A DNA stretch of 64,000 nucleotides from Flavobacteriales bacterium (GTDB lineage: Bacteria > Bacteroidota > Bacteroidia > Flavobacteriales > CAJXXR01), in contig JAOAQX010000003.1 of the NCBI GenBank assembly GCA_025210805.1, positions 144,940 to 208,939 on the forward strand. The letters run 5' to 3'. The translations under genes were made by a program, and so were the position numbers. Each line of letters starts with the position of its first letter. Positions within the stretch are counted from its first letter, which is position 1. This document shows positions 1 through 64,000 of the stretch, in pieces. The notes beneath the pieces were generated by a model. That model had not been told where the DNA came from and did no database searches. It saw only the letters and a program-made list of their open reading frames with translations.

Positions 1-309
1 AGTTCCTTGTGGGATCAGTTCTACTTCTAGTTCGCCTGAAAGCAATTGACGCTCAAACTCGGCATTTTCTCCTACATAAGAAGAAATCATTTTTTTCACT
101 TGCTTTTGTTGCAACATCAATCCTATTCCAAAATCATCTACTCCAGCGTTATTAGAAATACAAGTAAGTTCTTTTGTTCCTTGCTTAACTAAAGCGGAAA
201 TAGAATTTTCTGGGATTCCACAAAGTCCAAATCCTCCAAGCATGAGTGTCATTCCGTCTTGAATATCTTTTACGGCTTCTTCGGCATTGTTTACTGTTTT
301 GTTGATCAT
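1..309 (-). CDS. scoA: 3-oxoacid CoA-transferase subunit A (partial, N-terminal part)
   Basis: The 103 codons present start at ATG 309 and run off the left edge. The protein begins [13 protein letters not shown] and continues with a glycine-rich stretch ([16 protein letters not shown] near residue 20) followed by [16 protein letters not shown], typical of the alpha subunit of succinyl-CoA:3-ketoacid (acetoacetate) CoA-transferases. The enzyme moves CoA between succinyl-CoA and acetoacetate in ketone-body or short-chain acid metabolism; the catalytic glutamate is on the B subunit, which is not in the window. Family is clear; substrate (acetoacetate, butyrate or another acid) cannot be decided from this fragment. 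Confidence 0.88.
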
Positions 310-324
310 GGCGTTTTGTTTTTA

Positions 325-2670
325 TTAGAATTCTAAGTCTGGACTATCGATACCAAAAGAGGGATTATCTTGATCCTGATCTTTCTTTTTACAGTTTGTT
401 TCTATGGTCATTTTCTGAGCAGGTCTTTCAAAACTTTTATCAGAAATATTCAGTGTTTTATCGGCGTAGGCCATTTTCATATACTCTGCCCAAATAGGAA
501 GTGCCATATTAGCCCCTTGCCCATATTTGGTTTTTCTAAAACGAATGGCTTGATCTTCGTGCCCTGTCCAAACACCAGTTACGAGATTTGGTACAATTCC
601 CATAAACCATCCATCTTTATTGCTTTGGGTTGTCCCGGTTTTTCCTGCAATGGGGTTATAGAATTTATATTTTGATCTTAATCTCGCTCCCGAACCATAT
701 TTTGAGACTCCTTCCATAAGTTTGAGCATTACATAAGCTTTCTCTTCACTCAAAACGGCTTTAGTTTCTGGGGCGTATTGATAAATAATGGTTCCATTTC
801 TATCTTCAATTTTGGTAATATAAATCGGCTTTGTATAAATTCCTTTATTCGCAAATGCACCATAAGATCCTACCATTTCAAAGAGACTAATATCTGGTGT
901 ACCTAAACAAATACTCGGTGAACTTGGAATCTCTGATTCTATTCCTGCTTTACGTGCCAATTGAATAACTTTTTTAGGTCCTACTTTTTTCATTAGGAAT
1001 GCAGTGATGGTATTTGTGGAGTTTGCCAATGCATCTGCCAAGCTTTTTTCCCCACCGTATTTTCCATCGGAGTTTTTGGGAATCCAATCTTTTCTTAAAT
1101 TCCAGTTTTCTTTTTCAAAAACTACTTGCGCGTTTGGCACCATATCACATGGCGAAAAATTATGCTGATCTATAGCTGTTGCATACACAAATGGCTTAAA
1201 GGTAGAACCTACTTGTCTTCTTCCTTGATGTACATTATCATATTTAAAGACCGAGTGGTTTATTCCTCCCACCCACGCTTTTACAAAACCTGTTTGAGGA
1301 TCCATACTCATCAATGAATGATGGAGAAACCATTTCATGTGTAAAATAGAATCCATGGGTGTTAATACAGTATCCACCATTCCTTTCATGGTGTAAAGAC
1401 GCATTTTGGTTTTGGTATTAAAGGCTTTGTCAATTTCTTTTTGAGAAGCTCCCGCCTTTTTCATTACTCGGTAACGCTCCGTGCGTTTTTTACTTTGCTC
1501 TAAGTTCTTCTTGATCTTCTTTTTTGAATAATTCCAAGGCCATGGAGCACTTTTATAATAAGACATTCTTTTGTAGAATGTTTTCTGAAGTTCTTTATTG
1601 TGTTTAGAAACAGCTTTTTCAGCATATGCTTGAAGGCGCGAATCTATGGTTGTATGAATTCTCAATCCATCAGAATAAAGATTATAAGGCTCTCCATTGG
1701 GCTTTTTATTTTGCTTACACCAAGTGGTTAGTTCTTGACGAATAAATTCTCTAAAATAAGTTGAAAGTCCTGTATCATGACTTTCTCTTGTGTATTTTAA
1801 ACCTAATGGTAAAGCTCTCAAACTATCTTTTTCTGCTTCGGTTATAAGTCCGTTTCTAAGCATTTGTCCAAAAACCGTATTTCTTCTGTTTAATGCTCTT
1901 TTGGGTCTTGAAAGCGGATTATACATGGAAGGGTTTTTAGCCATCCCGACTAATACGGCACATTCATGAAGCTCAAGATCTTTTGGATTGTCTTTATTAA
2001 AATAGATTTTTGATGCCGATTTGATTCCCACTGCTTGGCGAATAAAATCGAATTTATTGAAGTACATAGCAATAATTTCCTGTTTGGTATATTGCCTTTC
2101 CAATCGTGCTGAGATCACCCACTCTTTAAATTTCTGTTGTAACCTTCCTAGTTTACTTTTATCTCTTTCTCCCGTAAACAGCATTTTTGCAAGCTGCTGT
2201 GTAATGGTTGATGCTCCTCCTGTGTTTTTCCCAATGAGTCTTTTGAGCACCGCACGGCTTAATCCATAAGCATCAATTCCTGAGTGTTCATAAAAGCGTT
2301 CATCTTCTGTGGCTACGAGCGCTTTATGCAAATTATTGGGGAGTTCATAAAATTTTACTGGTGTTCTATTTTCTCTATAATATTTCCCTAACACTTTCCC
2401 ATCTGTACTCATTACTTCTGTTGCAAAATTGTTTTCAGGGTGTTCGATATCTTCCACCGTTGGCAGGTCTCCAAACCATCCTAAAGAGGCGAAGAGCAAA
2501 CCAAAACTGATGACAATTAATGGCAAAGTAATCACAATCCAAAATACACGTATAATTCTGGTAGTGAGTTTTTGTCTTGCTGTTCCTTCTGCGTCTAGTG
2601 CGAGTAACTTTACAAAAAGTGGACGAAGGAAAGTCCATATTTTATTTAATATTGATTTAATTTTTTCCAT
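325..2670 (-). CDS. Penicillin-binding protein 1A, bifunctional transglycosylase/transpeptidase
   Basis: This 781-residue class A PBP polymerises and cross-links peptidoglycan. It has one membrane helix near residues 39-65, a family 51 glycosyltransferase domain with the catalytic EDERFYEH motif at about 122-129 and the GASTITQQL motif after it, and a transpeptidase domain with the active-site serine in GSTFKPF and a KTGTTQ motif near residue 690. The C-terminal tail is short and polar. The start overlaps the end of gldH by 14 bases, so the two are probably co-transcribed with ricT and holB. All catalytic motifs I looked for are present. Confidence 0.95.
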   Translation of the reverse strand: MEKIKSILNKIWTFLRPLFVKLLALDAEGTARQKLTTRIIRVFWIVITLPLIVISFGLLFASLGWFGDLPTVEDIEHPENNFATEVMSTDGKVLGKYYRENRTPVKFYELPNNLHKALVATEDERFYEHSGIDAYGLSRAVLKRLIGKNTGGASTITQQLAKMLFTGERDKSKLGRLQQKFKEWVISARLERQYTKQEIIAMYFNKFDFIRQAVGIKSASKIYFNKDNPKDLELHECAVLVGMAKNPSMYNPLSRPKRALNRRNTVFGQMLRNGLITEAEKDSLRALPLGLKYTRESHDTGLSTYFREFIRQELTTWCKQNKKPNGEPYNLYSDGLRIHTTIDSRLQAYAEKAVSKHNKELQKTFYKRMSYYKSAPWPWNYSKKKIKKNLEQSKKRTERYRVMKKAGASQKEIDKAFNTKTKMRLYTMKGMVDTVLTPMDSILHMKWFLHHSLMSMDPQTGFVKAWVGGINHSVFKYDNVHQGRRQVGSTFKPFVYATAIDQHNFSPCDMVPNAQVVFEKENWNLRKDWIPKNSDGKYGGEKSLADALANSTNTITAFLMKKVGPKKVIQLARKAGIESEIPSSPSICLGTPDISLFEMVGSYGAFANKGIYTKPIYITKIEDRNGTIIYQYAPETKAVLSEEKAYVMLKLMEGVSKYGSGARLRSKYKFYNPIAGKTGTTQSNKDGWFMGIVPNLVTGVWTGHEDQAIRFRKTKYGQGANMALPIWAEYMKMAYADKTLNISDKSFERPAQKMTIETNCKKKDQDQDNPSFGIDSPDLEF

Positions 2671-3121
2671 GTTCTATACTAATAGCTAATTTTTCAATTC
2701 CTGTTAGTTTTTCTGTTCTCATTGCTTGAGTAAGCTCAAGTTTATAATTTCCTTTCTGACGAAGATTTAAGGGATAATGAAGTAAAATGGTTTTAGAGTT
2801 AGACATTCCACTTCCCATCCATTTCCCATTTTTTTCTGCCAAATAATACTGCAAGGTATCTTTTTTTGTGCTAAAATCTGGAAAAGTAATCTTTGAGAAA
2901 AAGTAAATATTTTGAAAACGATAGTCATTATTGTGTTGTAGATGAATGAATAAATCCAAATCCTTTGTGTTTTCTTCATTCAAATCAAAGTTAAAAGAGT
3001 GAGATTCATCAGCATTCCATCCGTCTGAGTTTATGGTTTTAACCTCAGAAACAAACACTTCTGAACCGCAGGAATACAAAAGCATTCCTAATAAAAAAAT
3101 AAGGATATTCTTTTTTAACAT
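2657..3121 (-). CDS. gldH: Gliding motility lipoprotein GldH
   Basis: A 154-residue lipoprotein whose lipobox cysteine follows a short hydrophobic signal (LLGMLLYSCGS). Length and the internal pattern, with LAEKNGKWMGSG followed by HYPL and RQKGNYKLELTQAMR, match GldH, a lipoprotein needed for gliding in Flavobacterium. It starts directly after the stop codon of ricT (TAG then ATG) and overlaps the PBP1A gene, giving a tight holB-ricT-gldH-PBP unit that I know as a conserved order in Bacteroidota. GldH is not an enzyme; its exact biochemical role is unknown. Confidence 0.85.
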   Translation of the reverse strand: MLKKNILIFLLGMLLYSCGSEVFVSEVKTINSDGWNADESHSFNFDLNEENTKDLDLFIHLQHNNDYRFQNIYFFSKITFPDFSTKKDTLQYYLAEKNGKWMGSGMSNSKTILLHYPLNLRQKGNYKLELTQAMRTEKLTGIEKLAISIEHGKN

Positions 3122-4543
3122 CTATTCTTTTTTGTCTTTAGGTTTTCTATAATTTCTTGGTTTTCTTTTGGGTTTTGCTCTGTTTGGTTTCTTATCCTCT
3201 GCTCCCGTTTTTTCTTGACCACCCATTTTATCTAGCATTTTGGCTATTCTTTTTTGGTGTTCTTCTTTGGAAACAGGTTTGTCATTCCTTTTATTGTTCG
3301 CTCTGTTTTTATTTGGGTGTTTCTTGGCAACGGCACCTTGTCCTTGGTTATTATTTTTGGGTTTTCCCCCATTGGCTGAAGCCGATTTCTTTTTTGGATT
3401 TCTATTGTTTGGTCGGTTATTAGACGGTTTTCGCTTATTGCGATTTCTGTTTTTATTACGATCCTTTTTCTGGGTATCAAAACGCGTCAAACTATCTTGC
3501 CCCACTACGTTTTCAAAGGTAAGACTTGCATCTTCCTCTTTTACAATAGCATAATCTTCTAGAGAATCTGGCTGAATTCCCTTTTTGTTCATCGCAATGA
3601 TTTCTTTTACCTCTTCTATAGGTAATTCAAACCAATGCGTCATGATATCTTCTTTTACACAATACAAGATTTTACCTCCAAAAATATCTACCTTTTGGCT
3701 ATAAGCTTTCCCTGCTTTTGTAAAAAGTGGCTGTTGTGTTGAAGGAAAATGCTGTAATGCATCCAAATAGGATTCCAATTCAAAATTGAGACAACATTTC
3801 AATTTTCCGCATTGCCCTGCAAGTTTTTGCGGGTTTAAGGAGAGTTGTTGATATCGAGCTGCCGAAGTATTTACTGATCGAAAGTCTGAAAGCCAAGAAC
3901 TACAACAGAGTTCTCTACCACAAGACCCAATTCCTCCAAGTCTGGCAGACTCTTGCCTAGCTCCTATCTGGCGCATTTCGATTCTGATTTTAAAATCGGT
4001 AGCCATGACCTTTATCAGCTCTCTAAAGTCTACACGAGCATTTGCTGTATAATAAAAGGTGGCTTTGGTATTGTCGCCTTGGAATTCTACATCGGTTATT
4101 TTCATTTCTAAACCTAAATCCAATGCCATCAACCTTGTTTGGTGCATGGTTTCGTGCTCTCTACCACGGGCTATTTCCCATTTTTCTATATCGGCTTGAC
4201 TTGCCTTTCGGTAGATTTTTTTGATGGATTCGTCTTTTCTCGAAATTCCTTTCCTACGCATTTGCAACCTTACGATATCTCCCACAAGGCTCACAATTCC
4301 TACATCATGTCCTGGTGCTCCTTCTACGCAAACGATATCTCCTACTTGCATCATCAGTTTGTTTTCATTTCGGAAAAACTCTTTTCTTCCGTTTTTAAAA
4401 CTGACTTCTATGATATTTAAATTCGGGTTTTGAACACCGCTTAACCAGTTAAATACAGGCAATTTACCATGACATACGCCACAACCACCACCTGAGGTAC
4501 CACAGCCTCCTCCCGAAGAACTACTACATCCGTTACATCCCAT
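3122..4543 (-). CDS. ricT: PSP1-domain protein RicT (YaaT family)
   Basis: A 473-residue protein of the PSP1/RicT family. In Bacillus the RicA-RicF-RicT complex carries iron-sulfur clusters and helps RNase Y mature transcripts. Here the N-terminus is a glycine/serine/cysteine run (CNGCSSSSGGGC, then CGTSGGGCGVCHGK) with six cysteines in the first 24 residues. The PSP1 core carries a second cysteine cluster, GGIGSCGRELCC near residues 203-214 and GQCGKLKCC around 245. The last ~110 residues are very basic and rich in Lys, Arg and Asn, which suggests nucleic-acid contact. It overlaps holB by 11 bases. Confidence 0.88.
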   Translation of the reverse strand: MGCNGCSSSSGGGCGTSGGGCGVCHGKLPVFNWLSGVQNPNLNIIEVSFKNGRKEFFRNENKLMMQVGDIVCVEGAPGHDVGIVSLVGDIVRLQMRRKGISRKDESIKKIYRKASQADIEKWEIARGREHETMHQTRLMALDLGLEMKITDVEFQGDNTKATFYYTANARVDFRELIKVMATDFKIRIEMRQIGARQESARLGGIGSCGRELCCSSWLSDFRSVNTSAARYQQLSLNPQKLAGQCGKLKCCLNFELESYLDALQHFPSTQQPLFTKAGKAYSQKVDIFGGKILYCVKEDIMTHWFELPIEEVKEIIAMNKKGIQPDSLEDYAIVKEEDASLTFENVVGQDSLTRFDTQKKDRNKNRNRNKRKPSNNRPNNRNPKKKSASANGGKPKNNNQGQGAVAKKHPNKNRANNKRNDKPVSKEEHQKRIAKMLDKMGGQEKTGAEDKKPNRAKPKRKPRNYRKPKDKKE

Positions 4544-5693
4544 TGGATTCTATTTTTAGTTTCCTATGAAGATTTCTTGCTATTTTGAATGCTAGATCCA
4601 AAAAAACAATTTTTGCATTGGCATTTCTTGCTATATGCTTGCTTGCCAATTCCAATTCTTCTATAATCTCTTGATAATTTTGAGCATGTATAAAAGGACT
4701 AAATTTCGATAAATCGAATTGAACATCTTTTAGGCGAAAACTTGACAACTGATCCATTTGATAATTTGCCAAAAATGATTTTCGGATATATTGTGCCGAA
4801 AAATCTAAAAATTTTATTTGTTTTCCTCTTCCAAGTTTTGACATTTCAGACACCCAAAGCACGAGTTTATCTAGGCTTTTCTTTTGTAAAGCTTGAAAAC
4901 TCAGTCGCATCCATTGGACAAACAATTGAGAATACAATTGTAAATCTTCTGAATCTTGTAACCATCTTATTGCCAAAGAAATATTACCATCAGCAACTAC
5001 CGAAATATCTTCGGCTAAGTTTGGGTTTATATTTTTCTCATTGATTAAATACCTTGCTATTTCATCATCTGCAATGGGTTGTAGCCTTGTTTTTTGCATC
5101 CTAGATTGTAGGGTGGGCAAAATATCTTCCCAAGAATCGCCCACAAACAAAATAAGTGTTTTTCCTTGTGGCTCTTCGATGAATTTGAGCAATTTATTGG
5201 AAGCGGCTATATTCATTTTTTGGGGTTGCCAAACCACCAAGATTTTATAAGAACCCATAAAAGGTCTTAAAGACAAATCTTTGAGAATACTTGCTGCTTC
5301 TTTTATATCAATGATACTCTGCTTAGTTTGAAATTCTCCTTCCCGAATCCAGTCATCCATATTGGAATAAGGATTGGCAAGTACCATTTTTCTCCAAGCG
5401 GAGAGAAAACTGTTTTTATCGCCATTTTTTTGAGACCTCACCAGTGGAAAACTAAAATGCAAATCGGGATGTTGAAGCTGTGCCGTTAACCGACAGGGCT
5501 GACAATCTCCACATGCATCGTTTTCACTGGGGTTTTTACATAGCAAATACTGAGCTACTGCCCAAGCAAATGCAAAACCAGAACCATTCCCAGCATCAGC
5601 AATAAACTGAGCATGAGCAATATGCTGATTCTGAACACTATCTAAAAACCGCTGAATATTATGTTCTTGTCCTAATATTTTCTCAAATTGCAT
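4533..5693 (-). CDS. holB: DNA polymerase III subunit delta prime
   Basis: Clamp-loader subunit of the replicative polymerase, about 386 residues from ATG 5693. The upstream TTG at 5702 would add three residues but ATG is the likelier start (MQFEKILGQEHNIQRF). The AAA+ fold is recognisable: HAQFIADAGNGSGFAFA replaces the Walker A loop, a zinc module is formed by CKNPSENDACGDCQPC, and LKFIEEPQGKTLILFVG followed by LQSRMQKTRL corresponds to the sensor region. The P-loop lacks the GKT lysine, as expected for the non-hydrolysing delta prime subunit. First gene of the holB-ricT-gldH-PBP unit. Confidence 0.9.
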   Translation of the reverse strand: MQFEKILGQEHNIQRFLDSVQNQHIAHAQFIADAGNGSGFAFAWAVAQYLLCKNPSENDACGDCQPCRLTAQLQHPDLHFSFPLVRSQKNGDKNSFLSAWRKMVLANPYSNMDDWIREGEFQTKQSIIDIKEAASILKDLSLRPFMGSYKILVVWQPQKMNIAASNKLLKFIEEPQGKTLILFVGDSWEDILPTLQSRMQKTRLQPIADDEIARYLINEKNINPNLAEDISVVADGNISLAIRWLQDSEDLQLYSQLFVQWMRLSFQALQKKSLDKLVLWVSEMSKLGRGKQIKFLDFSAQYIRKSFLANYQMDQLSSFRLKDVQFDLSKFSPFIHAQNYQEIIEELELASKHIARNANAKIVFLDLAFKIARNLHRKLKIESNGM

Positions 5694-5752
5694 ATCAAAC
5701 AAAGATACAATAATTAATGCAAGAGAATGGGATTAGATTGAGATATAAAAAT

Positions 5753-5787
5753 GAAGCCCCTTGCAAGGTTTTATCGCAAGAGGCTTC
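5753..5787. other. Isolated GC-rich hairpin between divergent genes
   Basis: An inverted repeat with arms GAAGCC and GGCTTC extended inward by CTTGC/GCAAG lies between divergently transcribed holB and the secreted protein gene at 5937. On the minus strand it is followed by ATTTTTAT, so it resembles a terminator, but no gene lies upstream of it on that strand. It may be the remnant of a lost gene or a small RNA terminator. The rest of 5694-5936 is AT-rich with nothing else recognised. Confidence 0.45.
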
Positions 5788-5936
5788 TGGAGTCATTTTG
5801 TTTTATTTATAGGAGGGGTTTATCTGTCGAATACTCCCTCAACTTCGTAGAATATATAAACCATTAAATAGAGTTTGTTTTTTATTTACTAGTAATCATT
5901 TGATATTTGTATTGTAAATTTCTTAAAAACAGTACG

Positions 5937-6557
5937 ATGAAAAATTTTATTAAAACATTTATTTTGATCTCCTTCATGGGATCAAACGCATTTGCACAAC
6001 ATCCCTCAAAAAAACATCACCCAAAACGACATCTTGAAACTCTTGATAGAGCTTTAAATTTGTCTGAAGAACAAGAGAAACAGGTTTTAGTTCTTTTTGA
6101 GCAGATGAAACCTAATAAAGAAATGCGCTTAGAGAAAAAGGAACAAAGGAAAAAACTTCAAAATGAGTTTTCTAAGTTTCTTTCTAAAAAACAAATGAAG
6201 AAGCTTCGTGCAATAAAAAAAGAAGAACGTGCATTGGCATTAAAAAAGCATCAAGAGCATGAGCGCTTAGATGAGATTCCTGAGAATAAAGCTCAAAGGG
6301 AAGAAATTCGAGAAAGAATTCAAAAAAGAGTAGTGACTGAGCTGAAGCTAACAGTAGAGCAAAAGAGTCAAATGCAAAAGGTGATGACTGATCATTTTTC
6401 TTATCAAGAAGCTTTTATGACTAAAAGAAAGAACTCAATGAAAGAAAAAAAGCGTAAATTCAATGCGGAAATGAAGCAAATTTTATCGACTGAACAATTT
6501 GCTAAATTTCAAGAAATGCGAAAAGAAAGACATAAAAACAAAAAGGCTTTTAATTAA
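5937..6557 (+). CDS. Secreted Spy/CpxP-like, His- and Lys-rich protein
   Basis: 206 residues from ATG 5937, chosen because a signal peptide starts there (MKNFIKTFILISFMGSNAFA). The mature protein opens with a histidine-rich patch (QHPSKKHHPKRH) and is otherwise almost entirely charged helix, rich in Lys, Glu and Arg. It has two similar segments of the type LNLSEEQEKQVLVLFEQM and LKLTVEQKSQMQKVM, a pattern seen in periplasmic Spy/CpxP-like stress proteins. It sits nine bases upstream of the histidine kinase and probably shares its operon, so a role in envelope or metal stress sensed by that kinase is plausible. No enzyme motif is visible. Confidence 0.7.
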   Translation: MKNFIKTFILISFMGSNAFAQHPSKKHHPKRHLETLDRALNLSEEQEKQVLVLFEQMKPNKEMRLEKKEQRKKLQNEFSKFLSKKQMKKLRAIKKEERALALKKHQEHERLDEIPENKAQREEIRERIQKRVVTELKLTVEQKSQMQKVMTDHFSYQEAFMTKRKNSMKEKKRKFNAEMKQILSTEQFAKFQEMRKERHKNKKAFN

Positions 6558-6566
6558 AACAAAAAA

Positions 6567-7703
6567 GTGATTCACAAAGAGAAATATCAATCAAAAAAAG
6601 CAACAATCACCACCATGTTACCTCATATCATCGTGGTGGTTTTAGCCTTTTTACTCCCTTTTAGTGTCCGGGAATTTGAAGAAATTAATTGGACAACAAT
6701 TGTTCTATTTGAATTACCAATAATATTACTTCTTGCTATATTTTATGTGAATTATTTTTGGCTAGTAAAAAAATGGTTCTTCAAACGAAAATATCTAATT
6801 TTCACAGTGATACAAATATTAATGATTGGCGGTTCGACATTAATATTAAGTTCCCGTTCTTTTAAAAAAATAAGGAAAGAATTCTTTCAGCAAAGACCTG
6901 CTAAACATCATGATAATGAAATCAATTTCCATTCCGAACATCAACATAAATTAAACAAAGAATCAACAAAAAATAGGAGATCCAAAGTCCCTTTTCTTAA
7001 AAAAAGAAAATATCGTGCACCCATCGGGTTAATAGTTTTGCAACTTATCGCAATTTTAGTTGCAATATTAATTAAGCTACAACAGAAATGGCAAAACGAA
7101 GAAGACACTAGGAAAAATGCGGAATCACTATTGCTTCAAGCTCAACTTACGAATTTATCCTACCAGATACAACCTCATTTTTTCTTTAATACACTCAATA
7201 CCATTCATGCCTTGATAGATATATCGTCTGAAAAAGCTCAGGATACTTTAGTCAACCTTAGCGAAATGATGCGATATGTTTTAGATGTCAGTCAGACTCA
7301 AAAAGTCCCTATACAGGATGAAATTAAACTGATCAACTCCTATATAGATATTATGCGGCTACGACTTCCAGAAGGACTTATGATTCAAAAGGATTTTGCG
7401 GGAGATTATCAGTATAAACAAATTACACCTTTAGTTCTTATCGTTTTGGTTGAAAACGCCTTTAAGCATGGAACGCTTAATGAAGAGGATAGTTTTCTTA
7501 AAATTAGTTTAGCTTTTCAGGATAAAAAACTGCTGTTTCAAGTTTCGAATACTTTTACCAAGAAAGAACAACTTACTGATAGAGAAGGAACAGGCCTAAA
7601 TAATCTAAAAGAGCGTTTAGAATTACTATACCCCGATTTATACAAGCTCGATATAACTAAAACAGAGCATATTTTTCATGCAAAATTAACATTATGGATT
7701 TAA
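6567..7703 (+). CDS. LytS/YehU-type membrane sensor histidine kinase
   Basis: A 378-residue kinase of the LytS/YehU (His_kinase) family. Four hydrophobic segments are visible: MLPHIIVVVLAFLLPF, TIVLFELPIILLLAIFYVNYF, YLIFTVIQILMIGGSTLI and IGLIVLQLIAILVAILI. The phospho-acceptor histidine lies in QPHFFFNTLNTIHALI, and an ATPase domain follows with VENAFKHG (N box) and GTGLNNLKERL (G box). The loop between helices 3 and 4 is histidine-rich (AKHHDNEINFHSEHQHK); with the kinase domain in the cytoplasm this loop should face the periplasm. The start used is GTG 6567; ATG 6615, just before the first helix, is an alternative. The last 10 bases overlap the response regulator. Confidence 0.9.
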   Translation: MIHKEKYQSKKATITTMLPHIIVVVLAFLLPFSVREFEEINWTTIVLFELPIILLLAIFYVNYFWLVKKWFFKRKYLIFTVIQILMIGGSTLILSSRSFKKIRKEFFQQRPAKHHDNEINFHSEHQHKLNKESTKNRRSKVPFLKKRKYRAPIGLIVLQLIAILVAILIKLQQKWQNEEDTRKNAESLLLQAQLTNLSYQIQPHFFFNTLNTIHALIDISSEKAQDTLVNLSEMMRYVLDVSQTQKVPIQDEIKLINSYIDIMRLRLPEGLMIQKDFAGDYQYKQITPLVLIVLVENAFKHGTLNEEDSFLKISLAFQDKKLLFQVSNTFTKKEQLTDREGTGLNNLKERLELLYPDLYKLDITKTEHIFHAKLTLWI

Positions 7704-8419
7704 AAACTTGTATTGTTGTAGAAGATGAACCTTTGGCTCGTCAGCAGATAGAAAACTATATTTCAGACATAGACGCACTGGAACTCAAAGGAAGTTTTTC
7801 GAATGGACTAGAAGCTCAAAAATTTTTGATGAATAATCAAATAGATTTTTGTTTTTTGGATATAGAAATGCCAAAACTAAATGGAATGGAGCTTGCAAAA
7901 AGATTAAAAGAACAAAAAAATGAATGCAAAATTATTTTTACAACAGCTTATGCAAATTTTGCTGCAGAATCTTATGATGTTCAGGCAATAGATTACCTTC
8001 TAAAACCTTTGTCCAAAAAGAAATTTATAAACCGAGTTGAGCGAATATTATCTGAAGAGCAAAATATGGATAAAGCGTCTTTAGAGCATATTCAGCAAGA
8101 ATTTTTGTTTGTAAAAACAAGCTATCAAATCAAAAAAATAGCGTTAAAAGACATCTTGTATTTCGAGGGATTAAAGGATTATATTCAGATTTTTACAAAA
8201 AACGAAAAGCATCCTGTTCTCATTCTATCTAATTTTAAAAATATTTTAAAAAAACTGCCCGAAGAGCAATTTATGAGGGTACACAGATCTTATATTGTCA
8301 ATCTCAAAAAAATAGAAATTGTTGAAAAAAACAGAATTATTTTTGGGGAAAAATTTATTCCAATATCAGAAACCTACAAGGATCCATTTTTTGAGTTTTT
8401 AGACGATTTTTTGTTGTAA
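7694..8419 (+). CDS. LytR/AlgR-type response regulator (LytTR DNA-binding domain)
   Basis: 241 residues with an N-terminal receiver (VVEDEPLARQQ, phospho-acceptor Asp in FCFLDIEMPKLNG, conserved Lys in DYLLKPLSKKKF) and a C-terminal LytTR DNA-binding domain (DILYFEGLKDYIQIFT, FMRVHRSYIVNLKKIE). It pairs with the overlapping kinase gene and probably controls the operon including the Spy-like gene. LytTR proteins bind imperfect direct repeats; I did not find a convincing pair upstream of 5937. Confidence 0.93.
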   Translation: MDLKTCIVVEDEPLARQQIENYISDIDALELKGSFSNGLEAQKFLMNNQIDFCFLDIEMPKLNGMELAKRLKEQKNECKIIFTTAYANFAAESYDVQAIDYLLKPLSKKKFINRVERILSEEQNMDKASLEHIQQEFLFVKTSYQIKKIALKDILYFEGLKDYIQIFTKNEKHPVLILSNFKNILKKLPEEQFMRVHRSYIVNLKKIEIVEKNRIIFGEKFIPISETYKDPFFEFLDDFLL

Positions 8420-8461
8420 TACCACTTATGGAGATCAAGCATTGAAAAGACCCTATTCATT

Positions 8462-8496
8462 CTTCTGAAAATACTGATTTTGAAGTCTCTTTTTTT
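8462..8496 (+). terminator. Probable rho-independent terminator after the two-component operon
   Basis: Arms CTTC plus AAAAT and ATTTT plus GAAG enclose a four-base loop, with a two-base bulge, and are followed by TCTCTTTTTTT. The stem is weak and AT-rich, but the position just downstream of the response regulator and the T run fit a terminator. Confidence 0.4.
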
Positions 8497-8573
8497 CCTA
8501 AAAAACTTCTATCTAAAAAACGCTGATATATTGGGAAAAAACTTAAGTTTGTGTTGGGTTAATTTGTAATAAG

Positions 8574-9770
8574 ATGAATATACTTTCCAATAGAATTTTG
8601 TCCATGGAAGCATCGCAAACGATTGCTATGGCACAAAAAGCAAGAGAACTAAAGAACCAAGGAATAGACGTAGTCAGTTTAAGTCTAGGAGAACCAGATT
8701 TTGACACCCCTGATTTTATCAAAGAAGGGATGAAGAAAGCAATTGATGATAATTTTTCTCACTATACACCTGTTCCAGGATATTTAAGTGCCCGAGAAGT
8801 TATTGTCAAAAAATTAAAAAGAGACAATCAATTAGACTTTTCACCATCACAAATAGTGATGTCCACAGGAGCAAAACAATGCTTAGCAGAAATTATGCTG
8901 TCCATCTTGAATCCTGGTGACGAAGTCATTCTTCCTGCACCCTATTGGGTAAGTTACAAGCAAATGGTAGAATTAGCCGAAGGAACTGCCAAAGAGATTC
9001 CTACCGCTGTAGAAAACCATTATAAAATAACACCAAAGCAGCTTGAGGAAGCAATTGGACCTAAAACAAAAGCTTTTTTGTTTAGTTCGCCCTCAAACCC
9101 CAGTGGGATGCTTTATACTAAGGATGAATTGAAGGCTTTGGCAAAAGTTTTTGAAAAACATCCTGAAATTCTCATTATTTCCGATGAAATCTATGAGTTA
9201 ATCACCTTTGATGGTAAACACGAAAGCATTGCTCAATTTGAAAACATCAAAGAGCGAGTGTGTATCGTAAACGGATTATCAAAAGGATTTGCAATGACAG
9301 GGTATCGTTTAGGCTATATTGCAGCTCCACAATGGCTGGCATCAGCTGTGAGTAAAATGCAAAGTCAAATTACCTCAGGAACCTGCTCCATTGCCCAAAA
9401 AGCAGTAGAAACAGCACTGGCAGAATCACCAGAAAAAGTAAGCTATATGCGAGATACTTTTCTAAATAGGAGAGATTTTATGCACGGTGAACTCAGTAAA
9501 TTAAAAGGTTTTAAAATGCCTTTACCTCAAGGTGCTTTTTATCTTTTCCCTGATATTTCCTATTATTTCGGAAAAAAACATCAAGGAGAAACAATAAAAA
9601 ATGCTTCCGATTTTGCTCAAAAACTTCTCGAAGATAAATTTGTAGCTACCGTGAGTGGAGATGCCTTTGGGACACCAAATTGCTTGAGATTATCTTATGC
9701 AACTTCCGAAGAAAACTTAAAAAAAGCGGCAGAAAGAATTATCGATTTTGTCAATAATCTTGAAGACTAA
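8574..9770 (+). CDS. Aspartate aminotransferase-like PLP enzyme (class I)
   Basis: 398-residue fold-type I aminotransferase, of the group that includes Bacillus-type aspartate/prephenate aminotransferases. The PLP lysine is in GLSKGFAMTGYRLGY near residue 240, SSPSNPSGMLY carries the conserved Asn, ISDEIYE the cofactor Asp, and LRLSYAT the substrate-binding Arg near the C-terminus. It probably moves amino groups between aspartate and 2-oxoglutarate. The next gene begins six bases later, suggesting co-transcription. Confidence 0.92.
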   Translation: MNILSNRILSMEASQTIAMAQKARELKNQGIDVVSLSLGEPDFDTPDFIKEGMKKAIDDNFSHYTPVPGYLSAREVIVKKLKRDNQLDFSPSQIVMSTGAKQCLAEIMLSILNPGDEVILPAPYWVSYKQMVELAEGTAKEIPTAVENHYKITPKQLEEAIGPKTKAFLFSSPSNPSGMLYTKDELKALAKVFEKHPEILIISDEIYELITFDGKHESIAQFENIKERVCIVNGLSKGFAMTGYRLGYIAAPQWLASAVSKMQSQITSGTCSIAQKAVETALAESPEKVSYMRDTFLNRRDFMHGELSKLKGFKMPLPQGAFYLFPDISYYFGKKHQGETIKNASDFAQKLLEDKFVATVSGDAFGTPNCLRLSYATSEENLKKAAERIIDFVNNLED

Positions 9771-9776
9771 TGCCGA

Positions 9777-10751
9777 ATGGTAGAGATTTCTACATTTTTA
9801 AATAAGACCAAAGACTCAAGAATCCTTGTTTTAGGAGATTCTATGATTGATGCTTACCAGTGGGGAAGTATTGAAAGAATGAGCCCCGAAGCGCCCATAC
9901 CTGTAGTGGATGTTCAGACAAAGGATGAAAGACTTGGAGGTGCAGCCAATGTGGCTTTAAACCTCAAAAGTTTGGAAGCTCAAGTAGAAATCATATCGCT
10001 CATTGGGAATGATGCATCTGGGGAACGTATGAAACGTCTTTTTGAACAAAATGGTCTCAGTTCTCGTGGTCTGATTACCGCAAAAGGAAGAAAAACGACC
10101 ATTAAAACAAGGATTATTGTAGATGATAAACATGTTTTAAGAGTTGATGAAGAAGATAAACATGATTTTTTAGAGCATGAGAAAATTCTCGATATCTTAA
10201 AAAAAATCCATCAAGAAAACCCCTTAGATGTACTTATTTTTCAAGATTATAACAAAGGTTTATTAACTCCCGAAACTATTTCTAAAACTACCCATTTTTG
10301 TAAAGAAAATGGTATTAAAATAATCGTTGACCCTAAAAAAAAGAATTTCTTAGCTTTTAAGAATGTAGATGTTTTCAAACCTAATTTAAAGGAAATTATA
10401 GAAGGTTTAGGAGAAAATTGCGACCCTAGTAAAGACGAAGAATTAGAAAATATTTGTCGAAATCTTAATACTAAAATAGAGGCAGACACTATTTTTCTCA
10501 CCCTATCTGAATATGGAGTAGCACTTTATCAAAAAGACAAATCACTCTACAGACACCCCGCATTCAAACGAAATATTGTTGATGTAAGCGGTGCAGGAGA
10601 CACCGTGGTATCTGTTGCAGCACTTGCTCTAGCACAAAACTTAGAACGCTCCCAAATGGCTTGGATTGCTAATTTGGCTGGTGGGCTAGTTTGTGAACAT
10701 TTAGGCGTTGTACCCATTCAAAAAGAGTGGCTATTAAATCATAAAAAATGA
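9777..10751 (+). CDS. PfkB-family sugar kinase, RfaE1/HldE kinase-domain type
   Basis: 324 residues of the ribokinase/PfkB family. The opening (ILVLGDSMIDAYQWGSIERMSPEAPIP, shown as two parts: GDSMIDAYQWG and RMSPEAPIPVVDV), then RLGGAANVALNL and the C-terminal GAGD anion-hole motif in DVSGAGDTVVSVAA, are those of the D-glycero-beta-D-manno-heptose 7-phosphate kinase domain of HldE/RfaE. There is no nucleotidyltransferase domain, so it would make the bisphosphate only. It lies with a glycosyltransferase of the lipopolysaccharide-core type, which supports a cell-surface sugar role, but a different sugar substrate is possible. Confidence 0.8.
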   Translation: MVEISTFLNKTKDSRILVLGDSMIDAYQWGSIERMSPEAPIPVVDVQTKDERLGGAANVALNLKSLEAQVEIISLIGNDASGERMKRLFEQNGLSSRGLITAKGRKTTIKTRIIVDDKHVLRVDEEDKHDFLEHEKILDILKKIHQENPLDVLIFQDYNKGLLTPETISKTTHFCKENGIKIIVDPKKKNFLAFKNVDVFKPNLKEIIEGLGENCDPSKDEELENICRNLNTKIEADTIFLTLSEYGVALYQKDKSLYRHPAFKRNIVDVSGAGDTVVSVAALALAQNLERSQMAWIANLAGGLVCEHLGVVPIQKEWLLNHKK

Positions 10752-11164
10752 AGAAGCTTTTAGTTTTTAGTTTTCTATTATTGATGCTTGGAAGTTGTAA
10801 AACCCAAGATTACTTAGCCGTAAAATATGGTATGTTTACGGATATTTACCCAAATACCCAAGTGGTTCAAATAACGGAAACGCCCGATGGTGATACACAA
10901 ATTAATATTCCATTAAGGAAAAATCAGGTATTACATATTCAAACACCCGAAGATTTTGATGACTTCACCAGAAACAGTTTACGTGATGCTGATATGTGGA
11001 TCAGTCGCCCCTACGACGATCCCCCATTGAAATGTTTTAAACGCAAAAAAGTAAAAGTGCTTAAAGGCGATAAAAAGAAAGAAATCTATATTGACGCGCA
11101 TTTCGGATTTGGAAATGATATCATCTCCGTGCAAGGTAGATTTTTTGTTCAAAAAGGAAGTTGA
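10748..11164 (+). CDS. Hypothetical lipoprotein
   Basis: 138 residues with a lipoprotein signal (LLVFSFLLLMLGSCKTQDY); the cysteine should be lipidated. The gene overlaps the sugar kinase by four bases (ATGA) and its stop overlaps the ATG of the next gene, so it is translationally coupled on both sides. The body is beta-rich with a Lys-rich stretch (RKKVKVLKGDKKKE). I do not recognise the family. Confidence 0.75.
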   Translation: MKKLLVFSFLLLMLGSCKTQDYLAVKYGMFTDIYPNTQVVQITETPDGDTQINIPLRKNQVLHIQTPEDFDDFTRNSLRDADMWISRPYDDPPLKCFKRKKVKVLKGDKKKEIYIDAHFGFGNDIISVQGRFFVQKGS

Positions 11165-11922
11165 TGCATCAAATTACTGGCGCTATATTGACCTTTAACG
11201 AGGAAAAACATATTGAAGCATGTATTCAATCTATTCAAGAAATATGTGACGAAATTATTGTTTTGGATTCCTATAGTACAGATCACACTGTGGCAATTGC
11301 TAAAAAAATGGGGGCAATTGTTTACCAAGAGAAATGGGCAGGCTTTGTGGCATCAAAAAATCGTTTGAATCATTTAGCCTCTTATGAATATGTACTCAAT
11401 ATAGATGCTGATGAAAGAGTCTCAGAAGAATTAAAAAAATCCATTCTTAGCCTGAAAAAAAACGATTTTAGAGGTGTTTTTGAGCTTCAAAGACTTAATA
11501 ATTATTGCGGAAAATGGATTAAGCATGGTGAATGGTATCCAGATAAAAAAATCAGACTTTTTCCGAGAAACACCCAATGGAAAGGTGGAAAAGTTCACGA
11601 ATACATTGAAACTGAAGGTGAAATCACTACCTTGAAAGGGCATTTATTTCATTTTGGTTTTGATCATATAGCAGATCATAAAAAACGCTCGAAAAAATAC
11701 GCCAAACTTGCTGCAGAACAGTATCAAGGAAAATCCAATTTCTCCTTATTCCTTAAAATGATTTTTAGTCCGCCCTTTCGGTTTTTAAAAGCATATTTTC
11801 TAAAACAAGGTTTCCGAGATGGCTTTGCTGGTTTCAAGATTGCTCAAATTACAACCAAAGAAGTTTTTTTAAAGTATTTTTGGGCATTGAAATCAAAAAA
11901 AATAAACCATGGCACTCATTAA
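11164..11922 (+). CDS. Family 2 glycosyltransferase (WaaE/KdtX-like)
   Basis: 252 residues from ATG 11164; a TTG three bases earlier is the alternative. GT-A fold with ILTFNEEKHIEACIQSI at the N-terminus, DEIIVLDSYSTDHT, and NIDADERVSEEL as the metal-binding DxD-type motif near residue 80. WKGGKVHEYIE and GHLFHFGFDH match the short bacterial beta-1,4-glucosyltransferase group involved in lipopolysaccharide core synthesis. It lacks membrane helices. The preceding heptose-kinase-like gene supports a role in surface glycan assembly. Confidence 0.85.
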   Translation: MHQITGAILTFNEEKHIEACIQSIQEICDEIIVLDSYSTDHTVAIAKKMGAIVYQEKWAGFVASKNRLNHLASYEYVLNIDADERVSEELKKSILSLKKNDFRGVFELQRLNNYCGKWIKHGEWYPDKKIRLFPRNTQWKGGKVHEYIETEGEITTLKGHLFHFGFDHIADHKKRSKKYAKLAAEQYQGKSNFSLFLKMIFSPPFRFLKAYFLKQGFRDGFAGFKIAQITTKEVFLKYFWALKSKKINHGTH

Positions 11923-12427
11923 AAAAGTACGAGGTTGTACTCCTCAAATTCCCACTTCTTGTTTTTTGGCAGAAAATGCAACTTTAGTTGGAAATATTCA
12001 GGCTGGTGAAAACTGTAGTTTTTGGTTTTCTTCTGTTGTGAGAGGTGATGTTTGCAAAATTACTCTTGGGAACAAAGTAAATGTTCAAGATGGGGCAGTA
12101 CTTCATGGAACCTATGAAAAATATGATTTGTTGATCGGAAATAATGTTTCTATAGGTCATAATGCCAATGTACACGGTTGTACAATTCAAGATAACGTAC
12201 TGATAGGAATGGGATCAACTGTTATGGATGGTTGTGTTGTAGAATCAAACGCAATTGTGGCTGCGGGATCTGTGGTTACACAAAATACGAGAGTAGAAAG
12301 CGGTTGGATTTATGCAGGTGTTCCTGCCAAAAAAGTGAAACAATTAAACCCTGAGCATTTTGAACAATTGGTAAAAGGAATTGCCGATAATTATGTGATG
12401 TATTCTTCTTGGTTTGAAGAAGAATAA
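11909..12427 (+). CDS. Gamma-carbonic-anhydrase-like hexapeptide-repeat protein
   Basis: 172 residues of left-handed beta-helix repeats, recognisable from isoleucine/valine-spaced hexapeptides (SVVRGDVCKITLGN, VNVQDGAVLHG, VSIGHNANVHGCTI, VLIGMGSTVMDGCVV). The order and the histidines in LHGT, IGHN and VHGC match the YrdA/PaaY/CaiE gamma-carbonic-anhydrase family, whose histidines bind zinc between subunits of a trimer. Whether it hydrates CO2 or only binds a ligand is unknown. It overlaps the glycosyltransferase by 14 bases. Confidence 0.88.
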   Translation: MALIKKVRGCTPQIPTSCFLAENATLVGNIQAGENCSFWFSSVVRGDVCKITLGNKVNVQDGAVLHGTYEKYDLLIGNNVSIGHNANVHGCTIQDNVLIGMGSTVMDGCVVESNAIVAAGSVVTQNTRVESGWIYAGVPAKKVKQLNPEHFEQLVKGIADNYVMYSSWFEEE

Positions 12428-12435
12428 CTTACGTA

Positions 12436-13371
12436 TTATCGATGATTTTGCGCATTTTCCTCCTGAATATCATTCACAAATTGTAGATAATTTTCATATC
12501 TCGTAGAGAATAATTCACCTTTTTCTACTGCCGCTTTCACAGCACATTTTGGCTCGTGAAGGTGCTGACAATTATGAAATTTACATTCCTTAGAATAAGA
12601 CTGAAACTCGGGAAAAAGCCCTTTTATTTCTTCCACATCCATATATACTAAACCGAAACCTCTTATACCGGGAGTGTCTATTATATTTCCTCCAAAACTC
12701 AAAGGATGCATTTCGGCAAAAGTAGTGGTATGCTTTCCTTGTAAATGTATATCCGAAATTTCATCCGTTCTCAAATCAAGCGTAGGTTCTATGGCATTAA
12801 CAAGAGTGGATTTCCCTACACCAGAATGACCAGATAATAGCGTTGTTTTGTCTTTCAGAATTTCTATTAAAGGTTCTAAACCAAATTTTTCTTCCGCAGA
12901 ACACACAAGTGTATCATAACCAATAGCCTCATACATCATTCTATAGGCTTCTAAGTCTAACTCAAGTTCTTCATCATAAAGATCATATTTGTTAAACACA
13001 ATGGTTACTGGAATATAATAAGCTTCGGCAGTAATTAAAAATCTGTCTATAAAACTCAAGCTCGTTTCTGGATATGCTAGGGTAACTATCAAAATGGCTC
13101 TATCAATATTAGATGCCAATATATGTGCTTCTTTAGATAGATTTACAGATTTTCTAATAATATAATTTCTTCTTGGATATATTTTATGAATCAAGGGAAT
13201 ATCTTGATTATCATTCTGCAGAATTTCCACTTCATCTCCCACAGCAACAGGATTGGTTGTCCGAATCCCTTGGATTCTAAACTTCCCTTTGATTTTACAA
13301 TCATACAACTTTCCTTTGTTGTCTAATACTTTATACCAACTCCCAGTTGATTTAATGACTAATCCTTTCAT
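12436..13371 (-). CDS. rsgA: Ribosome small-subunit-dependent GTPase A
   Basis: 311 residues: N-terminal OB fold, a circularly permuted GTPase domain and a zinc module. The motif order is the expected permuted one: NKYD (G4) first, then SGHSGVGKSTLVNAI (G1) and DTPGIRGFG (G3). The zinc ligands are in CKFHNCQHLHEPKC. RsgA helps the late maturation of the 30S subunit. It converges with the gene at 11909, leaving eight bases between. Confidence 0.96.
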   Translation of the reverse strand: MKGLVIKSTGSWYKVLDNKGKLYDCKIKGKFRIQGIRTTNPVAVGDEVEILQNDNQDIPLIHKIYPRRNYIIRKSVNLSKEAHILASNIDRAILIVTLAYPETSLSFIDRFLITAEAYYIPVTIVFNKYDLYDEELELDLEAYRMMYEAIGYDTLVCSAEEKFGLEPLIEILKDKTTLLSGHSGVGKSTLVNAIEPTLDLRTDEISDIHLQGKHTTTFAEMHPLSFGGNIIDTPGIRGFGLVYMDVEEIKGLFPEFQSYSKECKFHNCQHLHEPKCAVKAAVEKGELFSTRYENYLQFVNDIQEENAQNHR

Positions 13372-13380
13372 AATAAAAAA

Positions 13381-13410
13381 AAATCCACAAGCAAATTTAC
13401 TTGTGGATTT
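13381..13410 (-). terminator. Rho-independent terminator of the T9SS type B gene
   Basis: Perfect 11-bp inverted repeat AAATCCACAAG/CTTGTGGATTT around an eight-base loop. On the minus strand it is followed by a run of about ten T residues. It lies between the end of the secreted protein gene (13441) and the start of rsgA. Confidence 0.85.
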
Positions 13411-13440
13411 TGAGTTGTTTTCCTTTTTTGGAAATTATTT

Positions 13441-15744
13441 TTAATAAGTAACTAATAAAGTTCCCTTCTCTTTATGAGAATTACCTCTAGAGTCATAGTA
13501 TGTAAGGATATAAACATAGATTCCGTCATCTACCAAAATTCCTTTTGGATCATGTCCGTACCATTTTCTATTATCCTTAGTTGATTGGAATAATTTTTTA
13601 CCCCATCGTGTATGAATTTCGAATTCAAAATCTTTTTCACAGTCAAATACAGGAGCCCAATATTCGTTTAATCCATCACCATTAGGTGTAAAGATCGTTG
13701 GGATATTGAGTTTTGTTGGTTCGGGTGTAAATGAAAAATAAGAATAATGTTCACAACCATTTTCATCGGTTATCTTCACGGAGTATTTCCCTGGGTGGAA
13801 TGATTCTGGATCTACACCAAGCCATTCTGTTGTAAGCTCTCCTTTTCCTCCAGAAGCAGTGAGCTCTGCTCTACCCATAAATTCATTACAATCGTCTTGA
13901 TAAACCACTACATTGGAAATAATAGAATCTGCCGAAGGAATTACCACACTTTGTGTTCTATTACATCCGTTTTCATCTACAAATTGAACAGTGTAATTAC
14001 CCGGTAAGAAATTAATAACAGAATCTTCTTTTCCGTTGATAAGAATTCTACCTGTTCCTCCTTGAAGGTTGTACACATGGTAGCTTCCTGGATCACCAGG
14101 ACAAAGTGGAGCACTAATAGAATCTGACCAAGTAATATTATCTGGTTCTTCGATTCTAAATGTGTCAGAATACTGACAACCATATTTATCTACCACATAC
14201 ATGGTGTAAAAACCTGCTCTTGGATTATGTTCGCTAAATCCGTTGCTATAAGAAACGGTATAGGGTGGGATTCCTCCCCAAATTGTCTTTTTGAACTTAC
14301 CATTTTCTTGATAACATCTGGCATCTTCTACTTCTATTAAAGAACGTATTGAATCTGGTTCTGTAATTTTAAAATTCAATACTACAGATGCTCCTGAACA
14401 GCTATTATCTGAAATAGTCACTTTATAGGTTCCTTTTCCCAAATTATTTGCACTTAATAAATTTGAACCATTATGATCCCAGTTAATCGAGTACGGTGGC
14501 ATTCCTCCTGCGAGTGTTAGTTGGATTTTACCATTGCTTTCTCCAATACATTTTACTGGAGTAATTTTAGCAGAATAGTCTAAGAAACTAATATAAATAT
14601 CACTTTGAGTAAGATCACTCAATCCTTTATACATATCTCCTATTGTATTCTTATAATCAATATTTATTGTCGTATTATCAGGGTCTGAAATTTCTAAAAT
14701 AGAGCATTCACCTACAATTGGAGAATAAATTTTGTTTGAAGTCATTAATTCTAACTGCCCAAGCCCAACATCGTGAACACTATCGCCTTTACAGTCAACA
14801 AATGTCCCTATTTTATAAACATTTGGCGGATTGATAGCACTTCCTGTAGCTACTCTCATTAAATTACTGTTTCCAGCATTGGTATTTATAGCTTTTTCAC
14901 TGGATCCGTATAGATATTTTGCTGTGGGAGAAAATTCTACTCCATAAATTCCGTCAAAAGTTTCACTAAAGACATTCAAATTACTTGATTTCCCTGTACA
15001 AGGATTGAATTCAAAGTGGATCATTTCATTAGACTCCGTAGAAGCATAAGCAAGATACTCGTTATGGTAATCTAATTCTCCACGACCTGAATCTGCTGGA
15101 TTAAGAACAGTTCCTGGTGTCCAAACTTTAACAGTTTTTCTATTATTGATTCCCAGTTGGGTAATGTCAAATTTTTCAAAACCAAAATCACAACGTCTTA
15201 CAATAAGGTATTTATCCTGAGAGTTTGGTTTATTTATAATTTCCTTTCCCTCTGCATATAATCCACTACTGTTAGAGGTATCACTCAATAATAAGTTGAG
15301 ATTTACAGGAACGATTTGTCCTTGACCTTGGTTTAGTGCTAAGTTAATCTTAGAATAGTATAACAAATCACAACCTTCATCTTTGGTATATACGATATAG
15401 TAATCCGTTACAGTACCAGGTACTTTACAGGTAACTATTTCTGTGATTCCAGCATGGCTGTTAATCGCACCCGAACCTGCTACTAGGTTTCCATTGGCAT
15501 TAAAAACTCCATCACCAGTAACATAGAAATGGACATCTCCGAAATTATCTTCTACATGAGAAATTCCCTCAATATCTGCTGGGGCAGTTCCTGCAATAGT
15601 ATCCATATAACTTGGCACAGATGTTCCTGCGTTAACCGCTCCAAAAAGGGCATTTGTTCCATACATTAGTTTCTGAACGCTCTGGGCTTGAGAGAAAGAA
15701 AAAATAAAAGAAAAAACAATTAAAAAACGATTCATCATCTTCAT
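13441..15744 (-). CDS. Secreted protein with SprB-like repeats and T9SS type B C-terminal domain
   Basis: From ATG 15744 the protein has a signal sequence (MKMMNRFLIVFSFIFSFSQA); in-frame codons upstream look untranslated. 767 residues. The N-terminal ~350 residues look like a beta-propeller-type region, with phrases such as GVEFSPTAKYLYGSS. Then come several SprB-like repeats (GGMPPYSINW, GGIPPYTVSYSNG, LQGGTGRILING) and a type B sorting domain (TIFTPNGDGLNEYW, RWGKKLFQS, DDGIYVYILTYYD) as in gliding-associated CHU_C proteins. Exported by T9SS and probably surface-attached or released; the binding target is unknown. Confidence 0.9.
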   Translation of the reverse strand: MKMMNRFLIVFSFIFSFSQAQSVQKLMYGTNALFGAVNAGTSVPSYMDTIAGTAPADIEGISHVEDNFGDVHFYVTGDGVFNANGNLVAGSGAINSHAGITEIVTCKVPGTVTDYYIVYTKDEGCDLLYYSKINLALNQGQGQIVPVNLNLLLSDTSNSSGLYAEGKEIINKPNSQDKYLIVRRCDFGFEKFDITQLGINNRKTVKVWTPGTVLNPADSGRGELDYHNEYLAYASTESNEMIHFEFNPCTGKSSNLNVFSETFDGIYGVEFSPTAKYLYGSSEKAINTNAGNSNLMRVATGSAINPPNVYKIGTFVDCKGDSVHDVGLGQLELMTSNKIYSPIVGECSILEISDPDNTTINIDYKNTIGDMYKGLSDLTQSDIYISFLDYSAKITPVKCIGESNGKIQLTLAGGMPPYSINWDHNGSNLLSANNLGKGTYKVTISDNSCSGASVVLNFKITEPDSIRSLIEVEDARCYQENGKFKKTIWGGIPPYTVSYSNGFSEHNPRAGFYTMYVVDKYGCQYSDTFRIEEPDNITWSDSISAPLCPGDPGSYHVYNLQGGTGRILINGKEDSVINFLPGNYTVQFVDENGCNRTQSVVIPSADSIISNVVVYQDDCNEFMGRAELTASGGKGELTTEWLGVDPESFHPGKYSVKITDENGCEHYSYFSFTPEPTKLNIPTIFTPNGDGLNEYWAPVFDCEKDFEFEIHTRWGKKLFQSTKDNRKWYGHDPKGILVDDGIYVYILTYYDSRGNSHKEKGTLLVTY

Positions 15745-15908
15745 GAGAATTAAAGGTATTTGTTCTAGTAATAACAAATATACTTTTTTTTTAGCAAATT
15801 TCCTTTTGTAATCTATAAATCTGGTATCAATAGTGCTAAAAAATAGCTTACAAATGTGGAAATTAGCCAATATTTCCTCTAAAAAAGATAAAAACAAAGT
15901 GCTCAACT

Positions 15909-16826
15909 ATGGATCATAAGCATCAAACAATTGTACAAAGTATTCAGGACGATTTAATGGACAATCATGGCGTTTCTCTTGATATTCAACGAGATGATTT
16001 ATTACACCCATTTGTTTCAGGAAATAAATGGAGAAAGCTCTTTTTCTTTCTCGAAAAATTTCCAAGCTTAGAAAAACAAGGAATTGTGTCTTTTGGTGGG
16101 GTTTTCTCTAATCATTTAGTCGCTACAGCATTTGCCTGCTATGAGCATGAAATTCCATTTGCCTGCATAATTCGTGGAGAGGAGGATTACAATAATCCTA
16201 CGATACAGTTTTTACAAAAATATGGTACTGATATTCAATTCGTCTCTCGTTCTGATTTTAGAGCTTTTCGGGAAAAAAATTGGCAAATAGACCTTCCTGT
16301 AAAATGGAAGAATTATTATATCCTCCCAGAAGGTGGACATAGCCTAGAAGCTTTAAAAGGTTGCGCTTTAACTTCCAAAAGTTGGAAAAAAAACTACGAC
16401 TATTTTGTTTCTAGTATTGGAACTGGAACAACATTTTCGGGGATTATGAATGGGCTTAAAGAACCCACTAAAGGCATCGGAATGGTGATGCTGAAAGATA
16501 AAAATTATCTAGATAAAGAAATAGAAAAAATGATTTCTACTCCTTTCGAGTACGAACTTATTCGTGACTATCATTTCGGGGGATTTGGAAAGGTAAAACC
16601 CGAGTTGATTCACTTTATCAATGATTTTTATCAAAAACATAAAATCCCTTTAGACCCTGTTTATACAGGCAAAATGCTCTTTGGGATTTATGATATGGTG
16701 AAAAAAGGATATTTCCCTCGAGGATCTAGAATTGTAGCTATTCACACAGGAGGAATACAAGGCGTAAGTGGTTATAATTATCAACAACTTCAAAAAGAAA
16801 ACCCACACTTTATTGATATTGAATGA
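15909..16826 (+). CDS. PLP-dependent ACC deaminase / D-cysteine desulfhydrase family protein
   Basis: 305-residue fold-type II PLP enzyme. The PLP lysine is in VSGNKWRKLFF near residue 40, the substrate-binding loop is SFGGVFSNHLVATAF, and the phosphate-cup glycine loop is SSIGTGTTFSG. Flavobacterial members of this family are usually annotated 1-aminocyclopropane-1-carboxylate deaminase or D-cysteine desulfhydrase; the actual substrate cannot be read from sequence. Divergent from the T9SS type B gene. Confidence 0.85.
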   Translation: MDHKHQTIVQSIQDDLMDNHGVSLDIQRDDLLHPFVSGNKWRKLFFFLEKFPSLEKQGIVSFGGVFSNHLVATAFACYEHEIPFACIIRGEEDYNNPTIQFLQKYGTDIQFVSRSDFRAFREKNWQIDLPVKWKNYYILPEGGHSLEALKGCALTSKSWKKNYDYFVSSIGTGTTFSGIMNGLKEPTKGIGMVMLKDKNYLDKEIEKMISTPFEYELIRDYHFGGFGKVKPELIHFINDFYQKHKIPLDPVYTGKMLFGIYDMVKKGYFPRGSRIVAIHTGGIQGVSGYNYQQLQKENPHFIDIE

Positions 16827-16830
16827 TAAA

Positions 16831-16871
16831 AAAAGCTCCAAAGTAACTAGATAGTCGACTTTGGAGCTTTT
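16831..16871. terminator. Bidirectional rho-independent terminator
   Basis: Arms AAAAGCTCCAAAGT and ACTTTGGAGCTTTT form a 14-bp perfect stem with a 13-base loop, between convergent genes ending at 16826 and 16897. The flanking A and T runs suit both directions. Confidence 0.85.
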
Positions 16872-16896
16872 GTAATTTATTTAGAGGATTATCTGG

Positions 16897-19158
16897 TTAT
16901 TGAATAACCCATTTTTGAGTTTTAAACACTCCATTTTTCTCTAACCTAATGAAATAAGTTCCATTAGAAAAAAGAGGAATCTCCGAGTGTTCTTCAATAT
17001 TATTTCTTTCAAAAATCTTTTTTCCTTCTACAGACCAGATAGATACATGAATATTCTCTCCTGTATTTATTAGTAGAATTCCTGATTTAGTTCCAACAAA
17101 TTGAATCCCTTCTAATTCGTTTTCTTCAACGGATACATTGTTATGATTAGAAACGAAATCAACAGTTGTTATTCCTCCAATATTTCCTTTTAAATCGACT
17201 ACTTGAGAAGATGTTAACGTATGAGTTCCCACTGTTTGGTTCAGGATCGTCATGATTAACTTTGTTTTCTCAAGTGCGTGTTGATTAATTGAGGTAATTT
17301 GAATTCCATTATTAATACTAAAATTAGCCAAAGTCTCTGCTGATACTTCTTCCGTAGCTTCATTAAACCATACGTTTAAGTATCCTTTTGCTGGACTTTC
17401 TGCTTTAAGTAATCTAGGACCAGAAGTATCAACTGGAGCCGAAATATCTTCTGCAAATCTTAACTCAACTTTGAATTCATCAAAATTATAATTTAAAACA
17501 CCTGAGATATCATAACTTTCTCCTTGAGTAGGATCAAAAGAATAAACTGAAGAATTGTGGATTAATGCATCTCCTGATCCATCACTCACTTTCCACATTC
17601 CAAATCCTACATCTTCGTTTACACAAGTTGCATCGCTTAATTTTACAAGTACAGATTCATAATCTTCGGCAGAAGCATTTCCTGTAGAAATATCACCGGT
17701 GTTTACAAATTGAAAATTTGGAAGTGGGTGATTATTTGAGATAATATTTACTAAGCTTACATCCACTACTTCTGTAAGATTATGATACTCGGTAATTTTT
17801 CCTGTGATGATTACACTATCACCAATAGCAGGAAAGCTTGGTGCATCATATACATATATTCCTGATCTCAAAGAATCTGATTCTTGCACAAAGAAACTAT
17901 TTCCAAAAACTCCTGTTACGATTCCTGTTACAGATCGCTCTACATTATTGGCTGCATTTGTTGTAGTATTTCCTTGTGAAACAATCTTCCAAGCCATTGG
18001 TGAATGTACTCCTGTTCCTTGAATGGCACGTATTGACGTAATGGTTCCGTTAAATGGTTCTGATTGAATCTTAAATCTATGAGAGATATAACTACCATTA
18101 TTTCCTGTAGATCTAATTCTGAATTTTACTTGAGCAGAATATACTTGAGCTGGAATTTGAGCCGTATAACTCGTCCCATTCTGTGTCATAGTAACCGAAT
18201 TTGTAGAGTCTAATACGTCATTCCAGTTATTTCCCCAATAAAGTGTAAGATCAGAAGAGTTCCCTCCTGTAAAATCTACAGTAACGGTAATAATGTCTCC
18301 TTGAGTAGGAGCTGAAGGACTTATTGCTAGATTACTAAATGAACCTACAAAAGCTGAATTTGTACCAAAAACGATATGTGCTAGTTCTGGATGATCAATA
18401 AATGGATTTCTATTTTGCTGCCAGTTTTCTATAATATCATTTCTATTGAGTTCAAATGCATCTACTGGATCATTTAAATGCCATTGGAGAAGAGTAGAAA
18501 GTCTTCCTAATTCTGCATTAGGAAATGTATTAATCGCTTCCACTAATTCTAAATCTGGCTCTGCATTTCCCACAGCACTATTACCACCTTCATATCTTGC
18601 TGCCATATAAAACATCATTCTGGCTACATCTCCTTTTACGGCATCTCTAGGCTCCCATGTGTTGTTGGTAGATTTACACTGCGTAGGTGTCGATCCGTTA
18701 TTTACGATGGTTCCTCCATTATCAAAATCTTTATAAGACCTTGCAGAGTTCATTGTCATATCTACAGGACGCAAGTGATGAGCATCTGTATTGGCTCCTT
18801 TTACTCCAAAAACACCATTAGGACCAAAATTTCCATGAGACTTTGGCCAAGTATGCTCTCTATTCCAGTAATCATACATCCCTGGATCTGTTGGATCATT
18901 TGCAAAATCCCATTTGCTAATAGAATTCCCGGTGTACATCAAGATGATATTATTAGCATTCGCAGGATCCACATCAGCTTGTCTAATGATTGTTTTGATG
19001 GTTCCGTATTCAAATTCTGAATGATCATCTATTAGATCATGTAAAGTGGTTTTAAGAGTCGTACCTGTTTGACCGTAGGTATTCTCGTAGTAGTTTAAGT
19101 TTTGGGCAGATAAACCAAAACTTGTAGCAAATGCTGCTAGTATGAGTATTTTTTTCAT
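16897..19158 (-). CDS. Secreted EndA/NucM-type endonuclease I with T9SS type A tail
   Basis: 753 residues. A signal peptide (KKILILAAFATSFGLSAQ) is followed by an endonuclease I domain of ~230 residues with the active-site motif NREHTWPKSHGNFG, plus DAHHLRPVD and NSARSYKDFDNG. A beta-sandwich/OB-like region of about 400 residues follows and the last ~75 residues form a type A sorting domain ending in a short basic motif (FIRLEKNGVFKTQKWVIQ). The enzyme should cut DNA non-specifically outside the cell. It is 12 bases upstream of nothing on its own strand but directly follows the TonB-dependent receptor gene at 19171, so the two may be one transcript. Confidence 0.92.
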   Translation of the reverse strand: MKKILILAAFATSFGLSAQNLNYYENTYGQTGTTLKTTLHDLIDDHSEFEYGTIKTIIRQADVDPANANNIILMYTGNSISKWDFANDPTDPGMYDYWNREHTWPKSHGNFGPNGVFGVKGANTDAHHLRPVDMTMNSARSYKDFDNGGTIVNNGSTPTQCKSTNNTWEPRDAVKGDVARMMFYMAARYEGGNSAVGNAEPDLELVEAINTFPNAELGRLSTLLQWHLNDPVDAFELNRNDIIENWQQNRNPFIDHPELAHIVFGTNSAFVGSFSNLAISPSAPTQGDIITVTVDFTGGNSSDLTLYWGNNWNDVLDSTNSVTMTQNGTSYTAQIPAQVYSAQVKFRIRSTGNNGSYISHRFKIQSEPFNGTITSIRAIQGTGVHSPMAWKIVSQGNTTTNAANNVERSVTGIVTGVFGNSFFVQESDSLRSGIYVYDAPSFPAIGDSVIITGKITEYHNLTEVVDVSLVNIISNNHPLPNFQFVNTGDISTGNASAEDYESVLVKLSDATCVNEDVGFGMWKVSDGSGDALIHNSSVYSFDPTQGESYDISGVLNYNFDEFKVELRFAEDISAPVDTSGPRLLKAESPAKGYLNVWFNEATEEVSAETLANFSINNGIQITSINQHALEKTKLIMTILNQTVGTHTLTSSQVVDLKGNIGGITTVDFVSNHNNVSVEENELEGIQFVGTKSGILLINTGENIHVSIWSVEGKKIFERNNIEEHSEIPLFSNGTYFIRLEKNGVFKTQKWVIQ

Positions 19159-19170
19159 GTTCGTTCCTTT

Positions 19171-21792
19171 TTAGAGTGTAATTTTTATCGAAGTAGATAA
19201 GTTTCTTCCAGCTCCGAAGAATACAGATGCCGAAGCAGCATCATTATTGTTTATTTGACCGTCAATCATGTAACGGGCGTTGTTTCGAGCATCCGAAATA
19301 TATTTCGTATCTAAGACATTGAATAAACTAAATTGCCAAGCTACTTTATGCTTTTTAATTTTGAAATTATACCCTAAAAACAAGTCGAATCTCCCGTAGT
19401 CTGGAATTCTCCAAGGCTCTATTGGCTTATAGTTATCTCCTAAATTGTCTGCTGTTGGCTCTGGATTATAATCAGAAAAATAGCGAGCATTATAACCATA
19501 TTTCAAACGAACATAAGCACCTTTAATTGGTTTTACATTCAGCGAAGCACCTAATTGTGTTTGTGGAGCATCTCCAACGTGAACTCCGTCAAAAGAAAAG
19601 GTTTGGTCTGAAGATTCTGTGACACCAGTTTGCTGGTTATACACTTCTATACCTACATTTTTTGAAGTCCAAACCCAGTCACCTATCGAAACAGTTCCTT
19701 GTAAATCCACTTTTGGGGTAATTTTATAAACTCCATCTATTTCTACTCCCATGTGGCGTGCGTCTAATCCTGGAAGTACAAAGAAAATATTATCTTCACC
19801 AGGTACTTTTATATTGTTTACAGGTTTCCCATTCCATAACGTATAGTATGCATTGGCATCAATAGTAAATTTTGACGAACCAAAATGATACCCAAGTTCT
19901 GCAGCCGTTACAACTTCGTTATCTGTATGTGCTCTAAAGTCTGTTGTATATCCGTTAAAAATAAATTTTGAAGGTCTAGCTTTATTCAAGTATCCAACAT
20001 TTACAAAAATATTAGAGTTTTCATCAAGATTGTAATTTGCTCCTGTTTTTACGGTAAACCCAATTTTATTTTTCGTTTCAGATTCTTCATTACTATAATA
20101 ATCTTCTTTTCTAAAGGAAATATTAGATACCGATAAATTTAAGAAACCGCTTAAAGCACCTTCTGTATATTCTGCTTGACCGAATAATCCTGCCCAGTTT
20201 ACAAACACAGAGTTATTAAAATCTAAGGTATCACCTTCTTTTACAAGAACATCTTTTTGATTTGGATCGCTTACATAATCTCCTCCTAAAAGGTCATGAA
20301 CTGTTTTAAAGTGTTTTCCTTCATAGGTTCTTAAATCAAGACCTCCTGATAGGTTCCAAGCATCATTCATCTGGTAATCAACCTTTGATAATAATCCTCC
20401 CCAAACGTGCTCATTATGATTTGCAATCAAAAAAGTATTTGATTTATGTAGATTTCCTGTTTTTTCAATTGGATTTCTAGCATTCTGATCATAAAAAGGT
20501 TGTAAATCTATGAGTCCATTTTCATCATAATATTTTGCACCTACAGTACTGTTTATATTGGTTCCCCCTCCTTTTCCAATAGATAAATAAAGAGCATTAT
20601 TGATCACTAAATCATCATTAACTAAATAGGTATGGTTAAGGTTCAATTGAGGCTTCATATAGAAGTTCTTTCTCACAGTTAATGCTTCTTTGTCAACAAA
20701 ATTATTATATCGACTTCTTTTAATATATCCCCAATCTCTATTGTATGCTCTTCCTAAGTTTACTGGTTGAACAGAAAGATACTTAGAAGTGTCTATTCCT
20801 TGTTCGTGTGCATATTCTGAATCATAAGCTAAAATTCTTTGTTGAGAACTTCTTTGTGCATGTTCTTGGGGTGCAATAAATCCTGAAAGAGATAAGATAT
20901 GGTTGTCCCATTTTTTTGTTCCTTTTGCGTAAGCAAAAAATCCTTCTACACCTGAATTATCTGTATAGTTTTCTCCCTTTTTATAAGAAAAAGCACCTGT
21001 AAAATTCCATCCTTTTTCGCTCATTCCAGAATTATATCCAATATTGGTTGTGGATTTACCCCATTGATTAAATGCTTGACGAACTTTGAGATATTTTTTA
21101 GACTCCGTATCATTCGTTAGGATATTAATAGTTCCTCCCACAGAAGGAATAGAAAGTTTTGAAGCAGATAAACCTCTCTGAACTTGCATACGTTTTGTAA
21201 CAATATCTAGACCGAACCAGTTTGACCAATATACAGCTCCATTCTCCATGTCATTTACAGGAATTCCATCAATAAGAACAGCCATGTTTTCTTGTTTGAA
21301 TCCTCGAATATTGATTCGAGCATCTCCATCTCCACCTCCACTCTGTGTGGCATATACACCAGGGGTTTGGTTAAGAACCAATGGAAGATCTCTTCCTCCT
21401 AGCTCTTCAGTAATTTTTTTGGGAGTAATAGAAGTAAAAGCTACAGGTGTTTTACGTTCTTGTGCAATATCGGCTACGAGGGTAACTTCATCTAGAATTT
21501 CTGGTTGTAAATTAATTACCAGATTTTGGGTATTATTTGAAACCGAAACATTCCTTATAACACTTTTGTAACCAACATAGCTTACAGTCAGTTTATATTC
21601 CCCATTTGGTACACTCATGGAGAATTTACCATTGATATCTGTGACAACACCTTTATTTTCTCCGTACATAATACTTGCCGAGATTAGTGTTTCACTTGTT
21701 CTTGCATCTTTTACTACTCCTTTGATGAGTCCTTGTGCATTTACAAGGGTAACGCAAAAGAAAAGAATGCTAATGAATAAGAGCTTTTTCAT
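19171..21792 (-). CDS. TonB-dependent outer membrane receptor with carboxypeptidase-regulatory-like domain
   Basis: 873 residues from ATG 21792, chosen for the signal peptide MKKLLFISILFFCVTLVNAQ. After it comes a CarboxypepD_reg-like domain (GLIKGVVKDARTSETLISA, GKFSMSVPNGEYKLTVSY), a plug domain (INIRGFKQENMAVLIDGIP) and a 22-strand-type barrel ending in NLSTSIKITL. The ligand is not evident. Its neighbours are a secreted nuclease and a lamin-tail protein, suggesting uptake of products of extracellular polymer breakdown, but this is inference. Confidence 0.9.
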   Translation of the reverse strand: MKKLLFISILFFCVTLVNAQGLIKGVVKDARTSETLISASIMYGENKGVVTDINGKFSMSVPNGEYKLTVSYVGYKSVIRNVSVSNNTQNLVINLQPEILDEVTLVADIAQERKTPVAFTSITPKKITEELGGRDLPLVLNQTPGVYATQSGGGDGDARINIRGFKQENMAVLIDGIPVNDMENGAVYWSNWFGLDIVTKRMQVQRGLSASKLSIPSVGGTINILTNDTESKKYLKVRQAFNQWGKSTTNIGYNSGMSEKGWNFTGAFSYKKGENYTDNSGVEGFFAYAKGTKKWDNHILSLSGFIAPQEHAQRSSQQRILAYDSEYAHEQGIDTSKYLSVQPVNLGRAYNRDWGYIKRSRYNNFVDKEALTVRKNFYMKPQLNLNHTYLVNDDLVINNALYLSIGKGGGTNINSTVGAKYYDENGLIDLQPFYDQNARNPIEKTGNLHKSNTFLIANHNEHVWGGLLSKVDYQMNDAWNLSGGLDLRTYEGKHFKTVHDLLGGDYVSDPNQKDVLVKEGDTLDFNNSVFVNWAGLFGQAEYTEGALSGFLNLSVSNISFRKEDYYSNEESETKNKIGFTVKTGANYNLDENSNIFVNVGYLNKARPSKFIFNGYTTDFRAHTDNEVVTAAELGYHFGSSKFTIDANAYYTLWNGKPVNNIKVPGEDNIFFVLPGLDARHMGVEIDGVYKITPKVDLQGTVSIGDWVWTSKNVGIEVYNQQTGVTESSDQTFSFDGVHVGDAPQTQLGASLNVKPIKGAYVRLKYGYNARYFSDYNPEPTADNLGDNYKPIEPWRIPDYGRFDLFLGYNFKIKKHKVAWQFSLFNVLDTKYISDARNNARYMIDGQINNNDAASASVFFGAGRNLSTSIKITL

Positions 21793-21841
21793 AATGAGTC
21801 TTTTGTGAAGATTTCCTCTGTTTGGTGGTGTTTTTAAAGAC

Positions 21842-21890
21842 AAAAAAGCCGGTTGGGTAAGACTTCTGTCCACCTAACCGGTCATTTTTT
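21842..21890 (-). terminator. Rho-independent terminator after the lamin-tail gene
   Basis: On the minus strand the arms CCGGTTAGGT and ACCCAACCGG pair with one mismatch, enclose a smaller GAC/GTC stem, and are followed by CTTTTTTG. It lies between the lamin-tail gene and the receptor gene, so the receptor is probably transcribed from its own promoter or by read-through. Confidence 0.8.
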
Positions 21891-21906
21891 AATTCTTCAT
21901 CCTTAT

Positions 21907-22836
21907 CTATTGGATATTTACTTTAGAAGAAGAAACTGTATTTTCAGTTGACGTAAGCTTCAAAATATAAATACCTTTTAAGCTTTCAACTGGAATTTCT
22001 AATTGATTACTTTCCGCTGAAACGGTTTTTACATGTTGTCCTGCAGTATTAAACAATTGTACGTTTTTAATTTCAGTTGCTGCTCCAATGTTTAAAAGTC
22101 CATTGTTTGCAAATGCAATAAAACTAAATGCTTGATATTCGTTTACGTTAAGTACTAATTCAGTCCAATCAGAATCATCAGTGTTTCCACATTCACAAGT
22201 GTGCTTCCCTAGATTTCCTGTATAGTTAATTGCATTTGAATCATACTCTAATGCTGGGTTGAAAAAGCTTGGGTTCGCAGTGATTCCTTTTTTTACTGTT
22301 GCTTTTCTTACCAAAGTATGGTTTGAAGTCCATGAAAGAAAGAAATTGTTATCGTCTGCTTTGTAATCTAAAGCTGCAGAATCACACCATCCTTCTCCTG
22401 GGTCTTCTCCTATTTTTCCAAAGATATCAACGATAGTTCCGTCAATTTTCTCAAGAGTCATAGCATCGTTACCATTAAAAAACATCGGTGAAGTTGCATA
22501 AATTCCTGTTCCTTGAATATCTGCATAAGCAAATAATTTAGGGTCAACAGTTCCAAAACCTCCGTCTTCTTTTTCTCCATTTGATACAACAACTACATCT
22601 TTCGACTTAACTACTCCAGAAAGTTGTAGCTCTGTGTCAGCAAGACCCTGTCCATTTTTATATCTTTTGATATAATAAGTTGATAAATCAACATTCTCCC
22701 CTTTAGGATTGTAAATTTCTAAAGCTTTGTTTTTACTAGATCCCTCAATGTACTCTGAGAAAAATAGCTCTGAACAATCTTGTGCGTTTACAGCACTTAG
22801 GCTTAATGCCAATGCAGAAAATAATATTTTCTTCAT
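21907..22836 (-). CDS. Lamin-tail-domain secreted protein with T9SS type A tail
   Basis: 309 residues. Signal peptide MKKILFSALALSLSAVNAQ; lamin-tail (LTD) domain from about residue 20 to 160, recognised by LFFSEYIEGSSKNKALEIYNP, STYYIKRYKNG and GNDAMTLEK; a type A sorting tail in the last ~75 residues (FSFIAFANNGLLNIGAATEI, ESLKGIYILKL). LTD domains in bacteria are often linked to secreted nucleases or phosphatases and may bind polymers. Here it is a stand-alone module next to the EndA-type nuclease gene. Confidence 0.88.
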   Translation of the reverse strand: MKKILFSALALSLSAVNAQDCSELFFSEYIEGSSKNKALEIYNPKGENVDLSTYYIKRYKNGQGLADTELQLSGVVKSKDVVVVSNGEKEDGGFGTVDPKLFAYADIQGTGIYATSPMFFNGNDAMTLEKIDGTIVDIFGKIGEDPGEGWCDSAALDYKADDNNFFLSWTSNHTLVRKATVKKGITANPSFFNPALEYDSNAINYTGNLGKHTCECGNTDDSDWTELVLNVNEYQAFSFIAFANNGLLNIGAATEIKNVQLFNTAGQHVKTVSAESNQLEIPVESLKGIYILKLTSTENTVSSSKVNIQ

Positions 22837-22930
22837 AATCTGATGTTTGTGTTTAGAATATGCTGCAAAAGTATTATATTTTGACTTCTGTAGTTGTTAA
22901 AAAAGGTACCAATCCATCCAAAAATAACAA

Positions 22931-23986
22931 TTACTTAACACTTGAATTTTTGTTTGCCAATTGCCCACAAGCTGCATCAATGTCTTTCCCTCTACTTCTA
23001 CGAATATTGACAATCAACCTTTTTCCTTCTAAATAATCTTTAAAGGCATCCACTTTTTTGAGATCTGCCTTTTTGAATCCTCCATCATCTATTGGGTTAT
23101 ATTCTAAGATATTTATTTTACAAGGAACTTTTTTAGCAAACTGATGCAAGTGTTTTGCGTCTTCAATGGAATCATTAAAATCTTTGAAAATAATATACTC
23201 TAAGGTAATCTGATTTCCTGTTTGCTCATAATAATACTGTAGCGCTTGAGAAAGAACTTCAAGATTATTTGTCTCATTGATCTGCATGATCTTCGTTCTT
23301 TTCTCATCGGTAGCAGCATGGAGAGAAAGTGCGAGTGGAAAACGTACTTTTTCATCTGCCATTCTTGTAATCATTTTGGCAACACCTGCGGTAGAAAGGG
23401 TAATTCTCCTTGGAGACATTTGCAAACCAATCTCTTGGGTGATTTTTTCGATTCCTTGTTTTACGTTTTTATAATTCATCAAAGGCTCCCCCATTCCCAT
23501 AAGTACAATGTTTGAGAGCTTTTTTTGATAGTATTTTTGTGCAATTTGGTTGATCAACCAAACTTGGTCATATATTTCTGGATAAGTAATATTTCTTTCT
23601 CTCTTGAGTTTTCCTGTTGCACAGAACTCACAAGCTAAAGAACATCCTACCTGAGAGGAAATACAGGCGGTCATTCTATCTCCCGCTGGAATCAAAACTC
23701 CTTCGCATATTTTTCCGTCGTGCAATTCAAAGGCTACTTTGATGGTTTTATCATTACTGATTTGTTCTTCGGCTATTTGCACAGGGTAAATACCAAAGTT
23801 TGTTTCCAAGGTTTGTCTAAGACCTTTTGAAAGATTGGTCATTTCCTCAAAACTACGAGCGCCTTTTACCCAAAGCCACTCTTCTATTTGCTTGGCCCTA
23901 AATTTTTTTTCCCCTAGTGAAACTAGTGATTCTATAAGTTCATCCTTAGAGAAAAGTCTGATGTCTGGTTTGGTTGGTGTTTGCAT
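22931..23986 (-). CDS. rlmN: Dual-specificity 23S rRNA/tRNA adenine C2 methyltransferase RlmN
   Basis: 351 residues. Radical-SAM enzyme that methylates A2503 of 23S rRNA and A37 of some tRNAs. The iron-sulfur cysteines are C115, C119 and C122 in CSLACEFCATGK; GMGEPLMNY and STAGV follow, and a C-terminal cysteine in DIDAACGQL is the methyl-carrying residue. ATG 23986 lies only five bases after a promoter box, so the message is probably leaderless. Confidence 0.96.
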   Translation of the reverse strand: MQTPTKPDIRLFSKDELIESLVSLGEKKFRAKQIEEWLWVKGARSFEEMTNLSKGLRQTLETNFGIYPVQIAEEQISNDKTIKVAFELHDGKICEGVLIPAGDRMTACISSQVGCSLACEFCATGKLKRERNITYPEIYDQVWLINQIAQKYYQKKLSNIVLMGMGEPLMNYKNVKQGIEKITQEIGLQMSPRRITLSTAGVAKMITRMADEKVRFPLALSLHAATDEKRTKIMQINETNNLEVLSQALQYYYEQTGNQITLEYIIFKDFNDSIEDAKHLHQFAKKVPCKINILEYNPIDDGGFKKADLKKVDAFKDYLEGKRLIVNIRRSRGKDIDAACGQLANKNSSVK

Positions 23987-23990
23987 GGTG

Positions 23991-23998
23991 CAAAGGTA
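23991..23998 (-). promoter_or_regulatory. TAnnTTTG promoter box of rlmN
   Basis: The minus strand reads TACCTTTG, matching the Bacteroidota -7 element, followed by CACC and then the rlmN ATG. Transcription would start at or next to the start codon. No clear -33 element was identified. Confidence 0.65.
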
Positions 23999-24036
23999 CA
24001 GTTTTTAAGAATGAAGAAACAGCTTATTCTAAACAC

Positions 24037-24072
24037 AAAAAACCACCTCTTTCAAAGAAAGAGATGGCTTAA
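24037..24072 (-). terminator. Rho-independent terminator of the thioredoxin-like T9SS gene
   Basis: Minus-strand arms CCATCTCTTTC and GAAAGAGGTGG (one G-U pair) with a three-base loop, followed by TTTTTTG. Located just downstream of the gene ending at 24104. Confidence 0.8.
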
Positions 24073-24103
24073 TCAAAAAAAGTGAAAAACTTTTATAGTA
24101 GAA

Positions 24104-25540
24104 TTATCTTACGATAAACTTCTCTGTGTGATTACCGATAGTTACTAAGTAAGTTCCAGAAGCTAAGTTTTGTGTGTCGAAAGTTAAATCTTCAGCTACT
24201 TTTGCAGCGTGAATTGTTTTTCCTTGAATGTCTGTAATAGTTACTGTGTTTCCAATTAATCCTGGATTAGTAATAATTACAAAACTTCCATCTTGGTAAA
24301 TTTTAAATGCACCTTTCATGATTTCATCAATCGATACATTTTCATCAGCCTTAACAAATTTACCTACAGTTCTGAAGTTACCATCAGTATTTTTCACCTC
24401 AGCAATAAGGTTGTTATTCGCATCTTTAACTCTCATATATGCTCCAGAAGCTCCAGCTACTTTCATACCATCACCATAAGAATCACGTAAATAAACTAAA
24501 ACACACTCTCCATTCGTAATATTCTGAGTGTATGAAAAATCTTTATCAGCATCAGGACCACCAGGGTAAAGATTTCCACCACTAATATTCCCTTGATATT
24601 GTGGAGTACTCCACAAAACAGTTGATGTTATTGGGTTAATCAATAAAACACTAGTTTCTGATGGGAAACTATCTGTATGTAAAGTAATATTAAACTCGTT
24701 GAAAGCATCCATTGTAGTTTGATTGATTGATGCATCATCAACGTTATTATATGCCTTATCTGTTCCTGAAGCTGGTGTAAATTCAAACGTCAAATCATTT
24801 GTATTTACACTTGATGATGTAAATGAAGATAAGAAAGTTGAATCAGCCAAAGAAGGTGCTGAAATATTAAATGTATGAACGGTAGTTCCTTGGTGTTTGA
24901 TATCAACTGCACCTGTTGAAGTTGCAGAACCAAAGTTTGTAGCTTTTACAGAAACACCAATTTCGTCATCACAAGCGTAAGAATAATTCGCTGTAATTCC
25001 TATTTCATTTGCTGGCAATTCAACCCCCGTACATCCTTTAAGGGCATTAAAGATACCGATAGGTGTTCTTGGTGAAACCTCTGTCATTGTTCCATCAGGA
25101 CAAATTTTGAAAAGAGTTGGAAAGTAAGTTGCATTAAAAGCCTGAGCTAAAGCACCATCATCAATGATTGGGTAATTAGTTCCTTCAATCCAGTTTCCAA
25201 TAGTTTTAGGTCCTGTACCTTGTAAATCGGCTAAAGTAGTTGAGTTATCTCCTTCTATAAAAAGAACAACTACATCATCTTGACCGTTTGGTCCTAGTAT
25301 TTGATAAGCTGTTTCTAGTCCTTTATTGTTATGTAGAGACCAACATGGTCCACACCACGTTGCAGAAATATCAACTAGCACTGTTTTACCTGCATTCAAA
25401 TATCCTTGGATATCATGAGAGTTTCCGTTAAGATCCGTGTAAGTTCCACTTGGTACAGATGCAGGTGGAGACCATGGGTTTTGAGCAGAAACTACTCCAA
25501 CACTCATTAGTGCTATTGCAGAAAGTAATAATTTCTTCAT
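24104..25540 (-). CDS. Secreted thioredoxin-like protein with T9SS type A tail
   Basis: 478 residues. Signal peptide MKKLLLSAIALMSVGVVSAQ; a thioredoxin-like (TlpA/redoxin) domain at about 25-170 with the redox motif SATWCGPCWSLHN; a beta-rich central region with motifs of pre-peptidase-like/CARDB-type domains (NEIGITANYSYACDDEIG); and a sorting tail (MKGAFKIYQDGSFVIITN, LASGTYLVTIGNHTEKFIVR). Probably an extracellular or surface protein with thiol redox function; the partner is unknown. Confidence 0.87.
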   Translation of the reverse strand: MKKLLLSAIALMSVGVVSAQNPWSPPASVPSGTYTDLNGNSHDIQGYLNAGKTVLVDISATWCGPCWSLHNNKGLETAYQILGPNGQDDVVVLFIEGDNSTTLADLQGTGPKTIGNWIEGTNYPIIDDGALAQAFNATYFPTLFKICPDGTMTEVSPRTPIGIFNALKGCTGVELPANEIGITANYSYACDDEIGVSVKATNFGSATSTGAVDIKHQGTTVHTFNISAPSLADSTFLSSFTSSSVNTNDLTFEFTPASGTDKAYNNVDDASINQTTMDAFNEFNITLHTDSFPSETSVLLINPITSTVLWSTPQYQGNISGGNLYPGGPDADKDFSYTQNITNGECVLVYLRDSYGDGMKVAGASGAYMRVKDANNNLIAEVKNTDGNFRTVGKFVKADENVSIDEIMKGAFKIYQDGSFVIITNPGLIGNTVTITDIQGKTIHAAKVAEDLTFDTQNLASGTYLVTIGNHTEKFIVR

Positions 25541-25958
25541 AAGTTTTTTAGTTTTAGGTTAAATTCTAAGTATAGTCGTCTAATTTCTAAAAAACAATTG
25601 AAATATTTTTGCTTTTTTTAATTTACTGCTGTTTTCATATTGTTAATTAGTATTAAAAGTTTATTTTTTGTTAAGAAAATATTTATATCAACTTTTTTTG
25701 TTCATTTACACACAATTATCACTCATTCAAACCATTACATAACCCTTTTGGTTTTCATTATTTATATATGGAAAATATTATTTAAACGTGGTAGCAAAAA
25801 CATTTACGATCACTCCATTTTTAAATATGTCAATATTTTAAACTGTAAAAAAAACTTTTAAGTTGAATTAACATTCCTAGGTCAAACATCAGGCAATAAA
25901 AGTATTTATAAATTAAGAAAAGATGAAGAAATTGCAGTCTTACTAATCTATTTTGACT
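25541..25958. other. AT-rich divergent intergenic region
   Basis: 418 bases between divergently transcribed T9SS cargo genes. Very AT-rich with long T and A runs; it presumably carries both promoters. I saw no clear TAnnTTTG box, hairpin or gene in it. Confidence 0.5.
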
Positions 25959-27926
25959 ATGAAAAACTACAAATTTACTACCTTATCTATTGTGGGACTA
26001 CTTGCTTTTTCGAGCATGAATGCCCAACTTACAGTAGATACATCCCCACAAAAGAAAAATGTGGTATTGGAAGAATACACAGGAATTTACTGTGGATATT
26101 GTCCTGATGGACATAAAATTGCTAATCAAGTTAAACAAGCAAACCCAAATGACGTTGTTTTAATTAATGTTCATACTGGAAGCTTTGCAAATCCTAATGG
26201 TTCTGACCCAGATTTTAGAACACCATTCGGTTCTGCACTAGCGGGTCAAACAGGACTTACGGGTTACCCTGCAGGAACAGTAAACAGACATGTATTTTCG
26301 GGATCTAACACAGCTCTTAGTAGAAGTGCATGGCAAGCATCTGCTACGACCATTTTAGGACAAGACTCTTATGTAAACATGGCAATTGAAGGATCTGTTA
26401 ATGTTCAAACAAGAGTACTCACTGTTAACGTTAAGGCCTACTATACAGGAAACGGAGCAAACAATAACAAGATAAATGTTGCACTTCTTCAATCAAAAGT
26501 AGAAGGACCACAGTCTGGTTCTGCTGGAAACCCAAGTCAAGTGTTACCGAACGGTAATTACGAGCATAATCACATGTTGAGACATTTGATCACTGGACAA
26601 TGGGGAGAAGCAATTGATACGACAACACAAGGAACAACCGTTACAAAAACCTATACTTATACTATTCCAGCTGATTTGAATGGTGTTGCATACGAAATTG
26701 GAAACCTTGAAGTAGCTGCTTTTATTACAGAAGGTCAGCAAGAAATCATTACAGGTGTAGATGCTGATGTTACTTTGGATGTTCCTGCTGGAGTGAGCAT
26801 TATTGACTTTGAGAGTACAGATGCCACAGATGCAGCAGTAGGGTATTGTAACACTTCTGCCACTCCAAAATTAACTGTAAAGAACGCTGGAAACAATGTA
26901 ATCTCTTCATTCAAGGCTTCCTATTCTTTAAATGATGGTACAAAAGTATATGAGAATGTTTCTACACCTTTGGCTGTAGGTGCAAGTACTACCGTTTCTT
27001 TCCCAGTAGTTAACCTAACGGATATGGTTAACAGATTTGAATTTGGAGTAGAGGGTACTTCTAGCTCAGAAATTGAAGTGACTTTCGGGAATAATTCAGC
27101 AAGAACAGGACTTTTCTTAAACCTTGGATCTTTGGGTGTAAAGCATACAGAATCATTTGAGGATGCTTCAAATGCAGGTGATCTAGAAAAATGTGCATTA
27201 ACATCTACTGGACTTAGTGTATATGTACTAAAACAAGGAGACTTACAGAATTGGAATACAAAACTGGGAGCTTACGAGCAAAGTGAAAAAGCCATGATGT
27301 TCCATAACTACGCCGCTCCTAAAGGATCAAAAGTATATGTAACTTATGAAAAAGTGGACTTTTCAGCTGGAGTAGATCATGGTTTTGTATTTGATCACGC
27401 CTATGCTCAATACGATGATTCTTCAAATGACGAATTATCTGTGAGAATTTCTGAAGACTGTGGTGCAAATTGGACTAATGTATTAACGCTAAAAGGTGCT
27501 TCTGCAGCAACTGGACCACTCTCTTCAAACGGATTATTTGCTCCTAAGTCAGCGCACTGGAGAAAAAACATCATTGATCTTACATCTTATTCAGGAAAAT
27601 CAGATCTAATGATTCAAATCGTTGGAACGTCTGATTATGGTAACAACTTCTGGGTTGATAATGTAACTTTTGGTGAAGATGCTCCTATTAGTGTGAACGA
27701 AAACAATGTAATTGACTATACTGTTTTCCCAAATCCAGCAACAGATTTTGTTAACCTAAAAGGTGAAAACCTTCAAGGTGAAACATTTAAAATCTTTGAT
27801 GTAACAGGAAAACTCATCAAGCAAAATACTTTGAATAATGATTTAAGAATTGATGTGTCAGAATTGGCTGCAGGAGTGTATTCTCTTCAGGTAAAAGGAC
27901 AATCAAGTCGCTTAATTGTTCAGTAG
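25959..27926 (+). CDS. Omp28-family secreted protein with T9SS type A tail
   Basis: 655 residues from ATG 25959; a TTG six bases upstream is unlikely. Signal peptide MKNYKFTTLSIVGLLAFSSMNAQ; an Omp28-like thioredoxin-fold domain at about 30-270 with CXXC motif EEYTGIYCGYCPDGH and GLTGYPAGTVNRHVF; a C-terminal half with a jelly-roll region (LEKCALTSTGLS, DHGFVFDHAYAQYDD); and a sorting domain (YTVFPNPATDFVNLKG, LAAGVYSLQVKGQSSRLIVQ). Same architecture theme as the gene at 24104 (redox domain plus sorting tail). Confidence 0.9.
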   Translation: MKNYKFTTLSIVGLLAFSSMNAQLTVDTSPQKKNVVLEEYTGIYCGYCPDGHKIANQVKQANPNDVVLINVHTGSFANPNGSDPDFRTPFGSALAGQTGLTGYPAGTVNRHVFSGSNTALSRSAWQASATTILGQDSYVNMAIEGSVNVQTRVLTVNVKAYYTGNGANNNKINVALLQSKVEGPQSGSAGNPSQVLPNGNYEHNHMLRHLITGQWGEAIDTTTQGTTVTKTYTYTIPADLNGVAYEIGNLEVAAFITEGQQEIITGVDADVTLDVPAGVSIIDFESTDATDAAVGYCNTSATPKLTVKNAGNNVISSFKASYSLNDGTKVYENVSTPLAVGASTTVSFPVVNLTDMVNRFEFGVEGTSSSEIEVTFGNNSARTGLFLNLGSLGVKHTESFEDASNAGDLEKCALTSTGLSVYVLKQGDLQNWNTKLGAYEQSEKAMMFHNYAAPKGSKVYVTYEKVDFSAGVDHGFVFDHAYAQYDDSSNDELSVRISEDCGANWTNVLTLKGASAATGPLSSNGLFAPKSAHWRKNIIDLTSYSGKSDLMIQIVGTSDYGNNFWVDNVTFGEDAPISVNENNVIDYTVFPNPATDFVNLKGENLQGETFKIFDVTGKLIKQNTLNNDLRIDVSELAAGVYSLQVKGQSSRLIVQ

Positions 27927-27955
27927 TTTCCTATATAAAACTACAACAAACTATT

Positions 27956-27987
27956 AAACCGTTCGGATTCCCGAACGGTTTTTTTAT
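27956..27987 (+). terminator. Rho-independent terminator after the Omp28-family gene
   Basis: Arms AAACCGTTCGG and CCGAACGGTTT around a four-base loop, continuing into TTTTTT. A textbook terminator 29 bases after the stop codon. Confidence 0.92.
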
Positions 27988-28009
27988 GTACTTAAAAAAG
28001 ATAAAAAGA

Positions 28010-28065
28010 CAATATTTTGGTAAAAAAGATGTATTTTTGACATAAAAAACCAATATAATGGTAAA
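28010..28065 (+). promoter_or_regulatory. hipBA promoter with two direct-repeat operator candidates
   Basis: CAATATTTTGGTAAA (28010-28024) and CAATATAATGGTAAA (28051-28065) match at 13 of 15 positions and are 41 bases apart. Between them TATTTTTG (28032-28039) fits the TAnnTTTG -7 box. The second repeat covers the hipB start codon. This is the arrangement expected for autorepression by the HTH antitoxin, but binding is inferred. Confidence 0.55.
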
Positions 28066-28333
28066 TATATCCATTTCTACACCTCAAGATATCAAACTTA
28101 GAATAGCCGATATCTGTAAGAGTAAAAGAAAAAAAGAAAAGGTGAGCAGAGAAGAGCTGGCTCAATTTGTAGGAATGTCTAAAACTACTTTACAAAATAT
28201 TGAATTGGGCAAAAATTATACTTTCGATAATCTTTTAAAAGTGGCTTATTATTTTGGATTATTAGATCAAATTATGGAAACTTTGACTGCTTATCAAGAA
28301 CAAGATGACTTGAATAATATGTCTCTCTATTAA
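28058..28333 (+). CDS. hipB: HipB-type XRE-family antitoxin
   Basis: 91 residues with a helix-turn-helix of the XRE/Cro type (EELAQFVGMSKTTLQNIELGKN at about 36-57, recognition helix SKTTLQNIE). It lies nine bases upstream of a HipA-type kinase gene and should be its antitoxin and the operon repressor. Confidence 0.85.
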   Translation: MVNISISTPQDIKLRIADICKSKRKKEKVSREELAQFVGMSKTTLQNIELGKNYTFDNLLKVAYYFGLLDQIMETLTAYQEQDDLNNMSLY

Positions 28334-28342
28334 TACCCTACC

Positions 28343-29602
28343 ATGAAAAAGGAATTTCTTATTGATATACGTTTATTTGAAACCGAAATTGCTCGTTTGG
28401 GAATAGATCCTGCCCAAAAAACGGTTCATTTCCAATACAACGAAAGCTTTTTAGAGCGTAATTTATATAAGAGTATATTCCCATATATTTTCAGGAGAAT
28501 CAAAAACATACAAAGCTTTAATCAATTCTTTGATAGTTCTTTTCAAGGGCTTCCTCCGATGATTGCAGATTCTTTACCCGATGCCTTCGGAAATTCGATT
28601 TTTAAAACTTGGTTTGAACATCAAAAAAAACAAGGACAAACGCTTACAAATATAGAACTACTCTCTTATGTAGGAAATAGAGGAATGGGTGCTTTGGAGT
28701 TTTTCCCGAATAAAACAAAATTACCGTTATCCGAATTTTCCTTACATGATCTAGCAAATATTTCCGAACAAATTTTACAACAAAAAAGAGGGATTAAAGA
28801 ATGGAGATTTAATGAGCAAGCTCTTTTGAATATTTTCAAATTAGGTACCTCAGCAGGTGGAGCAAGACCCAAAGTACTGATAGCCGAAAACCCATTAAAC
28901 AAAAGTATCACCGCTGGAGATATTTTCGAAAACAAAAACCTAAATTACTATATTGTTAAGCTCCATTTGGAAATGGACGAATACAATAAATCGCAAATAG
29001 AGTTCACCTATCATCAACTGGTAAAAAAATGTGGAATTCAGATGATGGATTCGAAGCTCATTGATGGTAAACACTTTGCTACTTTACGCTTTGATCGACT
29101 TCATGGTGAAAAACATCATTGTCTCACAGCATCTGGAATGAGTGGTTGGGATTTTAAATCATCCACATACGCTAGTTATGAAAACTTATTTAAACTCTGC
29201 TTAGGTATAAAATTACCCTTACAAGATCTTGAAGAGCTTTATAGACGTATGGTGTTTAATGTGACTTTTGCTAATGAAGATGACCATTTGAAAAATCATA
29301 GTTTTATTTATCAAAAAGAGACGGATTCATGGAGATTATCCCCTGCTTACGATATCACTTATTCCAAAAATCCATTAGTAAATTACAGAGAAACTCAGAG
29401 AGCTTTATCTATTAATAATAAAAGGAATCATATCAAATTTGAGGATCTACAAACAGTAGCGAAACAGTTTCAAATAAAGAAATACAAACAAATTATTGAT
29501 GCTGTCCAAAGCCAAATACCGCAATGGAACATATTAGCAAAAAACAATGGAGTCCATCAATATTTAATTAAGTCCATAGAAAAGGATTTTGCGATATTCT
29601 AG
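28343..29602 (+). CDS. hipA: HipA-family serine/threonine kinase toxin
   Basis: 419 residues, the usual length for HipA. N-terminal couple-HipA region (GLPPMIADSLPDAFGN, GNRGMGALEFFP), P-loop-like GTSAGGARPKVLIA, ATP-binding lysine in YIVKLHLEM, catalytic loop ANEDDHLKNHSF and metal-binding SPAYDITY. E. coli HipA phosphorylates glutamyl-tRNA synthetase and arrests translation; the target here is unknown. All kinase motifs look intact, so the toxin is probably functional. Confidence 0.92.
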   Translation: MKKEFLIDIRLFETEIARLGIDPAQKTVHFQYNESFLERNLYKSIFPYIFRRIKNIQSFNQFFDSSFQGLPPMIADSLPDAFGNSIFKTWFEHQKKQGQTLTNIELLSYVGNRGMGALEFFPNKTKLPLSEFSLHDLANISEQILQQKRGIKEWRFNEQALLNIFKLGTSAGGARPKVLIAENPLNKSITAGDIFENKNLNYYIVKLHLEMDEYNKSQIEFTYHQLVKKCGIQMMDSKLIDGKHFATLRFDRLHGEKHHCLTASGMSGWDFKSSTYASYENLFKLCLGIKLPLQDLEELYRRMVFNVTFANEDDHLKNHSFIYQKETDSWRLSPAYDITYSKNPLVNYRETQRALSINNKRNHIKFEDLQTVAKQFQIKKYKQIIDAVQSQIPQWNILAKNNGVHQYLIKSIEKDFAIF

Positions 29603-29775
29603 TTCACAATACAAAAAATGATCAATTCATTAGATAATTAATAAATTTTAAATTCACTATCCATTTTAAAGGGTGTTTTAATTAAAAAAGTACACTCAAG
29701 CAGAATTACCCTTAAAAAAATAAGGGTATTCTCACAAAAACATGAAAAATAAAATTTCCTCTAAATAAAATAACC

Positions 29776-29783
29776 TATCTTTG
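29776..29783 (+). promoter_or_regulatory. TAnnTTTG promoter box of the glutamine synthetase gene
   Basis: TATCTTTG followed by CACC, 23 bases before the ATG. Upstream, TACCCTTA and TAAGGGTA (29707-29728) form a small dyad that could be a regulator site. The rest of 29603-29775 is AT-rich. Confidence 0.6.
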
Positions 29784-29806
29784 CACCAAATTATAAAAGT
29801 CTAATC

Positions 29807-32002
29807 ATGACCAATCTACGTTTTCAAGCCTTAGCAGAGCAACACCACAGAGAGCCAAATAAAACAGAAGCTCCAAGTGAAAAAATCTCAGATTATTTCG
29901 GAACCCTTGTTTTTAATGAGGATGCCATGCTTTCTTTTTTACCAAAAGAAGCCTATGAAAGCTTACAAGAAGCGATTCATGACGGAACAAAAATTGATAG
30001 AAAAATTGCCAATCAAGTTGCTTCCGCAATGAAAAACTGGGCAATGACTCATGGGGTGACTCATTACACGCACTGGTTTCAACCACTAACGGGAACTACA
30101 GCAGAAAAGCACGATGCTTTCTTTCAGCCCATTGCAGGAGGACGAGTAATTGAGCGTTTTGACGGATCATTATTAGTACAACAAGAACCTGATGCTTCTA
30201 GTTTTCCAAATGGAGGAATCAGAAATACTTTTGAAGCACGTGGTTACACTGCTTGGGACCCTACTTCACCCGCTTTTATTATTGGAAAAACACTTTGTAT
30301 TCCTACCATCTTTGTTTCTTACACGGGTGAGGCATTGGATTATAAAACACCTCTTCTTAGAGCACTTCACTCAGTAGATGAAGCTGCCACAGCAGTTTGT
30401 CAGTCCTATTTTGATAGAAATGTAACCAAAGTAAATGCTTCTTTGGGATGGGAACAAGAATATTTCTTGGTAGATACCGCATTATATAACGCTCGTCCTG
30501 ATTTGATGATGACAGGAAGAACGCTTTTTGGTCATTCACCAGCAAAAGGTCAACAGTTAGATGATCATTATTTTGGAGCAATTCCTGCAAGAGCCTTGGC
30601 TTATATGCAAGATTTTGAAACAGAATGTCTAAAATTGGGTATTCCTGTTACTACAAGACACAACGAAGTGGCTCCAAATCAATTTGAATGTGCTCCAGTA
30701 TATACAGAAGGAAACTTGGCAAACGATCAAAACCAACTGTTGATGGATGTGATGGATAAAGTAGCAGCACGCCATCATTTTAAAGTGCTTACACATGAAA
30801 AACCTTATGCAGGGGTTAATGGATCTGGAAAGCATAATAACTGGTCTTTAGCCACCAATACAGGTAAAAACTTATTAAGCCCAGGAAAAACACCTAAAAG
30901 CAATCTACAATTCCTTACTTTCTTTATCAATACCATTAAGGCAGTATATGAATACGATGATATTTTAAGAGCTAGTATCGCCTCGGCTTCAAACGAGCAC
31001 CGCTTGGGAGCAAACGAAGCACCACCTGCGATCATCTCTCTATTTATCGGGTCCCAACTTTCGGGAGTGTTAGATGAGCTCGAAGCTACACTGAAAGGTG
31101 GAAAAATGAGCCCTGAAGAAAAAACAAACCTAAAACTTAATGTAGTAGGGAAAATTCCAGATGTATTACTAGATAATACCGATAGAAACAGAACTTCTCC
31201 ATTTGCCTTTACAGGAAATAAATTTGAATTCCGTGCAGTAGGATCTGATGCAAACTGCGCTTTCCCAATGACCGTTTTAAACGCAATTATGGCAAAACAG
31301 CTAAAAGTTTTTAAAGCTGATGTAGATGCTAAGATTGCCACAGGTCTTGCTAAAGATGAAGCCATTTTTGATATCCTACGTCAATATATTGTAGAGTCTA
31401 AAAGAATTCGTTTTGAAGGAGATGGATATGGAGATGCCTGGAAAGAAGAAGCTAAAAAACGAGGAATGAATAATGTGACTAGAACACCTTATGCATTTGA
31501 TTTCCTTCATGAAGAAAAGGCTTTTAACTTATTCTCAGAACTCAATATACTATCTAAAAGAGAATTAGAAGCACGTTATGAAATTTTGAATGAACAATAT
31601 CAAATGGTTATTCAAATTGAATCTAGAGTGCTTGGTGATTTGGTAGGAAACCACGTGATCCCAACGGCCATTAGATATCAAAATACCTTGATTAAGAACG
31701 TAAAAGGTCTTAAAGAGTTATTTGGAGATAATGAATACAAGAACTTAGCACAGGAACAACTTAAAACGATTACTTCTATCTCTGAACATATTAGTTCATT
31801 GAGAACTTTGGTGGACGGAATGACTGAAGCTCGTAAAAAATGTAACAGAATTGAAGACGTTCCCACAATGGCAAAAGCTTATTGTGACGAAGTATTTCCA
31901 TTTTTGGATAAGATTAGATACAAAACAGATAAGCTAGAAATGATGATAGATGACGAAGTTTGGCCATTGCCAAAATATCGTGAGATGTTATTTGCTCGAT
32001 AA
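29807..32002 (+). CDS. glnN: Type III glutamine synthetase
   Basis: 731 residues, the length of GSIII (about 730), against ~450 for GSI. Catalyses ATP-dependent synthesis of glutamine from glutamate and ammonium; the enzyme is a dodecamer. Recognised by THWFQPLTGTTAEKHDAFF, EQEYFLVD, PARALAYMQDFE, APNQFECAPVY, the ammonium/ATP region GVNGSGKHNNWS and NEHRLGANEAPPAI. It is the main nitrogen assimilation enzyme in many Bacteroidota. It stands alone, between HipBA and the WYL regulator. Confidence 0.96.
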   Translation: MTNLRFQALAEQHHREPNKTEAPSEKISDYFGTLVFNEDAMLSFLPKEAYESLQEAIHDGTKIDRKIANQVASAMKNWAMTHGVTHYTHWFQPLTGTTAEKHDAFFQPIAGGRVIERFDGSLLVQQEPDASSFPNGGIRNTFEARGYTAWDPTSPAFIIGKTLCIPTIFVSYTGEALDYKTPLLRALHSVDEAATAVCQSYFDRNVTKVNASLGWEQEYFLVDTALYNARPDLMMTGRTLFGHSPAKGQQLDDHYFGAIPARALAYMQDFETECLKLGIPVTTRHNEVAPNQFECAPVYTEGNLANDQNQLLMDVMDKVAARHHFKVLTHEKPYAGVNGSGKHNNWSLATNTGKNLLSPGKTPKSNLQFLTFFINTIKAVYEYDDILRASIASASNEHRLGANEAPPAIISLFIGSQLSGVLDELEATLKGGKMSPEEKTNLKLNVVGKIPDVLLDNTDRNRTSPFAFTGNKFEFRAVGSDANCAFPMTVLNAIMAKQLKVFKADVDAKIATGLAKDEAIFDILRQYIVESKRIRFEGDGYGDAWKEEAKKRGMNNVTRTPYAFDFLHEEKAFNLFSELNILSKRELEARYEILNEQYQMVIQIESRVLGDLVGNHVIPTAIRYQNTLIKNVKGLKELFGDNEYKNLAQEQLKTITSISEHISSLRTLVDGMTEARKKCNRIEDVPTMAKAYCDEVFPFLDKIRYKTDKLEMMIDDEVWPLPKYREMLFAR

Positions 32003-32024
32003 ACTTTTAATAACTAGATTGGGG

Positions 32025-32060
32025 AAGCAGTGTTGGAAATTAATTTTCAGCACTGCTTTT
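32025..32060. terminator. Terminator between glutamine synthetase and the WYL gene
   Basis: AAGCAGTG and CACTGCTT with further inner pairing GAAAT/ATTTTC, followed by TTTTTT on the plus strand. It ends glnN and overlaps the last codons of the convergent WYL gene. Confidence 0.85.
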
Positions 32061-33065
32061 TTTGTGGTAATTATTTAGTGCTTGCTTTAATTTCCGTTTA
32101 ATTCTCCTTCTTAGCCCATTAGGCTTTAGGACTTCAATAGAATCTCCAAATCCTAAAATCAATCTTTCAAGTTCGTAGTTTTGATGAACTTCTATTTTTA
32201 TTTCTATGGATTGATCTGCATAGGTTTTTATTAATTCTTGCGATGAATGAAAAGGCTTTGTGAGTACATAAGGAGCATTTGATCGATCTATTTTTAAAAA
32301 AATCGACTCTTTTTGCTTTGGTTTCATCACAGTAACTCCAATGGTGTTTTTGTAGTATTCATCAGGATTAATCGTGGTTTTTTTATAGAAATAATCCCAT
32401 AAAAAATCAATGGAAATAATTCTATCTAAGGCCAGTGTCATAAGAGTTTCTTTACTGGAACCCACTAAGAACCAACGATTATTAAATTCCTTTAACCAAT
32501 AAGGATGAATTGTGAATAAAGACGATTTTCTGGCAGAAAAAGACTGGTAACAAATACTCAAAACTGTTTTTTTTATAATGCTTTGATAAAGAATATCTAG
32601 GTATTTCAAACCTTTTAATCTTTCGTTTTTATCAAGGTGAATTACCGGACCTCTTTGGTTTTGCTCGGCATAAATCTTGTCTTCAAGTCTATGGATAATA
32701 CCTCCTAGCTCAGAAAAAAGTGAAAAATCTTTAAATTGTTTTAGCATTTCAACAGTTTCAGAGAGAATATACATATCGTTTTCCGTTATAGGAATATCCG
32801 TTATGGTGTAGTTAGGATCTTCATATTTATAATATTTTTTATCATACACTACAATCGGTGCATTATAGCCCAATTTATCACTTCGCATATTTTGGATATC
32901 CAATTGAATCGTTCTCTTACTCACATTGACATCACGACTCTCATACTCATAAAGAGCATCTGAACAGGCTGTGATTAAATCCTTCAAAGTCCATTTTTTA
33001 TACCTGTTTTGAAGACATTTATCAATGGTTTTATATCGTATTAATGCATTTTTATTTTGAGCCAT
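32040..33065 (-). CDS. WYL-domain transcriptional regulator
   Basis: 341 residues. N-terminal winged helix (ALIRYKTIDKCL, TLKDLITACSDALYEYES, VSKRTIQLDIQNMRSDK), then a WYL domain at about 155-260 (VLSICYQSFSARKS, IHPYWLKEFNNRWFLVGSS, LALDRIISI) and a WCX-type C-terminal extension ending in a basic helix (RRRIKRKLKQAL). WYL domains bind small ligands or nucleic acid and regulate many defence and RNA-repair loci. It is divergent from the permuted tRNA array and the SPFH-ligase-Pnkp genes and is the obvious candidate for their regulator. Confidence 0.9.
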   Translation of the reverse strand: MAQNKNALIRYKTIDKCLQNRYKKWTLKDLITACSDALYEYESRDVNVSKRTIQLDIQNMRSDKLGYNAPIVVYDKKYYKYEDPNYTITDIPITENDMYILSETVEMLKQFKDFSLFSELGGIIHRLEDKIYAEQNQRGPVIHLDKNERLKGLKYLDILYQSIIKKTVLSICYQSFSARKSSLFTIHPYWLKEFNNRWFLVGSSKETLMTLALDRIISIDFLWDYFYKKTTINPDEYYKNTIGVTVMKPKQKESIFLKIDRSNAPYVLTKPFHSSQELIKTYADQSIEIKIEVHQNYELERLILGFGDSIEVLKPNGLRRRIKRKLKQALNNYHKKSSAEN

Positions 33066-33291
33066 TAGTGATGTTTTTTGATAAAATTAGAAATAAAAAA
33101 CTACTACGCAAAATAAATACGCACTTACTATTCATCTTTGCTTTGTCATTTAGAAATAAATGCTCAAAACGATCTTTAAATTTATTTACAATATTGAGAG
33201 AGCCTTGTTTTGTGTTTCTGTATAGCACTATTGTTCAATAATCTGCCCTTTAGGTATCGATTTATAGTATTCAGCTCGGCTCAAAGGTTTG
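33066..33291 (+). promoter_or_regulatory. Upstream region of the RNA-repair locus
   Basis: 226 AT-rich bases between the divergent WYL gene and the tRNA-like array. It must carry the WYL promoter and probably that of the array. No TAnnTTTG box is clear. Near its right end, CTCGGCTCAAAGG followed by TTTGTGAG resembles a degenerate D-arm, and CTCATA at 33306-33311 matches a Met(CAU) anticodon loop, so the remnant of a fourth tRNA-like unit is possible. Confidence 0.4.
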
Positions 33292-33311
33292 TGAGTTACC
33301 AAAAACTCATA

Positions 33312-33379
33312 TCACGCTATGGCCGCAGGTTCGAATCCTGCCGAGAGTTTCTCGTAGTTCAGAGGTTAGAACAATAGCC
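33312..33379 (+). ncRNA. Circularly permuted tRNA-Asp(GUC)-like module, open at the anticodon loop
   Basis: Order in DNA: anticodon-loop 3' part TCAC, anticodon-stem 3' strand GCTAT (33316-33320), variable GGCC, T-arm GCAGG-TTCGAAT-CCTGC, acceptor CGAGA, loop GTT, acceptor TCTCG, TA, D-arm GTTC-AGAGGTTA-GAAC, A, anticodon-stem 5' strand ATAGC (33374-33378), C. ATAGC pairs perfectly with GCTAT. The loop would be C..TCAC, against CTGTCAC in tRNA-Asp, so only U33 and G34 are missing. The D-arm and loop resemble bacterial tRNA-Asp. The acceptor is shortened to 5 bp. Its ends mimic a tRNA cut in the anticodon loop. Confidence 0.75.
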
Positions 33380-33460
33380 ACCCTATGTAGGTTCGAATCC
33401 TACTACTCTTCACTTGAGTATGGCGGAACTGGAAGACGCGCTAGATTTAAGTTCTAGTAG
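33380..33460 (+). ncRNA. Circularly permuted tRNA-Leu(UAA)-like module, open in the variable arm
   Basis: Order: variable-arm 3' part ACCCTATG, T-arm GTAGG-TTCGAAT-CCTAC, acceptor TACTC, loop TTCACTT, acceptor GAGTA, TG, three-pair D-stem GCG/CGC around GAACTGGAAGA, G, anticodon arm CTAGA-TTTAAGT-TCTAG with anticodon UAA at 33448-33450, then TAG, which can pair with CTA of the variable arm. The D-arm TGGCGGAACTGGAAGACGCG is the signature of tRNA-Leu. The boundary with the Asp module is uncertain by a few bases, because ATAGCC could also be read as variable-arm stem. Confidence 0.75.
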
Positions 33461-33535
33461 AGGTAGAGCAATCGACTGATAATCGATGTGTTGTGGGTTC
33501 GATTCCCACTTTGACTGAAGAGTCAAATAGCTCAA
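33461..33535 (+). ncRNA. Circularly permuted tRNA-Ile(GAU)-like module, open in the D-loop
   Basis: Order: D-loop 3' part AGGTA, D-stem GAGC, A, anticodon arm ATCGA-CTGATAA-TCGAT with anticodon GAU at 33478-33480, variable GTGTT, T-arm GTGGG-TTCGATT-CCCAC, acceptor TTTGACT, loop GAAG, acceptor AGTCAAA, TA, D-stem GCTC, AA. Rejoined at the D-loop it gives a complete cloverleaf with all four stems perfect (7, 4, 5 and 5 bp). The best preserved of the three modules. Confidence 0.85.
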
Positions 33536-33557
33536 TTTTTCAGACTAAAAATCTGAA

Positions 33558-33843
33558 GTTAACTTACAGAAAATGGGTGAATGATTTCGGTGTTAAAAGT
33601 CAACAACTGTTGAAAAATGACACAACTTGTAACAGACTTGCAATTGCTATCAATAGGATTCATTAAAGTGTTTCTCTTCTATTGAGAATATTGGATTCAT
33701 TAAGAATACCAATAAAGAAAAATAGAACACAAGCATATTTAAGAATCAAATTCATAGAAATTCCGTTTGTTTCACGAGTGAAATCACTCACTCATTTCTT
33801 TATGAAGTATCAAACAAAAATTAATCTATAAAAACAAAAAAAA
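33558..33843 (+). promoter_or_regulatory. Structured non-coding stretch before the SPFH gene
   Basis: 286 AT-rich bases. Direct repeats GGATTCATTAA occur at 33656-33666 and 33693-33703. Closer to the gene, GAGTGA/TCACTC (33776-33789) forms a hairpin, nested between CATAGAAAT and ATTTCTTTATG (about 33753-33804), which pair with a two-base bulge. The stem could be a processing site, attenuator or leader structure. No TAnnTTTG promoter was seen, so the array and the genes may share one transcript. Confidence 0.45.
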
Positions 33844-34947
33844 ATGGAACTAAGAGTAAAAATAAATGCCTACGAAGTAGGAATCGTAATGAAAGATGGG
33901 AATATTATTGATATTCTTACAGAAGGTAAATACTTCAAGAAACTTGGTACCGAGGTGTATATTTATAATACAACACAGCTCTTTACAAGTAGAATTGAGT
34001 GGTCAATTTTGGAAAAAAATGAAAAACTCATGAAAATGTTGGAAATTGTGGATACCACTGAGAGTGAATTGGCAATAGTATATAAAGACAACAGGTTTTA
34101 TACTGTTGTAAATAACTCTAGACTTGCGTACTGGAAAGGAGTTTTGAATATGAAATATAAAAAATATGACATTGAAGAACTTTCTGTTCCTAAAGAAATC
34201 AATAAAGCGATACTGAAATACCCACTAATGACTCAGTATTATAGACTTCTAGAAGTATCTTCACAAGAACAAGCAATCCTGTATGTGAATGGTGAAAAAC
34301 GCAGTATTATCAAGGGGGGACAATACTATTTCTGGAACAACACAAAGAAATTGAGACTAGAAAAAGTGGATATGAGAAATCAGGACATGGAAATTATCGG
34401 TCAGGAAATTCTCACCAAAGATAAAGCAGCAATTAGGATAAATTTTCAAGCCAATTATAAAATAATTGATGTAGAAAAAGCCCTGATGGAAAACAAAGAT
34501 TTCAGCAAACAACTGTATTCTTCGCTTCAAATGGCGATAAGATCTTATATCGGTACACTAACGCTGGATGAATTGATGGAAAACAAAGAGCAAATTTCTG
34601 GTTTTATTATAGAAAAAATCAAAAGTAAAATCACAAAACTGGGTGTCGCAGTAAACTCTGCAGGAATTAAAGATATTATTCTTCCTGGTGAGATAAAGGA
34701 AATTATGAACAAAGTATTGGTAGCACAAAAGAGTGCTCAAGCAAATACGATCACCAGAAGAGAGGAAACGGCTTCAACAAGAAGTTTGTTGAATACTGCA
34801 AAATTGATGGATGACAATGAAATGCTCTTCAGATTGAAAGAGATGGAATATGTAGAAAAAATTGCAGAAAAAATCGGAGAAATTTCCTTGAATGGAAATG
34901 GAGGTATGGTGAAGCAATTGAAAGAAATCTTTGGAGCTAAATCTTGA
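33844..34947 (+). CDS. SPFH/band-7 (slipin-like) protein of an RNA-repair locus
   Basis: 367 residues. An N-terminal domain of ~150 residues (KINAYEVGIVMKDGN, ILTEGKYFKKLG) resembles the beta domain of slipins found beside RNA-repair enzymes. The SPFH domain follows (SQEQAILYVNGEKRSII, EILTKDKAAIRINFQANYKI, SLQMAIRSYIGTLTLDELM, LGVAVNSAGIKDIILPGEIK) with a helical tail (AQANTITRREETASTRSL). There is no hydrophobic N-terminal segment, so unlike typical stomatins it seems to be soluble or peripheral. SPFH proteins form large cages; it may scaffold the repair enzymes. First protein gene after the tRNA-like array. Confidence 0.85.
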   Translation: MELRVKINAYEVGIVMKDGNIIDILTEGKYFKKLGTEVYIYNTTQLFTSRIEWSILEKNEKLMKMLEIVDTTESELAIVYKDNRFYTVVNNSRLAYWKGVLNMKYKKYDIEELSVPKEINKAILKYPLMTQYYRLLEVSSQEQAILYVNGEKRSIIKGGQYYFWNNTKKLRLEKVDMRNQDMEIIGQEILTKDKAAIRINFQANYKIIDVEKALMENKDFSKQLYSSLQMAIRSYIGTLTLDELMENKEQISGFIIEKIKSKITKLGVAVNSAGIKDIILPGEIKEIMNKVLVAQKSAQANTITRREETASTRSLLNTAKLMDDNEMLFRLKEMEYVEKIAEKIGEISLNGNGGMVKQLKEIFGAKS

Positions 34948-34999
34948 ACTAAGGCACGATTTGAATAATCAATCGTGCCGTTCTATAAAAACAGAAAAA

Positions 35000-36022
35000 A
35001 TGAAATCTACAATAAACATTCAGAAAATTAGAGAATACATATCAAAAGGCTGGATTACAGAAAAAAAACACCCTATTCATGATATTTTTATTTACAATTA
35101 CAGCCAAAAAACACAATTTGAATATTTTTGGGACACAACCACAATACAGTGTAGAGGATTGATTTTAAACAAAGAGGGCTTTATACATGCAAGACCTTTT
35201 CAGAAATTCTTTAACCTATCTGAGCATCAAGGTGAAATCCCAAATGAAGCCTTTGAAGTTTTTGAAAAAATGGATGGTTCATTGGGGATATTATATTGGC
35301 TAGAAAATGAACCTTATATTGCAACAAGAGGCTCTTTTGAGTCTTGTCAAGCAAAGTTTGCAAATCAACTTTTAAGAACAAAATATCGACATATCTGGCA
35401 AAATTTGAATCCTAAATACACATACCTATTTGAGATTATCTATCCAGAAAATAGAATTGTGGTAGATTATGGAGCAGATGAAAAACTGGTTTTACTAGCC
35501 ATTATTGACACACAAACAGGACAAGATATACCATTAAAAAACATCGGATTTCCTTTGGTAAAGAAATACTCAAACATCAAAAACATTACAGGTTTATCTA
35601 AGGAAAACAAAAAGAATGCTGAAGGCTATGTATTGCGATTTGAAAGTGGATTGAGATTAAAAATCAAATTTGACGAATATATTCACTTACATAAAATATA
35701 CAATAACATTTCCTCTTTAGTCATTTGGAATCAGATGAAAAACGAAAGTTTAAACGAAAAATTTTTAGCGGAAATTCCCGATGAAATTTATCCATGGATA
35801 AAAGAAATACAACATAAACTTGAGAAACAATATTCTGAAATAGAAAATCTTGCAAAACAAGAATACAAAGAATATCATACAAGAAAAGAAACTGCTGAAT
35901 ATTTCAAAACTTGTAAGCATCCAAGTATTTTGTTTTCCATGTTGAATGGAAAAAGTTATTCGGAATATATATGGAAATTAATTAGACCAAATTTTGAAAA
36001 ACCCAAAATAACAAGAAAATGA
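35000..36022 (+). CDS. T4 Rnl1-like ATP-dependent RNA ligase
   Basis: 340 residues from ATG 35000; the TTG at 34931 lies inside the previous gene and is unlikely. Nucleotidyltransferase motifs: I EKMDGSLGI with the AMP-accepting Lys90, Ia ATRGSF, III TYLFEIIYPENRIV, IV AEGYVLRF, V LRLKIKFDEY. ARPFQKFFNLSEHQ before motif I is typical of the T4 RNA ligase 1 family. T4 Rnl1 joins 5'-phosphate and 3'-OH ends and seals tRNAs cut in the anticodon loop by anticodon nucleases. It ends with an ATGA overlap into the Pnkp gene, so both products are probably made together. Confidence 0.9.
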   Translation: MKSTINIQKIREYISKGWITEKKHPIHDIFIYNYSQKTQFEYFWDTTTIQCRGLILNKEGFIHARPFQKFFNLSEHQGEIPNEAFEVFEKMDGSLGILYWLENEPYIATRGSFESCQAKFANQLLRTKYRHIWQNLNPKYTYLFEIIYPENRIVVDYGADEKLVLLAIIDTQTGQDIPLKNIGFPLVKKYSNIKNITGLSKENKKNAEGYVLRFESGLRLKIKFDEYIHLHKIYNNISSLVIWNQMKNESLNEKFLAEIPDEIYPWIKEIQHKLEKQYSEIENLAKQEYKEYHTRKETAEYFKTCKHPSILFSMLNGKSYSEYIWKLIRPNFEKPKITRK

Positions 36023-36900
36023 AAAAGATCATTTTACTTAAAGGTTTACCCGCAAGTGGAAAATCAACTTATGCAAAAGCCTTGGTAAAAAACAACCCAG
36101 GAATGTATAAAAGAATCAATAGAGATGAACTAAGAGACATGCTAGATTCTGGAAAATTTTCTAAGGGAAATGAGCAATTTGTTAAAAAAACCAGAGACTT
36201 TTTAATCAAAATGGCACTACAAGACGGAAAACACGTGATTGTAGATGATACCAATTTGCATAGCTCAAATGAAGAGAAAATGAGAGCAATTGCAAAAGAA
36301 TTTAAAGAAGAAACTGGACACCAAGTTCGGGTAGAAATAAAAACATTTGACACTTCTGTAGAAGTTTGTATAAAACGAGATCTATTGCGTGAAAATCCCG
36401 TTGGACAAGCAGTTATTAGAAAAATGGAACGACAAATGAATTCTAAGGAAAAAAAGTATCCTAAATACAGCGTTCAAAACCCTGAACTGCCCAAGGCAAT
36501 TATATGCGATTTAGATGGAACTCTAGCCTTAATGCACGATAGAGGTCCATTTGAGGGGAATAAATGCTTATCAGATTTACCAAACACTCCAATAGTGAAT
36601 TTGGTGAAAAATTATCATAAAATGGGCTTCAAAATACTCTTGCTTTCGGGGAGAGATGGACAATTTGAAAATGAAACCAAAAAATGGCTGGAGCAATATA
36701 AAATCCCTTATGATCAACTATGGATGCGTGCTAAAAAAGACATGAGAAAAGATGCCATTATCAAAAAAGAATTATTCAAACAAAACATTCAGGATCAATA
36801 TTTTGTGGAATTTATTCTCGATGACAGAAATCAAGTAGTGGATTTATGGAGAAATGAATTAAATTTACCTTGTCTTCAAGTGTATTATGGGGATTTTTAA
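36019..36900 (+). CDS. T4 Pnkp-like polynucleotide 5'-kinase/3'-phosphatase
   Basis: 293 residues, close to T4 Pnkp (301). N-terminal kinase: P-loop LKGLPASGKSTYAKAL, catalytic INRDELR, VDDTNLH, and lid KRDLLRENPVG. C-terminal HAD phosphatase: ICDLDGTLALM with nucleophile Asp, RGPFEGNKC, LLSGRDG and ILDDRNQVVDLW. The enzyme removes a 2',3'-cyclic or 3' phosphate and phosphorylates the 5'-OH, making the ends that the ligase needs. With Rnl1 it is the complete phage T4-style tRNA repair pair. Confidence 0.93.
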   Translation: MKKIILLKGLPASGKSTYAKALVKNNPGMYKRINRDELRDMLDSGKFSKGNEQFVKKTRDFLIKMALQDGKHVIVDDTNLHSSNEEKMRAIAKEFKEETGHQVRVEIKTFDTSVEVCIKRDLLRENPVGQAVIRKMERQMNSKEKKYPKYSVQNPELPKAIICDLDGTLALMHDRGPFEGNKCLSDLPNTPIVNLVKNYHKMGFKILLLSGRDGQFENETKKWLEQYKIPYDQLWMRAKKDMRKDAIIKKELFKQNIQDQYFVEFILDDRNQVVDLWRNELNLPCLQVYYGDF

Positions 36901-36918
36901 ATTTATTAAATAAAGTAT

Positions 36919-37707
36919 ATGAAACGTAAACAACTATTCGAATTTGAAGATTTTCATTGGATTCCTTCATCCATCCGAGCTGGGATGACCAATTTATTAA
37001 TTGCTTTTGGAAATGTTGTAAAAGCAGATGAAGCCGTGTTTTCTCGACTCAATGAAGTGAAAAAAGAAATTCCCTTTGATCAAATTGTGGATCTTGGTTC
37101 TGGATCAGGTGGTATTATGCCTAAAGTAGCAAAAAAACTGGGAGTCAAATTAGTTTTAACAGATTTATATCCGAACCCAAAAGTAGTTTCTAGTTTTAAT
37201 GAACCTCAAAACGCCGATATTCGATATGAGGAGAAATCTGTAGATGCGACTCATTTTGAAACAGCTCCAAGGGGTTTTAAAACCATGATTAATAGTTTTC
37301 ATCACATGCCAGTACCCGTGGCAAAAAAGATTTTGGCTTCCGCCCAAAAAAACCGAGAGGGAATTTTGATTTATGAATTGGCAGAAAACAATATCCCATT
37401 TTTAGTATGGCTTTTATTGTTACCTATTTCTATCCCAATCTTAATGCTGATGGCTGTTTTCTTAACCTTACAAGTAAAAAAATGCACTTGGCAGCAGATT
37501 GTTTTCACTTTTATAATTCCCATTATTCCATTTATGTACGCCTTCGATGGTCAAACATCATTAATGAGAATCTACTCATTTAAAGATATCGAAAATGATT
37601 TATTAGGTGATCTTCCAAAAGAAGATTCTTATGTCTGGAGAATAGAAAAAGCCTTTAAGGAAAATGGAAAACAAATGGGTTATACCATTATTGGACAACC
37701 AAAATAA
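36919..37707 (+). CDS. Class I SAM-dependent methyltransferase-like protein with membrane segments
   Basis: 262 residues. SAM-binding motif I VDLGSGSGGIMPKVAKKLG near residue 60 and the acidic LVLTDLYPNP after strand 2; NSFHHMPVPVAKKIL at the position of motif IV. After residue ~155 two strongly hydrophobic stretches occur (PFLVWLLLLPISIPILMLMAVF and IVFTFIIPIIPFMYAF), so it is probably membrane-anchored. The substrate is unknown. It starts 18 bases after Pnkp on the same strand and might be co-transcribed; a role in RNA repair is not supported by its sequence. Confidence 0.75.
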   Translation: MKRKQLFEFEDFHWIPSSIRAGMTNLLIAFGNVVKADEAVFSRLNEVKKEIPFDQIVDLGSGSGGIMPKVAKKLGVKLVLTDLYPNPKVVSSFNEPQNADIRYEEKSVDATHFETAPRGFKTMINSFHHMPVPVAKKILASAQKNREGILIYELAENNIPFLVWLLLLPISIPILMLMAVFLTLQVKKCTWQQIVFTFIIPIIPFMYAFDGQTSLMRIYSFKDIENDLLGDLPKEDSYVWRIEKAFKENGKQMGYTIIGQPK

Positions 37708-37714
37708 TAGCTAC

Positions 37715-38131
37715 TTAGGACTCCTTCGCCTCAGGTGTATTGACCAATTCTTTAAAATAATCTGAATAAAGCAAACGAATAACTAAATAAGCTTCAAAAA
37801 TCAGAAAAGCAAAATATGGCGCCAAAAAATGGAGCAATTGATGCTTTGGCAATGATTTTTCTAACCTTAAAACTTCAGGAAATGTGATATAAATAAAAAT
37901 CATCTTAATCAAAATAACCGCCAAAAAAACAAAGCCGACATACTCCTTCATAACACTAGAAACTAAACTAGAAAACAAAACAATATTTATGGCAAAAATC
38001 CCATGGAACAAATACACTTTATCTATACTATAATCCAAAGAATCAGGACTAATCATGTATTTATGAATAACAAATAGCAGTACACTTACTACCACAGCAA
38101 GGATTAAACCTATAATCAATTGTTTTTTCAT
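37715..38131 (-). CDS. Small membrane protein usually found beside F-type ATP synthase genes
   Basis: 138 residues with four hydrophobic helices (LIIGLILAVVVSVLLFVIH, YLFHGIFAINIVLFSSLV, FVFLAVILIKMIFIYITF, PYFAFLIFEAYLVIRLL). This looks like the DUF6168-type protein often encoded between atpZ/atpI and atpB in flavobacteria. Here the next gene downstream is on the opposite strand, so the synthase itself is not attached. Function unknown. Confidence 0.65.
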   Translation of the reverse strand: MKKQLIIGLILAVVVSVLLFVIHKYMISPDSLDYSIDKVYLFHGIFAINIVLFSSLVSSVMKEYVGFVFLAVILIKMIFIYITFPEVLRLEKSLPKHQLLHFLAPYFAFLIFEAYLVIRLLYSDYFKELVNTPEAKES

Positions 38132-38200
38132 GGCTAATATTTTTTAGTATCGTTTTTTAAAAACCCAATGATGCAATAGATGCCTATACATACTCTGGGT

Positions 38201-38425
38201 TTAATTCTTAGACATTTTGTTTACTTGGTGAATAATAGAATAAATAGAAAGAAAAATAGCCAAAAGTGTGATTCCTTTGCTATACCACTCTCCTTCATTG
38301 GGGAATTTTCCGTCTAACCATTTACCCAAAAGGTTTCCGAGCCAAATAGTAGCAGCCATCTGAATGGCAATTCCAGAAAAAACCGCATAGTTTTTAATAT
38401 TCTTTTGGATTTTTGGCTTTTTCAT
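38201..38425 (-). CDS. AtpZ/AtpI-family protein
   Basis: 74 residues from ATG 38425 (MKKPKIQKNIKNYAVF). Two hydrophobic helices (FSGIAIQMAATIWLGNLLGKWLD, GITLLAIFLSIYSIIHQV) with the GxxxGxWLD hairpin pattern of AtpI/AtpZ, small membrane proteins that help ATP synthase c-ring assembly or Mg/Ca transport. It precedes the four-helix protein gene, in the order known from atp operons. Confidence 0.72.
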   Translation of the reverse strand: MKKPKIQKNIKNYAVFSGIAIQMAATIWLGNLLGKWLDGKFPNEGEWYSKGITLLAIFLSIYSIIHQVNKMSKN

Positions 38426-38426
38426 T

Positions 38427-39203
38427 TTAAGAATATTGGATAAAATGCATGACTTTTTCCCAAAACAAATCAGCTTGTTCTGCATGCACCCAATGCCCCG
38501 CATTAGGAATTTCTACAATTTCGTTATCAGGAAAATGCTCCTCTATCAAATCGTGATCTTCTTCCAAAATATAATTAGAAAGCGCTCCATCCACAAACAT
38601 TGTTGGCTTATCAAAAACACAGGAAATATCAGAACTTCCACCGATACTTTCTATTTGAGCCTCTAGTGTCGGTAAATTGAATCTAAAACCATACGTTTTA
38701 TCTTCCTTTCGGTACAAACTTTTGAGTAAAAACATTCTGATTGCTTGATTATCAAAAAAGTTCGACAAGACTTCATCAGCTTGTTTTCTACTTGTTATTT
38801 GGCTCGTCTCTACCGCATTCAAACCTTGTAAAATAACCTGATGATGGGGCGGATAATATTTTGGTGCAATATCCACCACGATAAGCTTTTCGATTCTTTC
38901 GGGAAAACTACAAGCAACTTGCATCACGGTCTTTCCTCCCATAGAGTGCCCTAGCAAATATACTTGATCCAAATCTTTGGCATCGAGATAATTTACTAAA
39001 TCCTGAGCCATTTCTTGGTAATTATGCACAGGATGATGAAAAGATCTTCCATGATTTCTTTGATCAATTAAATGAACTTCAAAAAACTCTGCAAAACGTT
39101 TCCCAAGGCTTATCCAATTATCAAGCATCCCAAAAAGTCCGTGCAATATGACCAATTTTTTAGGTTTCCCCTCCCCGAGTATTTTATGATTGAGTATCTC
39201 CAT
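38427..39203 (-). CDS. Alpha/beta hydrolase (YbfF-like esterase)
   Basis: 258 residues from ATG 39203 ([12 protein letters not shown]), overlapping pdxJ by 20 bases. Alpha/beta-hydrolase fold with oxyanion motif VILHGLFG, nucleophile serine in [12 protein letters not shown], and catalytic His in [10 protein letters not shown]. Close in style to E. coli YbfF. Physiological substrate not deducible. It stops one base before the start of the AtpZ-like gene. Confidence 0.88.
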
Positions 39204-39915
39204 CTGCCAATTGTTTTCGATACATAGCAATCGTGTTTTGAATTCCCAAATACAGTGCATCGCAAATTAAAGCATGCCCTATTGAAACTTCCAAAAGATT
39301 GGGAATTTGTTGGGCAAAATACGCCAAGTTATCCAAATCTAAATCATGACCTGCATTGAGCCCCAAGCCTAATGATTGGGCCTTTTCAGCCGCCAAAATA
39401 TATGGCTGAATTGCCTGATTTTTATCCAAATGGTATCCTGTGGCATAATCTTCTGTATAAAGCTCTATACGGTCTGCTCCTGTTTTTGCAGCCCATTCTA
39501 TTTGTACTAAATCACACTCCATAAACAAAGAAGTGCGAATACCTTGAGCTTTAAATTTTGCGATTATTTCTTTGAGAAAATCAAAGTGCTTTTTACAATC
39601 CCATCCTGCATTAGAGGTAAGGACTCCTGGAGGATCTGGTACTAGAGTTACCTGTGCAGGTTTATTTGCAAGAACTAAATCCACGAATTTCTCATTAGGA
39701 TATCCCTCAATATTAAGTTCTGTAGCAATATGTTTTTTTAAATCAGACACATCGGCATAGCGAATATGTCTTTCATCTGGGCGAGGATGCACGGTGATTC
39801 CTTGAGCTCCAAATTTTTCACAATCCAATGCAAATTGTAAAACATTGGGATTATTACCTCCACGGGCATTTCTGAGCGTAGCGGCTTTATTGATATTGAC
39901 ACTTAGTAAAGTCAT
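39184..39915 (-). CDS. pdxJ: Pyridoxine 5'-phosphate synthase
   Basis: 243 residues, the usual size. Makes pyridoxine 5'-phosphate from 1-deoxy-D-xylulose 5-phosphate and 3-amino-2-oxopropyl phosphate in the DXP-dependent vitamin B6 pathway. Motifs: [70 protein letters not shown] and EVSIGHALI. Confidence 0.96.
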
Positions 39916-39962
39916 TTTCTTTCAAATTGTTTGGCAAAAATAAGGAGAATTGTTTTTCTTTT

Positions 39963-39980
39963 TGTCAGTTCGAGTGATTT
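39963..39980 (+). repeat. Single half-copy of the CAGTTCGAGTG repeat
   Basis: TGTCAGTTCGAGTGATTT matches the right arm of the 155-base repeat at 40867-41233, on the other side of the GIN-domain gene. The element therefore flanks that gene. Confidence 0.7.
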
Positions 39981-40082
39981 TTGATGAAAAGCAATAAAAC
40001 AAAAATTACAGCAAGAAGCCATCTTTGAAATCTGAAACTGTATGCATACCTTTATACCATCATGAATTACAAAAATTGAATT

Positions 40083-40817
40083 ATGAAAAAGTTTGTCCTT
40101 AAGTTTTTGAGTTCCCTATTTATTTTAAGCCTTGTTTCTTGTGCTTCCAATACTTCAGAGTGGTTTGGAATAGAAGGCAATCACCATGTAGTTACTCAAG
40201 AAAGGAATATTCAGGAACCTTTTACGAAAATAAAAGTCAGTTCGGGAATTGAAGTTTTTTTCACCGAATCAGCCCAAACTAGCTTGAGAGTAATTGCCGA
40301 TGAAAATATTCAAGAAAATCTCATCACGGAAGTAAAGGACCAAACGCTCCATATCTACAATAAAAAAATGGTGAGAAATGTAGAAAAAAAAGAAGTCTAT
40401 CTTTCTGCCCCTTCTATTACCGATGTCTTAGTGACTTCGGGAGCTTATTTTAAATCTAAAAATATCCTTAAAGAACAAAAACTTTATGCAAAGGCTACTT
40501 CTGGTGCAGGTATTGAAATAGAAATAGACAATTCATTCTTAGGCGCTACAGCAAATAGCGGAGCAAGCCTTGAAGTGGCAGGAAAAACCGAAAAATCGGA
40601 TCTAAGAGCCACCAGTGGCTCGTCTATTAGAGCCAAAAATCTTCAAACAGAAAACCTGAGTGCACATGCAAATTCTGGAGCTTCAATAAAAATCCATGTA
40701 AACAAAAAAATAGAAGCAAAAGCAACTAGCGGTGGATCTATCAAATATTATGGAAAACCAAACCATAAAGATATCACTCGTAACTCTGGAGGATCTGTGC
40801 GTTCTTTGGGTGAGTAA
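40083..40817 (+). CDS. GIN-domain (DUF2807) lipoprotein
   Basis: 244 residues with a lipoprotein signal (FLSSLFILSLVSCASNTSE). The body is a right-handed beta-helix-type GIN domain with repeated short motifs (VTSGAYFKSKN, ATSGAGIEIEI, ANSGASLEVAG, ATSGSSIRAKN, ANSGASIKIHV, ATSGGSIKYYG). Such proteins are common in Bacteroidota; proposed functions include putative adhesins but none is established. Confidence 0.85.
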   Translation: MKKFVLKFLSSLFILSLVSCASNTSEWFGIEGNHHVVTQERNIQEPFTKIKVSSGIEVFFTESAQTSLRVIADENIQENLITEVKDQTLHIYNKKMVRNVEKKEVYLSAPSITDVLVTSGAYFKSKNILKEQKLYAKATSGAGIEIEIDNSFLGATANSGASLEVAGKTEKSDLRATSGSSIRAKNLQTENLSAHANSGASIKIHVNKKIEAKATSGGSIKYYGKPNHKDITRNSGGSVRSLGE

Positions 40818-40866
40818 TGAATACCCTAATGTGGTATAAAATGATTTCAAAAACTGAACGATCCTG

Positions 40867-41233
40867 TTCTCGATAAAATTTTTGACTCCATTGCATTTCA
40901 TCAAAAACCACTCGAACTGACAAAAGCAATACAATCTTTATATTCCTGTCAGTTCGAGTGATTTCTTTGGAGAGCAGCGGAAAAGAAATTGTATCGAGAA
41001 CTTTTTTGATTATCGTATGCTATTCTCGATAAAATTTTTGACTCCATTGCATTCTATCAAAAACCACTCGAACTGACAAAAGCATACAATTTTTATATCT
41101 CTGTCAGTTCGAGTGATTTCTTTGGAGAGAAACGGAAAAGGAATTGTATCGAGAACTTTTTTGATTATCGTATGCTATTCTCGATAAAATTTTTGACTCC
41201 ATTGCATTTCATCAAAAAACACTCGAACTGACA
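40867..41233. repeat. Tandem 155-base palindromic repeat, two full copies and one partial
   Basis: Units begin TTCTCGATAAAATTTTTGAC at 40867, 41023 and 41178 (spacings 156 and 155). Each full unit carries CACTCGAACTGACA then TGTCAGTTCGAGTG as an inverted pair, and an outer pair TTCTCGAT/ATCGAGAA. The third copy stops after the first inner arm. The rest of 40818-41315 has no gene. Confidence 0.9.
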
Positions 41234-41255
41234 TGCACTTCAAAGGGGAAAAAAC

Positions 41256-41295
41256 AAAAAACCCATTTGAAAAAATAATTTCAAATGGGTTTTTA
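41256..41295. terminator. Bidirectional terminator upstream of the fabD stop
   Basis: AAAAACCCATTTGAAA and TTTCAAATGGGTTTTT form a 16-bp stem with a six- to seven-base loop. On the minus strand it terminates fabD. Confidence 0.88.
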
Positions 41296-41315
41296 TCTTT
41301 TACTCACAAGTTCTA

Positions 41316-42206
41316 TTACTCAACAGAGGCAGAACTTGTAGGGAATTTTCTATCTACTTTTTTAACCAATCCTTGAAGGACTTTTCCTGGACCTACTTCT
41401 GTAAAAGACTCTACTCCGTCTTCAATCATTTTGATCATAGTTTGTGTCCATTTTACTGGAGCAGTCAACTGAGCAATTAGATTGATTTTGATAATCTCAG
41501 GATCTTCAATTGGGCTTGCCGTTACGTTTTGATACACTGGGCAAACAGGTTTTTTGAATACTGTTTCTTCAATAGCTTTTGCCAAAGCTTCTGCTGCGGG
41601 CTCCATCAATGGGCTGTGGAATGCTCCACCTACAGGAAGAAGTAAAGCACGTCTGGCTCCTTTTTCTTTAAGCGTTTCACAAGCTTTTTCTACGGCTTCA
41701 ATTTCTCCAGAAATTACCAACTGACCTGGACAATTATAATTTGCTGCCACTACTACCCCTTCGGTTTCTTGACAAACTTGCTCTACCACTTCGTCTTCAA
41801 GACCCAACACTGCTGCCATAGTAGAAGGTTTTGCTTCGCAGGCTTTTTGCATAGCGTTGGCTCTTTGTGCAACGAGTTTGAGACCACTTTCAAAATCGAT
41901 AGCTTTACTGGCAACTAAAGCCGAAAGCTCACCTAAAGAGTGACCTGCAACGGCTGATGGTTGGAAATTATCCCCCAAAACGGTAGCCAAAATTGTGGAA
42001 TGCAAAAAGATGGCTGGTTGGGTTACTTTTGTTTGTTTTAATTCTTCGGCACTACCCTCAAACATGATGTCGGTAATACGAAAACCAAGGATTTCATTGG
42101 CTTTTTCGAATAATTCTTTGGCTTCCGCCGAATTTTCATAAAGGTCTTTTCCCATTCCTGTGAATTGGGCTCCTTGACCAGGGAATACATAGGCTTGTTT
42201 CATCAT
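41316..42206 (-). CDS. fabD: Malonyl-CoA:ACP transacylase
   Basis: 296 residues from ATG 42206; the second ATG at 42203 is equally possible. Transfers malonyl from CoA to acyl carrier protein for fatty acid synthesis. Motifs: FPGQGAQFTGMG, nucleophile Ser in VAGHSLGELSAL, active-site His in GGAFHSPLM, and NVTASPI, TEVGPGKVLQGL at the C-terminus. The gene begins five bases after the stop of folE. Confidence 0.95.
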   Translation of the reverse strand: MMKQAYVFPGQGAQFTGMGKDLYENSAEAKELFEKANEILGFRITDIMFEGSAEELKQTKVTQPAIFLHSTILATVLGDNFQPSAVAGHSLGELSALVASKAIDFESGLKLVAQRANAMQKACEAKPSTMAAVLGLEDEVVEQVCQETEGVVVAANYNCPGQLVISGEIEAVEKACETLKEKGARRALLLPVGGAFHSPLMEPAAEALAKAIEETVFKKPVCPVYQNVTASPIEDPEIIKINLIAQLTAPVKWTQTMIKMIEDGVESFTEVGPGKVLQGLVKKVDRKFPTSSASVE

Positions 42207-42211
42207 ACAGT

Positions 42212-42796
42212 CTATTTAAGAGATATTAAATGTAAGAATTCATTTTTCATCATAAAATCCTCTGCATACTTACCACTAAAAGCAGTGGTGGTGGTTATGG
42301 ATTTTTGAGATTCTACTCCACGCATTTGCATACACATGTGTTGCGCTTCAAGAACTACCGCTACCCCTTTTGGTTGCAGCACTTCTTCAATACATTCTTT
42401 TATCTGTCTTGTCAATCTTTCTTGTACTTGTAGTCTTCTTGAGAAAACCTCCACAATACGGGGTATTTTACTCAATCCCACAATTTTTCCGTCTGGGATA
42501 TAAGCGATATGCGCTTTCCCGAAAAACGGTAAAATATGGTGCTCACAAAGACTATAGAATTCAATTTCTTTTACAATTACTGGATCTTGATAATCTTCAT
42601 CAAACATGGCTGAAAGGAGAATTTCTTTTGGGTCTTGCTCATACCCGCTTGTAAGAAACTGCATAGATTTAGCCACCCGCTCTGGTGTTTTCTCTAGCCC
42701 TTCTCTTTCACTATCTTCTCCAAGATCTTTGAGAATCTTGAGATAAGATTCTGCCAATTTCTCTGTTTTTATTTTTGGGTATTTTTCTTCGTTCAT
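42212..42796 (-). CDS. folE: GTP cyclohydrolase I
   Basis: 194 residues from ATG 42796; an upstream TTG at 42808 is less likely. Converts GTP to 7,8-dihydroneopterin triphosphate, the first step of folate synthesis. Motifs: [13 protein letters not shown], zinc Cys and His in [31 protein letters not shown], and [11 protein letters not shown] with the third zinc ligand. Probably co-transcribed with fabD. Confidence 0.95.
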
Positions 42797-42822
42797 CCCT
42801 TGTTTCAAAAACTATTAGGAGG

Positions 42823-42830
42823 CAAAGTTA
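42823..42830 (-). promoter_or_regulatory. TAnnTTTG promoter box of folE
   Basis: Minus strand reads TAACTTTG followed by CCTCC, 26 bases before the ATG at 42796. Confidence 0.6.
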
Positions 42831-43054
42831 ATTATTAAAGACGAATTAAGTTTACCGATTACTTTCTAAAATTATTCTCTTACACCGATTACTTATTCAA
42901 TACTGGTTTACTTCTCTTCATTCACAATTAAGTTTTCACAATATATCGGTATTGGACAAAAAGAAAAGTCCATTTTCACTGAGTTTACAACTGATTATTA
43001 ACAATATATAAAGACTACACAGTGAGTAATTTCACACCCTATTCTCAAAAAGAT

Positions 43055-43062
43055 TACCTTTG
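43055..43062 (+). promoter_or_regulatory. TAnnTTTG promoter box of the Rpn-family gene
   Basis: TACCTTTG followed by CAG, 28 bases before the ATG at 43091. The preceding 42831-43054 is AT-rich with nothing else recognised. Confidence 0.6.
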
Positions 43063-43090
43063 CAGTAATAAAATAGTTTAGAAATACATT

Positions 43091-44020
43091 ATGACGGGAT
43101 TTGAAGAAAAGTATATCAATCCTTTTACAGACTTTGGATTTAAGAAATTGTTTGGTGAAGAACCCAACAAAGGACTTTTATTGGATTTTCTGAACGAACT
43201 TTTAAAAGAGAAAGAAGGAAATATAAAGTCCATCAGATATTTAAAAAATGAACATGTTGGACGTCATGAATCTGATAGACGAGCTATTTTTGATATTTAT
43301 TGTGAAAATGAAAAAGGAGAGAAATTTATTGTAGAGATTCAAAAGACAAAACAGAATTTCTTTAAGGATAGAACGGTCTATTATTCCACTTTCCCCATCC
43401 AAGAGCAAGCCAAGAAACTGACTTGGGATTTTAATCTAAAAGGAGTGTATACCATCGCCATTTTGGATTTTATTTTTGATGAGAATAAGCATAACCCAGA
43501 TAAATATCGTTATGATGTAATGCTTACGGATATTGAAACCAAAAAAGTGTTTTATGATAAATTGACTTTTATTTATCTTGAAATGCCCAAGTTCAATAAA
43601 ACACTAGATGAATTAGAATCGCAATTTGAGAAGTGGCTCTATGTTCTAAGAAATTTACCGAATCTACAAAAACGCCCAGATAAACTACAAGAAAAAGTTT
43701 TTGCTCATCTTTTTGAGGTGGCAGAAGTAGCTAAATTATCCAGAAAAGAACTGATGTTTTATGAAGATAGTATGAAAGTTTATCGAGATTTAGAAAATTC
43801 TTTTGAAACTAAATACATGGAAGGTAAATTGGATGGTAAAGCTGAAGGAATTGAACAAGGAATTGAACAAGGAATTGAACAAGGAATTGAACAAGGCAAG
43901 AAAGCTCAAAGTATTCAAACAGCCAAAGCATTATTAAAAAGTCATGTATCAATTGATATTATTATTTCATCAACAGGCTTAACCGAAGAAGAAATCAAAA
44001 AAATTCAAGAAGAGCAATAA
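43091..44020 (+). CDS. Rpn/PDDEXK-family nuclease (recombination-promoting, transposase_31-like)
   Basis: 309 residues. N-terminal PD-(D/E)XK domain: INPFTDFGFKKLFGEEPNKG, RAIFDIYCENEKGEKFIVEIQ with the Asp and Glu-x-Gln of the active site, then YSTFPIQEQAKK. A helical C-terminal part ends in a 12-base tandem repeat encoding GIEQ four times (about 43847-43897) before GKKAQSIQTAKALL. Family members are mobile-like, multicopy nucleases that promote RecA-independent recombination; repeats before the C-terminus vary in number between copies. Confidence 0.88.
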   Translation: MTGFEEKYINPFTDFGFKKLFGEEPNKGLLLDFLNELLKEKEGNIKSIRYLKNEHVGRHESDRRAIFDIYCENEKGEKFIVEIQKTKQNFFKDRTVYYSTFPIQEQAKKLTWDFNLKGVYTIAILDFIFDENKHNPDKYRYDVMLTDIETKKVFYDKLTFIYLEMPKFNKTLDELESQFEKWLYVLRNLPNLQKRPDKLQEKVFAHLFEVAEVAKLSRKELMFYEDSMKVYRDLENSFETKYMEGKLDGKAEGIEQGIEQGIEQGIEQGKKAQSIQTAKALLKSHVSIDIIISSTGLTEEEIKKIQEEQ

Positions 44021-44064
44021 GGCAAAACTTGATGATATTCGTTGTAATTGTTTTTGGTACTTAA

Positions 44065-44236
44065 AGCCCCCAGTTACCACAAAGCAAAATCATTACTACC
44101 AAGTTCACTTCGCAACCGAAATAAAAATAAAACACTCAATAAAAAGCCATTGAGTGTTTTGTTGTTCTTGTAAAAATGGTTAATTTGGTATGATTATCAG
44201 TTGTCCAACCAAGTGAAACTTGGCGGGGGCGGGGGA
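44065..44236 (+). repeat. Palindrome-rich intergenic repeat, copy 1
   Basis: Contains a degenerate CTACCAAGTTcACTT.. arm, a terminator-like hairpin AAAACACTCAAT/ATTGAGTGTTTT (44129-44160), and CCAAGTGAAACTTGG followed by GCGGGGGCGGGGG. After the G-run the sequence changes abruptly. The flanking 44021-44379 has no intact gene. A 15-base dyad ACCATAAATTATGGT lies at 44327-44341 before the next gene. Confidence 0.8.
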
Positions 44237-44379
44237 ATCTACTTTTTGGAAATTAGGAGCAAGAATCAATTATGGGTCAAAGAACTTATTAAACAATAAA
44301 GCTCTAATCACGATACGTAAATTAACACCATAAATTATGGTATAATTGTTTTTATACACAATAATTAAAACTATTTGCT

Positions 44380-45285
44380 ATGAACTTTATTAAATGGACT
44401 CTTGTTCTACCCTTGATTATTGCAATTTTTTCTTGTCAAAAAGAAGAAACCTATCCTATGACGCTTCAGTTTGAACTTAATAAGGAAGTATTTACTACAG
44501 ATACTTATACCTCATTGTTTACAGATAGTACGCTAGATATAGAGGCCGTTCTGGATCATGACCGATTACATTTTCACCTCCATAGCGGTACGAACAAATT
44601 ATTGGTAGGGCATTACCCTTTGGGAGCTAATAGCCCTCATTATTTAACGTATTCCTCAAAGGGAAAACAACTGAAAGTAAAAGAAGGATGGATGGATATC
44701 AGTTATCTGAATTTTTATACAAATTTTACTTTTATGGCTGTACTAGAGAATAATGATACCTTACAGGCAGGCTTTGCAAAAAACTTGAGAGTAGATAAAG
44801 ACGACTATATTATCCGTACCTATATAGACTCTTCTGGCTTTGCTGGCTTACCCAATGGTTTGCACGCCACTTTTGATTGGCAAGTGAATAATGGAGATTT
44901 TTATAAAAGCAATGAAGAACTCATCTTTACAGAAACTGCGGATACACTTTGGATTCAAGGAACCGAATATAGTTTTGGATATACTGTAGATTTTAAAATA
45001 GCTAAACCCTTAGAAAATCTTATAGGGAAAACTTTTTCACTCAAACATCCTGAACAAGACCAAGTAAAAATGACTTGGCATTATGGGGCAGTTGATGATT
45101 TGTATAAAGTGAAATATTATCCCTACAAAGGAGAAATTACCTTTTTGTCTTATGATGAAAATGGATTGCTTTTTACATTTAACACCAAAATCATTCATTG
45201 GTCTGAATATAACCAAAAACCCGAAGAAGACTATTTTGACACCAAAGACCTGCCTAATGGCATTGGAAAATATCTTCTTTGGTAA
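44380..45285 (+). CDS. Hypothetical lipoprotein
   Basis: 301 residues; lipoprotein signal WTLVLPLIIAIFSCQKEE. The mature part is beta-rich with many aromatic residues (KMTWHYGAVDDLYKVKYYPYKG). I do not recognise a family. It lies between repeat copies 1 and 2, in an accessory region of small secreted proteins and gene remnants. Confidence 0.75.
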   Translation: MNFIKWTLVLPLIIAIFSCQKEETYPMTLQFELNKEVFTTDTYTSLFTDSTLDIEAVLDHDRLHFHLHSGTNKLLVGHYPLGANSPHYLTYSSKGKQLKVKEGWMDISYLNFYTNFTFMAVLENNDTLQAGFAKNLRVDKDDYIIRTYIDSSGFAGLPNGLHATFDWQVNNGDFYKSNEELIFTETADTLWIQGTEYSFGYTVDFKIAKPLENLIGKTFSLKHPEQDQVKMTWHYGAVDDLYKVKYYPYKGEITFLSYDENGLLFTFNTKIIHWSEYNQKPEEDYFDTKDLPNGIGKYLLW

Positions 45286-45354
45286 AAAACTGATACAGCA
45301 ACAAAAATGCTAAACAATTGATATCATTTCTTACGTGAATATACTTAAAGGTAA

Positions 45355-45576
45355 AATACCCCGCTATCGCAAATGAATATCGCACAGTAAATCGCTACTG
45401 CCAAGTTTCACTTGGTAGCCATAATGAGAATAATAAACACCGTAATGAGTATCAAAAATCTACAAGAATACAAAACACTTAATAAGAATCTATTGAGTGT
45501 TTTGTTCTTGTGAAAATGATTAACTTAGTGTGATGCTCAGAGTGTCCAGTCAATTAAAAATTGGCGGGGGCGGAGG
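45355..45576 (+). repeat. Palindrome-rich intergenic repeat, copy 2
   Basis: Carries GCTACTGCCAAGTTTCACTT..GGTAGC, the hairpin AAAACACTTAATA/TATTGAGTGTTTT (45472-45503), then GTTCTTGTGAAAATGATTAA, TTAGTGTGATGCTCA and a final TTGGCGGGGGCGGAGGG. The longest copy. Confidence 0.82.
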
Positions 45577-45791
45577 GAAACCTTGATGAAGAGTCTGATT
45601 TCACTACAATGCTTAATGATGAAGTGCTATACCCTCAAGGTTTTATTGTGATAGGAGCCTTTGAAAACAGACATTTCTTTATGCAAAACTACAAAGGGTT
45701 TCTAAACGATAATTCTGGTTATATGACCGGTAGAAATATTCATGGAGGACATGGATCCCCACTCACATCAGAAGAATTATATTCTTTTTAA
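45577..45791 (+). pseudogene. 3' fragment of an unidentified gene directly after repeat copy 2
   Basis: An open frame continues from the repeat G-run into about 71 codons that look coding (NLDEESDFTTMLNDEVLYPQ, GFIVIGAFENRHFFMQNYKG, GYMTGRNIHGGHGSPLTSEE) and end at TAA 45791. There is no proper start or signal, so it is probably the C-terminal end of a larger gene whose 5' part was replaced by the repeat. Family not recognised. Confidence 0.55.
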
Positions 45792-45801
45792 ATTTATCAA
45801 A

Positions 45802-46431
45802 ATGAAAAAAACGTTTTATATACTTCTATTTGCATTAGTAATTAACGCCTGTAGTACAACGAAAAAACCTATTATTAATGGAGAAATTATCACCTCTCGT
45901 CCTAACCATTTAAAGGTTGTATCAGAAAATCATCGATTTGATAATTATTTATTTTACTGGAACGATCCTGATTTTTTACTTAGAACATTATCCATTACAG
46001 GCATAGCAAAAATGGTTGAAGACAAAACGGGGGAAAAAGCGGTGATCCTTATTGAACTATTATCTGAACAATTTGGGTTTATCCAATTAGCCAACTTTGT
46101 CGATAAAGACTTTTTGAGAGATAAAGCATATCAAAAACACAATAGAATAAGGCACCCTTATCTCGAAAAAATTAAGATAAATACAAAGAAAATGGATTTG
46201 TTGAAATTTAATAAAGTTTATGAGACGGATAGCTATACATTACTCCTAAACACCAATGGGCACAAGCTTCCTTCTCTAGGTAAATTGTTTATAGATAATC
46301 CTAAAAAGGCACAATCTATTCTCAACACAATTCCTGCTCAGAAACCTAAAGAAAAAGTTGAATCCATGAGATATGACTACTCTAATCATTTCTTGATTGA
46401 TAAAGGAAAGATATATATATGGTGCTCTTAG
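45802..46431 (+). CDS. Hypothetical lipoprotein
   Basis: 209 residues from ATG 45802, chosen for the lipoprotein signal MKKTFYILLFALVINACSTT. The body is a mixed alpha/beta sequence without known motifs (GEKAVILIELLSEQFGFIQL). It starts ten bases after the gene fragment and is bounded by repeat copies 2 and 3. Confidence 0.72.
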   Translation: MKKTFYILLFALVINACSTTKKPIINGEIITSRPNHLKVVSENHRFDNYLFYWNDPDFLLRTLSITGIAKMVEDKTGEKAVILIELLSEQFGFIQLANFVDKDFLRDKAYQKHNRIRHPYLEKIKINTKKMDLLKFNKVYETDSYTLLLNTNGHKLPSLGKLFIDNPKKAQSILNTIPAQKPKEKVESMRYDYSNHFLIDKGKIYIWCS

Positions 46432-46475
46432 TTATTTTTACTTCAACTCCATCAAATAGAATATTTAACAAATCT

Positions 46476-46656
46476 CAGCTACCGCCAATGAATAATACAC
46501 CATTAATCGCTACTGTACTTAGTAACCAACATGAAAATAAAAGAACCAACAAAACACTCAATAAAAAGCTATTGAGTGTTTTGTTCTTGTGAAAATGATT
46601 AACTTAGTGTGATGCTCAAAGTGTCCAGCCAAGTGAAATTAGCGGTAACGGGGGCA
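46476..46656 (+). repeat. Palindrome-rich intergenic repeat, copy 3
   Basis: Has CAGCTACCGCCAATGAATAA, the hairpin AAAACACTCAATA/TATTGAGTGTTTT (46551-46582), GTTCTTGTGAAAATGATTAA, and a degenerate CAAGTGAAATTAGCGG..GGGGG end. Nearly identical to copy 2 across the hairpin and the segment after it. Confidence 0.82.
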
Positions 46657-46684
46657 TGACACATTATAAACTTCACAAAACGGA

Positions 46685-47314
46685 ATGGGATCAACTCAGT
46701 ATTTATTTAGTTTTTTTTTAATGATCTTTTTAGTATCATCAAGTACTGATGTATATTCTCAAAATAAATTTAAACCAAAGAACCATTCAGCAAAAGAACT
46801 ATATTACATACTGAATGATAAAAAGGTATATACTTGTGATTCTGCTATTTTCTTTTTCTCAAAAGGAGGAAATAGATCAACTCTTAAAGGGTTTCTTTTT
46901 AAAAAGGGTAGATATAGAAAATATACCTATCAAGCAGGTAGAGTGAGTATTGATATGTTCTCAAGAAAGAATAATAATATTTTCTCTGCATCTAACGTAA
47001 CCCAATATTCACATGCTGAGATTAATCCTTGGGATACTACATACGAGGCTATGATTGAATCGGTTGTCTTTGATTATCGTATAGTTTTTGTAGATTTTAT
47101 AAATCATAGACTTTTTAGTGCTCAATCAAGAGCTCCTCATATTTTTGGTATTCCATTTTTTAAAAATAGAGAATATTTAGATTTTAGGGAATTGTTTCAT
47201 AAGTTAACGAAGTTACATCCAAAACCAAATCTTTTTAATAGAGATAATCCAGCCTTAAAATTCTATCATTTGTACGAAGAGACTGAGATTTTTGGTACTG
47301 AAAAGAAGCCGTAG
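46685..47314 (+). CDS. Hypothetical secreted protein
   Basis: 209 residues with a signal peptide (YLFSFFLMIFLVSSSTDVYSQ). The mature part is basic and rich in aromatic residues (FFKNREYLDFRELFHKLTKL). No family recognised. Between repeat copies 3 and 4; a secreted effector or immunity-type role is possible but unsupported. Confidence 0.68.
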   Translation: MGSTQYLFSFFLMIFLVSSSTDVYSQNKFKPKNHSAKELYYILNDKKVYTCDSAIFFFSKGGNRSTLKGFLFKKGRYRKYTYQAGRVSIDMFSRKNNNIFSASNVTQYSHAEINPWDTTYEAMIESVVFDYRIVFVDFINHRLFSAQSRAPHIFGIPFFKNREYLDFRELFHKLTKLHPKPNLFNRDNPALKFYHLYEETEIFGTEKKP

Positions 47315-47329
47315 TACAAAATAGCAAAC

Positions 47330-47425
47330 AACCATGTACCCCAGCTACCGCAAAGTGAATCGCCACTACCAAGTTGGACTTGGTAGCCAGTATGAAAATC
47401 AGCATACAACAAAACACTCATTATT
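47330..47425 (+). repeat. Palindrome-rich intergenic repeat, copy 4 (truncated)
   Basis: Has CAGCTACCGCAAAGTGAATC, a perfect dyad CTACCAAGT/ACTTGGTAG around TGG, and the first arm AAAACACTCA of the terminator hairpin, then ends. Marks the right border of the repeat-bounded region. Confidence 0.78.
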
Positions 47426-47495
47426 TAGACTTCTTTTGATCAAATGATACTGATAATTTCAAAACTTTATCACTAAAATATTATAGCGATATTCT

Positions 47496-47855
47496 CTATA
47501 AAATCCTTTTGATATTCCCCGAAAACTTAATCAATACATCTTGGTCCTTTTCAGGGTATTCTTCCAGGTCTGAATCATTCGCAATTCCTACACCTGCGTA
47601 ATATAACCTAGCTTCTTTATCTTTTGCATGTTGTTTCATGGCTTCCATCCAGATGGTGTTAAATTCATCAGGATTTGCAGGATATAGCACGTGTTTTACC
47701 AGAACAAAACTGAGTTTACGATCCTTTTGACATACAAATTGAGGGTTTTTACCATAAGTAGAGTTAATGGCAAGAAACTCAAAACCTTTTTTTTCGAGTT
47801 TTTTCCCCACTGTGGTCATGGCTATTTGATGAAGTTCTTGAGGAGTGTATTTCAT
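47496..47855 (-). CDS. Conserved hypothetical protein of Bacteroidota
   Basis: 119 residues, small soluble alpha/beta protein (GKKLEKKGFEFLAINSTYGK, PQFVCQKDRKLSFVLVKHVL, ARLYYAGVGIAND). I recall relatives sometimes labelled NqrF-like in databases, but no flavin, NAD or iron-sulfur motif is visible, so that label is not supported. Two bases separate it from the O-antigen ligase gene on the same strand. Confidence 0.7.
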   Translation of the reverse strand: MKYTPQELHQIAMTTVGKKLEKKGFEFLAINSTYGKNPQFVCQKDRKLSFVLVKHVLYPANPDEFNTIWMEAMKQHAKDKEARLYYAGVGIANDSDLEEYPEKDQDVLIKFSGNIKRIL

Positions 47856-47857
47856 AA

Positions 47858-49318
47858 CTAAGAGATCGCTTTTCGGTCTTTATTATCAATAATAATGATG
47901 ATTGAGAATGCCAACCAAACAAAAACGGCTACTTTTTCGGTATCGAGGTAATTATTGAGGATTCCATGTGTAAAATAGGAAGCGTTTCCTAATATTGCTG
48001 CCATAACCCAATATTTATAATCGGGGTTTTCTACCCGATAATACAATTTAATTGACTGCGAAAAAAACACATAGAGTAAAATTGCCAGACCCAAAAAGCC
48101 TATCACCCCCGAGTCTGCAAGTGAACCTAAAAATTCACTATGCGCATTTCCAAGGTTTCCATCATTAGTAGAAATAAGGCTTCTACTATAGGATTTTTGA
48201 AAACGTCCGTACTCAAATTGGTAGGTTCCTGGTCCCCAACCCGTAATGGGCTTTTCTTTCCAGAGTTCGATTGCACAAAACCATCTATTAAGTCGTTCTA
48301 CATTAGATGCATCGGTAGAAATATTGGACATAGAATTGATGTGCTCAGTAATATTTCCTGAGGAATCTTGAGAGTTTTTGTTTAAAGCAAAATAAATATC
48401 ATCCCAGTATGAATAAACCGTTGTTCCTAAAATGAGTCCTAATCCTAAGACATATTTAAAAGGAATTCTGGCTTTTATTAAAAACCACACGCCTATTGCC
48501 GCAATAATACTCACCCATGCTGCTCGGGTATATGAAAAACCGATTCCGATAAGCAAAACAACAGTGGTTAAGATATAAATAAATCGATAGAAAACAGAAA
48601 TGTTCTTTTGAAATATTTGAAAGAATGACAAAAACATCACAAAGGTTATAGATGCTCCATAAACTGTATGATCCTTATAAAAAGGTTGCATAACAAAATG
48701 TGCATAATGCAACTCAAAACCTTTACTAGCCAAACGCACTACGGAGTATAAAACTACAATAGAAGTAAAAACCGAAAGTAGTAGCAAAAATTGATGATAA
48801 TTTCGATCTTTCTTAAAAAATTGATACCCTAGAATAACGACTGGAAATATAAACCACCATTTAGAAATAAAGGATTTAATAGCCACCAAAGGCATTTCAC
48901 TGGTAACTACAGAAAAAAGCATGGCGAGCAAATAAACGAGTAAAGCGATAAAGATAGGATGCTTTCTCATTCCTCTAAAGTCATCAAAATAGAAGAAGAA
49001 TTTATAAAAAGAAACCCCTAACAAAAACACCAAAATGGGCTCCGCTGGTAAAGAAATATCAATTGCCATAGAGGTATAAATTCCAAACTCCTCCAAAGAA
49101 GCACTCAAAGGAATGGTTATGGCAAGCAAATAGAAAAAATAATCAATCTTGAATATCACCCAATAAACAACCACAAGCACAAAAGGAACTGCCACAGCAA
49201 AAACCAATTTGTCTTGTTGGAGGAAATAAGTGGAAAGCCCAAGAAAAAAAACAGAAACCAAAATAGGAATCCAAAAATGAGCTTTTTCACCTTTGAGTAT
49301 ATTCAGGAGATTTTCCAA
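47858..49318 (-). CDS. O-antigen ligase-like membrane protein (Wzy/WaaL family)
   Basis: About 486 residues with ~11 hydrophobic helices and the large extracellular loop region of the O-antigen ligase/polymerase family (RLNRWFCAIELWKEKPITGWGPGTYQFEYG, given as two parts: RLNRWFCAIELWKEKPI and TGWGPGTYQFEYG; then GNAHSEFLGSLADSGVIG). The His in NAHSEF is the conserved catalytic-region residue. No ATG is available near the N-terminus; TTG 49318 avoids overlap with the upstream gene, TTG 49384 would overlap it by 59 bases. Acts in attaching or polymerising surface polysaccharide. Confidence 0.85.
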   Translation of the reverse strand: MENLLNILKGEKAHFWIPILVSVFFLGLSTYFLQQDKLVFAVAVPFVLVVVYWVIFKIDYFFYLLAITIPLSASLEEFGIYTSMAIDISLPAEPILVFLLGVSFYKFFFYFDDFRGMRKHPIFIALLVYLLAMLFSVVTSEMPLVAIKSFISKWWFIFPVVILGYQFFKKDRNYHQFLLLLSVFTSIVVLYSVVRLASKGFELHYAHFVMQPFYKDHTVYGASITFVMFLSFFQIFQKNISVFYRFIYILTTVVLLIGIGFSYTRAAWVSIIAAIGVWFLIKARIPFKYVLGLGLILGTTVYSYWDDIYFALNKNSQDSSGNITEHINSMSNISTDASNVERLNRWFCAIELWKEKPITGWGPGTYQFEYGRFQKSYSRSLISTNDGNLGNAHSEFLGSLADSGVIGFLGLAILLYVFFSQSIKLYYRVENPDYKYWVMAAILGNASYFTHGILNNYLDTEKVAVFVWLAFSIIIIIDNKDRKAIS

Positions 49319-49325
49319 AGAAGAA

Positions 49326-50333
49326 TTAGGATTTAAATTCGTGAATATTTTCTTTGAAATACAATACTGTAAGAGTAATAACAAATGCTAAAAGAGCTGC
49401 ACCAATTACAATCAATGAACGTATTGGATAATGTTTTTTGTAAGCAGGTTTAGCTTTGTTGATTACAAATTTATTGGTCATTGGTTTTAGATTGTCTATT
49501 TGAATATTATGCAGCTGCTTTCTCGTTATTTCCAAATTTCTATTGAGATACATAGCTCGATGTTCAAACTGATAAATCTGAGCGGCATATTTTCCCAATT
49601 TCTTTAATTCTTCTCGTATTTTTCCTTCAGCGCGTTTATTATTATTACGGATAGCAATACCCAATTGTTCTGAAAGTTTTTGAGATTGTTGATCTGCCGA
49701 AATATATCCTTCACCAAAATAAGATGTTGCCTCTCTATTAATAGAATCCATTTCTGCTTGAACTTTACGGGCATATTCTTCCATTATTACTAAGGCTTCT
49801 TTAGCTCTATCCGTTTTGATTTTTAGTATTACTTCATCAATCAACTCAACGATTCTGTTAGCAATATCTGCGGCTCTTTGGGCATCATAGTCTACCACAT
49901 TGATCTCAACAGCTAAATAGGAATTTTTTTTAAAGGTAATGTGTTTTCTATACAAATTATCGAGCCAAGCTTCATATTTTTCATGATTTGGATCTAACCA
50001 ATAATGTTTTCCGAGTTCAAATTCTTTAATGATCACTTCTTTAATCATATCCGATCTAAGAATTTGAATAAGTTGTTCTGCATTTTCTTCTTCTCCAAAT
50101 TCTAAAACATTTTTACGATAAGGATTATCCTCCACCGTAAGTGCTGCCGAAACAGACGGAGTAGTAGTTGCATACACCGTTGCGATAGACTTGTATTTTG
50201 GTCTGATAAAAGTACTACTCGAGAAAATAATAGAAAGAACTACTGCAACAACCCCTACAATTAGGAAGGTTTTCCAGTTTTTGAGAACAAATTTGATAAG
50301 GTCTTTTGCTTGAAAATAAGATTGATCCGACAT
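49326..50333 (-). CDS. Wzz/chain-length-determinant protein
   Basis: 335 residues from ATG 50333 (MSDQSYFQAKDLIKFVL). N-terminal membrane helix (FLIVGVVAVVLSIIFSSS), Wzz domain (KSIATVYATTTPSV), a long coiled coil at about 150-270 (VDYDAQRAADIANRIVELID, ARKVQAEMDSINREA) and a C-terminal helix (IRSLIVIGAALLAFVITLTV). Sets the length of exported polysaccharide. Directly upstream of the O-antigen ligase gene. Confidence 0.87.
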   Translation of the reverse strand: MSDQSYFQAKDLIKFVLKNWKTFLIVGVVAVVLSIIFSSSTFIRPKYKSIATVYATTTPSVSAALTVEDNPYRKNVLEFGEEENAEQLIQILRSDMIKEVIIKEFELGKHYWLDPNHEKYEAWLDNLYRKHITFKKNSYLAVEINVVDYDAQRAADIANRIVELIDEVILKIKTDRAKEALVIMEEYARKVQAEMDSINREATSYFGEGYISADQQSQKLSEQLGIAIRNNNKRAEGKIREELKKLGKYAAQIYQFEHRAMYLNRNLEITRKQLHNIQIDNLKPMTNKFVINKAKPAYKKHYPIRSLIVIGAALLAFVITLTVLYFKENIHEFKS

Positions 50334-50576
50334 ATTTAAGAATGTGTGATTTTCTGGTTTAAGGATACAAAAGCTTCGCTTTAGCATGCAAATATAAACG
50401 AAAGAAATTGTTCATTATTTTTTTTGCAATCAGTTTTTAACTAAAAAGTTAAAAATTATAACAAATCGAATGTTTTAAATACAGATTTCATCAAGTCTAA
50501 TAAGTATATAAAATTTAATCACTAATTTTAGCACTAAATATTAGGAATTCAAGCAAAAAAAAAATTACATCATACA

Positions 50577-51752
50577 ATGAAACATATCTGTGTAGCAGGA
50601 AAAAATGAGATTGCCATCTCTATATTAGCCTATCTCAAGAACAAACATAAAGACTCTAATTTCTTATACATAAGGAACAAAAATGATCATGGTGAGGACT
50701 CTTGGCAACCTTCTTTTCACTCATTTGCTAGAAAGGAAGGAATAAAAGAAACTAACCTTGAAGAGCTGTATGAATTGGAGGATTTAGTATTTTTCTCCAT
50801 GGAATTTGATCGAATTATAAAACCCGAATTATTTAAAACAAAAGAGTTGTTTAATATTCATTTTTCGGCTTTACCACAGTATAAAGGCATGTTTACTTCA
50901 GCCTTACCTTTACTGCATGGCGAGGAATTTTCGGGGGTAACGCTACATAAAATAGATGCAGGAATCGATACGGGTGATATTATTGATCAATTAATATTCC
51001 CGATAAAGTATATAGAAAATAGTGAAATTCTGTATAAAACCTATATGGATTATGGAATAAGTATTGTGATAAAAAACATTGACAATCTAGTGTCAGGGAA
51101 ATATGATAGCACTCCACAATCTAGCAGAAATAGCTCTTATTATTCCAAAAAAACTATTGATTACTCAAATCTTGAAATCGATTATAACAAAACGGCTGAA
51201 GAAATTAGGAATCAGTTTAGAGCTTTTACTTTTAGACCCTACCAAATGATGAAATTTGGAGAATGGGAAATCTATAAAACTTCCATTAGTACAAATAAAA
51301 GCAATCAAAAACCTAAAACGATTATTGATGAAGATGACTGTGGAATTACCATTGCAACAATAGATTTTGATATTACGCTATACAAAGATTACTACAAGCA
51401 ATTTTGGGAAGCAGCAAAAAATGGTGATTTGAAAAAAATCAAAGAAATAATACCTTATGTTCCAGAAATAGATTTGAGAAATAAAAAGGGATGGAATGCT
51501 TTAATATTAGCTGTTTACAATAACCATTTAGCACTTGCTCAATATTTATTGGAGCAAGGAGCAAACCCAAACGGAGTAAATTACAAAGGAACAAATATAA
51601 CTATGTATGCTTTGTCTTGTTTGAAAAACACGGGAGACAGTAGAATGCTAGAGCTTGTATTGACTCATAAACCCGATTTAGAAAAGACAGATACAAATGG
51701 CTTAAATATTTTTCAATATGACCCAAATAATCTATTAGAACCCTTTGTGTAA
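50577..51752 (+). CDS. Sugar N-formyltransferase fused to ankyrin repeats
   Basis: 391 residues. An N-terminal formyltransferase domain carries the catalytic triad N93, H95 and D131 (FNIHFSALPQYKG, LHKIDAGIDTGDIID), the set used by methionyl-tRNA and sugar formyltransferases. A second small domain follows (DYSNLEIDYNKTAEEIRNQF), and residues ~290-390 are ankyrin repeats (GWNALILAVYNNHLALAQYL, LEQGANPNGVNYKGTN). Formyltransferase plus C-terminal ankyrin is known from QdtF, which formylates dTDP-amino sugars for O-antigens; adjacency to polysaccharide genes fits this. Confidence 0.85.
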   Translation: MKHICVAGKNEIAISILAYLKNKHKDSNFLYIRNKNDHGEDSWQPSFHSFARKEGIKETNLEELYELEDLVFFSMEFDRIIKPELFKTKELFNIHFSALPQYKGMFTSALPLLHGEEFSGVTLHKIDAGIDTGDIIDQLIFPIKYIENSEILYKTYMDYGISIVIKNIDNLVSGKYDSTPQSSRNSSYYSKKTIDYSNLEIDYNKTAEEIRNQFRAFTFRPYQMMKFGEWEIYKTSISTNKSNQKPKTIIDEDDCGITIATIDFDITLYKDYYKQFWEAAKNGDLKKIKEIIPYVPEIDLRNKKGWNALILAVYNNHLALAQYLLEQGANPNGVNYKGTNITMYALSCLKNTGDSRMLELVLTHKPDLEKTDTNGLNIFQYDPNNLLEPFV

Positions 51753-51789
51753 AAAACAAAAAAGTAAATTCATTCGTGTATAAAAAAAG

Positions 51790-51839
51790 CAAGGTCTTAT
51801 GACAAATCTGTATATTTGTCACAAAATCATAAGACCTTG
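51790..51839 (+). promoter_or_regulatory. 13-bp inverted repeat around the ubiE promoter
   Basis: CAAGGTCTTATGA (51790-51802) and TCATAAGACCTTG (51827-51839) are perfect inverted repeats. Between them TATATTTG (51811-51818) fits the TAnnTTTG box, and the second arm contains the probable TTG start of ubiE. An operator or translation-controlling hairpin is possible. On the minus strand the dyad is followed by T-runs like a terminator. Confidence 0.55.
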
Positions 51840-52565
51840 AAAAAAACTGTCACACCCTACAAAGATTCCAAAGACGGAAAGAAAGAGCAAGTAGCAACAA
51901 TGTTTGATAATATTGCTCCTAAATACGATCTACTCAATCGTGTACTTTCTATGGGAATAGATGTAAGTTGGAGAAAAAAAGTAAAGAAAATGCTTCATCA
52001 AAATTCTGTAAACAATATTTTGGATATTGCCACAGGAACAGGAGATCTAGCTATTACACTTCATAAGCCAGGTATAAAAATTACTGGTTTAGATATCTCC
52101 GAAGGAATGCTAGAAGTAGGTCGAGAAAAACTCAAAGAAAGAGGGATAGATAATGACGTAAACTTCATCCTTGGCGATGCAGAAGAAATGCCCTTTCCAG
52201 ACAACCACTTTGACGCTATCACGGTAGCCTTTGGTGTAAGGAATTTTGCAAATCTCGAAAAAGGATTAAAAGAAATACACCGAGTATTAAAACCAGGTGG
52301 ATTCCTATATGTTTTGGAATTTTCTCAACCAACAACAACACCTTTTAAGCAGTTTTATAATTTTTATTCTACCAAAATACTCCCAGGAATAGGGAAAATG
52401 GTTTCAAAAGACGATTCTGCATATACTTATTTACCAGAATCTGTAGCCGCTTTTCCTTTCGGACAAGAGTTTTTGGATATTATGACAAATTGTGGTTACT
52501 TAGAGCCAAAATGCAGACCTCTAACCATGGGAATTGCAAGTATCTACTCGGGAACTAAGCAATAA
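51837..52565 (+). CDS. ubiE: Demethylmenaquinone methyltransferase (UbiE/MenG)
   Basis: 243 residues, starting at TTG 51837 (then KKTVTPYKDS), where family members start; the TTG at 51816 lies inside the promoter box. SAM-dependent methylation is the last step of menaquinone synthesis. Motifs: VATMFDNIAPKYDLLNRVLS, ILDIATGTGDLAI (SAM site), FPDNHFDAITVAFGVRN and EIHRVLKPGGFLYVLEF. The next gene, porT, follows closely, a common pair in flavobacteria. Confidence 0.94.
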   Translation: MKKTVTPYKDSKDGKKEQVATMFDNIAPKYDLLNRVLSMGIDVSWRKKVKKMLHQNSVNNILDIATGTGDLAITLHKPGIKITGLDISEGMLEVGREKLKERGIDNDVNFILGDAEEMPFPDNHFDAITVAFGVRNFANLEKGLKEIHRVLKPGGFLYVLEFSQPTTTPFKQFYNFYSTKILPGIGKMVSKDDSAYTYLPESVAAFPFGQEFLDIMTNCGYLEPKCRPLTMGIASIYSGTKQ

Positions 52566-52584
52566 GTTAATAGACAAAAACGTT

Positions 52585-53316
52585 ATGAAGGATATGAAAT
52601 CTAATTTTGGACTTTTTTTACTAGTTTTTCTATTTTCTGTTTCAGCACTAATGGCACAGGATAGAAAGCGAATTTGGAATATTCCAAAATTAGATAAAAA
52701 ACCTTATCATTTTGGTTTCCAAGTAGGTTTAACAAATGACGGATTGAATTTAAAATTCAATGACAAAATCTCTGAAACCAATATTCTTACAGCTGAAACG
52801 GTTAAGTCTTCAGGTTTTAATGTAGGATTTATTGCAGATTTACGCCTCAACAAACACTTCAATCTAAGATTTACACCTTCCCTTATTTTGGTAAACAGAT
52901 CTATTGAATACCGTACGCTCGAGACCAGCAATATCCCAGGCTTACCTCCTACTTCTATTGAAACTTTGACAAAGCTAGACGAAGCAGCCTTAGGGCATAT
53001 TCCATTTACTTTAAAATTCAGAGCCATGAGAAGAGGTAATTTTAGACCTTATATTTTCTCAGGTTCACATATGACAATAGATATGTCATCAGACGAAAAA
53101 GTGGAAGAAGTTGAAGTATTAAACCTTAAACCTCTGGATTTTGGCTTACATTTCGGAATGGGAGTGGACTTATACCTTGAATTTTTTAAACTAGGTATAG
53201 AAGCTAAATATGTTTACGGACTTACCGATTTAAAAGTTGATAATGGAACACCCTATTACGATATTTTTGATAACGTAAAAACTCGTGGCCTTCATCTCAT
53301 TCTTACCTTCGAATAA
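52585..53316 (+). CDS. porT: T9SS outer membrane protein PorT
   Basis: 243 residues from ATG 52585, the start of the signal peptide (SNFGLFLLVFLFSVSALMAQ). Beta-barrel protein of the PorT family (YHFGFQVGLTNDGLNLKF, FTPSLILVNRSIEYRT, GHIPFTLKFRAMRRGNFRPY, FGLHFGMGVDLYLEFFKLG). PorT is needed for type IX secretion, so it serves the sorting-tail proteins elsewhere in the window. Confidence 0.88.
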   Translation: MKDMKSNFGLFLLVFLFSVSALMAQDRKRIWNIPKLDKKPYHFGFQVGLTNDGLNLKFNDKISETNILTAETVKSSGFNVGFIADLRLNKHFNLRFTPSLILVNRSIEYRTLETSNIPGLPPTSIETLTKLDEAALGHIPFTLKFRAMRRGNFRPYIFSGSHMTIDMSSDEKVEEVEVLNLKPLDFGLHFGMGVDLYLEFFKLGIEAKYVYGLTDLKVDNGTPYYDIFDNVKTRGLHLILTFE

Positions 53317-53343
53317 AACAATATACACCTTACTTACTACACA

Positions 53344-54891
53344 ATGCCAAAAGAGGTTCAAATAAGCTTGACACCTAAACAAGCTCATTTTACAGAAAGT
53401 CATCAGATTCATATTGCCAAAAAACTAAGAATCAATAAAAAAGAAATTCAAGGAATTAAACTTCTTAGAAAATCTATTGATGCTCGTAAAAAAGTGAAAA
53501 TCCTCCTTAAGTATCAGGTGTTCTTTAATGGAGAAAAACATACTGAACGCTCTTATAAATTTCCATCCCAAAATGTGGAGAATGCAGAAAGAACCATAAT
53601 TATTGGAAGTGGTCCTGCAGGACTTTTTGCGGCACTCAAACTGATAGAACAAGGTAAAAAACCCATTGTTTTAGAAAGAGGAAAAGATGTTATTGAAAGA
53701 AGAAAAGATTTAGGGATTATCCATAGATTACACGAGGTAAATCCAGATTCTAATTATTGCTTTGGCGAAGGAGGAGCAGGTACTTATTCAGATGGAAAAC
53801 TTTACACCCGCTCAAACAAAAGAGGAAATTTAATGGAAGCATTGGAGATTCTTGTGTTCTTTGGAGCAAAAGAAGATATTCTCACGGATGCTCATCCTCA
53901 TATTGGAACAAATAAACTTCCTAAGATTATTGCAAAAATGCGCGAAATGATAATCGATTGCGGAGGAGAATTTCATTTTAATACACGGGTAACAGACATA
54001 ATTTCAAAAAATGGTGCATTTGACTCAGTAAAGGATCAACACGGAAATACCTTTGAAGGAAAACACTGTATTCTTGCAACAGGGCACTCGGCAAGAGATA
54101 TCTACGAGCTTTTTCGTGAGAAAAATTGGGAATTGATTGCCAAACCTTTTGCATTAGGAGTACGTGTAGAACATCCACAAACAATCATTGATTCTATTCA
54201 ATATCATTGTGATATACGTTCTTCATATTTACCTGCTGCTGCTTATTCATTAGTACAGCAAGTACGAGGAGAAGGTGTTTATTCATTCTGTATGTGTCCA
54301 GGAGGTCATATTGTTCCCGCAGCAACAGCAAATGGCGAAGTGGTTGTGAATGGAATGAGTGCTTCTACCCGTAGTTCTCGATATGCAAATTCGGGAATTG
54401 TGGTAAGTATTGATCCCCACCAGTTACCAAATTTTGAAAAAGATGGTGCTTTTACCTCTTTGAATTTCCAAAAATCTATTGAACAAAAAAACTGGGAAAT
54501 AGGTGGAAAAACACAAAAAGCCCCAGCACAAAGAATGACCGATTTTTGTGAAGGTAAGGTTTCCACAAATTTGAATAAATGCTCTTATATCCCTGGTCTT
54601 ACACCGAGCTCTCTGGATGAAGTACTTCCTAATTTTGTTGCTTCAAGACTTAAAGACGGTTTTAGAGCTTTTGGTAGAAAAATGAAAGGATATTACACAG
54701 AAGAGGCAAATGTTGTGGGTGTAGAATCTAGAACTTCAGCACCTATCCAAATCCCTCGTGATACAGAAAAACTGACCCATCCTCAAGTAGAAAATTTATA
54801 CCCATGTGGAGAAGGAGCAGGCTATGCAGGTGGAATTCTCTCTGCTGCTCTGGACGGAATCCGATGTGCTGAGAGAATTAATCATTCCTAA
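53344..54891 (+). CDS. FAD-dependent NAD(P)-type oxidoreductase
   Basis: 515 residues. FAD-binding GxGxxG in IIIGSGPAGLFAALKL near residue 85, glutamate after strand 2 (VLERGKD), CFGEGGAGTYSDGKLYTR, a second nucleotide site around HCILATGHSARD, and YPCGEGAGYAGGILSAALDG near the C-terminus. The first ~80 residues form a small basic domain. This conserved family of large flavoproteins has no assigned reaction that I can name with confidence. Confidence 0.82.
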   Translation: MPKEVQISLTPKQAHFTESHQIHIAKKLRINKKEIQGIKLLRKSIDARKKVKILLKYQVFFNGEKHTERSYKFPSQNVENAERTIIIGSGPAGLFAALKLIEQGKKPIVLERGKDVIERRKDLGIIHRLHEVNPDSNYCFGEGGAGTYSDGKLYTRSNKRGNLMEALEILVFFGAKEDILTDAHPHIGTNKLPKIIAKMREMIIDCGGEFHFNTRVTDIISKNGAFDSVKDQHGNTFEGKHCILATGHSARDIYELFREKNWELIAKPFALGVRVEHPQTIIDSIQYHCDIRSSYLPAAAYSLVQQVRGEGVYSFCMCPGGHIVPAATANGEVVVNGMSASTRSSRYANSGIVVSIDPHQLPNFEKDGAFTSLNFQKSIEQKNWEIGGKTQKAPAQRMTDFCEGKVSTNLNKCSYIPGLTPSSLDEVLPNFVASRLKDGFRAFGRKMKGYYTEEANVVGVESRTSAPIQIPRDTEKLTHPQVENLYPCGEGAGYAGGILSAALDGIRCAERINHS

Positions 54892-54904
54892 CTCACATTT
54901 ATTT

Positions 54905-55519
54905 TTAGTCTTGAATGCGCATTCCAATACAAAATGTGTGATTGATTGTTTCTAATTCATCCCAAGTTTGAGGAGAATAGGACATAAAGAAACCATGGTA
55001 AGCAAATGTAAACATGGGACTTAAAGCCCAGCTACCTTCGTCAGTAAGTTCGTAAGAAATTGTTTGAGCATGATTGGTGATAAGAGCAAATCCTTTTGTC
55101 TGAGAATTTACTCGATAATTGGCTGTTGCAGAAGTATATCTTGAAATCTTGACTCCACCTCCGATGGCGAATTCAGAATCAGCAAAATCAATCATTCCTC
55201 CTAACTCAAAAGAATAGGTAAGCCCAATATCAAAATCTGATAAACTGTAACTTTTTAATGTTTGACCAGCCATTTCAGATTTAATATAATTACTGATTTT
55301 TGTTGATTTGTATGGGCCAGGAGTATAACCTTCCTCAATTCCTAAAGAAACTCCTGTATGGAGTAGTATTTTTGTGTATCCGTCAGTAAGTGGTGTAAGT
55401 AATCCAACATTAACAAAAAAACCAGTATTGGCAGAGCTATATTGAACTCCACTAGTAAAATCTTGTCCGTAAGTATTTATTCCAATAAGAAATAAAAAAA
55501 ATATTAGTGCTTTTTTCAT
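54905..55519 (-). CDS. Hypothetical outer-membrane beta-barrel protein
   Basis: 204 residues from ATG 55519, chosen for the signal peptide KKALIFFLFLIGINTYGQ. Alternating hydrophobic pattern and glycine-aromatic strands (LSDFDIGLTYSFELGGMID, FAIGGGVKISRYTSATANY, FCIGMRI at the end) suggest a small barrel. Family not recognised. Converges with the flavoprotein gene, 13 bases apart. Confidence 0.7.
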   Translation of the reverse strand: MKKALIFFLFLIGINTYGQDFTSGVQYSSANTGFFVNVGLLTPLTDGYTKILLHTGVSLGIEEGYTPGPYKSTKISNYIKSEMAGQTLKSYSLSDFDIGLTYSFELGGMIDFADSEFAIGGGVKISRYTSATANYRVNSQTKGFALITNHAQTISYELTDEGSWALSPMFTFAYHGFFMSYSPQTWDELETINHTFCIGMRIQD

Positions 55520-55619
55520 CGGGTAAAAATATTGTATTTTCATTAAATAACAAGTGCTTGGATAATAAATATGCAAACCTTTTCCGTTCTATAGTAGAGG
55601 CTATCAATTTGGAAAGCCG

Positions 55620-55627
55620 TAACTTTG
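55620..55627 (+). promoter_or_regulatory. TAnnTTTG promoter box of metG
   Basis: TAACTTTG followed by CC, 30 bases before the GTG start of metG at 55657. Confidence 0.55.
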
Positions 55628-55656
55628 CCTTTTGATTCAAAAAAATAGATAAAACT

Positions 55657-57702
55657 GTGGAAAAAAGACGATTTACCATAACGGCTGCATTGCCTTACAC
55701 CAATGGACCTGTGCATATTGGGCATTTGGCAGGAGTATATATTCCTGCAGATATTTTTGCAAGATACCAAAGACTCAGAAACAACGATGTACTTTTTGTT
55801 TGTGGTTCTGATGAACACGGTATGGCAATCACCATGAAGGCTCGAAAAGAAGGTGTTTCGCCTCAGCAAATTGTTGATAAATACCACAACATCATCAAAG
55901 ATTCCTTTGAAGAATTTGGAATTTCTTTTGATATCTATTCTAGAACATCCAATAAAACACACCATGAAACGGCTCAAGAATTTTTCTTAAACCTTCATGA
56001 AAAAGGAGAATTTATTGAAAAAACTTCTCAGCAATATTATGATGAACAAGAAAAACAATTTCTTGCCGATCGTTATATTCAAGGAACCTGCCCACATTGT
56101 AAAAATGAAGAAGCCTATGGTGACCAGTGTGAAAAATGTGGAACTTCCTTATCTCCAGAAGAATTAATTGAACCAAAATCTACTATCAGTGGAGCAAAAC
56201 CTATTAAAAAGGAAACAAAACACTGGTATTTACCATTAGATAAATATTCTGATTGGCTTGAAGAATGGATTGTAGAGGGGCATCAAGATGATTGGAAAGT
56301 AAATGTTTATGGACAATGCAAGTCATGGATTGATCAAGGATTGGTACCCAGAGCAGTTACTCGAGATTTAGATTGGGGAATAAAAGTTCCTGTAGAAAAC
56401 GCCGAGGGAAAAGTACTTTATGTATGGTTTGATGCTCCTATCGGATATATTTCGGCATCCAAAGAATGGGCAACCGCCAATAACAAAAATTGGGAAGACT
56501 ATTGGAAAGATAACAATACGGAACTCATTCATTTTATTGGAAAAGACAATATTGTTTTCCATTGTATTATTTTTCCATCTATGCTAAAAGCACATGGAGA
56601 TTATGTACTCCCTTCCAATGTTCCTGGAATGGAATTTTTAAATCTCGAAGGGAAAAAGATTTCAACTTCAAGAGATTGGGCAGTATGGCTGCACGAATAC
56701 CTTCAGGAATTCCCAGGAAAACAAGATTCTTTGAGATATATGCTTACAGCAATCGCCCCAGAAACAAAAGATAACGATTTTACTTGGCAAGATTTCCAAG
56801 GAAAAAACAATAGCGAACTTGTAGGGGTTTTTGGAAATTTTGTGAATCGAGTTTTAGTTTTGATTAATAAATATTGGGGAGGAGAAATACCTCATTTTGA
56901 AAATCCATCAAAAAGAGACTTAGAAACTTTGGAGCTTTCTACTCAGTTTAAAACAAAAGTAGAACAGTCTATGGAACGTTACCGCATTCGCGAGGCTCAA
57001 TCAGAAATGATGGCTTTAGCAAGACTGGGTAATAAATATTTGACAGAGGAAGAGCCTTGGAAGCATTATAAAACAGATGAACAAATAGCTAAAAACATTT
57101 TGTATGTTTCTATGCAAATTTGTGCCCAACTAGCAATTCTTGCTGAACCGTTTATCCCGAATACTTCCGAAAAACTCAAGAACATGCTCGCCTTTGATAA
57201 TACTACTTGGGAAATGGCAGGAGAAAAAGACCTCCTAAAATCAGGTCATAAAATAAACAAGGCAAGTCTATTATTTGAAAGAGTAGAAGACGCAACGGTT
57301 GAAGAGCAAGTGCAAAAGCTGGAAGCTAAAGCACAAAAACAACAAGAAAACAACAACCAAGTGACACCACAAAAAGAAGAAACAACTTTTGACGACTTTA
57401 TGAAAATGGACCTAAGAGTAGGAACTATTTTGGAAGCGCAGAAAATGAAAAAAACCAAAAAACTTCTTCAATTAAAGGTGGACACAGGAATAGATCAAAG
57501 AACAATAATTTCTGGAATTGCAGAACACTATAATGCAGAAGAAATTATCGGTAAAAAAGTGATGGTTTTGGTAAACCTAGCGCCAAGAAAAATGAGAGGA
57601 GTAGAAAGTGAAGGAATGATTTTATTATCTGAAAAAGAAGATGGAAAACTCTACTTCGTGGAACCCAACAGTGAAGCAAATAATGGGGATTCGATTGCTT
57701 AA
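55657..57702 (+). CDS. metG: Methionyl-tRNA synthetase
   Basis: 681 residues from GTG 55657. Class I synthetase with HIGH motif in [12 protein letters not shown], zinc knuckle [17 protein letters not shown], and KMSKS site present as [11 protein letters not shown], which is normal for Bacteroidota MetRS. A C-terminal tRNA-binding OB domain ([17 protein letters not shown]) follows a Gln/Glu-rich linker. Charges tRNA-Met. Confidence 0.97.
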
Positions 57703-57730
57703 TAAGTGTAATAGAAAAAGTGTTATAAAT

Positions 57731-57762
57731 GAAAAGAGGATTACTCTCGCAATCCTCTTTTC
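57731..57762 (+). terminator. Rho-independent terminator of metG
   Basis: GAAAAGAGGATT and AATCCTCTTTTC form a perfect 12-bp stem around an eight-base loop, 28 bases after the stop codon, followed by a pyrimidine-rich stretch. Confidence 0.78.
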
Positions 57763-57841
57763 CTCTTAACCTAGTTTTTTTCACTTATGAAAAATCAATA
57801 CCTAAAAACATATTTGCAACCACTGTGCCAAAAAACAAATT

Positions 57842-58807
57842 ATGAGAAAAAATTTTAAAAAAAACAGCTCAAAAAAAGGGTTTAGTTCAAGACGAAATAG
57901 AGAATCTTTTGGAAATGAAAGATTTGACAAAGGAAATAAATTTTCATCGAAAAAAGAATTTTCACCTGACGACAAACGCAATAATTCTGATGACAACAAT
58001 TCTGATGACAAGAAAGGGGGTTCTAAGCGATTTGTAGATAAAAAAAGAATAGCAGGAAGGAAATTTTCAAAACCTAAAAAAGGAACTTTTGCCAAAAACA
58101 AAGATTTAATGCGAATCAATAAATATTTGGCACATTCAGGATTGGGTTCTAGAAGAGAAGTAGAAAAATACATCACATCTGGTTTAGTAAAAGTAAACGG
58201 AAAAGTAGTAACAGATCTTAGTCACAAAATAGGCAAAAAAGATGTTGTTCAGTTTGATGGAGTAAGAATAAAAGGGGAAAAACAGCGTTATTTCGTAATG
58301 AATAAACCCAAAGGATTTATCACCACAACTTCTGAAAATGAAGAGCGAAAAACAGTGATGGATTTGATTAAAAAAGCCTGTAACGAAAGAATTTATCCCG
58401 TTGGACGATTGGACAAAAACACCACAGGAACTCTATTGTTTACCAATGATGGTGATGTCTCTAGAAAAATGACGCATCCTATTCATGGAGCCACTCAAAT
58501 TTACTATATTGTACTTGCAAAGCCTTTAACAAAAGCTGATTTTGATAAAATACAAGAAGGAATCGATTTAGAAGATGGATTCTTTAAGCCACTCGAAATG
58601 GCATATATAGAAGGTAAGAAAAGAGAAATTGGAATGCAATTTAAGAGTGGAAGAAATCAAGTTATCAGAAGAGTTTTTGAAGAACTTGGATACACTATTG
58701 ATCGACTAGATCGTGCTTTTTATGCAGGACTTACCAAAAAGAATCTTAAAAGAGGGCAATATAGAGAACTAACACACCAAGAAGTTCAATTTTTGAAGAT
58801 GAAATAG
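57842..58807 (+). CDS. 23S rRNA pseudouridine synthase, RluB/RsuA family
   Basis: 321 residues. The first ~90 are disordered and very basic with Asn/Asp/Ser-rich parts. An S4 domain (MRINKYLAHSGLGSRREVEK) and catalytic domain follow, with the active-site Asp in VGRLDKNTTGTLLFTNDG and the motif FKSGRNQVIRRVFEELGY. Most similar in layout to RluB, which modifies U2605 of 23S rRNA. The basic extension is common in Bacteroidota. Confidence 0.9.
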   Translation: MRKNFKKNSSKKGFSSRRNRESFGNERFDKGNKFSSKKEFSPDDKRNNSDDNNSDDKKGGSKRFVDKKRIAGRKFSKPKKGTFAKNKDLMRINKYLAHSGLGSRREVEKYITSGLVKVNGKVVTDLSHKIGKKDVVQFDGVRIKGEKQRYFVMNKPKGFITTTSENEERKTVMDLIKKACNERIYPVGRLDKNTTGTLLFTNDGDVSRKMTHPIHGATQIYYIVLAKPLTKADFDKIQEGIDLEDGFFKPLEMAYIEGKKREIGMQFKSGRNQVIRRVFEELGYTIDRLDRAFYAGLTKKNLKRGQYRELTHQEVQFLKMK

Positions 58808-58858
58808 CCGTAGGCAGTTGTTTTTTTTTATCTTTAGAATCCAATTTGAAATCTACCT

Positions 58859-59434
58859 ATGAAAAAGCTATTGATTATAACCCTAGGATTATTTTTCTTT
58901 TCATCTCAAGCACAGAACGACAAAGAGTTTGGAGTTTATTTAGGAAGTGTAATTTCCCATCCAAATGAAAAAAGTCTTCTTGGGGAGGAGCTCGGGATTT
59001 ACTACAAAAAGAACGTTTTTAGTAAATTTTCTTTTGTTTCTGGGCTCAATTATCGCTCACAGCTACAGAGAGAGAGTTTTCATCTTCCTCTAGAAAATTA
59101 TATCAATAATTATTTGAGTATTCCCGTAGGTTTAGAATACTGTTTTAAAGACCAAGCCTTTATTGGCTTGGGAGCTGATTTTGATTTATTAATGTCTGCA
59201 AAAAGAAAACGTTTAGATCAATTTGATCAAGCAATTGATGTAAAGAAGTATTATAATTTTGGAGATATTGGCGTGTATTTCAATATCGGATATCAGGTAA
59301 AAAGATCTGTCAATATCAATATCAAATACCATATCGGTTTTGTAGATAAATTGGTCAAGCCAGAAAACTTTGGATACACTCAAAACAATACTTTCTTGAG
59401 TCTTTCTATTGGTTATAATCTGGTTAAAGAATAA
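58859..59434 (+). CDS. Hypothetical outer-membrane beta-barrel protein
   Basis: 191 residues. Signal peptide KKLLIITLGLFFFSSQAQ, then beta strands typical of small porin-like barrels (FSFVSGLNYRSQLQRES, YLSIPVGLEYCFKDQAF, IGVYFNIGYQVKRSVNINIK, FLSLSIGYNLV at the end). No family assigned. Five bases separate it from the histidine kinase gene, so they may be co-transcribed. Confidence 0.72.
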   Translation: MKKLLIITLGLFFFSSQAQNDKEFGVYLGSVISHPNEKSLLGEELGIYYKKNVFSKFSFVSGLNYRSQLQRESFHLPLENYINNYLSIPVGLEYCFKDQAFIGLGADFDLLMSAKRKRLDQFDQAIDVKKYYNFGDIGVYFNIGYQVKRSVNINIKYHIGFVDKLVKPENFGYTQNNTFLSLSIGYNLVKE

Positions 59435-59439
59435 ATCAG

Positions 59440-60603
59440 GTGCAAGCAATCTATCAGTTTCGTCGTTGGTGGAAGAGATTGTTTTTTATCTCTGCCTTTG
59501 GTATCGTTGCCATTACGATTATTTACTCAAACACGCTTATTTCGGAACTCAAATACGAAGAAGTAAAAAAGGTAGAAATCTGGGCAAAAGCCTACCAACA
59601 CATTGAAAATCTTAAAGATGGATGTAGTGACATCGATCTCTTTTTGGATATCGTGCAAAACAACAGCACCATTCCAATGATCATTTTCAATGAAAAAACT
59701 CAAGAGGTCGTAAATGCTTTGAATATTGACGAAGGTGTTGATACACTCCAGCTCATTAGAAATATGGAGAAGGATTATCCACCCATTCAAATCAAAGGTT
59801 TTTTGGATCCCGAAAGTGGCGAAAATAACCAAGTAAAGATTTTTTATACCAATTCTTCTGTTTTATATAAACTCAAGATTTACCCTTATATTCTTTTTAC
59901 CACTTTGGCATTCTTTATTGCCTTGGCATATTGGGCATTTTCTGCCAGTAGAAAATCTGAACAAAGCCTTGTGTGGGCAGGTATGGCAAGAGAAACGGCA
60001 CATCAAATAGGAACGCCTCTTTCTTCTCTTTTAGGATGGTTTGAATTACTTAAAATACACGATGTACCTGATGAAACATTAGCAGAAATCCAAAAAGATT
60101 TAAACCGACTTCAAATTATCACCGAAAGATTTTCTAAAATTGGAGCTCAACCAGGCTTAGAGCCTCAAAATATCGTTCCAGTTGTCAGAAATGCTTACCA
60201 ATATCTCAGAAGGCGTTCTTCTCAAAAAATCAACTTTGAATTCACTTGCGAAGCTGATGAATACACGATAAACCTCAATAAAGAATTGATGTCTTGGGTG
60301 ATCGAAAATTTAATTCGAAACTCTGTAGATTCTATTCAAGGCGAAGGAGAAATTTCACTACACATTTTCGATAAAGATCAGAATATCTATATTGATATCA
60401 CAGACACTGGAAAGGGAATAAAATTGGCTAATTTTAAAACCATTTTTGAACCAGGTTTCACCACCAAAACAAGAGGTTGGGGCTTAGGTTTATCTCTTGC
60501 CAAAAGAATTGTAGAAATGTATCATCATGGAGATATCTATGTTCTAAAATCTACTGTAAACGTAGGAACAACCATCCGTTTGATTCTTTCAAAAGCTAAA
60601 TAA
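59440..60603 (+). CDS. Membrane sensor histidine kinase
   Basis: 387 residues from GTG 59440. Helix 1 (LFFISAFGIVAITIIYSN), an extracytoplasmic region of ~110 residues, helix 2 (YILFTTLAFFIALAYWAF), then the kinase: H box ARETAHQIGTPLSSLLGW, N box WVIENLIRNSVDSI, G1 DTGKGI and G2 GWGLGLSLAKRIVE. No response regulator gene is adjacent, so its partner lies elsewhere. Confidence 0.9.
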   Translation: MQAIYQFRRWWKRLFFISAFGIVAITIIYSNTLISELKYEEVKKVEIWAKAYQHIENLKDGCSDIDLFLDIVQNNSTIPMIIFNEKTQEVVNALNIDEGVDTLQLIRNMEKDYPPIQIKGFLDPESGENNQVKIFYTNSSVLYKLKIYPYILFTTLAFFIALAYWAFSASRKSEQSLVWAGMARETAHQIGTPLSSLLGWFELLKIHDVPDETLAEIQKDLNRLQIITERFSKIGAQPGLEPQNIVPVVRNAYQYLRRRSSQKINFEFTCEADEYTINLNKELMSWVIENLIRNSVDSIQGEGEISLHIFDKDQNIYIDITDTGKGIKLANFKTIFEPGFTTKTRGWGLGLSLAKRIVEMYHHGDIYVLKSTVNVGTTIRLILSKAK

Positions 60604-60610
60604 AACTCCT

Positions 60611-61726
60611 TTGTCAGCACTCTATTTTCATATTCCATTTTGCAGGAAAGCTTGCGCTTATTGCAATTTTTATTTTCAAACTAATTTGGCTTTGGAAGAT
60701 GAATTGGTTTTAGCACTTATTCAAGAGTTTTTACAAAGGAAAAGAGCATGGAAAAATGGTATCGAAACACTTTATTTTGGTGGAGGAACCCCCTCAATAT
60801 TAAAGAATTCTAACTTAGAACTTATTGTCGATACACTAAAACAAAACCTTGATTTCTCTGAAATTCAAGAAATCACTCTAGAGTGTAATCCAGAAGATAT
60901 TTCTCCAGAAAAGTTGAAATTTTGGAAAAAATTAGGATTTACGAGATTGAGCATGGGGGTTCAGTCATTTTTTGATGAAGAACTCAAAAATATGGGAAGA
61001 AACCACCAAGCCAATCAATCCATAAAAGCTTTAGAGGATATTGTACAATCTGATTTTAAAGAGAATTTTTCAATTGATTTGATTTACGGTAACCCAATCA
61101 ACGATACTTTTTGGAAAAAGAACCTAGAAATTGTAAAAAAATTTCATCCTCCTCACCTTTCTTGTTATGCACTTACGGTGGAGCCTGATACAAAATTGGC
61201 TTATCGGATTTCTAAAGGAAAAAACTTACCGATCAAAGATCAAAAAGCCGTTCAAGACTTTGAATATCTTAGAAAATGGGCTCAAGAAAATACCTATGAC
61301 CATTATGAGCTTTCTAATTTTGCTAAACAGGGAAAAAGATCTCAACACAATCAAGCCTATTGGCAGGGAAAAAACTATATAGGAATAGGCCCAGGGGCTC
61401 ATTCATTTTCAGGTAATGAAAGAAGGTGGAATATTTCAAATAATCCTAAATATATTCAAAGTATTCGCCAAAAAACATGCTTCTGGGAGGTAGAAAAACT
61501 GTCAACAAAAGATCGTTTTAATGAATGGTTAATGGTATCCTTACGAAGAGCCTCGGGAATTCATAAAGAGGAACTTTTAAATTTTCCTTTAGATTTTCAA
61601 AAGGAATTTTGGGAAAACATGAAATTCCAAAAAATGTACTTTATCGAATCCCCAAAAAACCTTCAATTAAAACCAGAACACTGGATGATTTCTGATGGTA
61701 TTATCGCCGAGTTTTTTATTGTTTAG
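60611..61726 (+). CDS. hemW: Radical-SAM heme chaperone HemW
   Basis: 371 residues from TTG 60611. Iron-sulfur motif CRKACAYCNF near residue 11, FGGGTPSIL, LECNPEDIS, RLSMGVQSF, IDLIYGNP, HYELSNFAKQG and GIGPGAHSF match HemW, which binds heme and passes it to respiratory proteins; the family is often mislabelled coproporphyrinogen oxidase. Only eight bases from the kinase gene. Confidence 0.92.
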   Translation: MSALYFHIPFCRKACAYCNFYFQTNLALEDELVLALIQEFLQRKRAWKNGIETLYFGGGTPSILKNSNLELIVDTLKQNLDFSEIQEITLECNPEDISPEKLKFWKKLGFTRLSMGVQSFFDEELKNMGRNHQANQSIKALEDIVQSDFKENFSIDLIYGNPINDTFWKKNLEIVKKFHPPHLSCYALTVEPDTKLAYRISKGKNLPIKDQKAVQDFEYLRKWAQENTYDHYELSNFAKQGKRSQHNQAYWQGKNYIGIGPGAHSFSGNERRWNISNNPKYIQSIRQKTCFWEVEKLSTKDRFNEWLMVSLRRASGIHKEELLNFPLDFQKEFWENMKFQKMYFIESPKNLQLKPEHWMISDGIIAEFFIV

Positions 61727-61749
61727 TCTTCTTGTATCGGTCATTGAGA

Positions 61750-62874
61750 TTAATTGATACTTATCTCTACTTCTTGTGAATTTGGGCTTGGCGTCCAAAG
61801 TTCTATTTCTCTTATTCGAGCATCCTTTCCTCCATCGATACTTCCATCAGTTGGGGCATTCCCACCATTCTTATCAATAGCTCCTACTACAATTGTGTTA
61901 AAATTGCCCGTGGAGGTAGCTGTGAGTAGTTGATTTCCTTGATCATCAAGATTAGCGGAAGGTGTTGCAGTTGTTGCTCCTACTTGAACTGCTCCATTAA
62001 AAAATTTAATATAAACTCCCCAATTTTTATTCTCCATTGGATGATACCAATATAATTTCACCTGATGAGCCGCAGTATAAGTTTGCCCAAGAGGTATGGA
62101 TACAGATGTTCCATGGTGCATTTTGTGATCATCGTTACCATCATCTGTTGGTGCAGCATCATTCAGGTTATTATTAAAGTACACCTGCAAAGTGTTTAAA
62201 TCATTTGAAAAATGATCACCCGTAACTGTCACGCTAGAGTTATTAATGATTAATGGAGTTGGTACCGAATTCGTTATGACTCCCACATAACTACTAGATG
62301 TTGCAACACCAGACAAAGTACCTGAACTTGCAACCGGGGTTACCTCAAACTGAATAAATTTACCATTGTCGGCTGCAACCAAGCTATATAAAGAATCTGT
62401 AGCGCCAGCAATTGCGACTCTATTTAACCCTATATTATTATCCGCTCTATACCATTGATAAGTATGTATTCCAGCTGCATCATTTTCACTATCTATATAG
62501 GTAAAACTAGCAGAAAGTACTTCTCCCACTTGTGTTGTTCCTCCTATAGACAGTAATGCTGCAGATGGAGCAAAATTACATAGTGGAAGCTCCTTCCACT
62601 CGCTACCATTATAAAATGTTAATCGACCTGTTCCTGTACAACAATTACTACAATAAACAATTAATCCTGATGACGGAGTCTGGATATTATTCATTTGAGT
62701 TTCCGTTAATCTAGGTGGTAGAAAACCTCTGTTTACCGCTTTCAATTCCAAAATAGCACTGGGATCTGGGTTTGATGTCCCAACTCCTACTTGGCCATAA
62801 ATATTATCAGACATATACAAAAATAATAGAATAATACTTTTTATTGATACTTTTACAATAATTACACTTTTCAT
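61750..62874 (-). CDS. Secreted protein with IHT-QWYRADNN modules
   Basis: 374 residues with a signal region (SIIKSIILLFLYM type, residues ~8-25). The N-terminal part resembles the tail-fibre-like opening found in many Bacteroidota surface proteins (GVGTSNPDPSAILELKAVNR, GFLPPRLTETQMNNI). Then a bacterial Ig-like module (HTYQWYRADNNIGLNRVAIA, ADNGKFIQFEVTPVASSG) and a C-terminal jelly-roll-like region. It has no standard T9SS tail. Paralogous in its module to the next gene. Surface or secreted role likely; ligand unknown. Confidence 0.75.
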   Translation of the reverse strand: MKSVIIVKVSIKSIILLFLYMSDNIYGQVGVGTSNPDPSAILELKAVNRGFLPPRLTETQMNNIQTPSSGLIVYCSNCCTGTGRLTFYNGSEWKELPLCNFAPSAALLSIGGTTQVGEVLSASFTYIDSENDAAGIHTYQWYRADNNIGLNRVAIAGATDSLYSLVAADNGKFIQFEVTPVASSGTLSGVATSSSYVGVITNSVPTPLIINNSSVTVTGDHFSNDLNTLQVYFNNNLNDAAPTDDGNDDHKMHHGTSVSIPLGQTYTAAHQVKLYWYHPMENKNWGVYIKFFNGAVQVGATTATPSANLDDQGNQLLTATSTGNFNTIVVGAIDKNGGNAPTDGSIDGGKDARIREIELWTPSPNSQEVEISIN

Positions 62875-63225
62875 AACAAACTATTTATCAGGTAAATATA
62901 AGTTGTTTTTAATAAAAAAACAATGTGACAGAATATATACGCTTTATAAATACATATCGTTATAGATAGAAAAATATTATAAACTTATTTATTTGAAATC
63001 AATCCTCTTTTATTTCTAACCCAAAAAAACGAAGCTCTAAATGATGAAGATCCTTTGTGTTTTCCTTGTAATACTCAATATACAGATGTGATCAATGATT
63101 AATATACATCATGATATAAAACAGTTTCAATAAAATGAAAATCTATAATTAGAATTTATTCATAAAAAAAAGGTCTCGACCAAATTATTTGGTCGAGACC
63201 TTTTTTTATATTGTGTTTTCAATAA
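62875..63225 (-). terminator. Intergenic region with terminator of the right-edge gene
   Basis: At 63164-63207 a long stem GGTCTCGACCAAAT/TATTTGGTCGAGACC is followed on the minus strand by TTTTTTT, ending the gene that enters from the right. The rest of this stretch is AT-rich and holds the upstream region of the gene ending at 62874; nothing else was recognised. Confidence 0.85.
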
Positions 63226-64000
63226 TTAGTCTGTTGAAATACTTCCTGCTGCAACGGTTGTGTTTCCATTGTTTATTTCAATTTCAGAAATCATTACGTG
63301 CTTCTTCGTATCATCAGCAGTTCTAATAACTACTCTATTAAATGTACCCGTAGCTGTAACCGAAAAATCTCTAGCGATAGATTCAGATTCATCTGCGTGA
63401 ACGGTACTAAATGCAGATTGCACCAGCGTATTCCCATTGAAAAGCTCCATGATTAATCTTGATCGTTTAAAACCTGTTTTATTATTTCCCTGATCATAAT
63501 TATACCATACTACCTTCAACGTAGTTCCTGTATTCTGATTATTGGCAAACCTAAACATTAAGGGTGAATTCTTATTGTTTTTGATATTTGACTGAGCAAA
63601 ACTTGAGGTATTGTCATATTCCGTAGGATGCAACTTATTATCATTACTATTCGCAGAAGAATACGTTGTAACACCATCAAATAAGTTTACAAAACCATTA
63701 TCAAAATGGTGAAATTTCCCATTCGGGATATTATTATCAGTAATCGTAAAGGTCAGACTAGCAGTAGCTGGAATGGCTGACGCTATTGCAGACGAATAAT
63801 TCGAAGCGGTAGTCATACCCGGAGTGGTACCAGCACTTGCAACTGGCGTAACTTCAAATTGAATAAATTTACCATTATCCGCAGCCACTAAGGCATAAGT
63901 TGAATTAGTAGCTCCTGCAATTGCCGCTCTATTTAATCCTGTATTATTATCTGCTCTATACCACTGGTAAGTATGTGTTCCAGCAGGATTATTTTCATTA
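63226..64000 (-). CDS. Secreted repeat-module protein (partial; N-terminus beyond window)
   Basis: The frame is open through base 64000, so only the last ~258 codons are here. The visible part starts with the module HTYQWYRADNNTGLNRAAIA, TNSTYALVAADNGKFIQFEV, shared with the gene at 61750, and continues with a jelly-roll-like region (FHHFDNGFVNLFDG, FRFANNQNTGTTLKVVWYNY) ending without a sorting tail. A longer protein with several modules upstream is likely. Confidence 0.75.
   Translation of the reverse strand, partial: NENNPAGTHTYQWYRADNNTGLNRAAIAGATNSTYALVAADNGKFIQFEVTPVASAGTTPGMTTASNYSSAIASAIPATASLTFTITDNNIPNGKFHHFDNGFVNLFDGVTTYSSANSNDNKLHPTEYDNTSSFAQSNIKNNKNSPLMFRFANNQNTGTTLKVVWYNYDQGNNKTGFKRSRLIMELFNGNTLVQSAFSTVHADESESIARDFSVTATGTFNRVVIRTADDTKKHVMISEIEINNGNTTVAAGSISTD

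Follow-up and report, generated by a model that had tools for sequence, protein, structure and literature searches.

Tandem, tip-sealed and circularly permuted tRNA-like modules upstream of a Band-7 RNA-repair operon in a Flavobacteriales bacterium

Closest described systems and the locus

RNA-repair systems centred on SPFH/Band-7 proteins were reportedly set out by Burroughs and Aravind (2016), and Band-7, an RNA ligase and end-healing enzymes are said to go together in them with a cognate tRNA-like RNA ('a novel tRNA-like molecule'). Permuted tRNA genes of algae and archaea, in which the 3' half comes before the 5' half, give rise to mature tRNAs.

Among bacteria, the Y RNA YrlA has been described as a circular permutation of tRNA (PMC11472068), it lies in an RNA-repair operon of Salmonella (PMC7790460) and it ties PNPase to the Ro-like protein Rsr (PMC8394870), which goes against the original prediction that no comparable array was known from bacteria. 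The parts of the Salmonella report that we draw on suggest a competitive-inhibitor role for YrlA and judge it uncut by the nuclease studied, fragments of it not being detected there (PMC7790460). The Salmonella rtc operon is controlled by 5' tRNA fragments. For Anabaena it was reported that a slipin, rtcB and a tRNA array share the repressor TrcR: the array is a plasmid-borne operon of 26 tRNA genes induced by translation-targeting antibiotics, and rtcB and slipin are upregulated under the same stress and rise in the TrcR repressor mutant (PMC10272220). Also, the SPFH protein PaFlo8 of Pseudomonas aeruginosa is reported in an rtc locus (PMC13086221).

The window (the whole stretch of 64,000 nucleotides analysed here) carries an array of three tRNA-like modules (33312-33535) in the 778-bp gap between a WYL/WCX gene and a band-7 gene. 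The genes in question are:

32040..33065, minus strand: divergent transcriptional regulator with WYL/WCX domains (Pfam PF13280 and PF25583)
33844..34947, plus strand: SPFH/Band-7 protein of the slipin type (PF01145)
34931..36022, plus strand: T4 Rnl1-type RNA ligase (PF09511; TIGR02308 below its cut-off), the ORF as listed having a TTG start and overlapping band-7
36019..36900, plus strand: polynucleotide kinase with HAD phosphatase domain, PNKP type (PF13671 and PF25109)

Hence Band-7, an Rnl1-type ligase and a PNKP end-healing enzyme stand together in the window and a tRNA-like RNA adjoins Band-7, which are the components that the systems of Burroughs and Aravind reportedly hold, and priority for the RNA itself is probably theirs. 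An account of tandem permuted tRNA modules with Band-7 was found neither among the literature matches listed nor in the passages obtained from papers that cite or lie near that work. The RtcB gene of the window's genome is sited elsewhere, the window's operon having ligase and PNKP. Searching for neighbours with the ligase as query yielded three matches, spread over two other genomes; ORFs were listed for two of these loci (L002, L003), which show neither band-7 nor a tRNA by ARAGORN. Located 3' of PNKP is a methyltransferase-like gene (36919-37707; Methyltransf_25 below its cut-off), and near the repair locus (28058-29602) an HTH gene precedes a HipA-like kinase (HipA_C, Couple_hipA), the two forming a probable HipBA-type toxin-antitoxin pair.

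Of the RNAs known to us through the above work YrlA comes nearest, since T-arm, capped acceptor and D-arm follow one another in the order of its model and both are permuted tRNA-like domains with a closed acceptor. Unlike YrlA, which has one module and Ro/Rsr as its partner, the window's array has three modules (two or three in relatives). The YrlA model (RF02553) matches module 1 (33320-33373) with 31.5 bits, below the Rfam cut-off of 69, and 10 of 11 related loci score between 31.8 and 47.4 bits, all below 69 (the miss being the E. coli locus L149). Such low scores are not specific because an ordinary tandem tRNA pair in one relative (L123) reaches 33.6 bits. A Ro/TROVE gene (PF05731) had no match in the window's genome, 1 of 14 control genomes being positive. 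With scores under the cut-off and no Ro gene found in the genome, the RNA does not class as a Y RNA, despite the similar build.

Architecture and covariation of the permuted modules

All three modules run in the same order (T-arm, 3' acceptor strand, short loop, 5' acceptor strand, two bases, D-arm or D-strand) and this much of the original prediction, including the coordinates and acceptor loops of 3-7 bases, is borne out from the sequence, in which we read the following parts:

33316..33378, plus strand: permuted tRNA module 1, open in the anticodon loop and closed by the anticodon stem (helices 1-4 of alignment A2, see below)
33316-33320, plus strand: GCTAT of module 1, pairing with ATAGC at 33374-33378
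33325-33341, plus strand: module 1 T-arm
33342-33354, plus strand: module 1 acceptor hairpin CGAGA/TCTCG with a 3-nt loop (GTT), then TA
33357-33372, plus strand: module 1 D-arm
33387..33457, plus strand: permuted tRNA module 2, open in the variable loop (helices 5-9 of alignment A2)
33387-33403, plus strand: module 2 T-arm
33404-33420, plus strand: module 2 acceptor hairpin TACTC/GAGTA with a 7-nt loop (TTCACTT), then TG
33423-33439, plus strand: module 2 D-arm
33441-33457, plus strand: module 2 anticodon arm, complete
33460..33534, plus strand: permuted tRNA module 3, open in the D-loop and closed by the D-stem
33466-33469, plus strand: GAGC of module 3, pairing with GCTC at 33530-33533
33471-33487, plus strand: module 3 anticodon arm
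33493-33509, plus strand: module 3 T-arm
33510-33527, plus strand: module 3 acceptor hairpin TTTGACT/AGTCAAA with a 4-nt loop (GAAG), then TA

In module 3 the D (4), anticodon (5), T (5) and acceptor (7) stems are perfect. Since a strict scan of 80 loci found this module in the window only, we do not claim a D-loop-open third module for the family; a variant of it is visible by eye in one relative (L005). As in permuted tRNA genes of algae and archaea the 3' half lies upstream of the 5' half but, while those genes yield mature tRNAs, the tips are sealed here by short loops (just GTT, TTCACTT and GAAG, with no intervening stretch that would free the 5' and CCA ends) and the anticodons are not conserved. 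When folded alone, the window's sequence retains module 3 and the acceptor hairpin of module 1 in its minimum-energy structure, and the T-arms of modules 1 and 2 come out mispaired (z-score -2.2; among 100 shuffles, 2 fold equally well or better).

ARAGORN calls a spurious tRNA-Ser(aga) at 33421-33518 that straddles modules 2 and 3, and it is only as this spurious tRNA that the Rfam tRNA model passes its cut-off in the window; no Rfam 15 family except tRNA does so in the window and ten further loci. The tRNA model is also above its cut-off inside the arrays of four relatives (L006, L009, L064, L066), and such leaders may be mis-annotated as tRNA genes.

Our comparison draws on the best 80 of 545 matches to a Band-7 protein profile (Bacteroidota by name, with one named Rickettsiales), which together with the window make 81 loci. 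At least 400 nt upstream are available in 80 of the 81, L059 (69 nt upstream) being left out of the upstream parses, and a 330-nt RNA profile seeded with six loci matched 78 of those 80, missing L035 (short) and L078. Without any alignment, and with D-arms located independently of the acceptor, 169 T-arms followed by a D-arm were collected from 76 loci. Their first five permuted acceptor pairs are formed at 85.8% as opposed to 46.7% (sd 1.6) with partners swapped between loci, and 115 of the 169 acceptors are fully paired versus 7.6 after swapping. Where hairpin and D-arm were both seen, the latter starts exactly two bases past the former in 84 of 117 cases, which is the spacing that U8 and A9 would demand.

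In 70 loci that supplied 76 pairs of consecutive modules, pairing in the permuted register stands at 91.1% (module 1) and 87.9% (module 2). By contrast, the normal-order register, which would join the 5' acceptor strand to the 3' strand past the next T-arm, reaches a background level of 46.1%, with at least four of five pairs in just 14 of the 76; a normal-order tRNA reading is therefore rejected. Neither the 85.8% nor the 91.1% and 87.9% come from sets selected on the acceptor. Loss of acceptor complementarity in homologous loci had been named in advance as evidence against permutation and, as the figures above show, the complementarity is conserved. With a parser that does require pairing, 77 of the 80 loci have at least one permuted module and 62 at least two, some of these modules being chance parses (e.g. 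in L007).

Alignment A2 holds 41 of the 43 loci (from the 80) that passed a parser, L013 and L023 being left out; the parser needs acceptor and D-arm pairing, which leaves only the anticodon helices (1, 8, 9) free of selection. Across A2, 96.0% of cells are paired, against 69.1% in shuffles and 38-47% with partners slid, both sides change in 34 of 38 pairs and all nine helices show compensatory changes, the acceptor pairs occurring as all four Watson-Crick types at 7 of 12 positions and as three types at the other 5. The anticodon stems, in which both partners change at every pair, are paired at 90.2% (module 1) and at 92.9% and 98.2% (module 2, whose stem counts as two parts). Pairing is weaker where rows were not selected: there the first parsed module has 66.8% of its anticodon pairs formed versus 51.9% with swapped partners, and at least four of five pairs are present in just 45 of 76 loci, and only at the canonical variable-loop length of five. 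RNAalifold, unaided, returned the same permuted fold. The permuted design is more than chance and is under selection, so that random decay, which the original prediction had set aside on the strength of three modules in one sequence, is countered by pairing and compensatory change across dozens of loci.

Within acceptor caps, 16 of 49 four-base loops are GNRA, and in some relatives the loops extend to 15-22 nt. T-loops are nearly invariant in the A2 rows and, together with the GG of the D-loop, the tRNA elbow is kept, albeit this is no proof because the parsers ask for both.

Transcript context, Band-7 linkage and distribution

The array appears to be embedded in a larger RNA, whose predicted parts outside the modules are as follows:

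33106..33123, plus strand: predicted operator, degenerate ACGCA-N6/7-TGCG(T/C)A with one half-site changed (by eye)
33133..33140, plus strand: predicted -7 element CATCTTTG, which we take to be a promoter element of the Bacteroidota type, with the transcription start a few bases later (by eye; positioned as TATTTG in relatives)
33194..33284, plus strand: 5' domain of the RNA with internal hairpins (closing helix 33194-33203 with 33274-33284)
33290..33311, plus strand: hairpin before module 1 (alignment of 36 loci)
33539..33557, plus strand: free-standing, anticodon-arm-like hairpin with a 7-nt loop (from the sequence; similar hairpins past module 2 in relatives, by eye)
33558..33843, plus strand: remaining leader up to band-7, with short motifs conserved in relatives (alignment of 26 loci)

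The motif ACGCA-N6/7-TGCG(T/C)A occurs in its strict form in 24 of 78 loci, of which the window is not one, at a distance of up to 420 nt ahead of the RNA, and a TTTG box lies about 31-32 nt past it (by eye) in the same 24; motif and box are predicted to form an operator-promoter. The 5' domain, aligned in 36 loci (of 44 past the filter), has a consensus closing helix of twelve pairs and two inner hairpins, and some compensatory changes are seen in that helix, the window's among them. Beyond the modules, hairpins like anticodon arms and short motifs run on towards band-7 (26 loci), and RNAalifold found no conserved helix in the last stretch before band-7 among the 26 aligned leaders. Between array and band-7 the window has a terminator-like hairpin (33776-33793) with a weak T run only, and the region contains three terminator-like sites versus 0.4 in shuffles. 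Because a conserved 5' domain and a predicted promoter lie upstream, it is likely that all modules are threaded by one RNA, and, with the downstream hairpins and motifs considered as well, the array probably forms the centre of one long RNA, either a leader or a processed product.

Linkage to Band-7 is tight. T-arms on the plus strand occur within 1 kb before this Band-7 clade in all 79 loci with at least 700 nt upstream (a count to which ordinary tRNA genes contribute too) and on the minus strand in none of the same 79; the two loci with less than 700 nt (L035, L059) have no T-arms, and 3 of 305 background 1-kb windows do. In the 700 nt upstream of seven other SPFH genes, hand-picked from lower matches on plasmids, T-arms were found in 0 of 7. 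The search with a permuted covariance model that the original prediction called for bore fruit: model R1 gave matches over 100 bits in at least 10 of 296 Bacteroidota genomes, the window's included, and 10 of 10 lie beside a band-7 gene on the same strand, these genes being 45-48% identical to the window's or the window's own. At E<=0.001 R1 matches 289 of the 296 genomes, but only matches over 100 bits were counted because eight weaker ones that we inspected (L125-L132) were ordinary tandem tRNA genes. At most 10 candidates per genome were scored, under strict filters, so that 10 of 296 is a lower bound.

The ligase type varies among loci. Gene clusters, each annotated through a single representative, were counted within flanks of at most 6 kb either way (many are shorter): RtcB lies near 41 of 81 loci, the WYL regulator near 19, an RF-1-domain gene near 12, an RNase H-like gene near 11 and a gene with weak TPR similarity near 40, Band-7 being present in all 81 by construction. 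Ordinary tRNA gene clusters, several of them with about 5 nt between genes, lie upstream of the permuted RNA and on its strand in three relatives (L123 179-995, L119 2271-2679, L118 2778-3161). By analogy with the trn array of Anabaena, these extra tRNAs may be part of the same stress response. In Anabaena, too, slipin, rtcB and a tRNA array are found together, under common regulation, yet the repressor is of another family and the array is the plasmid-borne operon of 26 tRNA genes.

Records from a plasmid collection contain homologous slipins (33-40% identity) of a Clostridia member, Citrobacter, E. coli, four Burkholderia and Photobacterium; these are 8 of its 9 best matches (H8 left out), and one or two T-arms lie within 700 nt upstream in 8 of 8. 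The Clostridia member, Citrobacter and E. coli show a hairpin past the T-arm, as a sealed acceptor would be, placed two bases on in the Clostridia member; with shuffle fractions of 0.027, 0.045 and 0.028 for these single caps (L146, L147, L149), the signs of permutation outside Bacteroidota are suggestive and no proof. The four Burkholderia loci and Photobacterium each have one normal-order tRNA-like unit upstream of the slipin (L148, L155-L157, L150), with 6 or 7 of 7 pairs, counts that come without a shuffle control. The permuted order of the original prediction thus stands for the related Bacteroidota loci and is not universal in the wider clade, each of these five loci having at least one unit in normal order; permuted and unpermuted forms seem to coexist in one family. 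In Citrobacter rtcR is divergent to the slipin, and in E. coli the slipin is followed by RlaP, Pfam's RNA-repair nucleotidyltransferase ('RNA repair pathway'). The E. coli slipin leader is matched in 1624 of 5426 complete E. coli genomes, among them E. coli W, whose slipin and RlaP-type gene (L151 4849-6773; E. coli W 4494715-4496639) are preceded by a tRNA-like leader that is conserved (4494367-4494717) and by a promoter resembling the sigma-54 type (by eye); the annotated rtcR that Citrobacter has alongside is absent there. Viral contigs gave one distant slipin.

All in all, the observation behind the original prediction, a circularly permuted, tandem and tip-sealed array beside RNA-repair genes, is confirmed by pairing, A2, RNAalifold and the Band-7, ligase and PNKP genes, and its interpretation is borne out in part, a single RNA running through the modules being likely.

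Possible roles of the RNA

We propose that the modules make up one structured RNA that may serve as a tRNA-mimic scaffold of an SPFH-centred tRNA-repair complex; taking identity and role jointly, we consider this an even call. Its acceptor hairpins would stop charging and CCA addition, so that the RNA would keep the tRNA elbow while being useless for translation. Band-7 oligomers might bind the conserved 5' domain, and the displayed elbows and anticodon arms could bring cleaved tRNAs, tRNA-handling enzymes or both to ligase and kinase. The scaffold role is drawn from YrlA, the nearest analogue, which tethers an effector to Ro. Anticodon arms are intact in 80 parsed modules, with 27 different triplets (UUU being commonest with 19), and their 7-nt loops have U33 in 73 and purine 37 in 71 of the 80. 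Elbows that are kept, anticodons that vary with U33 and purine 37 maintained, and GNRA caps point to a stable, unchargeable tRNA mimic. The same variation weakens the identities Asp(GUC), Leu(UAA) and Ile(GAU) that the original prediction had assigned to the modules: they are not conserved, module 1 lacks an anticodon in one piece, and with 25 host tRNAs (Ile(gat) not included) BLASTN found just short matches of 11-19 nt, mostly in T-arms, besides two weak matches of 23 and 34 nt. On account of these matches, recent copying from the 25 host tRNAs is rejected.

Two rivals to a scaffold are serious. Firstly, the RNA could be a decoy whose modules or anticodon arms compete for or soak up tRNA-cutting nucleases, such that damage spares real tRNAs. 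The intact anticodon loops just described would suit such bait, as would the extra anticodon-arm-like hairpins past the modules and the inhibitor role suggested for YrlA in the passages cited above (PMC7790460); yet module 1 has no closed anticodon loop, Salmonella YrlA was judged uncut in that same report and a decoy would have to be abundant, so we hold this to be unlikely. Secondly, the modules could act in cis as a leader, their cleavage or binding switching expression of band-7 and ligase, or freeing fragments that the WYL regulator senses. Position, which is as compatible with cis regulation as it is with a scaffold, agrees with this (79 of 79 loci upstream of band-7 and on its strand), and so do the predicted operator-promoter further upstream in 24 of 78 loci, motifs that run to near the band-7 start as would suit an mRNA leader, the terminator-like hairpin between array and band-7, and the control of the Salmonella rtc operon by 5' tRNA fragments. 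Against it speak the lack of a conserved helix by RNAalifold in the last stretch of the 26 leaders and the weak T run of the window's hairpin, and a switch needs no two to three modules; to our minds, such a leader is a rather improbable option.

Working permuted tRNA genes, whose transcripts would mature into real tRNAs as those of some algae and archaea do, would account for the order of the halves. However, acceptor loops of 3-7 nt, often GNRA in relatives, leave no room for CCA or end processing, module 1 could not present an anticodon in one piece, anticodons vary between species and ordinary Asp(gtc) and Leu(taa) genes are present elsewhere in the genome (30 of 44 tRNA-model matches viewed, Ile(gat) not among them). 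With sealed tips, anticodon variation and ordinary tRNA genes present we reject this as very improbable. Decayed or rearranged tRNA pseudogenes, for which one might invoke the ordinary tRNA genes just upstream in some relatives (e.g. L006, L115, L118, L119, L123, L124), are hardly conceivable given the same strand and place in 79 of 79 loci and compensatory changes in every helix of 41 loci, covariation that refutes decay unless it were an alignment artefact, and the alignment-free pairing of 85.8% agrees with it.

Returning to the scaffold, a bolder version of it is speculative and, in our view, doubtful: tandem, tip-sealed permuted tRNAs, each opened elsewhere (in the anticodon, variable or D-loop), might form a widespread RNA class in which SPFH particles carry mimics of broken tRNAs, a reference set for recognising and holding real tRNA halves for ligation. 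If true, permuted tRNA mimics would have a second lineage, independent of Ro, that ranges from Bacteroidota to E. coli.

The design is kept in dozens of related bacteria. In the window, part of the array is mistaken for a tRNA gene by tRNA finders. Permuted tRNA mimicry would thus not be confined to Ro-linked Y RNAs, and SPFH/Band-7, a scaffold family of the membrane type, would be tied to a specific structured RNA. With a slipin leader in E. coli W, the role that such RNAs may have in tRNA repair becomes directly testable in E. coli.
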